Part shown: positions 1 through 32,413 of the stretch, piece by piece
Numbering within the stretch: position 1 is the stretch's first letter
Layout of the letters: each line of letters opens with the position of its first letter
Source: a virus
IMG/VR virus record: IMGVR_UViG_3300042507_001522
Location: 1-32,413 of that record
Reading direction: 5' to 3' (one strand)
DNA: 32,413 bases
Translations under genes and position numbers: made by a program
Notes under the pieces: generated by a model
What the model saw: only the letters and a program-made list of their open reading frames with translations
Told to the model about the DNA's origin: nothing
Database searches by the model: none

Positions 1-492
1 ATACCATTCAGAGTATACATAATAGTTTCCGTCTTCTGCTAAGAATTCGTCTATATCATCTTGGTATTTAATACACCATTTAGATATTATATTCTCTATG
101 TATGGATTCTGCCGCTGATCTGGAAGAGGCGGAGGGGCCTGAAACTTGATTCCTTGAACAGCAAAAAAACTTCTAATAGATCCACCTAGAAAATATCCTA
201 CCCCACAGTTCTGGTAATCATCAGAAATAAATAAACCCGCTATGTAATATACATCAGATCTTTCTGGTTCATACCACATAATTTTACCAATTATGTCATT
301 TTCCTGGAGAGTCATGTCAGATACAACAAACTCTTTATCATCGTAGTCGTCTGTTTGAATTAGGTATGCACTTCTAAATCTATTTTCAGATAATGATTTT
401 TCCATACAAACCCAAGCGGAGATATCAATATCCGGCCATTCATTATTATAGAAGTCTGGGTCGTGGACTATATCTTTGAATGTTTCTCTCAT
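1..492 (-). CDS. GNAT-like acetyltransferase-fold protein, partial (C-terminus beyond window edge)
   Basis: A minus-strand reading frame opens at ATG 492-490 and stays open for 164 codons to base 1, so the end is missing. Residues about 83-112 read as beta strand, then LFISDDYQNCGVGYFLGG, then a helix. This matches motif A of GCN5-related N-acetyltransferases, where Q/R-x-x-G-x-G/A binds the acetyl-CoA pyrophosphate (here QNCGVG, residues 94-99). The N-terminal part is acidic and aromatic. The substrate cannot be told. It is the only gene in the window on this strand and diverges from the gene at 547. An upstream ATG (500-498) hits a stop after three codons, which fixes the start at 492. There is no Shine-Dalgarno, but an extended -10 lies 6 nt before the ATG, which suggests a leaderless mRNA. 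The GNAT call is by motif only; the open frame is convincing. Confidence 0.6.
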   Translation of the reverse strand, partial: MRETFKDIVHDPDFYNNEWPDIDISAWVCMEKSLSENRFRSAYLIQTDDYDDKEFVVSDMTLQENDIIGKIMWYEPERSDVYYIAGLFISDDYQNCGVGYFLGGSIRSFFAVQGIKFQAPPPLPDQRQNPYIENIISKWCIKYQDDIDEFLAEDGNYYVYSEWY

Positions 493-498
493 AGATAC

Positions 499-507
499 AT
501 TATACCA
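499..507 (-). promoter_or_regulatory. Extended -10 promoter for the leftward gene (leaderless)
   Basis: On the minus strand the sequence reads TGGTATAAT, a perfect TATAAT (504-499) with the extended TGn element. It ends 6 nt before the ATG at 492, so transcription would begin at or next to the start codon. No clear -35 box is seen, as is usual for extended -10 promoters. Confidence 0.5.
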
Positions 508-533
508 AGTGAAATAAAACAATATTTATAGGC

Positions 534-539
534 TACAAT
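534..539 (+). promoter_or_regulatory. Putative -10 box of a leaderless promoter for the gene at 547
   Basis: TACAAT is followed by exactly 7 nt and then the ATG at 547. No Shine-Dalgarno is present. With the minus-strand -10 at 499-504 it forms a compact divergent promoter pair in the 54-bp intergenic gap. Confidence 0.4.
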
Positions 540-546
540 ATGATAT

Positions 547-1395
547 ATGATTAAATACCTTGGTGCAGTTGGGGCTTTCATACGTTTAAATGATAGTGAA
601 AATAAAACCTATACCCTTTTAAATGTATATTCTTCTTCAGCCGCACAACTTTCATTATTCTCCGCAAGCGTCAATAATTTATCTGGTGCTGTGACATTTA
701 ACTCTGCCTCAACATCTTTATATGTAAACGGAGTATCTGGGTCAGTCATTCCAGGTAAACAATGGGCGCATGTTACGTTCTCTTTTAATGATAAGTTGGC
801 CACCTATGACACCAATAATTTTCTAATTAGATTCGGACATGCTGCATCAAGTAACTTCAACATACAAAATCTTTACATATTAGAGAATTCATTTACTGAT
901 TCAGAAATTGGCTACCTTCATCAAGAATTTACAGGTGGCACAACAAATAAATTAACCGTTCCACCATCGGCTTCATACTCTATCAACATTATTGATTACC
1001 CAGAAACTAATTTTACCTCTGCCTCTACAAATGTAATTTATCAGCCATTATTTGGACAAAACAAATATCTAATGGATATAAGTGCCGTGGCGGAAGATAG
1101 CCTTAGTAAATTTGTTTCTGCATCAGTAATGACAAACGATAACTTGTACATAGACTCAGTAAACGTAAGTATTGGAGATAATATTTTATCTCTAGCAGAT
1201 AATCAAATATATCAGTTAACATCATCTTCACAACTTATTACCGTTTCAAGTTCTGTAGGAGATGTTGTTAAAGTTTTATATGGACAGTATTTCAACCGAA
1301 TCTCTTTCATAAAGACTGCGAGTGGGTTCAACGTTGAGCCAATAGTGGTAAAAATTAACTCATACCTGAACACAATACAGTCAAATAATGCCTAG
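547..1395 (+). CDS. LamG/concanavalin-like jelly-roll protein, probably virion-associated
   Basis: The protein has 282 aa and is rich in Ser, Thr, Asn and predicted beta strand. Residues about 30-125 look like the second half of a LamG or concanavalin A-like lectin sandwich: a strand with a small ligand loop (SLYVNGVSGSVI), a W-A-H-V-T-F-S-F strand, then NFLIRFG and NIQNLYILENSFTDSEI. The last two are the typical "index of residues, then helix" ending of LamG domains in phage tail proteins. The C-terminal half is another beta-rich region without a family I recognise. No signal peptide or membrane segment is seen. An in-frame stop lies just upstream (541-543), so the start at 547 is firm; the missing early LamG strands may mean N-terminal truncation. 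Its place directly before the head genes is unusual for an adhesion protein. Function is inferred from fold pattern only. Confidence 0.6.
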   Translation: MIKYLGAVGAFIRLNDSENKTYTLLNVYSSSAAQLSLFSASVNNLSGAVTFNSASTSLYVNGVSGSVIPGKQWAHVTFSFNDKLATYDTNNFLIRFGHAASSNFNIQNLYILENSFTDSEIGYLHQEFTGGTTNKLTVPPSASYSINIIDYPETNFTSASTNVIYQPLFGQNKYLMDISAVAEDSLSKFVSASVMTNDNLYIDSVNVSIGDNILSLADNQIYQLTSSSQLITVSSSVGDVVKVLYGQYFNRISFIKTASGFNVEPIVVKINSYLNTIQSNNA

Positions 1396-1397
1396 TG

Positions 1398-1406
1398 TGG
1401 TATTAT
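1398..1406 (+). promoter_or_regulatory. Extended -10 promoter for the head operon (leaderless)
   Basis: TGGTATTAT lies just after the stop of the preceding gene. Its last base is 7 nt before the ATG at 1414, and no Shine-Dalgarno is seen. The layout is nearly the same as that of the minus-strand promoter at 499-507. Confidence 0.45.
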
Positions 1407-1413
1407 TTGGTAC

Positions 1414-1740
1414 ATGGGACTTCAAGTAGTAAGAGATAAAAGTAACTTCGGCATCTATGTATGGCTTCTTCCAGAAGGTGGAGTATTCAAAGATGATGAT
1501 GATAATGTTCTTAACATTCCATCACAGCGCGGAGATATAACAAAGATGGCTGAACTTCGTAAGGTTGCGGCACATTATGGTCAACCAGATGGTCAGGCAG
1601 TATTCATTCCTGGTATTGGGCGGGTAACAGAAGAGGAATATCAGGAAGATAAGTACCGCATGGAGAATGGTTTATTAAGTTACGGTGACACAGGAGCGTG
1701 GAGAGATGCAGCAAGAACCAGAAGAGACCTGGATAGATAA
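1414..1740 (+). CDS. Small conserved phage protein upstream of the portal, function unknown
   Basis: The protein has 108 aa and a soluble, charged, mostly helical composition. An N-terminal strand pair (residues 3-19, VVRDKSNFGIYVWLLPEG) is followed by a DDDDNVLNIP turn, a helix (TKMAELRKVAAHYG), a loop rich in Gly/Pro (QPDGQAVFIPGIGRV) and a Lys/Arg-rich C-terminal helix. I do not recognise a named family. Its 3' end overlaps the portal gene by 35 nt, and it is the first gene after the 1398-1406 promoter, so co-expression with the portal is likely. Such small genes next to the terminase or portal often encode packaging or connector accessory proteins; that is inference from position only. 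Confidence 0.6.
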   Translation: MGLQVVRDKSNFGIYVWLLPEGGVFKDDDDNVLNIPSQRGDITKMAELRKVAAHYGQPDGQAVFIPGIGRVTEEEYQEDKYRMENGLLSYGDTGAWRDAARTRRDLDR

Positions 1741-3307
1741 CGTCGGCCTGAGTAAGGCCATGAGTTCAGAATCATTTATTCCTGTAGACAAAGATGATTT
1801 CAGCCAGGATGCCGATTCAATTCTTAACCTTAATGGTCTATCACAAAATTTTAAAAGATCCGTTAGACGTAAATTAAACAAAAGCCTCATAACTGCAGGA
1901 GGCGAAATTGTAACAGCAGAAGATAACATGTATGCTGGCGACGACGCTACATCTAAGCAGATTATTCCAGACAAGTATGGATACGGAATCTTTGACGTTG
2001 TAGAACCTCTTTATAATCCTTATGCATTGGCTAAGATCTATGAACTATCTGCCCCCAACTATTCAGCAATCAATGCTAAGGTGGCAAATATTGTTGGCCT
2101 TGGATATGATTTGTTGCCGACCCTCAATGTCATGGAAAAACTTGAATCCATTTCAAGCACAGAAGAAATTGGTAGAGTGAGAAGAAATCTTGCTCGCCAG
2201 AAGCATCGTGTAATTGATTGGCTAGAAACAAGAAATGACGATGATACCTTTACCATGACGCTGATGAAGGCCTACATTGATGCCGAATCAACAGGAAATG
2301 GGTACATTGAAGTTGGAAGAAAGACAACTGGAGAAATTGGTTACATTGGTCATATCCCCGCCCCTACAATGAGAGTACGTCGCCTCCGTGACGGATTTGT
2401 TCAAATTGTTAACGGTAAGGCTGTATTCTTCCGTAATTTCCAAGGTGAAGAAAAGAATCCCATTACCACCGACCCTAGGCCAAACGAAATAATTCATATC
2501 AAGAATTACACTCCAACAAATACTTACTATGGACTACCCGCTATTGTCGCTGCTAAGAATGCTATGGCAGGCAATGAATTTGCCTCCCGCTTTAATCTAG
2601 AGTACTTTGAGAACAAGGCTGTTCCCCGCTACATCTTCTGGCTTAAGGGTGCAAAGATGAGCCGCGCAGCAGAAGAAAGATTGTTTGAATTTTTCCAAGG
2701 TAATCTGCGCGGACAGTCCCATAGAACAGCCATTATCCCCATTCCTGGCGATACTCCAGATCATAAGGTAGAAATGAAAATGGAACCTATTGAGACCAAT
2801 ATCCAGGATTCATCATTTAATAACTATAAAAAGATGAATAAGGATGAAATCCTTATGGCTCACCGTGTACCCGCTTCAAAAGTAGGATCTACAGAAGGAA
2901 TTGGTTTGGCGGCGGCTAGAGAAGCAGATAGAACCTTTAAGGAACAAGTATGCAGACCAGCCCAAGATGCATTAGAAAAGAAAATCAACAAGATAATTGC
3001 TGAGAAAACTGATGCATTCAAGTTTGAGTTTAATGAACTCACCCTTACTGATGAGGAGACAAGATCTAAGATTGATGAGCGGTACCTGAGGATGCAAGTT
3101 ATTGTTCCTAATGAAGTAAGAGAACGACTTGGAATGTCTACCCTTCCTAGTGGAGACACCCCCGTTGTTCTTAATGCTCAAGCACAAGCAGAGCAAACTG
3201 CACAGTCAACAAGAAATAGAGTAAGAGATCAACAGCGTGCTTCAAATGCTCCAGATAACGATGAGTTAGGAAGAGCAACCCAAGGAGAAGGTAGGCAGCA
3301 AAATTAA
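1706..3307 (+). CDS. Phage portal protein (PBSX/HK97-like superfamily)
   Basis: This is the dodecameric ring subunit at the DNA-entry vertex, through which DNA is packaged and to which the tail binds. The 533-aa protein has the usual landmarks: YNPYALAKIYELSAPNYSAINAK before the core, TGNGYIEVGR (about residue 196), a clip strand set (IPAPTMRVRRLRDGF), PNEIIHIKNYTPTNTYYGLPAI with the long helix after it, and HRVPASKVG near the end of the stem. The C-terminal tail is Gln/Arg-rich and probably flexible. The frame also has a GTG at 1685, but ATG 1706 is preferred because AGGAG (1692-1696) sits 9 nt before it, while the GTG has no ribosome site. The gene overlaps the previous one and is followed by a 30-bp gap holding the next promoter. 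The portal call is secure; the sub-family is less so. Confidence 0.9.
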   Translation: MQQEPEETWIDNVGLSKAMSSESFIPVDKDDFSQDADSILNLNGLSQNFKRSVRRKLNKSLITAGGEIVTAEDNMYAGDDATSKQIIPDKYGYGIFDVVEPLYNPYALAKIYELSAPNYSAINAKVANIVGLGYDLLPTLNVMEKLESISSTEEIGRVRRNLARQKHRVIDWLETRNDDDTFTMTLMKAYIDAESTGNGYIEVGRKTTGEIGYIGHIPAPTMRVRRLRDGFVQIVNGKAVFFRNFQGEEKNPITTDPRPNEIIHIKNYTPTNTYYGLPAIVAAKNAMAGNEFASRFNLEYFENKAVPRYIFWLKGAKMSRAAEERLFEFFQGNLRGQSHRTAIIPIPGDTPDHKVEMKMEPIETNIQDSSFNNYKKMNKDEILMAHRVPASKVGSTEGIGLAAAREADRTFKEQVCRPAQDALEKKINKIIAEKTDAFKFEFNELTLTDEETRSKIDERYLRMQVIVPNEVRERLGMSTLPSGDTPVVLNAQAQAEQTAQSTRNRVRDQQRASNAPDNDELGRATQGEGRQQN

Positions 3308-3317
3308 TAAAGTTAGA

Positions 3318-3328
3318 TATAATATAAT
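3318..3328 (+). promoter_or_regulatory. Doubled TATAAT box before the protease gene
   Basis: Two overlapping TATAAT hexamers (3318-3323 and 3323-3328) lie in the short portal-protease gap. The second ends 9 nt before the ATG at 3338. No Shine-Dalgarno exists in this gap, so a leaderless or near-leaderless transcript is likely. Confidence 0.4.
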
Positions 3329-3337
3329 TTAATTGTT

Positions 3338-5569
3338 ATGATTATTAATAAAGCACATTTCGATGTAGATGGAGACAGTCTCCGTCTTACTATGCCTATT
3401 GCTAAAGTAGATGAAGAACGTAGAGTAGTTAGCGGATTCGCCACCCTGGACAACATAGATCGTCAAGGTGACATTCTTTTATCAGAAGCATCAAGAAAAG
3501 CCTTTGAGAATTTTAGAGGAAATGTCCGTTTGATGCATCAACCAATTCCTGCTGGAAAAGTTATTTCCTTCCGAGAAAATTCTTTCTATGATCAAGAAAC
3601 TGGAAAAACGTACAGCGGTATATTCGTTGACGCATACATCTCTAAAGGTGCAGAAAATATTTGGCAAATGGTTCTAGATGGTACCCTTACAGGTTTTTCA
3701 ATCGGTGGCAGAATTGTAGATTTTGAAAATAAGATGGACGATCAAGATGCTGATAGTGGCGCAGTAAGGGTTGTAAAAGAATATGAACTTATGGAACTCT
3801 CTCTAGTTGACAGCCCCGCCAATCAATTTGCTAACATTTTCTCTATTCAAAAATTAGGTGATGAAATCGTTACATCTGGAATTGCAACAGAATTTTCTAC
3901 AGAAAATGTTTTTTGGTGCGCCTCAGACAAGATTGCCTTGACAGAAAAATCTGACTCTGCGGACTGCCCAGTTTGCCAAAACTCTATGAATGAAATCGGT
4001 TGGGTAGAATCAACGGATGTAAAGAAGAATGAAGAGGTTGGAAGACTTGTAGATGGCTTCATTTCAAAAGCAGACTCAGTAAGAGTAGGAGATTTTGTAT
4101 CATGGGGTTCAAGCGGTGGAACGGCTAGAGGAAAGGTAGAAAGAGTTGTACGATCAGGCTCTATTGATGTTCCTGGCTCAGACTTTACCATTAACGCAGA
4201 AGAAGGAAATCCTGCTGTTTTAATTAGAGTTTATCGTAAGGGTGCCGATGGCTGGGCTCCTTCAGATACAAGGGTTGGTCACAAAATGAGTACTCTTAGA
4301 AGAATCTCTGCCCTAAGCGCTAAGATGCACCATGAAGACATGGAGGATGAGGATCTAGAAAAAGAAACAATAACTAGTGAAAATACTCCTGCTCGTAATG
4401 CACAGCAAGGTTTACCTGGAGGCATTCCAAAGTCTCCACGAAAGAAAAAGCGTATGTATCGCAAAGATGAGGGTATGGTTAAGTCTGGCGATTATGTAGT
4501 ATTCTCAGACAAAGGGAAACTTTCTAAGGGTCGTGTGGATGTTATTGACACAGAGAAAGCGGCGGTTAGAATTTACAAAGAAGTGGCAGATAATAAGTTC
4601 CAACCAACCAATAACATCATCACTAAAAATATTACAGACTTAACAAAAATTAAGGTTGCAAGCAAAAAAACATTAGAGAAGTCATTATCAAATGAAGATA
4701 TTGATCATTTAAATACCTTAATTTCTCAGCATAATGAAAAATATGGTAATGTTGATTCTAAGAATGTCTCATTCGACACGCTGTGTAAGGTTTTTGAGCG
4801 CGGCGTAACAGCATTTAAGGCTAACCCAGAGATGCAAAAGTCAGATGAGTATTCTCCTGAGCAATGGGCGTATGCAAGAGTTAATGGATTCTTGCAGGCG
4901 GTAAGATCAGGAAAATTCAACAACAGACCATATGACACAGATTTGTTGCCAAAGGGTCACCCATTGTCAACGAAAAAGTCAGATAATTCAGAGGAAAATG
5001 AACTGGCTTTACAAAAACGAGAAGGAGGTGTTGAAATGGCTGACAATAATACAAGCCATGAAGAACTTGACACCGCCGAGGCAACAGACGAGACTTCTGA
5101 GGAAGTAACGTTTGAAGTAGAAGAAACTGTAGAGGACGTAGTTACGGAAGCACTTGCAATGGCTAAGTCCGATAGTGTTGAGGCTGAAGTTGCCGATGAC
5201 ACTTCCTCTGAAGTTTTTGATATGGAAAAGGCCCTTGGCGAGGTAAAGTCCTTCGTAGAAGAGACAATTACAAAGTCCATTGAAACGAATACCGAATCAC
5301 TTGAAAAGTTCTCCAACGCAGTAGTCGAACTTGCTAAGGCAGTTGACGAAAAGATTGGTCAACTTCAATCAAAGTATGAAGAGGTTACCAAAGGTTTAGC
5401 CGATCTTAATTCTGCTGCTGTAGAAATCGCTAACCGCGTAGAATCAGTAGAAGAAGAAACGGCAATTAAGAAGTCTGGTGAACTGGAATCCAGTATCCCA
5501 GAGCAACCCATAATGAAGAAATCAGTATGGGGCGGACGCTTCCTCAGTTCCGCAGAAGTATTTAACTAA
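3338..5569 (+). CDS. Prohead protease-scaffold fusion with zinc-ribbon and Tudor-like inserts
   Basis: This 743-aa protein should process the procapsid. Residues 1-170 form an XkdF/HK97-type prohead serine protease: H67 in VRLMHQPIPAGK is the expected catalytic His, S121 in LTGFSIGGRI the expected nucleophile, and YELMELSLVDSPANQ (150-163) the conserved third motif, with E153 a possible third residue. Residues 190-222 hold three Cys (C194, C210, C213 in CPVC), like a partial zinc ribbon. Residues 249-320 (VGDFVSWGSSGGTARGKV to TRVGHKM) resemble the HVA1/DUF2945 Tudor-like domain; a related strand set recurs at 381-438. Residues about 450-545 carry ARVNGFLQAVRSGK and DLLPKGHP, a motif I recall from phage capsid-maturation proteins. 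Residues 567-743 are acidic with a coiled coil, as in scaffolds. It has a TATAAT but no Shine-Dalgarno before its start. Protease identity is secure, accessory domains less so. Confidence 0.88.
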   Translation: MIINKAHFDVDGDSLRLTMPIAKVDEERRVVSGFATLDNIDRQGDILLSEASRKAFENFRGNVRLMHQPIPAGKVISFRENSFYDQETGKTYSGIFVDAYISKGAENIWQMVLDGTLTGFSIGGRIVDFENKMDDQDADSGAVRVVKEYELMELSLVDSPANQFANIFSIQKLGDEIVTSGIATEFSTENVFWCASDKIALTEKSDSADCPVCQNSMNEIGWVESTDVKKNEEVGRLVDGFISKADSVRVGDFVSWGSSGGTARGKVERVVRSGSIDVPGSDFTINAEEGNPAVLIRVYRKGADGWAPSDTRVGHKMSTLRRISALSAKMHHEDMEDEDLEKETITSENTPARNAQQGLPGGIPKSPRKKKRMYRKDEGMVKSGDYVVFSDKGKLSKGRVDVIDTEKAAVRIYKEVADNKFQPTNNIITKNITDLTKIKVASKKTLEKSLSNEDIDHLNTLISQHNEKYGNVDSKNVSFDTLCKVFERGVTAFKANPEMQKSDEYSPEQWAYARVNGFLQAVRSGKFNNRPYDTDLLPKGHPLSTKKSDNSEENELALQKREGGVEMADNNTSHEELDTAEATDETSEEVTFEVEETVEDVVTEALAMAKSDSVEAEVADDTSSEVFDMEKALGEVKSFVEETITKSIETNTESLEKFSNAVVELAKAVDEKIGQLQSKYEEVTKGLADLNSAAVEIANRVESVEEETAIKKSGELESSIPEQPIMKKSVWGGRFLSSAEVFN
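5022..5030 (+). promoter_or_regulatory. Strong internal ribosome binding site deciding a nested start
   Basis: AAGGAGGTG, a near-perfect anti-16S match, lies inside the protease gene 5 nt before an in-frame ATG at 5036. The outer gene has no Shine-Dalgarno at all, so this site is unlikely to be chance. Confidence 0.65.
5036..5569 (+). CDS. Nested capsid scaffold protein (in-frame internal start of the protease gene)
   Basis: Starting at ATG 5036, codon 567 of the outer gene, the frame encodes 177 aa: MADNNTSHEELDTAEATDE and onward. The first 60 residues are very acidic (Glu, Asp, Thr). A long amphipathic stretch follows, with heptad-like spacing (EKFSNAVVELAKAVDEKIG, QLQSKYEEVTKGLADL), and then a basic C-terminal tail (MKKSVWGGRFLSSAEVFN). 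An acidic coiled coil with a basic, capsid-binding end is the usual plan of a scaffold. The gene sits directly before the major capsid gene, where a scaffold is expected, and no other scaffold gene is present. The arrangement is like lambda C/Nu3, where a protease gene contains an internal start for the scaffold. The internal AAGGAGGTG is direct evidence; the scaffold role is inferred from position and composition. Confidence 0.6.
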   Translation: MADNNTSHEELDTAEATDETSEEVTFEVEETVEDVVTEALAMAKSDSVEAEVADDTSSEVFDMEKALGEVKSFVEETITKSIETNTESLEKFSNAVVELAKAVDEKIGQLQSKYEEVTKGLADLNSAAVEIANRVESVEEETAIKKSGELESSIPEQPIMKKSVWGGRFLSSAEVFN

Positions 5570-5601
5570 TTTATTAAAGAAAGAGAGGTGCAAAGAAAAG
5601 C

Positions 5602-6720
5602 ATGAGTGACGCAATTAATAAAGCCGCTGCCGCAGTAAATGTTGGTACAGGTTCAATCATCTCAGATCTCGCTTCAAGCGGTGATATGGAGAACTTGACA
5701 AGTAACCCATTAACACAAAATGGTGGCGTGCTACTTCCAGAACAATCCCGTCGATTCCTAGATTATGTGTTTGATCAGATGGTCTTAGGTAACGATGGGC
5801 GTAGACAAGTCATGCGTTCAAATACCGCTGAATTCGATAAGATTCAGGTCGGTACACGCTTGATCCGTAAGGCATCACAGGCAAATGAAAATATCTTTGA
5901 TGCTGCTGCAGGCGAAACAAGTTACGCTAACCGTGGCGCACAATTCACCAAGGTTGAAATTGTCACTACTAAGTTCCGCTTGGATTACGAACTCTCAACT
6001 GAGGCACTTGAGGATAACATTGAAGGTACTGCTCTTGAAGATCACATCGTACGCCTAATGGCTAACCAATTCGGTAATGATCTTGAAGATATCGCCATCA
6101 ATGGTCTCGCTGCTCAGGGTACTGCATCATACGCTGGTACAACCTACCCATACACAATCGATGGGTTCGTTAAACTTGCTGATGGCGCTGCTGGTGGTAC
6201 TCACTTCGGTACCGCTGCAACCCTTACCACAGCATCAACATTCTTCACCGCTGCTACTACAGCAGGTCAGGTAAAGAGTGGTTCCGCAATCGCCTTCTTT
6301 GAGCAACTTTACAACGCATTGCCCCGTAAGTTCAAGGCTCGTCGTCAAGAGTTGAAGTTCTATGCTTCAACAAAGAACGTACAAACCCTTCTTACGGATC
6401 TCCGCGCAATTGGTTCAGGTGGTGTTCCTGAGGATATCGCTTCTGGTATCCTTCGTGGTTCACAGCCTCGCGTCGGTGGTCCTGCTGGTATGACAACCTC
6501 CATCTTCGGTATTCCCGTAATGGAAGTTCCACTATACCCAGATCACTACGTTGATCTTACGTTCCCACAGAACAGAATCTGGGGCTTCCAGAGAGATGTT
6601 ACTGTACACCGTGAGTTCCAGCCAAAGAAAGACACCGTAGAGTACACAGTTTACGTCCGCATGGGTCTTAACATTGAAGAACTTTCCGCAATGGCTAAGG
6701 CTAACGCCGTAACTGGCTGA
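5602..6720 (+). CDS. Major capsid protein, HK97 fold
   Basis: The 372-aa protein builds the icosahedral shell. Landmarks are an Ala/Gly-rich N-arm (residues 1-40), GVLLPEQSRRFLDYVFDQM, the E-loop strand pair around VGTRLIRKASQ and SYANRGAQFTKVEIVTTKF, the spine helix region (LEDHIVRLMANQFGNDLEDIAINGL), an A-domain strand (ELKFYASTKNVQTL), and the closing FGIPVMEVPLYP and FPQNRIWGFQRDVTVHREFQ strands, a typical P-loop and A-domain ending. The protein lacks a long N-terminal delta domain, which fits a separate or fused scaffold. AGAGAGGTG (5582-5590) precedes the ATG by 11 nt. Codons are shifted toward CGT/CGC, AAG, AAC and TTC compared with the AGA/AAA/AAT-rich neighbours, as expected for the most abundant virion protein. 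A strong terminator follows. Confidence 0.92.
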   Translation: MSDAINKAAAAVNVGTGSIISDLASSGDMENLTSNPLTQNGGVLLPEQSRRFLDYVFDQMVLGNDGRRQVMRSNTAEFDKIQVGTRLIRKASQANENIFDAAAGETSYANRGAQFTKVEIVTTKFRLDYELSTEALEDNIEGTALEDHIVRLMANQFGNDLEDIAINGLAAQGTASYAGTTYPYTIDGFVKLADGAAGGTHFGTAATLTTASTFFTAATTAGQVKSGSAIAFFEQLYNALPRKFKARRQELKFYASTKNVQTLLTDLRAIGSGGVPEDIASGILRGSQPRVGGPAGMTTSIFGIPVMEVPLYPDHYVDLTFPQNRIWGFQRDVTVHREFQPKKDTVEYTVYVRMGLNIEELSAMAKANAVTG

Positions 6721-6740
6721 TAATTTAATAGTTGTTGGTT

Positions 6741-6767
6741 AGGGGGCCGCACACGCGGCCCCCTTTC
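6741..6767 (+). terminator. Rho-independent terminator after the capsid gene
   Basis: AGGGGGCCGC, loop ACAC, then GCGGCCCCCT gives a perfect 10-bp GC-rich stem (6741-6750 with 6755-6764) followed by a short TTT tract. It lies 20 nt after the capsid stop and is the clearest terminator in the window. Confidence 0.85.
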
Positions 6768-6784
6768 CATATTCCAAAATATAG

Positions 6785-6790
6785 TAAAAT
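6785..6790 (+). promoter_or_regulatory. Putative -10 box for the neck operon
   Basis: TAAAAT lies between the capsid terminator and the adaptor gene. A new promoter is expected here because the strong terminator would cut read-through. The weak match to consensus and the AT-rich background limit confidence. Confidence 0.3.
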
Positions 6791-6818
6791 ATAAATAATT
6801 AAATCATGGCGGTGCTGA

Positions 6819-7724
6819 ATGCTTGAATATTTAAGAAAAGATAACTCTCCGTTAACAATATCTTATACGGCGAGTTCATACGCGACTAATGTGTATTTTG
6901 AAGCCTATGACCTGGACACAGAGGAGTTTATCCAAAGCGGGGCGGCAACAACTAGTGGGTCATCCATTTATTCAATTACTTTTACAGCAGACTCAACATC
7001 ATACGATAGAAATATCAAATTAGAAATAATCACAACAAGTTCTGCTAATGCCTACAATGAAATACAAAATGTTTCCTTGATAAGACCTTATGCGTCAGTA
7101 AGTAGAATTGAGTCTCTGGCTACTATTCCTGCTAATACAGCATCATCTACATTACTTAAATTAGAACGCAGGGCACGACTCAGCCTTAACGCATTTATTG
7201 GACATAGTTTTTATAAACTTAAGAAAGATCTAACTGTATACGGCAATAACACAGACGTTCTTACTCTTCCAGAAAATCTATATAGAATAGATAAAATTTA
7301 TGAAGACGATTTGCTAGTGTATGAAAGAGATAACTCAAACGTTCAGTTAGAATATCCAATAGAAATTGCCGACTCAAGAAATAGAATTAAGATTGTTAAT
7401 ACTTCATCTAAGAGTAAAGACACGGCAGAATCACCTATATTTTCAGTATTCTATTATCAGGGTGTATTCAAAAAAGATCATGCCTACAGAATAGATGGGA
7501 TATGGGGCTGGGACTATATTCCAGCCGATATTGAGCAGGCGACGGCATTACTAGTAGAAGATTATTTATGTAATGATTTCAATATTAGAAACAAAAATAT
7601 TGCAGAACTATCCAACGACTCGTATAATATTAAATATGGCTCAGATTTCGCCACAGGCACAGGAAACCTTGCTGTAGACAACCTTATTGCTCATTATAAA
7701 GAGCCTAGATATTTGGTGATTTAA
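6819..7724 (+). CDS. Head-tail adaptor (connector) protein with N-terminal beta domain
   Basis: The 301-aa protein is placed where the first connector ring below the portal is encoded. Residues 1-90 form a beta-rich, Ig-like segment (DNSPLTISYTASSYATNVYF to NVSLIRPY). Residues 100-301 look like the gp6/gp15-type adaptor: a helix LLKLERRARLSLNAFIGHSF, strands LTLPENLYRIDKIYEDD, then DGIWGWDYIPADIEQATALLVEDYL. The G-x-W-G-(Y/W)-x-x-(V/I)-P-x-D-I-x-Q-A pattern is typical of these adaptors. The C-terminal tail (AHYKEPRYLVI) is also usual. The start has only a weak GGCGGTG upstream. A six-codon ORF (MAVLNA, 6806-6826) overlaps it and could act as a translational leader. The stop overlaps the next start by 1 nt (TAATG). 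The N-terminal beta domain is an addition compared with minimal adaptors. Confidence 0.72.
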   Translation: MLEYLRKDNSPLTISYTASSYATNVYFEAYDLDTEEFIQSGAATTSGSSIYSITFTADSTSYDRNIKLEIITTSSANAYNEIQNVSLIRPYASVSRIESLATIPANTASSTLLKLERRARLSLNAFIGHSFYKLKKDLTVYGNNTDVLTLPENLYRIDKIYEDDLLVYERDNSNVQLEYPIEIADSRNRIKIVNTSSKSKDTAESPIFSVFYYQGVFKKDHAYRIDGIWGWDYIPADIEQATALLVEDYLCNDFNIRNKNIAELSNDSYNIKYGSDFATGTGNLAVDNLIAHYKEPRYLVI

Positions 7725-8167
7725 TGTCTGGGTGTATTAGTTCAACAGCCTATACAATGAAAGCCGATATTTATTCTGCCTCTGTTACTCAGGGCGCGGC
7801 GGGTGAAGTAATAAGAACTTGGGTCAAGGAAGAAACTATAGACTGTTATGCCAGAGGTATTCTGCGTAAGGGTGTAGGTGAAAACTCAACAGCGTTTGAA
7901 ATTAATAATTATGTAAATATTCTTAATTCTATGGTCAAGGTAAGAACTAATAAAATTATTCCAGCAGATAAAAGAATCGTAAACATCAGAAACGATTATG
8001 AAACTGTTTATAAAGAAGGACAAGATCCATCTTCTGCTGGCGGCGTAGATGGAGCAACTATCTTTGAGCCAAGAGGTAGCACACCAATTATCAATTTTGA
8101 CGGCTCAGTAATAGAGTATGAAACCGTTCTAATGAGGCAAGAAATTCAACGCCTGGATGTTTCTTAA
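7724..8167 (+). CDS. Head closure protein (SPP1 gp16-like)
   Basis: The 147-aa, beta-rich protein follows the adaptor directly with TAATG coupling. It has a short N-terminal strand (MKADIYSASVTQGAAGEVIRTW), then CYARGILRKGVGENSTAFEI, a long central strand set (YVNILNSMVKVRTNKIIPADKRIVNIRN) and a C-terminal strand (VIEYETVLMRQEIQRLDVS). A small beta-barrel with "query, set-up, RI, rhythm of strands" in this position is what head-closure or stopper proteins look like, and the MKADIY...G....W opening is common among them. Its role would be to close the connector until the tail docks. The call depends more on gene order and size than on a diagnostic motif. Confidence 0.6.
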   Translation: MSGCISSTAYTMKADIYSASVTQGAAGEVIRTWVKEETIDCYARGILRKGVGENSTAFEINNYVNILNSMVKVRTNKIIPADKRIVNIRNDYETVYKEGQDPSSAGGVDGATIFEPRGSTPIINFDGSVIEYETVLMRQEIQRLDVS

Positions 8168-8871
8168 TGGCGTTAAAAGTTTTTAACACAGATAAATTTG
8201 CTGAAAAAGTTATGGCCCTATCGGTCTATGACAACACAGTTTTAACAGACCTATACCTGAATCCTTTGAATGCTCAGAAAATTAATCGCGGCGCGGCCAT
8301 TCTTATAAAGAACTATTTTGACGAATATATGGATGCAAGATCCAAGCAGAATTCTCAGTCGTATCATCACGTTTACGAGTTTGATAGTGTTGGAAATAGA
8401 TCTTCTAGGCTATTTAAAGCAGATATTAATAGCACTCCAGACGGAAGTGCTACAATAACTTATTCATTTACCAGCGCTAAAAGACCTAATAGAGAAGGAT
8501 ATCCATTCCCCAATAAAGCAGAGGTGATGGAGGCTGGAAATCCCATCACCATTACTCCTAAAAAGTCAGAGTATCTACAGTTTATGCTTGAGGATGGAAA
8601 GTTTGTTAAAAGCAAACAAGTGGTCGTTAATAATCCTGGCGGGTCTGAAGTAGCAAATAGTTTTACAACAACTTTAAATAGATTCATGGCATCGCAGGCC
8701 TACACAGTATTGATAAAATCAAGATATTTTCAAAGGATTGAAGGGGCAATGATCGCTAAAAGAAAACTTATGATTCCTAGGATAAACTCTGGACTTGTTG
8801 CAGAGGCAGCGCGTCGTGCTAAAATAGATGCAGATCAAATAACTGGAGGCTTGGGAGCATTCTATGCCTAG
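8167..8871 (+). CDS. Neck / tail-completion protein (HK97 gp10-like position)
   Basis: The 234-aa protein lies between the head-closure and tail-terminator genes, the slot of HK97 gp10-like neck proteins. An N-terminal helical part (FNTDKFAEKVMALSVYDNTV, then INRGAAILIKNYFDEYMDAR) leads to a beta part (HHVYEFDSVGNRSSRLFKAD, GSATITYSF) and a loop with TITPKKSEYLQF, where surface strands are expected. The C-terminus has a basic helix (GLVAEAARRAKIDADQ). This helix-strand-strand order suits the family, but sequence identity to known members cannot be judged by eye. It overlaps the previous gene by 1 nt and the next by 8 nt, so it is part of one coupled transcript. Confidence 0.5.
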   Translation: MALKVFNTDKFAEKVMALSVYDNTVLTDLYLNPLNAQKINRGAAILIKNYFDEYMDARSKQNSQSYHHVYEFDSVGNRSSRLFKADINSTPDGSATITYSFTSAKRPNREGYPFPNKAEVMEAGNPITITPKKSEYLQFMLEDGKFVKSKQVVVNNPGGSEVANSFTTTLNRFMASQAYTVLIKSRYFQRIEGAMIAKRKLMIPRINSGLVAEAARRAKIDADQITGGLGAFYA

Positions 8872-9358
8872 TTACACAGAACTTCCAATAGTTCTTATTA
8901 ATAATTATTTGTGGGATCTTGCCCGTGGAAATGTTGTGGGTCAACCTGCTATAGCAAGTGCTGTATGGAATACAGCATCATATACTTTCACTCCATTCTA
9001 TCCAGTAAGTGAAAATCTGGCCCCCGATTCTGAACCTATTCCATATATTTTATACGATTACATATTTATTCCAAAGCCAGGAACATTTTGGCCTATGCAA
9101 AAAGAAGAAGCAGACTACATAATAGTAGGCGATCTACCTCAAATTTATTATATAAAAAACTATATTGTAGAGGCTTTGGAAAAGTTTGATGAAAGTGCGC
9201 GGGAAGTAAATAACTATCTTCTTACCGCTTCAGTATCTACTAATTTTAAATACATAACGGTAGACCAAGAAAACTATATTGCGGAAGAAAAAAGAATTGG
9301 TAGTTTTGCCCCTAAGTTCATCACATGTCTTAAATTAACTTACGAATACACTAAATAA
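8864..9358 (+). CDS. Tail terminator protein (putative)
   Basis: The 164-aa protein lies just before the tail tube gene, the usual place of the tail terminator that caps the tube and joins it to the neck. It has an N-terminal helix (ELPIVLINNYLWDLA), a strand carrying PIPYILYDYIFIPKPGTFWPM, then EADYIIVGDLPQIYYIKNYIVEALEKFDESA. That order of strand, "I-V-G-D" turn and long helix is typical of terminator folds, which use a helix packed on a sheet. The C-terminal strands (NFKYITVDQENY, FAPKFITCLKLTYEY) complete the sheet. The start overlaps the neck gene by 8 nt. Identification is by order and fold pattern. Confidence 0.6.
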   Translation: MPSYTELPIVLINNYLWDLARGNVVGQPAIASAVWNTASYTFTPFYPVSENLAPDSEPIPYILYDYIFIPKPGTFWPMQKEEADYIIVGDLPQIYYIKNYIVEALEKFDESAREVNNYLLTASVSTNFKYITVDQENYIAEEKRIGSFAPKFITCLKLTYEYTK

Positions 9359-9361
9359 ACC

Positions 9362-9381
9362 TAGATATGATAACATATCTA
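9362..9381 (+). promoter_or_regulatory. Perfect inverted repeat upstream of the tail tube gene
   Basis: TAGATATG, loop ATAA, CATATCTA forms an 8-bp perfect hairpin or a dyad operator. It contains TATGAT (9366-9371), which could be a -10 box. It is AT-rich and has no U-tract, so it is not a terminator. Confidence 0.4.
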
Positions 9382-9385
9382 TGAG

Positions 9386-9408
9386 GAAGCGTAATACAAT
9401 ATCGCTTC
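9386..9408 (+). promoter_or_regulatory. Second hairpin, just before the tail tube Shine-Dalgarno
   Basis: GAAGCG (9386-9391) pairs with CGCTTC (9403-9408) across an 11-nt AU-rich loop that includes TACAAT. The stem ends one base before the AAGGAGGTG ribosome site (9409-9417), so it could stabilise the 5' end of a very abundant mRNA or shape ribosome access. Confidence 0.4.
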
Positions 9409-9426
9409 AAGGAGGTGAAAAAATAA

Positions 9427-10194
9427 ATGGCCAGAGACTTTAATGCAAAGAATATTATTACAGGCGCAGCAACCGTATATGTCGGCAAGAACGGTGTAGA
9501 GAATAACAGAATCAATGTTTCATCTGCTACTGCAACCGCACAAGATCCAGGTAACGTTACTACAGTTACTGACGGTGAATGGTACCACCTAGGTTACACA
9601 ATGGAGGGCGTTACGCTCAACATTGAACCAACCTTCAATGACGTTATGGTTGACCAGTTGCTTGACACAGCAAGACTGTTCAAGACTCAGCAAAGAGTTA
9701 CTGTCGCTACATCACTTACAGAGGCTACTCTAGAAAACCTTTATGTTGCTATTGGTGGCGCTGGTGGTGCAACTGGTGACTTCCAGACTGCATCAGCAGG
9801 TGCTTCATACAACCAAATCACCGCAGCAGACGGTTCTGCAAGCGCCCTAGGTGCAGCAGGTGCTAGCGCAATTTTTGTTAGTGGTTCCGCTACGGCACAG
9901 GTTCAGAATCTACTTCATCTTAATGGTGGTTCACTTGGTATTGCTCCCGTGGAGCGCTCCATGTGTTTCGTTGGTTCTGCTCCAACCTCAGTCGCTGAAT
10001 CAGGTGGTTCAGGCAAGAAGGCAGAAAGAATCTACACGGTTTACCGCGCTGTTTCTGTTGAAGCAGTTGGTGTTGGTGTTCGTCGTGACGACGCTACCGT
10101 ATTCCCTGTTAACTTCCGCGTTCTTCCATCTACCTCTAACGAGGCACCTGACGGCAACGCCGCATACGGCAAGATTGTTGACAGACTGTTCTAA
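9427..10194 (+). CDS. Major tail tube protein
   Basis: The 255-aa protein forms the stacked rings of the tail tube. Landmarks of the siphophage tube fold are ITGAATVYVG near the N-terminus, WYHLGYTMEGVTLNIEP (residues 52-68), the FNDVMVDQLLDTARLFKTQQ linker and VTVATSLTEATLENLYVAIGG with its helix. Residues about 110-170 are a Gly/Ala/Ser-rich region typical of surface loops. The last strands (RIYTVYRAVSVEAVGVGVRR, VFPVNFRVLPS) are classical for the family. Expression is set up to be high: AAGGAGGTG 9 nt before the ATG, two 5' hairpins, capsid-like codon choice (AAC, AAG, GGT, CGC) and a terminator directly behind it. Confidence 0.88.
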   Translation: MARDFNAKNIITGAATVYVGKNGVENNRINVSSATATAQDPGNVTTVTDGEWYHLGYTMEGVTLNIEPTFNDVMVDQLLDTARLFKTQQRVTVATSLTEATLENLYVAIGGAGGATGDFQTASAGASYNQITAADGSASALGAAGASAIFVSGSATAQVQNLLHLNGGSLGIAPVERSMCFVGSAPTSVAESGGSGKKAERIYTVYRAVSVEAVGVGVRRDDATVFPVNFRVLPSTSNEAPDGNAAYGKIVDRLF

Positions 10195-10210
10195 TAATTC
10201 AACACAGTTT

Positions 10211-10247
10211 ATGATAGGGACGCAGCAAAACGCTGCGTCTTTATCAT
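10211..10247 (+). terminator. Rho-independent terminator after the tail tube gene
   Basis: GACGCAGC (10219-10226), loop AAAAC, GCTGCGTC (10232-10239) is an 8-bp perfect stem. Flanking ATGATA (10211-10216) and TATCAT (10242-10247) can extend it after an interior bulge. A short T run follows the core stem. Confidence 0.75.
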
Positions 10248-10255
10248 TTATACGG

Positions 10256-10261
10256 TATAAT
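10256..10261 (+). promoter_or_regulatory. TATAAT -10 box for the chaperone/tape-measure operon
   Basis: A perfect TATAAT lies directly after the tail tube terminator, 26 nt before the ATG at 10288, which has its own AAAGGA ribosome site (10276-10281). A new promoter is expected here to drive the long tail-tip operon. Confidence 0.45.
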
Positions 10262-10287
10262 ATTGCTAAACAACGAAAGGATATCTA

Positions 10288-10623
10288 ATGGCAACCAAAG
10301 TATACGAAACAGTAGAACTAGAACTTCTAGACGGCAGAACAATTACTGTCAAGCCCCTTAATCTTAAAAACCTCCGTGAGGTTATGAAGGAATGGCAGAA
10401 GGCCTCAGAAGTTCAGAACGAGGACGAGTTCCTTGATGTTCTTATTAAATGCACATCCATTGCTTTCCGCCAATTTGCTCCAGACTTGGCAGAGACTACT
10501 GAAGAACTTGAAGAAGCAGTAGACCTTCAGACAATGTATAAGATTCTTGAGGTTGCCGCCGATATCAAGTTGAATGACCCAAACCTAGTAGCGACGGCTC
10601 AGGAACTCGCTGGGAGGATCTAG
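10288..10623 (+). CDS. Tail assembly chaperone, short form (lambda gpG-like)
   Basis: The 111-aa protein lies between the tail tube and tape-measure genes, the fixed position of tail assembly chaperones, which bind the tape measure and recruit tube subunits. It starts with a beta hairpin (VYETVELELLDGRTITVKPLNLKNLREV) that resembles the N-terminus of related chaperones, then helical segments (EFLDVLIKCTSIAFRQFA, LEEAVDLQTMYKILEVAADI). AAAGGA precedes the ATG by 6 nt. A second frame begins to be open at 10578 in the -1 register and continues to 10967, and a CCCAAAC heptamer lies 13 codons before the stop of this frame, so both short and frameshifted forms are expected. Confidence 0.8.
   Translation: MATKVYETVELELLDGRTITVKPLNLKNLREVMKEWQKASEVQNEDEFLDVLIKCTSIAFRQFAPDLAETTEELEEAVDLQTMYKILEVAADIKLNDPNLVATAQELAGRI
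10578..10584 (+). other. -1 ribosomal frameshift site CCCAAAC
   Basis: In the frame of the short chaperone this reads C-CCA-AAC, a canonical X-XXY-YYZ slippery heptamer; both tRNAs can re-pair on CCC and AAA. A small stem, AGCGA (10590-10594) with TCGCT (10607-10611), begins 5 nt downstream, at the usual distance of a stimulator. The -1 frame is closed by a TGA at 10575-10577 just before the heptamer and open from 10578 to the stop at 10965. Confidence 0.75.
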
Positions 10624-10967
10624 ATCTAGCCTCCATGCTCGGAGAAGTCTTTCTACTAGGACATTGGAAAGACTACGAAGAACTTGAATCGTCGCTATCT
10701 ATGCCAGAACTTGCCGCTACATTAAAAGCAATTTATGAAGCGGAAAGAAGAAAGCAGAAGTTTATGGCCGCTCTTCAGGGCATAGACATTGACGAAAATT
10801 CTGAAGAACCAAAGGAGGAAGCCCGAATTCCTAGTGTAGAAGAAATTCAGGCTAGAGCAGTCGCTAGGCTGACTGGTGATACAAACATGGCTGGAGCAAT
10901 TGAACAAGGGTTTACCCCAGATATGGGCGTTATATATGAGTTAGCAGAGGGTGTTGAATTTGGCTAA
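10584..10967 (+). CDS. Tail assembly chaperone frameshift extension (lambda gpT-like part of G-T fusion)
   Basis: After the shift at 10584 the -1 frame reads PSSDGSGTRWEDLDLASMLG and goes on to 10967, adding 127 residues to the first 99 for a 226-aa fusion: join(10288..10584,10584..10967). The extension is helical and charged (YEELESSLSMPELAATLKAI, AERRKQKFMAAL) with an acidic linker (DENSEEPKEEARIP). The only early ATG in this frame (10635) has a GGGAGG 17 nt upstream, too far to work well, so frameshifting is the more likely route. In lambda the G-T form binds the tape measure while G surrounds it; I apply that by analogy. The 3' end overlaps the start of the tape-measure gene. Confidence 0.72.
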   Translation, partial: PSSDGSGTRWEDLDLASMLGEVFLLGHWKDYEELESSLSMPELAATLKAIYEAERRKQKFMAALQGIDIDENSEEPKEEARIPSVEEIQARAVARLTGDTNMAGAIEQGFTPDMGVIYELAEGVEFG

Positions 10968-13900
10968 CATTCACTCTACTATTACTTATAACGCAAATCT
11001 TTCTGCTGCCCAGGCACAGATCAAAGCCCTCACCACTCAGATTGGCGCTTTAACTGCTGCCTTTAACACCCTTGATAAATCCGCCCTTACTGCCCAAAGA
11101 AGTCTTGCTGCAACATTTGCGGCAGGAGTAGGGCAGGCTGGCGGATTTACAACTTCAACGGTAAAAGCAACTAGTGCAGTAGAAACTTTTGGCAGGCAAC
11201 TTGCTGCAAATCGCCTTACTATGCGTCAGTATTTCCGCGAGGCGATTACTGGGTATACTCGTGAAAATAGTTTGATGCGTAGGCTTGCTGAACAGCAAGT
11301 AAGATATCAACAATCAATGGCTGTACCCGTTGGCGGCGGACAGGCAATGATGATGACGCCTCAGAATATTAATGCAGCAAGTAATGCTGCTGCATTAGCA
11401 TCACAAAGATTCTCAGTATTTAATCAATTGGTTAATGGTGGCGCAACTGCAATGCTTAACTGGGGTAAGAATACCCAATGGGCTGGTCGCCAATTAATGG
11501 TTGGCTTCACAGTACCCTTGATGCTTTTTACCGCCGTCGCGTCTAAACAGTTTAGAGATCTTGATAAAGAATTAACTAGGTTCCAAAAAGTATACGGATC
11601 AGATCTTGGAAATGCAATTAGTGAATCTACTAATCGTATGCGAGAACAAGTTAAACAACTGGCATTTGATATTTCAAGCACCTATGGAATTGCCGCTAAG
11701 GAGACTGCTGCCTTAGCAGCAGACATTGCTGCTACTGGAGCAGAGGGTGAAAAACTTATTTCTGGAGTACAGCAAACAACTAGACTTGCAGTACTGGGTG
11801 AAGTAGATAGACAAGAGGCTATGAAAGCAACTCTATCATTACAGTCAGCCTTTAGAATGAATACAAATGAACTCGCTGAGTCTATCAACTTTTTGAATGC
11901 TGTAGAAAATCAAACGTCTGCAACATTGCAAGATCTTTCTACAGCAATTCCTAAGGTTGGACCAGTTGTTAGAAGTCTAGGTGGAGACATTAAAGATCTT
12001 GCAACATTATTGGTTGCTATGCGTGAAGGTGGTATTCCTGCAGCAGAGGCTGCGAATGCATTAAAGTCTGGCCTTGCCTCACTTATTAACCCAACAAAAC
12101 AAGCATCAGAGGTCGCAAAACAATTTGGTGTAGATCTGGTTGGTATTGTTGAAGCAAATCGTGGGCAACTTATGCCAACTATTTATGCTATGCAAGAGGC
12201 GCTTTCAGGCCTAGATAGTTTTTCAAGATCTAGGGTTATTGAACAGATATTTGGTAAATATCAGTTTGCAAGGCTGACAGCACTATTCGATAATATTGGA
12301 AGGGCTGGGTCACAAACTCAATCGGTAGTAGAACTTGCGTCTAAATCATCCACAGAACTCGCTGCTGTAGCGAATCAAGAACTTAGAATTCTTACGGAAT
12401 CAACGGCTGTTAAATTCCAGCGGACATTAGAAGACTTAAAAAATTCTATTATGCCAATTGGTCAGGTACTTACTGAAACGCTAATTCCAATATTTGAATT
12501 TATTGGTAGTGGGATGAAAACATTTGCATCCTTCTTCCAGGCCTTACCAGAGCCAGTTAAGAATTTTGCTAAATATGGGGTTGCGATTGCAGCATTGGCG
12601 GGTCCAATAATCATGTTGGTTGGCCTATTTGGAAACCTTATTGCTAATGGCCTTAAATTTGGCATGATGTTGACTAGGATCGGCGCAAGAATCGCAGGAA
12701 TTAAAACAGAAAAGTTTGAATTACTTACTGCAGATGTTATGGCTGCAAAACTTGGTGTGGACAGACTTACAACATCATTTGATACTCAGGAAAAGGCTCT
12801 CCTTAGACTTACAGGAGTTCTTTCTTCCTATGAAGCATCTCTTAGAAGATTAACTACTGCTAACCCAGCATTATTTGTTCCTGGGGCTATTCCAGGTGCA
12901 AGAGGTCAAATTCCTATTCGTCGTCAAGCAGGATCAACTAGACCAGAATTTGTACCAGGATCTGGGCGGGGGGATAAGATCCCAGCCATGCTTGAGCCTG
13001 GTGAATTTATTGTTAATCGTGCTGCTACAGAAAAATATGCCCCAGTTCTTATGGAAATGAACCGTGGAACATTAAAAGGTTTTCAAAAGGGAACTGGAGA
13101 AGAGAGTGTATCTATTAGGCCCCTTAACAAAGGAGACTCTGGATATTCAGCACCAAGTACTATTCGTGGTGGGGGGAATACTTCAGTAGGAGAGGGTGGG
13201 GCCAGAGGTCATATAATGGGAGTTCCATTAATACCTGGAACATCTGGTGGAAGGACTACTACAACTGGAGGAAAAAGATTAGTAATTGGTGGACAAGACA
13301 TTACCTGGCATAAACAATTTTGGTTAGAGGTAACTAAAGAAGAAAATAAATTAACAGAAGTTCTTAGAGGATCTTCAAGAAATACTCGTTTATTCAGTCA
13401 GTCCGTGCGCGAGGCGGCTGTCGCTCATGGTGCTACTCAAGAGCAGATAGATAGAATTCAAAGAAGAATAGTTAATGGAATAATACAGGATGAACAAGAT
13501 ATAGTATTGTATAAAGCAGCGTTACAGAATCTTGCATCTAAAATAGAAACTGGTTCTGTCCTCGTTACTGAAAAACCATTAAAATCAGCGGTGACAGCAA
13601 CTCCACGTTTAGGGCCAACTATTTCTAATGTTTTAGCGCAACAAACTCCTATGGTTGGCGCTACGACACAAGATTTTATTAAATTAAGACAGTATGCAAT
13701 AGAACAGTTTAAAAGAATAGAAAATACTAGCGGGGCAGTAGCACAAGCAGCAAGAGTAGGTCTAGCAAAATTTATTCAATCCATAGATGTTGAATTAAAG
13801 GCGCTTGGAAATATACCAGCAAGACTAGATAAATCGATTAGAGATGCTGCAAAGGCTCAGTCGCCAGCATTGAGATTTGATAAAACTGGAAAAGATATTG

Positions 13901-16900
13901 TGGATGGTCTAGATCAAGGTATAAGGTCAAAATCAAAACAGGCTAGACAGGCTGGTGTAGAAACTGCAAATGAAATAGTTGCTGGGGCCAGGGCTGTTAA
14001 TGGAAAAACTGGGTTTGGTATGGGTCCAGGCGGATCAATGGGATACTTTATGACGGGAGTATCTCCATATGCCACAGGAAGACTATCTGCCTCCGCATTC
14101 GATAAAAAAATGGCAGATATTTCAAAAATGGCTGGCCCAAGTTCTAGCCTATCCAATAGACCTACGGCGTCAACTGGTCCAGCAGTTTCAATAGCGGGGG
14201 CAAGAGACCAGGCTGAAGGTGGGATGCGTGGTACGGGAGCAATGAATGCAATGTTTGCCCTATCTATGGTTACTTCTAGCATGTCTATGATGAGCGGGGC
14301 ATCTCAGGAAGCAACTGCAAAACTGGGCCTCTTTACAACCGCTCTAATGACAGCCTCAATGCTGCTGATGATGAGAACTCCTGGCGCGGGGATGCCAAGT
14401 AATTTTCTAGGTCTGGGTAAGGCTGGATCAGCCCTGTCAGAAAGGGCGGGAATGCAGGCTGCACAAAGAGCAGTATCTGGAACAGGCCCCGCTGTTGCAT
14501 CAAATCTTGCCACAAGACAAGTTATGGCTGTTCGACCACATGCTGTTGGAGGGTTTACTAAAATAGGTGGAGGGCTGGCTACAGCCGGAGGTGCCTTATC
14601 AATGCTTGGGGGGCCTGTGGGAATGGCGTCAGCCGCAGCCATTACTGGGCTTGTAGCAGCATACCTTCTTGTTCAAAATGCAGCGGAAGAAGCAAGGAAG
14701 CGTTCAGTAGCCGCTTTTGAAGATCCTATTAAATCAGCAGAATATTTTGGTGTAGCGATTACTGATGTAACCCAACAGATGAAAGATCTTCAGACAGGAA
14801 TAGAAGAGCCTATCGATCAGGGTATTAGGGATGCTGTAAAACAAGATTACGCCCCACTAATTGAAAAAATTCGTTTTAGTGGCGCATCAGCAGGGGCAAG
14901 AGAATTATCTTTAGTTTTTAATAAAATGATTGCCTCTGGACTGTCCGCTGAAAGTGCTACAGCAGCAGTAAAAGCGATTGCAATAGAATCTGGTCAGGCT
15001 GGTGGAGAGGCATTTGCTACAGCATATCGTGAAGGTTTAATGCGATCAACAACTCCAAAAGATGTAGCAAATAATTTAGCGGCGCAGTTTGACCCTGAAC
15101 TAATGGCTAGAAATGCAGAAGAAATTAGAGCAAGTCTAGATCAAATGAATAAGGGCCTAATCCAGGATATTCGTGGTAACACAGCACAGTTACTAAATAA
15201 CAGCATTCTAGGTTTTGATCTTAAAAATCTTCCTTTAATCAGCAGTTTGCCGCTAGCAATAGCAAGTATGTTTAGTGATATAGATGATCAATTTAAACAA
15301 AGTCTTGTAACTTCTGCAAATTATAGTGATAGCGTAGAACAACTTACTGCAAATCTTTTAGAAAATATGGACGTTTCTTCTACACAAATGATAGGAATAG
15401 TTGAAACATTATTTTCTACATTTAAAGATGCCCCAACAGAAAGTATGCAGGCATTCGATAAAATTGCAGAAACAGCCCTATCTTTTAATAATGTAGACTA
15501 TGACCCAGCCCCGATTCAAGAATTTTTAAATACATTAGATCCTATTGCTTCTATTACACTTAGCCCATTAATTCAAGAGAACGAAGAACTTGCTTTTAAA
15601 ATTCTTAAAGCAACTGCAGCAGGCATGGATCTGCAAGATATTTTAGATGCAATAGCAAGCAATAGACTAGATATTGAAATTAATGTAAGAGTAAAAATTG
15701 CAGAGTCAGAGCAAGAACTTTCTCAACTAAGAAAAGATCTTTCTGAGGGAATTGAAGGAGATCTTGAAGGTGACGTAGAAAGATTAGACACAAGGATATT
15801 AAATCTTACAAATAGAATTAGCAATCTTGGCGAAAAAAGAGAAGAATCTCTTGAAAAATTGCAGGAAAACTTTGACGGAGAACAGAAAATTCGTGAGGAT
15901 TCAGTTGAGGCCCTAGAAGATGAGTTAGAAAATAAAAAAGAAGTATTCGAAGAAGAAATGAAGGCTCTAGATGATAGACAGGATAAAATAGAAAAATCCT
16001 CAGATGCCTACATAGAATCTCTTGAAAAAAATCAAAAAGCAGATTCATTCTATGCTCAACAAAGAAAAACTGCTTTTGGTGCGCTAGAAAAACTTGCTTC
16101 TGGTGATGTGTTCGGATTCCTTCAAGAGCGCGAACAAATGTCTGCCGATGCCCAAAACTTCTCTTATGATCAAATGATTTCCGATATTGAAGAAAGAAGA
16201 GATCTTGAATTAGATGCAATAGAAGAAATTAGAGACAGCCGTCAAGAAGAGCAAGATGAATATGAAAATATGATGCAAGACAGGATAAATTCTATTCGGG
16301 ACGTAATGGAAATGCAGCAAGAGGCCCACGACATAGAAATGGAAGATGAGAAAACAAGGTTTGATACAAAAATAGAAAATGCTCAAAAAGAATTAAGAAA
16401 TAAAAGAACGCAAAGAAAAGAAATACAAGACGTTATAGATGCAGTTAAAAATGATGAAATTCTAAGTAATGAAGAACTTTCTAAAGTTCTGCCTCCACTT
16501 CAAGCAAAGCAGTACGAACAAAAACAAAAAGAAATAATAAAGAATATTTTCTTGCTAGAAATGGAAAAATCATATGAAGAAGGTGTAACTCAGAATCAAG
16601 CAGTTCTTAGGTCTGCCGCTGCTGTCAGACCCCTACTTGAAGATTTAATGCCAGGAAGTTCCGCCCAAACAGCGGAAGATATTATGGGGTACCTTGGTGC
16701 AAATCCAGAACAAACATCATATTACGGCGCTCCCCCAGGAGTAGATCCAAGCGCAGCGGCCCGTCGTGGAAATACTGGAGGGTCAACAGGGCCAACAGCA
16801 CCTGAACCAGGGGATGATTTTAATCCAAATGAAACATGGGGTCGGGCAAGAATTGGAGAAGAAAAGGTTGGTCCAAATGGAATAACCTATAGATACATGG

Positions 16901-19900
16901 GGGATGGCAAATGGACTCCTGTCGCACAAAGAGCAAGTGGTGGTCCTATAGGATTTTCTGACGGTGGCGGCGGAAAAGTAACTGGTCCTGGTGGTCCTAA
17001 GTCTGATGTAATCCCTGCATACTTATCTAATGGTGAATATGTAATTCAAGCCTCTAGTGTAAGTAAATACGGCAAGGATATGATGGATAATATCAATGCT
17101 GGTAAGTTTGCGGGGGGTGGGCCAATATCAACATCTAGAGCCGCCTCTCAAGCCAAATCAACATATCGCGGGGCTCTGCCAGGACCAATGATGTTTTATG
17201 AAGGTGGCTATATCTCTGCTGACCGCGCTGAAACGACGGCTGCTGGAAACAAATATCTTGGTGGAGTTAATGTTAAGCCGCAGTATGCTGGTGGGACACC
17301 TGGAAATGTATATGGAAAGAAGAGATTGCGGAGAGAGCAAAATAACCCATATACTCGCGGCGGATATATGCAGCCTGGTGCAGGCGGCGGCGGAAGAGCA
17401 GGATCTGGCTTTAACTTAATGTTCCAGGGAATAAAGAATAGCATCGACCAGCAAGGCATTTTCTCAACCCTGGGATCTATGGTTTCTTCTATCGCTGCAG
17501 ACCCAGCCTCACTACTTCCATTCTATGGATTGTCTAGCATTGACCAATCAAACCAGCAAGGAAAGGATATTGCATCTGCCGCTGCACTTATGGAAATTCT
17601 TGGAGTTATTCCTGGGGTAGGTATAGGGTTTAAGGGTGCATCATTATTAGGACGGTCAGCCTCTAGAAGAGTGGCGACTTCTAGCGCAATGCAACCCCTG
17701 CAATCTGGTTTAATTCCACCTAAGCCTATTGCGATATCACAAATTACTAGTGATCTAAGGTTTTCTCTAGGAATGGGTGCCCCCAGAATTCTACCACAAC
17801 CATCAAAACCAACCGCAGCCGTGCCCTCCAGAGATATGCTCCTCCTTGAGTGGGCAAAAAGTATGGCTGTTGACGAAAATCAACTAGATAATGTTTTTGG
17901 AACACTAGTCCCTAATAGTCAGGGGGGAATTAGTCCTGGAGGCTTAGTTATTGGTAGGGACGGTGTTCGTAGATATGTTAAAGGTCCGTATGATTCTGAA
18001 TCTGGAGCAAAATCTGTTTATTTAGAGTCTTTAATTGCAAATGCATATAAGGCCCTTAATATGAATGTACCTGATGTAAGCCTTCTTAATATTGGGGCAA
18101 AAGAAAGATACTTCCCTGGGAAAAACCTCACACCAGAACTTGCTGCGATGGGACTAAACTATTTTCCACCTGGAGAACTTGTAACTTCAAGCACAATGTT
18201 AGATAATGTTAAACATGTTTCAGAATTTTTTGGAAAGAATCCAAACCGCGATTGGGCGGACGGATTAACATTTGTAGAATCACAATTAGATAGCAGTATG
18301 CAATCAAGGCTTGCAAGAGAGGGTGGAATAGGAAAGGCTGTAGATACACTATTTGGATTAAGAGATTCACATATATTCAATTATATTATTAAAGAAGATG
18401 AATCCATTCCTCTTGGCGCACCAGGAAGACTTATTCCATATAGAATAGATTTTGGAAGCAATGTTTTTCAAACTCCTGACGGCAGGCCAGTGACCAATGA
18501 TCCTACCGACCCATTAAAAATTCTTGACCCGAGGTACGGAAGTTCATTTGGTTTTGGAAAAGTAACTGGTTCTGTATATAAGCAACAAGTTCTTAGGTTA
18601 GAAGAAATTATTGGAGATGCAGGCGGGATAGGTGGCCTTATAGATCCTATTGTTGAAAAATTTGCACTTCAGGCTCCACAACATAGATTAGTTAATCCAA
18701 ATTTCTTAAAATTCGTTTTATTAGAACGTCTAAAGGCAATGGTCGAAGGAGCAAGAGGCTATGCTAACGGTGGACTGGTTCAAAAATTTGCTGATGGCGG
18801 AGAAGCACTCACTTTACCAAACAGGGGGCTTCCAGGTAAACTATCATTAATTAATAGAAATGATCCTAATACTCCTGCTAATGGTGGATTCCTTCCTGGG
18901 GTTGGAACTACAGGTGTTGCTGCGGCTGCACGACCAACAACTACAACTATTGGCGCTCAAGGTGGTCCTAATGGATGGCCTTGGATATCATCCTATAACT
19001 CTGGTTTACTGGATACTAAAAAGATCCCTGGTACTAACGTAAATCTGACCATGAATAAAGATGTTTTGCCATTGTTCTTAGCATTAGCAAGTGATTATAA
19101 TAGAACAATTAGAAAAATTGGCCCAGGCAGCGGCGGTTTCGATCCAAGAACAGATAGGCCAGAAAGCGAAAGGGCAAGGTCAAATCATCCATCTGGAACA
19201 GCAATGGATATTAACTGGTCAGAAGAAGGCGCTCTGTCAAATAGTACAGATTTATTTAATTGGTGGAAAACAGGAAAAACTTCTGCTGGGGCACCCTGGA
19301 AACCTATTTCTCCACAACCATATAAAACTGCTTTAAGTTTAAAGAACAAATATAAAGTTGTTGACTGGTTTGGACCCACTTCATTAGGTGGCTATATTAA
19401 TGGCACACCAGACTATATGCATTGGCAAATATCTCAAGGCGGTGGAGTAGTTACCCCACAAAGAGTAGCACAGGTCATAGGCGAACTAGGAATTAACCCA
19501 GATGGAACATTCAACAGGCCTAATACTTATGCGGCTGGAGGATTTATTTCTGGACCTGGCGGACCAAGATCTGATATGATTCCAGCAATGCTTTCTAATG
19601 GAGAATATGTAGTTAAAGCATCTAGTGTATCCAAGTATGGTAAAGGATTTATGGATCAGATTAACTCTGGTTCACTCAATCCATTCCAAGGTTCATCTAT
19701 GCAACCTAGAATGTTTGCAGACGGTGGAATGGTTGGGCCTGCACCTATGCCAGCATTTAGTATGCCAGCAATGGCAGATACATCTGTTGGAGTTAATAAC
19801 ACTAACTATGCTGGAAACTCTTCTTCAACAAGAAATAACACCAAGGTTAAGGTTGTTATAAATGGTGCTGGCGGCAAGGGTGCTAACGCAATTGCTAATA

Positions 19901-19959
19901 AAGTTATTAGTATGATTAACTCTGCAAACAATAGAAGAAACCATAGTAGGAGTATCTAA
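10960..19959 (+). CDS. Giant tape-measure protein with kinase-like and M15 peptidase domains
   Basis: The protein has about 2999 aa and sets tail length. Residues 175-505 form a TP901-type tape-measure core (FRDLDKELTRFQKVYGSDL, then AALAADIAATGAEGEKL and LLVAMREGGIPAAEAANALK). A hydrophobic segment lies near 538-566, others near 1110-1140 and 1215-1235. A motif IPAMLEPGEF/IPAYLSNGEY/IPAMLSNGEY with following SSVSKYGK recurs at 667, 2009 and 2865. Residues 1577-1835 are a charged coiled coil. Residues about 2291-2605 look like a PI3/4K- or HipA-type kinase (K2341, E2356, D2469-x-H-x-x-N2474, D2497-F-G). Residues 2670-2830 match M15 peptidases (H2743 and D2750 in SNHPSGTAMD, H2821 in MHWQ). 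GTG 10951 and TTG 10954 are alternative starts; TTG 10960 has AGAGG 9 nt upstream. The peptidase should open peptidoglycan during DNA entry; the kinase role is unknown. Confidence 0.9.
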   Translation: MANIHSTITYNANLSAAQAQIKALTTQIGALTAAFNTLDKSALTAQRSLAATFAAGVGQAGGFTTSTVKATSAVETFGRQLAANRLTMRQYFREAITGYTRENSLMRRLAEQQVRYQQSMAVPVGGGQAMMMTPQNINAASNAAALASQRFSVFNQLVNGGATAMLNWGKNTQWAGRQLMVGFTVPLMLFTAVASKQFRDLDKELTRFQKVYGSDLGNAISESTNRMREQVKQLAFDISSTYGIAAKETAALAADIAATGAEGEKLISGVQQTTRLAVLGEVDRQEAMKATLSLQSAFRMNTNELAESINFLNAVENQTSATLQDLSTAIPKVGPVVRSLGGDIKDLATLLVAMREGGIPAAEAANALKSGLASLINPTKQASEVAKQFGVDLVGIVEANRGQLMPTIYAMQEALSGLDSFSRSRVIEQIFGKYQFARLTALFDNIGRAGSQTQSVVELASKSSTELAAVANQELRILTESTAVKFQRTLEDLKNSIMPIGQVLTETLIPIFEFIGSGMKTFASFFQALPEPVKNFAKYGVAIAALAGPIIMLVGLFGNLIANGLKFGMMLTRIGARIAGIKTEKFELLTADVMAAKLGVDRLTTSFDTQEKALLRLTGVLSSYEASLRRLTTANPALFVPGAIPGARGQIPIRRQAGSTRPEFVPGSGRGDKIPAMLEPGEFIVNRAATEKYAPVLMEMNRGTLKGFQKGTGEESVSIRPLNKGDSGYSAPSTIRGGGNTSVGEGGARGHIMGVPLIPGTSGGRTTTTGGKRLVIGGQDITWHKQFWLEVTKEENKLTEVLRGSSRNTRLFSQSVREAAVAHGATQEQIDRIQRRIVNGIIQDEQDIVLYKAALQNLASKIETGSVLVTEKPLKSAVTATPRLGPTISNVLAQQTPMVGATTQDFIKLRQYAIEQFKRIENTSGAVAQAARVGLAKFIQSIDVELKALGNIPARLDKSIRDAAKAQSPALRFDKTGKDIVDGLDQGIRSKSKQARQAGVETANEIVAGARAVNGKTGFGMGPGGSMGYFMTGVSPYATGRLSASAFDKKMADISKMAGPSSSLSNRPTASTGPAVSIAGARDQAEGGMRGTGAMNAMFALSMVTSSMSMMSGASQEATAKLGLFTTALMTASMLLMMRTPGAGMPSNFLGLGKAGSALSERAGMQAAQRAVSGTGPAVASNLATRQVMAVRPHAVGGFTKIGGGLATAGGALSMLGGPVGMASAAAITGLVAAYLLVQNAAEEARKRSVAAFEDPIKSAEYFGVAITDVTQQMKDLQTGIEEPIDQGIRDAVKQDYAPLIEKIRFSGASAGARELSLVFNKMIASGLSAESATAAVKAIAIESGQAGGEAFATAYREGLMRSTTPKDVANNLAAQFDPELMARNAEEIRASLDQMNKGLIQDIRGNTAQLLNNSILGFDLKNLPLISSLPLAIASMFSDIDDQFKQSLVTSANYSDSVEQLTANLLENMDVSSTQMIGIVETLFSTFKDAPTESMQAFDKIAETALSFNNVDYDPAPIQEFLNTLDPIASITLSPLIQENEELAFKILKATAAGMDLQDILDAIASNRLDIEINVRVKIAESEQELSQLRKDLSEGIEGDLEGDVERLDTRILNLTNRISNLGEKREESLEKLQENFDGEQKIREDSVEALEDELENKKEVFEEEMKALDDRQDKIEKSSDAYIESLEKNQKADSFYAQQRKTAFGALEKLASGDVFGFLQEREQMSADAQNFSYDQMISDIEERRDLELDAIEEIRDSRQEEQDEYENMMQDRINSIRDVMEMQQEAHDIEMEDEKTRFDTKIENAQKELRNKRTQRKEIQDVIDAVKNDEILSNEELSKVLPPLQAKQYEQKQKEIIKNIFLLEMEKSYEEGVTQNQAVLRSAAAVRPLLEDLMPGSSAQTAEDIMGYLGANPEQTSYYGAPPGVDPSAAARRGNTGGSTGPTAPEPGDDFNPNETWGRARIGEEKVGPNGITYRYMGDGKWTPVAQRASGGPIGFSDGGGGKVTGPGGPKSDVIPAYLSNGEYVIQASSVSKYGKDMMDNINAGKFAGGGPISTSRAASQAKSTYRGALPGPMMFYEGGYISADRAETTAAGNKYLGGVNVKPQYAGGTPGNVYGKKRLRREQNNPYTRGGYMQPGAGGGGRAGSGFNLMFQGIKNSIDQQGIFSTLGSMVSSIAADPASLLPFYGLSSIDQSNQQGKDIASAAALMEILGVIPGVGIGFKGASLLGRSASRRVATSSAMQPLQSGLIPPKPIAISQITSDLRFSLGMGAPRILPQPSKPTAAVPSRDMLLLEWAKSMAVDENQLDNVFGTLVPNSQGGISPGGLVIGRDGVRRYVKGPYDSESGAKSVYLESLIANAYKALNMNVPDVSLLNIGAKERYFPGKNLTPELAAMGLNYFPPGELVTSSTMLDNVKHVSEFFGKNPNRDWADGLTFVESQLDSSMQSRLAREGGIGKAVDTLFGLRDSHIFNYIIKEDESIPLGAPGRLIPYRIDFGSNVFQTPDGRPVTNDPTDPLKILDPRYGSSFGFGKVTGSVYKQQVLRLEEIIGDAGGIGGLIDPIVEKFALQAPQHRLVNPNFLKFVLLERLKAMVEGARGYANGGLVQKFADGGEALTLPNRGLPGKLSLINRNDPNTPANGGFLPGVGTTGVAAAARPTTTTIGAQGGPNGWPWISSYNSGLLDTKKIPGTNVNLTMNKDVLPLFLALASDYNRTIRKIGPGSGGFDPRTDRPESERARSNHPSGTAMDINWSEEGALSNSTDLFNWWKTGKTSAGAPWKPISPQPYKTALSLKNKYKVVDWFGPTSLGGYINGTPDYMHWQISQGGGVVTPQRVAQVIGELGINPDGTFNRPNTYAAGGFISGPGGPRSDMIPAMLSNGEYVVKASSVSKYGKGFMDQINSGSLNPFQGSSMQPRMFADGGMVGPAPMPAFSMPAMADTSVGVNNTNYAGNSSSTRNNTKVKVVINGAGGKGANAIANKVISMINSANNRRNHSRSI
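12958..13050 (+). repeat. Tape-measure motif copy 1 (IPAMLEPGEF)
   Basis: This encodes GSGRGDKIPAMLEPGEFIVN and following residues, the most diverged of three copies. The pattern is G-x-x-x-D-x-I-P-A-x-L-x-x-G-E-(F/Y)-(I/V)-(V/I). It precedes a Gly-rich linker. Confidence 0.65.
16984..17118 (+). repeat. Tape-measure motif copy 2 (IPAYLSNGEY)
   Basis: This encodes GPGGPKSDVIPAYLSNGEYV, then ASSVSKYGKDMMDNINAGKF. It lies directly after the coiled-coil region and is closely similar to copy 3 (19552-19677). Confidence 0.8.
19552..19677 (+). repeat. Tape-measure motif copy 3 (IPAMLSNGEY)
   Basis: This encodes GPGGPRSDMIPAMLSNGEYV, then ASSVSKYGKGFMDQINSGSL. It shares most residues with copy 2 over about 42 aa and follows the M15 peptidase domain near the C-terminus. 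Confidence 0.8.
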
Positions 19960-19962
19960 CAC

Positions 19963-20502
19963 ATGTCTACTACGACATTACAAAGAATATGGACTCGTCC
20001 AGCATTAATGATATTTTCAGAAAATGCTCCCGTGGTGGTTAATGCTGCCTCAGGCCAATGGAATCTTGGCGCAGCAGATACAGACTTTCTATACCTTACT
20101 GACGACAGTAGATCAGAGTTACAGATAGCAATAGAAAGAATTGAATATAAGAAAAGAATGATTAATGGAAGAATGAGATCTTATCATGTGGCAGATAAGA
20201 AAACATTCTCTGTGTCATGGCAGGATCTTCCTTCCGTGCGAGATGAATTATCTGAGACTAGATTTGGCGGAACTACAACAGGCTGGGCATCCTCTCAACA
20301 GATGCTTGACTGGCATAAAGATCATACAGACAGTTTCTATCTCACTTTGGTTTATGACACTCCTACATCATCTTCAGCCGTACCGCTGAAGTACTCATTA
20401 GAATACTATAATGTTTTCTTTGAGGATTTTAGTTATGTCATTACAAAGCGAGGGGCGACACACGATCTTTGGGATATCTCCATGACTTTGGTGGAGGTGT
20501 AA
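19963..20502 (+). CDS. Minor tail protein after the tape measure (distal-tail position)
   Basis: The 179-aa protein is the first gene after the tape measure, the slot of distal tail proteins. It starts with MSTTTLQRIWTRPALMIFSE and then has a beta pattern: LQIAIERIEYKKRMINGRMR, YHVADKKTFSVSWQDLP, DSFYLTLVYDTPTSSS, YYNVFFEDFSYVITKRGATH and DLWDISMTLVEV. Three long strands that end in "x-Y-x-I-x-x-x-G...D-x-W-D-I-x-x-T-L-x-E-V" resemble tube-fold domains of tail proteins, which fits a ring at the tube-tip junction. At 179 aa it is shorter than the usual 250-300 aa distal tail protein, so it would be the tube-binding domain only. It is translationally coupled to the next gene (TAATG). Function is by position and fold pattern. 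Confidence 0.55.
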   Translation: MSTTTLQRIWTRPALMIFSENAPVVVNAASGQWNLGAADTDFLYLTDDSRSELQIAIERIEYKKRMINGRMRSYHVADKKTFSVSWQDLPSVRDELSETRFGGTTTGWASSQQMLDWHKDHTDSFYLTLVYDTPTSSSAVPLKYSLEYYNVFFEDFSYVITKRGATHDLWDISMTLVEV

Positions 20503-23500
20503 TGTTAAACTATAGCGATATTCGTGACCTATATAAAAATGCTGACAGAATAAATAGCGAACATCAAGTTATTGCTGAATGGAATATGAATAAGTATTTT
20601 TCTATAGAAAAATATGGATTATATAAACTTTACGGTCAAGAATTTATCTATTCATCTAGTAGTTCAAATATTATCGACGGCAAAAACAGAATTTTATTTA
20701 ATGAGGATGAAACAAAAATAGATCCTAAATCAGAATTTTATTCACAACTATCATCTGTTTTTAAACCTAATAGACCAGACGCTGGAATTGTTTTTGCTCA
20801 AAAACATCCTGGAGCCGTGTTCTCAGACAGCGTATTTGACATTAGAGTGTCAAGACTTTCTACTGCTTCCGCTAGATTTTATCCAGTATCAGAAGGCAGA
20901 ACATATGATTACTATAACTCTGGCAAGTTTCTTGGCTTTGATCAGATTGCTGATGTAAAAAGAAAAATGGTCGGGGTGGCGAATAGTTTTGGGAGCATCT
21001 CGGATGTTAACCCATTTGTTGTTTATGAGCAAGATGTTATGTGCAATAAAATAGTTATTAAGGTACAAAATCATCTAGCCATTCCCTCATCATTTTCAAT
21101 AGATATTTTAGTTAGTGGATCATGGACTCAAATTTATAATGTTCCAAGAACTGAAGAAAGATTATCAAATCCAAGCGCTAGTGCTAATAGCAACGATGAC
21201 TTTATATCAGGAGAACTTAATTTATATTATCAAAGAAATGGAACTTGGTCTAAAACAGTTACAAGACTAGAAGATTTTGACGAACTTATATCAGCATCTC
21301 CAACTCATTTTAAAAAGATTCGTGGGATAAGATTTAGAGTGGACTCGATGGTTCCAGTAGTTCTACCTCCTCAAAAGCCAACTGGAGAAAAATGGGTCAG
21401 CACTCTTAAAAATGCACCCCTAGAACTTATAGAAATATCTCCACGACTAGAGGCAGACGTTAGTGACTATGTTGAGTCTTTTAATTTAGCCTCTTCCATT
21501 GGTGATTCTACAAGTTTTGGTTTACCAGTCGGAACGGTCGTATCTGGAACTGGTAATATATCTTTATCAAATGAGGATGGACAATTTCTTTTTGCTAGCA
21601 TTTTAAGTACATCTAAAATGCTTAATGAAGATGTAAAATTTAACTTCTACCAAAAGGTATATGTACCAGACGTAAATCAGACATTCAATATTCCAATGGG
21701 AGTTCTATACTCAAATCAATGGAATATAGGTGAAGATTATTCTGTATCAGTTTCTTTAGAGGATGGCATGAAGTACCTCAGGCAACTGTCCGCCCCTGAT
21801 TTTATGATATCTTCATTTGCTGCTACATCAGCCATTATTTTAATGATATTAGATAATGTTGGAGTGACTGGCCTAGACTTTAGAAAGTCCTCCGATTCTA
21901 GGGAAAACGATAAAGAAGATACTTTAATTAAAAATTTCTTTTGTAAAAAAGAGCAAACGGTAGCAGAAGTATTTGAACAGATAGCGGTGGCAACACAATG
22001 TTCTATGTACTATGATGCTACGGGTAAATTAAACGTACTTACAAAAGAAAGATTAACAGAGAATGCTGCGATAGAAGACTCTGTTCAAGAAATTAACTTT
22101 AACCCAGATCCCAAGAAATATGTTTGGTATAACAATGCATGGTTTAACTATAATGGTGTTGTAGGAAATCTTCCTGGGGGTACAACCTGGGCTAATTCCC
22201 CATACTATGGATTCTATGTTTCCCCCGATCACACTCCCCCAGCGCAATCTCCTGGCACAGACTTCTGGTTAGTTATGGATGAAAATGTTTCTGCGGAAGA
22301 GAGTGAAGATTCATATATATCAAACTATAGTTCTAATGTTGTATCTTTAGCGGAAGAAAAAATTAACCCCATAACAGATGGAGATATTGCATACCATTTT
22401 TATGGTCCTAAAAGAGCCCCCATGTCTAATATTATTGAGGACACGCAGAAAAAACTTTATCAGCAGTTATTGATAGATCAATTCCCTATGAACTCCCTGG
22501 CCTTCTCTAACTTTGAATATGGAACAACCATAATGTGGCAGCCATCAGACGATAACTCATCTGTTCTAGGGGCGGCTAATGTCATTAAAGATCTATATGA
22601 ATATAGGTTAAAGGATTTATATGATGAAAAAACTTATACACAATTTAATGAAGAAGACGCCATTAGAGCAATGTTTACCACCGAAACTGCTGATAACTAC
22701 AGAAGATCTTTAGTAATTTATTTAGATACAAATGAGGGCTTTACGATACCAGATTATGAAGGATATGTTCTTATAGATAATGAATATATTAAGTATCGTG
22801 GAAAGTTATTTTATGTCGCTGGTACCAATGGAATTTATGGCAACAGGATGATCTTTACTGAAGAAGAGTTTTTTGAGTTAAAGTCTTCTTTAGGGAAAGG
22901 TGACTCAATATCATTTAGAGGTTTAATAGTAGACGTTAAATTTAAGAATATTAACAAGGTTAATGATAAATATGAGTATCAAGTGATAGGCGACGGTAGA
23001 GGTAAATTCAGTAGTGATGTATCAAGACATTATGCAGTAGTAGAGGAATCAGATGGAATAGAGCCTTCAAATAGATTTAAACTAGTTCTTGGAGAAAAAG
23101 CAAACTATAATGTTCCAGGTCAACTAGAGGCCACAACAAAATTTAATTTCTTGGATAAAGTTAAATATAAGTCTGCTAAAAAATTCTTAGGAACTATTCC
23201 GAGCGATACGCTAGACACCTACCTTGGATTTCTTAAAATATCTGGGCCTACTGCTCCTAAGTCGGACAGGGATGTGCTTGAATCTGTCACAAGCGCCTCG
23301 CCGTCTAATTCTGTAGTAAAAGAGTTAAATAAAATAAATGATCAGGTAAACGATGATGTTCCTGGAAAAGACTTTGATCCATTTGTATCTCTTATGGGAG
23401 AAAAAGCATTATATGGTCAGAAAATTACTTTGCCATTTGCTCCAAACTTTATATCTACAAGGATGAGGCTATACTCTCCTAGAAAGATAGTAGATAAAAA

Positions 23501-24743
23501 TTATACAGTATCATCCACTAACTCTTCAATTGCTGGTATAGGTTTTGGCATAAACAGTCTAGGTGAAGGATACTATCTAGAAGTAGAAAACGCAGCAGCG
23601 GGTAAGGGTTTTTATAAAGAAGATGATGTTACTAAAAACCTTAGATTCTATAGAATTAAATTAGAAAAACAAAAGGATAGTGTTGTATATACTCCAACTC
23701 TTCTAATGAGGGCAAGCGTCGGCGGGGCAACTGTATCTGATACTGCTGTTCAAGTTATAAAATCTGACAATCAATCATTAGATCCTGTATTTGAACTGAG
23801 CATTGAAATTGAACAGTTTAAAGACGCTATGAAGTATACAATTTATTACGGAGATAATAAGATCGGTAGTTATCCAGAAAAAATTGGTGAGTCTGTAGGA
23901 ATTAACTCAAAAAATATTTGTATGTTTGTAAGAAATGATTCTCAGGCCATTTATGAATATATTGCTGCTGCGGCAAAACCATTTGAAGATAATGCAGGAT
24001 CATACTTTAAGGGTAAGAAGCAATTTGAAAAAGTCTTAAATCAAGGGTCTATTTCTGTAAATAAATCTTTCTTGTTTAAGGATGATAAAAATGAAGCACT
24101 ATTCTATTACAATGATTTTGCTAGACTTGCGAGACAAGTAAGAGAATATGAAATTAGATTTGCTGGCCCTGCTTTAACAACATCTCTTCTAGATATTTCA
24201 GAAATTAATCCTAAATATCTAATTAAAAAATATGAGCCCAATGCTTTTGGCGCTAAATTGGTTGTAGCCAATATTTCTGGCGGAGCCATGAGACTGGGTG
24301 CTGACGCTACGCTCCCCCTATATATCGTTGGAATTGCTTTAGAGGAATTAAGTTCTGGGACTGTTACAGCAAAAGATTTATATGAAAGTAGTGAAGAAGA
24401 TAAATTAAAGCAGACGGAGAGAGAGAAAAATATTTCTATTTATGGAGATCAAACATTTTCTCTAGATAGCCAATACATCCAATCACTATCTCAAGCAAGA
24501 TCTATGATGCAATGGGTCTTGAAGTATTGCAGTAGACAAAGAATAAAACTAACTATGGAGATTTTTGAGAATCCCTTAATAGAACTTGGAGATAAAGTAA
24601 AGATATACGATAAATCCCGTGGGTATTATGAAGGCAATAGTAACTTTGGTGATAAAACATTTGTTGTATCTTCTATCGCTCATTCAGTAAGCCCAAGCGG
24701 TCCATCGATGACTGTATCAATAGTAGAGGTCGGTGAAGCATAG
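20502..24743 (+). CDS. Large tail-tip hub-like protein (Tal position)
   Basis: The 1413-aa protein is the expected central tip protein. ATG 20502 overlaps the previous stop and has GGTGGAGGTG 3-12 nt upstream; a longer TTG frame from 20469 is less likely. Residues about 170-290 look like a galactose-binding-type sandwich (VMCNKIVIKVQNHLAIPSSF, then SGSWTQIYNVP, KIRGIRFRVDSM). Residues about 310-530 (DVSDYVESFNLASSIGDSTS, FGLPVGTVVSGTGNISLSNE) begin the hub-like part found in tail-tip proteins. Around 560-590 a Trp/Tyr-rich segment (YVWYNNAWFNYNG, then TDFWLV) may be a small carbohydrate-binding module. Residues about 985-1160 look like a second jelly roll. The C-terminus (LIELGDKVKIYDKSRGYYEG) returns to tail-hub pattern. 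No clear catalytic site is seen. Confidence 0.7.
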   Translation: MLNYSDIRDLYKNADRINSEHQVIAEWNMNKYFSIEKYGLYKLYGQEFIYSSSSSNIIDGKNRILFNEDETKIDPKSEFYSQLSSVFKPNRPDAGIVFAQKHPGAVFSDSVFDIRVSRLSTASARFYPVSEGRTYDYYNSGKFLGFDQIADVKRKMVGVANSFGSISDVNPFVVYEQDVMCNKIVIKVQNHLAIPSSFSIDILVSGSWTQIYNVPRTEERLSNPSASANSNDDFISGELNLYYQRNGTWSKTVTRLEDFDELISASPTHFKKIRGIRFRVDSMVPVVLPPQKPTGEKWVSTLKNAPLELIEISPRLEADVSDYVESFNLASSIGDSTSFGLPVGTVVSGTGNISLSNEDGQFLFASILSTSKMLNEDVKFNFYQKVYVPDVNQTFNIPMGVLYSNQWNIGEDYSVSVSLEDGMKYLRQLSAPDFMISSFAATSAIILMILDNVGVTGLDFRKSSDSRENDKEDTLIKNFFCKKEQTVAEVFEQIAVATQCSMYYDATGKLNVLTKERLTENAAIEDSVQEINFNPDPKKYVWYNNAWFNYNGVVGNLPGGTTWANSPYYGFYVSPDHTPPAQSPGTDFWLVMDENVSAEESEDSYISNYSSNVVSLAEEKINPITDGDIAYHFYGPKRAPMSNIIEDTQKKLYQQLLIDQFPMNSLAFSNFEYGTTIMWQPSDDNSSVLGAANVIKDLYEYRLKDLYDEKTYTQFNEEDAIRAMFTTETADNYRRSLVIYLDTNEGFTIPDYEGYVLIDNEYIKYRGKLFYVAGTNGIYGNRMIFTEEEFFELKSSLGKGDSISFRGLIVDVKFKNINKVNDKYEYQVIGDGRGKFSSDVSRHYAVVEESDGIEPSNRFKLVLGEKANYNVPGQLEATTKFNFLDKVKYKSAKKFLGTIPSDTLDTYLGFLKISGPTAPKSDRDVLESVTSASPSNSVVKELNKINDQVNDDVPGKDFDPFVSLMGEKALYGQKITLPFAPNFISTRMRLYSPRKIVDKNYTVSSTNSSIAGIGFGINSLGEGYYLEVENAAAGKGFYKEDDVTKNLRFYRIKLEKQKDSVVYTPTLLMRASVGGATVSDTAVQVIKSDNQSLDPVFELSIEIEQFKDAMKYTIYYGDNKIGSYPEKIGESVGINSKNICMFVRNDSQAIYEYIAAAAKPFEDNAGSYFKGKKQFEKVLNQGSISVNKSFLFKDDKNEALFYYNDFARLARQVREYEIRFAGPALTTSLLDISEINPKYLIKKYEPNAFGAKLVVANISGGAMRLGADATLPLYIVGIALEELSSGTVTAKDLYESSEEDKLKQTEREKNISIYGDQTFSLDSQYIQSLSQARSMMQWVLKYCSRQRIKLTMEIFENPLIELGDKVKIYDKSRGYYEGNSNFGDKTFVVSSIAHSVSPSGPSMTVSIVEVGEA

Positions 24744-26020
24744 TGACTGACTTGCAAAAAATATTAGATAAAGTTAATTATGCTAGAAGTCAAAAGTTTA
24801 TTTCTCAAGAAGAGGCTGAAAACTTACGCGCCCGTGCTAAAAAAATGGCAGATAATAAAGGCAATCTTAAAGAAGATGAAAGAACTAAAATTAATGCCAT
24901 CCTTAACAGTGCCTTGAATAAAAAAGGACAAGAGGTTAAAAAAGAAACTGGGCTTAAGCCACCCGCAAGTAGTGATTTAACTCGTTTAGATAAGCCAGGA
25001 TCTGGTCAAAAGCCAGGTGGTGGAGGAAACAAGCCAAAAACTAAATGGGAAACATTCCAAGCAGGATATGAAAAATTATCTAATAAACAAGACAGAGATG
25101 TTGTCAAAGATATTTTTAACGGACCCCCCGATGATTCAAAATTAGCATTTTTTCAAACTCTTAGTGATAAAAGAAAAGATGCGTTAATTAATGCAGTAAA
25201 AGATGGAAAGATAAATGATGCAGAAAAAAAGAATTTAAAGCAGTTATTCAAAGGAGTAAAAGGCCCAGGTGGTGGCGGTGGTAGTGGTGATGGAGGCGGT
25301 GGCGGTGGTGGTAGTGGTGATGGCCCTCCTACGCCTGTAGTAGATTCTGACGGTGATGGAATCCCCGACAAAGATGATCCAGACGATGATAATGATGGAA
25401 CAATAGATGAAGACGATACGGACGATGATGGTGACGGCCTGCCAGATGCGGACGAGCCTGCCCATGGAGGTCCAAATCCAACAGTAAAGGGCGGCGGCAA
25501 AAAAATAGATGTTCCAAAGTCAGCCCTTAATAAAGCAAACTATACTTTTCCAAAAGATTCTGATGAACGAATTTATATGCCTAATTTGGATACAAAAATC
25601 ACCAAAGAGATCCAGAGAATAACAAAACAGTTAATTAATTCTACAAAAGAATTTATTGAAGGCGGAATAAATTATGACGGTATTGATTCAATTCCAGATG
25701 ACGAAATTCTAACAGAAGATGGTCAGTCTTTTTTTGAGATAATAGATTATAACGCTCCTGGAACTGTAAATTCTGGAATGGCAGACGAAAGAATGTCTGA
25801 AATATCGGGGGCAATACAGGATATTTTAGATAAAGGAAATAGGGACAGAGTTAGCAAATATAACTATGCAGAATTTATAGATTTATTTGAACTACGGTAT
25901 AATAATTCTGGAGAGGCTTACTATAGATTTAATGTCGAATTGGTAGGAGAGAACGTTGATGACTTTAAGATTAGTCTAGTGGAAAACGCTACGCCAGGAG
26001 GAGAACTAGAAAATCCATGA
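24743..26020 (+). CDS. Tail protein with Gly-rich linker and thrombospondin type 3-like calcium repeats
   Basis: The 425-aa protein starts at GTG 24743, overlapping the previous stop by one base. Its N-terminal part is helical and basic (LQKILDKVNYARSQKFISQE; a second set WETFQAGYEKLSNKQDRDVV). Residues about 175-197 form a Gly/Ser linker. Residues 201-239 contain repeated D-x-D-x-D-G-x-x-D units (DSDGDGIPDKDDP and DDDGDGLPDADEP), the pattern of TSP type 3 calcium loops. The C-terminal part (IYMPNLDTKITKEIQRITKQ, YAEFIDLFELRYNNSGEAYY) is mixed and unknown. Calcium could stiffen a rod between a tail-anchored helical domain and a distal domain; that is inference. I know no named family for the whole protein. 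The downstream start lies inside its stop (ATGA). Confidence 0.6.
   Translation: MTDLQKILDKVNYARSQKFISQEEAENLRARAKKMADNKGNLKEDERTKINAILNSALNKKGQEVKKETGLKPPASSDLTRLDKPGSGQKPGGGGNKPKTKWETFQAGYEKLSNKQDRDVVKDIFNGPPDDSKLAFFQTLSDKRKDALINAVKDGKINDAEKKNLKQLFKGVKGPGGGGGSGDGGGGGGGSGDGPPTPVVDSDGDGIPDKDDPDDDNDGTIDEDDTDDDGDGLPDADEPAHGGPNPTVKGGGKKIDVPKSALNKANYTFPKDSDERIYMPNLDTKITKEIQRITKQLINSTKEFIEGGINYDGIDSIPDDEILTEDGQSFFEIIDYNAPGTVNSGMADERMSEISGAIQDILDKGNRDRVSKYNYAEFIDLFELRYNNSGEAYYRFNVELVGENVDDFKISLVENATPGGELENP
25343..25459 (+). repeat. Tandem Asp-rich calcium-loop repeats
   Basis: Three to four units of about 12 codons, DxDxDG-x-x-D in form, are repeated with GAT/GAC alternation. A related nucleotide repeat in the Gly linker just before (25268-25322) holds two copies of a GGTGGTAGTGGTGATGG unit, so this part of the gene may vary in length by slippage. 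Confidence 0.65.
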
Positions 26021-26970
26021 TAGAAGGCATATATAAATTTATAATAGATGGGGAAGTTGTTGCAGAGCAAAAGAATGCTCTTACTTCAATGGGTCGTGCC
26101 ATTGCAATAAAATCTCTTCTTGGGATTGTACCTAATTTTGCTGGTGTAATATCCTATGGTATTGGCAATCAGGCTAATATCATAAGCGCATCTACTAACT
26201 TAATTACAAATAATGGCCTGCAGTTTGAGATAGGACGAACCCCTGTCATAGGCTCTTCACTAGACATATCTTCAAGCACAGATGTTCTAGTATACAGAGG
26301 AGTGATCGACTCCACCGCTCAATATTTAATTCATGAAGTTGGGCTATTCCCTGGCGGAATCTCAGACACTAATGCAGACGTTACAGGATCTACCATATTC
26401 GATTTTGATAGGGTTGACTTATTCACTAAGGTTGGAACGGCTAGTGCGGGGGCACTAGTTGAGGCGGTAGAAGCAAGAATTGGAACCCAGTTGTTTTCCT
26501 TACCAACAACTGATGGAACAAATTCATACATAAGTTACCAGACAAGTAATAATGTTCTAGAATCTATAGATCGATATACGTCATTTGATACCTTTAGGTT
26601 AGCGGGATTTGACCTCAATAGTTATTCTTCAAGCGTGTACTTTAGATTCTATACAGATGACACCAACTACTTTGACTATACATTCACTACCCCAACCTCA
26701 TCTGGATACTTTATTGTGTCAGCAGAAAAGGGGGCGGCAGTAATTACTGGATCTCCAAGATGGACGGATATTACTTCAGCAAGAATTTGGCAAACTAGTG
26801 GCTCTGCATTGTATTTAGATGGATTAAAAATAGACTTTGGCTCCTACCTTCAAGATACTATTACTGGAATGATTTCTAGGGCTGTGCTAACAACTCCAGT
26901 TAGAAAGCCTCCAGGCATTCCTCTTACAATAGAATATTCTTTATCTCTTGGGTTTAATCAGATTGGTTAA
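26017..26970 (+). CDS. Baseplate/tail-fibre-like protein with C-terminal jelly roll
   Basis: The 317-aa protein opens with a domain common at the base of phage fibres: NALTSMGRAIAIKSLLGIVP, ISYGIGNQANIISASTNLIT, DVLVYRGVIDSTAQYLIHEVGLFPG. The closing "I-x-E-(V/I)-G-L-F" is typical. Residues about 185-290 look like a carbohydrate-binding-type beta sandwich: YTSFDTFRLAGFDLNSYSS, VYFRFYTDDTNYFDYTF, RWTDITSARIW, ALYLDGLKIDFGS. The final segment (PPGIPLTIEYSLSLGFNQIG) returns to the first domain's sheet, so the jelly roll is inserted in it. GGAGGAG stands 14 nt before the ATG, and the start overlaps the previous stop (ATGA). A host-surface binding or anchoring role is inferred. Confidence 0.65.
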   Translation: MIEGIYKFIIDGEVVAEQKNALTSMGRAIAIKSLLGIVPNFAGVISYGIGNQANIISASTNLITNNGLQFEIGRTPVIGSSLDISSSTDVLVYRGVIDSTAQYLIHEVGLFPGGISDTNADVTGSTIFDFDRVDLFTKVGTASAGALVEAVEARIGTQLFSLPTTDGTNSYISYQTSNNVLESIDRYTSFDTFRLAGFDLNSYSSSVYFRFYTDDTNYFDYTFTTPTSSGYFIVSAEKGAAVITGSPRWTDITSARIWQTSGSALYLDGLKIDFGSYLQDTITGMISRAVLTTPVRKPPGIPLTIEYSLSLGFNQIG

Positions 26971-26972
26971 AT

Positions 26973-27872
26973 ATGTCTAATATTAGTTTAAATTCGAATC
27001 TAAACCCTGGGGATTATATAGAGTTTATGATAGAGATGAATATTTTTGGCGAGGAAGTAGATGATGTATTAAACTTTACAGTTCCTCAAGCGCCTCCTTT
27101 AGTAAGTAAATTAAAGGGAATAAAGTTGGTGGTGGAGAATAAAGATCAATACAAAGTTGGCAATAACAAAACTTTTAACTTTAATAAATATACAAAGAAA
27201 GAAAATGTCTCTGACGGAAGATATAAGTTTCTTATGATATTAACAAATTCTAAAGGAGTGGGAGATCTTGCTCCAGATGATGATGTTATCATTAATTGTT
27301 CAGATGCTGGGTTTACTAATGTTCAGGCGGTGGTTATGCCAGGAAACAGTAAGAAAAAAAATTACGTCTATGTAAGTATAAATAAAACTACCCAACCTTC
27401 CCCAACAACAGACTTGACTACCTCTGGAACTATCCAAGAGTATAAGAAAAAGATAAAGGTTAGAAATATTACAGTCAAACTTCCTGAAGCAATCATAGGA
27501 GATAGTAAGGAAGGAAAAGTTCCTTCACTAATATCAGAAGTTAGCACGCCACCTAAAAAAGGTAACGTAGAGGACATTGTTGTATTTGCATACAAACAGT
27601 TTAATGGACCTAATAAAGCATCAATTAAATATAAGTTAATGGATGATAGTGAAGCAGAGATTAATTTGAAGAATCCACCGTCTAGATCAGACGTTGCAAA
27701 ATTTAGAGGAAAGGCTTCTCACACTAAATCATTTACACTTAATGATGAAAAGGGAGAAAAAATTCTATGCTATATTGCTATCGCTAGATATACCTACGAC
27801 GGTAGTAATTGGAAGGGCGATTGGCTGCAAACAAATGACTCAGGTAACGCTATATTTGGGAAGGCAGAGTAA
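26973..27872 (+). CDS. Tail-tip region protein, function unknown
   Basis: The 299-aa protein is rich in Lys, Asn and Val with alternating strand pattern, and has no membrane segment or signal peptide. Two parts can be seen: residues 1-150 with DYIEFMIEMNIFGEEVDDVL and KYTKKENVSDGRYKFLMILT, and residues 155-299 with EDIVVFAYKQFNGPNKASIK, AEINLKNPPS, and GEKILCYIAIARYTYDGSNW. Each resembles an Ig-like or fibronectin-like sandwich, but I recognise no named family. It lies between two fibre-type genes, starts 2 nt after the previous stop without a Shine-Dalgarno, and its stop overlaps the next start. A spacer or accessory role in the tip complex is likely by position only. Confidence 0.55.
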   Translation: MSNISLNSNLNPGDYIEFMIEMNIFGEEVDDVLNFTVPQAPPLVSKLKGIKLVVENKDQYKVGNNKTFNFNKYTKKENVSDGRYKFLMILTNSKGVGDLAPDDDVIINCSDAGFTNVQAVVMPGNSKKKNYVYVSINKTTQPSPTTDLTTSGTIQEYKKKIKVRNITVKLPEAIIGDSKEGKVPSLISEVSTPPKKGNVEDIVVFAYKQFNGPNKASIKYKLMDDSEAEINLKNPPSRSDVAKFRGKASHTKSFTLNDEKGEKILCYIAIARYTYDGSNWKGDWLQTNDSGNAIFGKAE

Positions 27873-29035
27873 TGTCTGAGAACACCTTTGATCCTCAGGA
27901 AATTAACCTTCAGTTCCAGCCATTACCAGCATTTATAGATCCAGATGGATCTTTTAAACTTAACACCCCGATGCTATCTTCCTTTAATTTTGATGGCTCT
28001 ATTCCAAAGTTTGACGGAAACATAGATGCAATTGATATTAAGCCTGGGTATCTCATACAAACAGAGGTTGGTGGACAGTATTATCCAGTAGTTTCAATAG
28101 AATCTGATGATTCCGCTATTGAAAGTACTGGCCTGGTGACAATTAACTATATTGATGAATCAGGCAATACCGTTTCTGAAGAGTATGGTGAAACAGATCA
28201 GGTTGCTGTAGTTTATGAAAACTGGTCGGAAAAAATTCTTGGTTCTCAGGGATGGGGTATTACGGCTGAAGGAAATGCCATTTTTACAAACGTGGCGGTT
28301 AGAGGAAGAATTGAGGCAGAAGAAGGATATATTTCAGGAACATTAACAATTGGAGATGGTGGAACAAATTCTCTTGATGATGTTTTAACAACAGGCGATG
28401 CTGCAAATGATATTAATACAAACACTACCACTATTAGTGGTGGAAAAATAACTACTGGGTCAATCACAGCAGATAAAATTGATGTTACTAATTTAACTGT
28501 TAGAAAACTTGAAACATTTCCCAGTTCATTAAATACTAGAATTGTTGTTACTGATTCTGATGATAATAGACATAAAATTAAATTTCAAACTGGCTGGACT
28601 TATGAAGCAGAATCACCATTTATTGGAGCAGCATATTATAAGCCAATAAATAGTTCCTGGGGTTCAAATTTTATGGGCACAAAACTATCTAGTGGTTATA
28701 CTACTAGCGGCGCTGTACTGCCAGACTCTACTATAGAATTAAGAGCATATCAATATAATCTTACTGGAGAATATAGACAAATTCTTTATACAACAGATTA
28801 TCATAAATTTGGTGGAACCAATGAAGTAGGAAGTACCTCAGTAGAAATAGTAGGGAATTTAGATGTTTCTCTGGGAACTATTACTGCAGTAGATATAGAT
28901 TTTACTGGAAGTATTACTGGAGATGGATCTGGATTAACTAACTTGCCAGGATCAGCACCACCTTATGTTCTTAGTACTTCTGGCCCATCATCTCCGTCTA
29001 GTTATGTAGAAGGAACGGTTTGGTATGTTTACTAG
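27872..29035 (+). CDS. Tail fibre protein, J-like central-fibre type
   Basis: The 387-aa protein has several fibre landmarks. Residues about 125-155 (GWGITAEGNAIFTNVAVRGR, then IEAEEGYISGTLTIG) and 185-215 (TTISGGKITTGSITADKIDV, TNLTVRKL) match the repeats in the central straight fibre of lambda J-like proteins, which form a trimeric triple-stranded beta helix. Residues about 225-330 form a globular beta domain. Near the end DIDFTGSITGDGSGLTNLPG is a trimerisation-type motif often found in fibres, followed by a proline-rich end (SGPSSPSSYVEGTVWYVY). The N-terminal section (residues 1-60) with repeated F-D-G-x-I probably anchors to the tip. A trimeric fibre reaching the host is the expected role; its receptor is unknown. 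Confidence 0.75.
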   Translation: MSENTFDPQEINLQFQPLPAFIDPDGSFKLNTPMLSSFNFDGSIPKFDGNIDAIDIKPGYLIQTEVGGQYYPVVSIESDDSAIESTGLVTINYIDESGNTVSEEYGETDQVAVVYENWSEKILGSQGWGITAEGNAIFTNVAVRGRIEAEEGYISGTLTIGDGGTNSLDDVLTTGDAANDINTNTTTISGGKITTGSITADKIDVTNLTVRKLETFPSSLNTRIVVTDSDDNRHKIKFQTGWTYEAESPFIGAAYYKPINSSWGSNFMGTKLSSGYTTSGAVLPDSTIELRAYQYNLTGEYRQILYTTDYHKFGGTNEVGSTSVEIVGNLDVSLGTITAVDIDFTGSITGDGSGLTNLPGSAPPYVLSTSGPSSPSSYVEGTVWYVY

Positions 29036-29041
29036 TATAAT
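29036..29041 (+). promoter_or_regulatory. TATAAT box for the distal fibre genes
   Basis: A perfect TATAAT starts one base after the fibre stop codon and stands 17 nt before the ATG at 29059, which has GGAGGA (29049-29054) as its ribosome site. No TGn extension is present. Confidence 0.35.
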
Positions 29042-29058
29042 ATTTTTTGGAGGAAAAG

Positions 29059-29418
29059 ATGGCAACTGATATTCAATATACCTTTTCATATACAGATGGA
29101 TACCCCCGTATGCATATGGTTACTACTGTAGATAATGAGGAGGTCAGCGATGCTATCATTGATGCCGCAGCCCAATATGACCAACTACCAACAGAGACAT
29201 TACAATTATTTTCTACGTTCTTACTTGAACAGTTTAATATTCTCATACAATCTCTTATAGAAAGCAATCTAAGTTCATCAAGGTATAGTGAACTAATAGA
29301 TCCACTTAAAGTTTTATGTTCAATGAAAACTGGTTGCGATGAAATCATTTATATTAGAGAAAATCCAGAGGAGAATGTCAATCCATTTCCACCTATTACC
29401 CCTAGCGAAGAAGTCTAA
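29059..29418 (+). CDS. Small phage protein between fibre genes, function unknown
   Basis: The 119-aa protein begins at ATG 29059, with GGAGGA 4 nt upstream; a longer TTG start at 29047 would include that ribosome site and is rejected. It has an N-terminal beta hairpin (IQYTFSYTDGYPRMHMVTTV), then an acidic helix set (SDAIIDAAAQYDQLPTETLQ, LFSTFLLEQFNILIQSLIES) and a Pro-rich tail. Two Cys (in CSMKTGC) are close together and could pair or bind metal. I recognise no family. Its position between two fibre genes suggests an assembly factor or chaperone for the fibre; the helical, soluble composition fits, but it is only inference. The stop overlaps the next start by one base. Confidence 0.55.
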   Translation: MATDIQYTFSYTDGYPRMHMVTTVDNEEVSDAIIDAAAQYDQLPTETLQLFSTFLLEQFNILIQSLIESNLSSSRYSELIDPLKVLCSMKTGCDEIIYIRENPEENVNPFPPITPSEEV

Positions 29419-30506
29419 TGATTACAATTAGAGATTTTTTTGTTTTAAATCCAGTATGGAAATTAAATAAAGAAGTTTATGTAAAGGATGGGGCCATTGG
29501 AGGTGGCTCTTGGAGAACTGCAAAGGAAGTATATGTAAAACAAGGTGCCATTGGTGGAGGGTCTTGGAGAAAAGTTTATAACTACAATAATCCAGGATCT
29601 TCAGGGTCACAGCATCCATTCTGGCAATATGGATTAGACTCAGAATTTTCAGTAAACGATCAAACATCTGGGGATGGATTAGCATCAGATCTTTATTATA
29701 CTTTTTGGTCTAATGGAAACTCTGGAACATATTCTATTAGCGCTGGAACAGCAAGAATTAATATTAATCAGATAGATACAACAACCATTCCTGGTACTGC
29801 TGGATATTATACCTATACAACAGAAAATTCATCGATGTTCGCTAATTTTACTAATGGATCGAATACAGCAGTTACTTTTGCTGGATCTCCACCTACTCCA
29901 TATGAAAGAGTAGGGGCAGACGGAGCAACAGTAAGGTGGGATGTTACAAATACTGGATCTCCTAATCCAATTCCTTCTGGTAACCCAACAAGAATTCAAG
30001 CCGTAAGTCCAGGTGGCAGTATCAATACCCTTACTTTAAGTAGAAATGCAGTTGCTACTGTTAATGGATATACTGCTGGTTTAACAAGAACTTATGCGTC
30101 TTCTTATACTCCACCGACTCCCACCTCTTATAGTCACAGCGGATACTGCAGAATGATTTCAAATTATGAGTTAAAGGTTTCCGCTGGTCAGGTATATCGA
30201 ATAGGCTCCGACCCTACCGCTACAGGTAATGTTGGCTCAGTATCTGGTACTGGATGGGGTATGAATGCATACACCTCAGGAACAGCAGGACAGGCAGCAC
30301 CCTTTGGTACTGGAAGCACCGCGTTTGAAAGTACTACTTGGTTTGATGGAACAGCAAGAACGTTTGATGTAACAATTCCTTCTGGGCATCAATGGCTTAG
30401 GGTGGGTATTTTTCTATCACATAACTCTACAACTTCAACTAATTCTCCCCCCAGCACGCCTCAATTTCAAAGATTTGATTATCTTACAGTAACAAGAATT
30501 TCTTGA
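29418..30506 (+). CDS. Tail fibre / receptor-binding-like protein with N-terminal tandem repeat
   Basis: The 362-aa protein starts with two near-identical 18-residue units at residues 18-53 (KEVYVKDGAIGGGSWRTA and KEVYVKQGAIGGGSWRKV), each with the "V-Y-V-K...W-R" pattern frequent in phage fibre repeats. The rest is very rich in Ser, Thr, Gly and Asn with predicted strands: SGTYSISAGTARININQI, GADGATVRWDV, NYELKVSAGQVYRIG, DGTARTFDVTIPSGHQWLRV. The C-terminal strand set with "x-W-L-R-V-G-I-F-L" resembles a jelly-roll or galactose-binding head. Charge is low and compositional bias high, as expected for exposed adhesins. It is one of the last long structural genes, so a distal receptor-binding role is likely. 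No enzymatic motif is seen. Confidence 0.65.
   Translation: MITIRDFFVLNPVWKLNKEVYVKDGAIGGGSWRTAKEVYVKQGAIGGGSWRKVYNYNNPGSSGSQHPFWQYGLDSEFSVNDQTSGDGLASDLYYTFWSNGNSGTYSISAGTARININQIDTTTIPGTAGYYTYTTENSSMFANFTNGSNTAVTFAGSPPTPYERVGADGATVRWDVTNTGSPNPIPSGNPTRIQAVSPGGSINTLTLSRNAVATVNGYTAGLTRTYASSYTPPTPTSYSHSGYCRMISNYELKVSAGQVYRIGSDPTATGNVGSVSGTGWGMNAYTSGTAGQAAPFGTGSTAFESTTWFDGTARTFDVTIPSGHQWLRVGIFLSHNSTTSTNSPPSTPQFQRFDYLTVTRIS
29469..29576 (+). repeat. Two tandem 54-bp coding repeats
   Basis: Two in-frame units (29469-29522 and 29523-29576) encode KEVYVKDGAIGGGSWRTA and KEVYVKQGAIGGGSWRKV. Protein identity is much higher than nucleotide identity (many third-base changes), so the duplication is old and kept by selection on the protein. 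Confidence 0.85.
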
Positions 30507-30532
30507 TCGTTAATAATTTCCTATGCTACAAT
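30503..30532 (+). promoter_or_regulatory. Promoter before the coiled-coil microgene
   Basis: TTGATC (30503-30508), 18-nt spacer, then TGC-TACAAT (30524-30532), an extended -10. A small inverted repeat, AATTG (30530-30534) and CAATT (30541-30545), follows and overlaps the expected transcription start. Confidence 0.45.
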
Positions 30533-30555
30533 TGGAGTCTCAATTAGGAGGATGA

Positions 30556-30726
30556 ATGTCACAGACATTAGAACTTATTATTCAAGAACTACAGCAGCGC
30601 ATTGGTCAAATGACTAGCGACTATGAAACAAAACTAGCAGTAATGAAGGCTCAGGCAACTGAACAAATCCAGGCCAGAGACAAGAAAATCATCGAACTTG
30701 AGGCTAAATTAGATGAGTCGTCTTAA
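30556..30726 (+). CDS. 56-aa coiled-coil protein (microgene)
   Basis: A 56-codon frame begins at ATG 30556 with AGGAGG (30546-30551) 4 nt upstream, after its own promoter. The product, MSQTLELIIQELQQRIGQMT and onward to KKIIELEAKLDESS, is a single long amphipathic helix with hydrophobic residues at 3-4 spacing (L5, I8, I9, L12, I16, M19), a classic short coiled coil. An ATG at 30552 opens another frame that stops soon and would have no spacing from the Shine-Dalgarno. The gene overlaps the next one by 14 nt. Its role is unknown; small coiled-coil proteins beside fibre and lysis genes may act as assembly or adaptor proteins. No membrane segment is present, so it is not a holin. Confidence 0.7.
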   Translation: MSQTLELIIQELQQRIGQMTSDYETKLAVMKAQATEQIQARDKKIIELEAKLDESS

Positions 30727-31150
30727 TAGTATTTCAGACGGTCAGCCCTTTACCTATGAACTTTTAAATAAAATAATTGAATCTATTAATTCAATCAAGG
30801 TTCCTGAAGAGGGCGACGATAGCATTATTGAAATAATTGGTAAAGGTGGAAACCCTAAGAATAAACCTCTGATTATATTTGGTAATGATGAGATTTTAAT
30901 TCCAGCCAACCAAACAGGAGAAAACAAAACTATAGGTTTTCAGGGTAATACTAATTTCAGTAACGAAAACCCTATAGTATTAGCAACATTAGTAGATCCA
31001 GAAGCGGGTGGAAGTGTACCTATTGGCTACCTCATAGTAACAAAGACTACCAACAGTAGTTTTGATTGCAGAGTTAAGTTGATTAGAAAAAGAACTAACT
31101 CTACAACTGTGCGGGTAAATTATGTTGCTTTTGGGTATGTATCTAAATAA
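30713..31150 (+). CDS. H-type-lectin-like beta protein (putative baseplate/fibre accessory)
   Basis: The 145-aa protein starts inside the end of the coiled-coil gene (14-nt overlap). Residues 1-35 are helical (QPFTYELLNKIIESINSIKV). Residues 70-145 have the strand order of H-type lectin domains: TIGFQGNTNFSNENPIVLAT (the "F...P-x-V" strand), then GYLIVTKTTNSSFDCRVKLI (the "v..vt..gF.v.v" strand), and TTVRVNYVAFGYVSK (final strand ending in Y-x-A-x-G). That fold is found in some phage tail tips and binds sugars. The motif match is partial and made by eye, so lectin function is tentative. It is the last virion-type gene before the HNH endonuclease. Confidence 0.5.
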   Translation: MSRLNSISDGQPFTYELLNKIIESINSIKVPEEGDDSIIEIIGKGGNPKNKPLIIFGNDEILIPANQTGENKTIGFQGNTNFSNENPIVLATLVDPEAGGSVPIGYLIVTKTTNSSFDCRVKLIRKRTNSTTVRVNYVAFGYVSK

Positions 31151-31153
31151 TTA

Positions 31154-31615
31154 ATGTCTGGCTATAAATTAATACCTTCCGATCATCCTAAATCTATCAA
31201 CGGTTTGTACTATGAGCATATTCTCGTTATGGAAAAATTTCTAGGCAGGAAGTTAAAAGATTATGAGTCAGTACATCATATAAATGAAATAAAAACAGAC
31301 AATAGCATAGAAAATCTTTTTGTATGCCATAGGCGTGAGCATGATAAGGCGCATGGTATGAAAACTGTATCTATGTATAAACTTAATCCATCATGGACTA
31401 AGAAGATATGTAAGTATTGTGGGATAGAATTTTATGGATCTCCGTCCCTAATGAAGAACAGAGTAAAATGTAGGGCTAACTGCAAAGCCATAAAGGTTGA
31501 CAAGACCTGTGGCTGGTGTGGTAAGATTTACACCGTTCCTGTAATTAAAGAACATTTATGGGACTTTTGCTCACGAATATGCCGACGAAAGGCGAATAAT
31601 GACAAACGATCTTAA
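31154..31615 (+). CDS. Free-standing HNH endonuclease with two C-terminal zinc fingers
   Basis: The 153-aa protein has the phage HNH motif in YEHILVMEKFLGRKLKDYES and VHHINEIKTDNSIENLFVCH: H41/H42, N54, H63 and H67 are the expected active-site and metal positions. The rest holds eight Cys as two matching sets, C86-x2-C89...C106-x3-C110 and C119-x2-C122...C139-x3-C143, each a small zinc finger likely to bind DNA. This is the plan of mobile HNH homing endonucleases that nick at fixed sites and spread between phages. It has no Shine-Dalgarno, starts 3 nt after the previous stop and overlaps the next gene by 17 nt. A role in packaging, as for some HNH proteins near terminases, cannot be excluded. 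Confidence 0.82.
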   Translation: MSGYKLIPSDHPKSINGLYYEHILVMEKFLGRKLKDYESVHHINEIKTDNSIENLFVCHRREHDKAHGMKTVSMYKLNPSWTKKICKYCGIEFYGSPSLMKNRVKCRANCKAIKVDKTCGWCGKIYTVPVIKEHLWDFCSRICRRKANNDKRS

Positions 31616-32354
31616 GTGGATGATGGTATCTGACGTACACTTTCCACGACATGATCCGCGCAAGGTAGAACTATTTCTTAAGGTTATGAAGTGGTTTAAG
31701 CCAGAAGCCGTGGATCTACTTGGTGATATTGATGATGCTGATTCAACTAGCCGCTGGGCGGCAGATAAGCCAGCAGAAATGTCAGTATCAATTAATGATG
31801 GAGGAGTGGATGGAACTAGAAAATTCTTACAAGATATCAGGGCTATCGTACCGAAGGCTGACTGTCATTTTCATGACGGGAATCATGGCTGGACTCGCCA
31901 CGGCGACTATCTTGCAAAAAAGGCTCCAGCGTTTCTAGATGTAGTCACACCAGACTCACTTTATGAGTATTCTAAGGTTGGTTTTGAGTGGCACCTATAC
32001 CAAGATCCTCCTGTTAAAAGATTTGGCGATATCTATGCTCATCACGGCGAGTCTATCTCTAAGCATTCTGGAGAGTCAGTACGAAATGATGTTAATAACT
32101 GGGGCGTTTCACTAGTTAGAGGGCATTCGCACAGAATGGGTGCATATTTCCAGACATACAATCTTTCTGGACAAGAATTGCGTGGATATGAGATCGGTCA
32201 TCTGTGTGATGAAGATCAGATGGACTATTCAATTCAAAAGAATTGGCAGCCAGGATTCGCTGTAGCACATGTTGTAAATGATTACCCCCATATCCAGTTG
32301 ATTCAGATTCATGACTATACCTGTGTGGTAGATGGAAAGGTATTTACTGCATAA
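31599..32354 (+). CDS. Calcineurin-like metallophosphoesterase
   Basis: The 251-aa protein carries the full two-metal motif set: SDVHFP (D12, H14), LLGDIDD (42-46), GNHGWTRH (94-101), YAHHGES (H148, H149) and GHSHRMG (175-181). It is a hydrolase of phosphate esters, possibly on nucleic acid or nucleotides; in the GNH motif Gly replaces the usual Asp or Glu (GNHG versus GNHD/E), as in some phage enzymes. The length is usual for phage phosphoesterases. GAAAGGCG just upstream serves as the ribosome site. It overlaps the HNH gene and is coupled to the next by TAATG. The substrate cannot be read from sequence; a role in DNA or RNA metabolism is inferred from context. Confidence 0.88.
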   Translation: MTNDLKWMMVSDVHFPRHDPRKVELFLKVMKWFKPEAVDLLGDIDDADSTSRWAADKPAEMSVSINDGGVDGTRKFLQDIRAIVPKADCHFHDGNHGWTRHGDYLAKKAPAFLDVVTPDSLYEYSKVGFEWHLYQDPPVKRFGDIYAHHGESISKHSGESVRNDVNNWGVSLVRGHSHRMGAYFQTYNLSGQELRGYEIGHLCDEDQMDYSIQKNWQPGFAVAHVVNDYPHIQLIQIHDYTCVVDGKVFTA

Positions 32355-32413
32355 TGTTATGTAAGAAATGTGACGGCAAAGTCATGGTGGATAGGACTTT
32401 GGGCTCAGAGATC
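32354..32413 (+). CDS. Start of a CxxC zinc-ribbon protein (cut by window end)
   Basis: Only 20 codons are present, MLCKKCDGKVMVDRTLGSEI, with one C-x-x-C pair and the "G-K-V-x-V-D-R" strand. That opening is common in small phage zinc-ribbon proteins that end in a second CxxC (CG-R), which would lie beyond the window. ATG overlaps the stop of the phosphoesterase gene (TAATG), so the two are probably co-translated. The second half cannot be seen. Confidence 0.55.
   Translation, partial: MLCKKCDGKVMVDRTLGSEI

Follow-up and report, generated by a model that had tools for sequence, protein, structure and literature searches.

In a 54-bp gap near the left end of this phage DNA, an earlier note had placed two divergent leaderless promoters and had proposed that they might act as a switch. 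Are there two such promoters in the gap, and do they form a switch, or do they belong to two genes that came together separately? The window, i.e. the whole stretch of DNA that was analysed, is a 32.4-kb IMG/VR phage fragment whose portal region resembles that of Streptomyces phages, among them Mildred21 (Stanwilliamsviridae), the 20 listed of 131 records being 64–67% identical to it at the nucleotide level. The genes from position 547 on include pre-portal, portal, protease, virion structural, connector and tail genes, and all 24 genes called in the window lie on the plus strand; the minus-strand gene at 1–492, which runs open to the window edge, is absent from these calls. Positions 10951–19959 encode a 3002-residue tape-measure protein in which residues 2668–2759 are endolysin-like (phrog_1512), and 31154–32354, the right end of the virion run, holds genes for an HNH endonuclease (phrog_10730) and, after it, a metallo-phosphoesterase (phrog_221). 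The features at the left end are as follows.

1–492, minus strand: gene for a GNAT-like acetyltransferase, truncated at the window edge, with 164 codons in view (open frame; PF00583).
493–546, no strand: intergenic gap with both predicted promoters (sequence and shuffles).
499–507, minus strand: extended −10 of the predicted minus promoter, TGGTATAAT, 6 nt before ATG 492, retained in the relative L007.
530–539, plus strand: −10 of the predicted plus promoter, TACAAT (534–539), with AGGC upstream; its position is conserved in relatives.
547–1395, plus strand: gene for a 282-residue protein, probably a LamG-like (jellyroll) phage protein (weak profile and structure matches).
1398–1406, plus strand: extended −10 of the next predicted leaderless promoter, TGGTATTAT, 7 nt before ATG 1414.
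1414–1740, plus strand: pre-portal gene, 108 residues (phrog_9394, E 1.3e-24).
1685–3307, plus strand: portal protein gene (phrog_12, E 2.7e-56).

The reverse complement of positions 499–504 is TATAAT, preceded by TGG (505–507) and separated by six nucleotides (493–498) from the ATG that begins at base 492. On the plus strand, a spacer of seven nucleotides (540–546) separates TACAAT from ATG 547. The two hexamers are 29 bp apart (505–533), and the predicted starts 55 bp. Both hexamers, their distances to the start codons and the distance between them had been given in the earlier note, and all agree with the sequence to the base. Homologs of both flanking proteins align from residue 1, and an earlier start for the plus gene is excluded because an in-frame TGA lies at 541–543. 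To the geometry we added dinucleotide shuffles of the gap, in which a hexamer of the form TA...T with at least five of six matches to TATAAT was accepted 5–8 nt before the start. Of the shuffles, 13.9% had a qualifying hexamer on the minus side, 9.6% had one on the plus side and 1.1% had both. Judged by shuffles alone, the pair is suggestive only and either half taken singly is weak evidence; the case for the plus side is carried by the relatives.

The plus protein was matched directly in 18 viral loci, and further loci were recruited through the next two genes. After loci sharing both the 60 nt ahead of the gene and its first 300 nt had been removed, 37 remained; loci truncated ahead of the gene start do not enter the counts of plus and pre-portal −10s. 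Among the 24 distinct sequences with at least 50% identity (23 and the window), 19 carry the plus −10 at 5–8 nt, against 1.94 expected, and three more carry it at 9 nt; the remaining two have it at 26 nt (L035) or not at all (L045). Below 50% identity the −10 was found in 3 of 14 sequences (0.67 expected), with two (L052 and L057) scored as misses where the extrapolated starts are not start codons. All these loci are related, and the counts are not independent events. The −10 persists despite differing upstream genes: at 5–9 nt it is present in all seven sequences with a divergent neighbour and in 15 of 17 without one (neighbour orientation was taken from ORF calls, of which the two for L036 disagree). 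The plus promoter therefore needs no partner. When 25 sequences were anchored on the −10, AGG was favoured just upstream, and no −35 element was seen, the mean best match to TTGACA being 2.92 of 6, compared with 3.02 in shuffled sequence.

Leaderless genes are described as common in Actinobacteria (PMC3160421, PMC4633059), and the cultured relatives of the window infect Streptomyces and Rhodococcus. The TA-led class of leaderless actinobacterial genes, as characterised in PMC3160421, has a TANNNT whose first T lies ∼12 bp ahead of the start codon; the genes of the window family share this placement and differ in being phage genes, many of them with an extended −10. For the gene at 547, TANNNT ∼6–7 nt before the start is found above chance in homologs, and its predicted leaderless start is strongly supported by this comparison.

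The product of this gene is less clearly defined. The 282-residue protein had no match in PHROG, matched Laminin_G_3 below the cut-off (E 0.052), and yielded a structure model with a mean pLDDT of 77.5, for which the BFVD matches were LamG/ConA-like phage proteins (E 5.9e-5 and weaker, with low TM-scores). A fold search against the PDB returned no match at E 0.001 or better, and no match was found in annotated cultured phages; in Coruscant, the gene preceding the pre-portal gene, and hence in the same place, is annotated as a LamG-domain gene. The protein is probably LamG-like, and its weak matches to lectin-type jellyroll domains are silent on function.

A different picture emerged for the minus gene. 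Its protein matches PF00583 with an E-value of 7.5e-5 (23.4 bits; cut-off 20.7), and homologs among the loci compared were found on the contig of L007 (96%) and in L003 and L004 (36%). The counterpart in L007 is an ORF of 169 residues; L007 retains both −10s, and the three of 54 gap bases that differ from the window all lie outside the hexamers. In L003 and L004 a leader containing a Shine-Dalgarno-like GGAG lies between the −10 and the homologous gene, so a leaderless start is not a constant feature of the GNAT-like gene. The two sequences that bear on a minus leaderless start, those of the window and L007, are near-identical, and for the gene starting at 492 such a start is only plausible. 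Of the proposal that both sides are leaderless, the plus half stands on the relatives, while the minus half is weakened by its leadered homologs. In L005 and L006, bases 505–541 are identical to those of the window and everything to the left of them differs, including the minus −10; the place of the minus gene is taken there by another gene, by eye a glycosyltransferase. By eye, the minus strand of L005 also carries TGATATAAT ∼125 nt upstream of 1161; a 10-codon ORF starts 6 nt further on, ends in a stop that overlaps the ATG of the divergent glycosyltransferase gene, and may be a leaderless upstream ORF coupled to that gene.

The earlier note had further described the gap as the only place where gene direction changes. 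This is true within the window and reflects the window edge: in the 5.8 kb of L007 that we examined, the GNAT gene is the sole reversed gene, and with plus genes on both sides of it the direction change amounts to one reversed cargo gene. Five upstream L007 proteins were scanned, and one of them matches a family of GlcNAc glycosyltransferases that the divergent gene of L038 and the second minus gene of L004 also match. Moron-type cargo genes are recognised by patchy presence at the same place, their own promoter and their own terminator. Some relatives carry the minus gene in this position and others lack it there; for a promoter of its own, the gene has only the predicted −10. A simple scan of L007 4300–5100, around the GNAT gene, found no terminator-like site, and we did not adopt the moron label.

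Observed in the sequences are the positions of the two hexamers, the conservation of the plus −10 and the joint replacement of the minus gene and its −10. We consider it probable that the gap holds two separate leaderless promoters, one conserved and heading the run of virion genes, the other brought in with a reversed cargo gene. Each −10, which has no recognisable −35, is placed such that the first transcribed base would be that of the start codon itself, yielding a leaderless mRNA. The host housekeeping polymerase would use the −10 without a −35 and start at bases 492 and 547, both of them predicted starts, and ribosomes would load directly onto the 5′ AUG. The plus promoter would be the conserved one that heads the virion genes; the minus promoter would have arrived with the single GNAT-like gene just upstream, and belongs to this replaceable gene. 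The gap accordingly looks like the product of gene swapping rather than a genetic switch.

Three other explanations have to be weighed. The least improbable of them, although we regard it as unlikely, is that the hexamers are chance occurrences in AT-rich DNA and that both genes lie on longer transcripts starting further away. The gap is indeed AT-rich, each side alone reaches a match in roughly a tenth to a seventh of the shuffles, a −35 is absent, and a simple sigma-70 scan of positions 1–3000 showed no excess (11 found, 11.2 expected). Against this stand the spacing of the plus −10 in relatives and the signal at 1414 described below, both of which lie far above expectation. For the minus gene alone, the hexamer may be due to chance.

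Still less probable is a regulated divergent switch, in which each polymerase excludes or helps the other, or a factor is bound between the two promoters, such that expression alternates between the GNAT-like gene and the virion genes. Given the footprint sizes of RNA polymerase, two holoenzymes would probably clash in 54 bp; with −10s and predicted starts as close as those of the window, two polymerases probably cannot both sit in the gap, and mutual exclusion is plausible. Precedents exist for divergent promoters that interfere and for leaderless ones that switch. The E. coli bidirectional promoters of PMC12825309 resemble the window in divergent initiation with steric conflict, and strong activation in one direction is described there as able to repress the other; at basal level, however, all five of those reported as tested were too weak for competition. 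The cI/cro region of phage PY54 is a real switch with two divergent leaderless mRNAs, the starts of which were mapped by RACE (PMC4488713). The window likewise has two divergent leaderless mRNAs, here predicted ones, from one intergenic region; as far as PY54 is described in that source, it differs in having two repressor genes with an operator between them, in the place of which the window has a GNAT-like and a LamG-like gene and an operator was not found. Regulator genes with operators between them, the mark of a cI/cro-type switch, were not found in the window: neither product resembles a regulator, and the single inverted repeat detected in 440–620 is a 9-nt palindrome covering the plus start. 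Moreover, most relatives have the plus promoter without a partner, and close relatives carry different partner genes, the sequences of L005 and L006 diverging from that of the window to the left of 505. On these grounds we abandoned the switch suggested in the earlier note. No tRNA or Rfam RNA was found in the window.

A single bidirectional promoter with a shared −10, as in E. coli, is highly improbable for the window and was rejected on geometry, since its −10s are separate and its starts 55 bp apart, compared with the common distances of 10, 18 and 23 bp given in PMC12825309; it is possible for the relative L038, whose predicted starts are 22 bp apart, near the 23-bp class, and which alone fits the geometry.

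Divergent leaderless promoters are already known in phages, and the pair of the window, read as two separate promoters, is one more case. The PL1/PR2 promoters of the cluster O mycobacteriophages (Corndog group), as presented in PMC4351075, are likewise divergent, lie in an AT-rich intergenic region of an actinobacteriophage and are both leaderless by prediction; they separate divergently transcribed operons, whereas one side of the window pair is a single reversed gene beside virion genes. For leaderless promoters of Stanwilliamsviridae, no paper was found among the matches listed from the open-licence literature.

We searched 1.52 Mb of heavily overlapping DNA for gaps with predicted leaderless starts on both sides and obtained six distinct sequences. 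Two were dropped: L002 is the L007 contig in the other orientation, and one match, with a gap of 22 and a 74-residue minus ORF inside the pre-portal gene, was spurious. With the window and L007 (gap 54) counted as one, three unrelated divergent pairs remain, a count given without a formal expectation. The second, in L038, is a 21-bp gap just upstream of 1105, between a glycosyltransferase gene and the plus gene divergent from it, and the overlapping −10s share TATA. The third, at L017:1665–1699 and in near-identical relatives, has a gap of 35 with the hexamers 11 bp apart, between a 102-residue GTG-started ORF and a 573-residue structural-looking ORF. Just upstream of 4134 in L036 we noted by eye divergent −10s 19 bp apart (TATACT on the minus and TACAAT on the plus strand), the minus side of which is probably leadered with AAAGG.

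At genome scale, the commonest spacing of −10s before early ATGs in the window and three relative contigs was 6 nt (11 cases), with 6 cases at 7 nt and 1–5 at spacings of 0–5 and 8–10 nt; a second cluster at 25–28 nt (up to 8) agrees with leadered promoters of the ordinary kind. For 1505 internal ATGs the counts were 3 at 6 nt and 12 at 7 nt, within the range of 1–16 over all spacings. The count used 328 greedy ORF calls, spurious short ORFs included. A conserved 70-residue gene has a predicted leaderless start at L139:583 (plus), L144:15882 (minus) and L151:11658 (plus); the large ORF divergent from it in L144 and L151 presumably encodes a ribonucleotide reductase. Endonuclease_7-type genes with predicted leaderless starts at L144:12923 and L151:16764 (both minus) fit mobile genes that carry their own minimal promoter.

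A broader and distinctly tentative reading is that the lineage uses promoters without a UTR as a standard plug, the whole signal being a −10 of about nine bases placed 6–7 nt from the start. Cargo might then be swapped at the promoter edge in either orientation, repeatedly creating divergent leaderless pairs. The three pairs of mutually unrelated genes, whose gaps measure 54, 35 and 21 bp and of which the extreme case shares one TATA, could be understood in the same speculative way.

The signal before the pre-portal gene is stronger than the divergent pair. Any in-frame start within 60 nt was allowed in this count, and the shuffles were given the same freedom. TAnnnT lies 5–8 nt before an in-frame start in all 49 distinct pre-portal loci, which include the window and Mildred21 (9.51 expected), and 48 of them have TGnTAnnnT at 6–7 nt from an in-frame ATG (0.7 expected); in three (L134, L133 and L067) the start used is displaced from the aligned position by 24–42 nt. 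A pre-portal homolog is present in 136 annotated phage records, from which 13 cultured phages, nine of Streptomyces and four of Rhodococcus, were picked for taxonomic spread and examined without a shuffle control. The annotated start follows TAnnnT by 6–7 nt in 11 of the 13. For the other two, Tomas (L155) and LukeCage (L156), an in-frame ATG 15 nt upstream of the annotated start fits this spacing by eye, and the annotated starts look to be 15 nt too far downstream; with both moved, TAnnnT precedes the ATG by 6–7 nt in all 13. All four Rhodococcus phages carry the TG extension, which none of the nine Streptomyces phages has. By eye, 7 of the 13 have a terminator-like hairpin with a T run ahead of the signal.

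Taken by itself the divergent pair is ordinary; its moderate interest comes from the family-wide leaderless signal to which it belongs. The predicted leaderless pre-portal promoter of the family is the more useful result: it is testable in laboratory strains, would correct the two annotated start codons of Tomas and LukeCage, and prompts the question of why a leaderless message would open the head genes in these phages.
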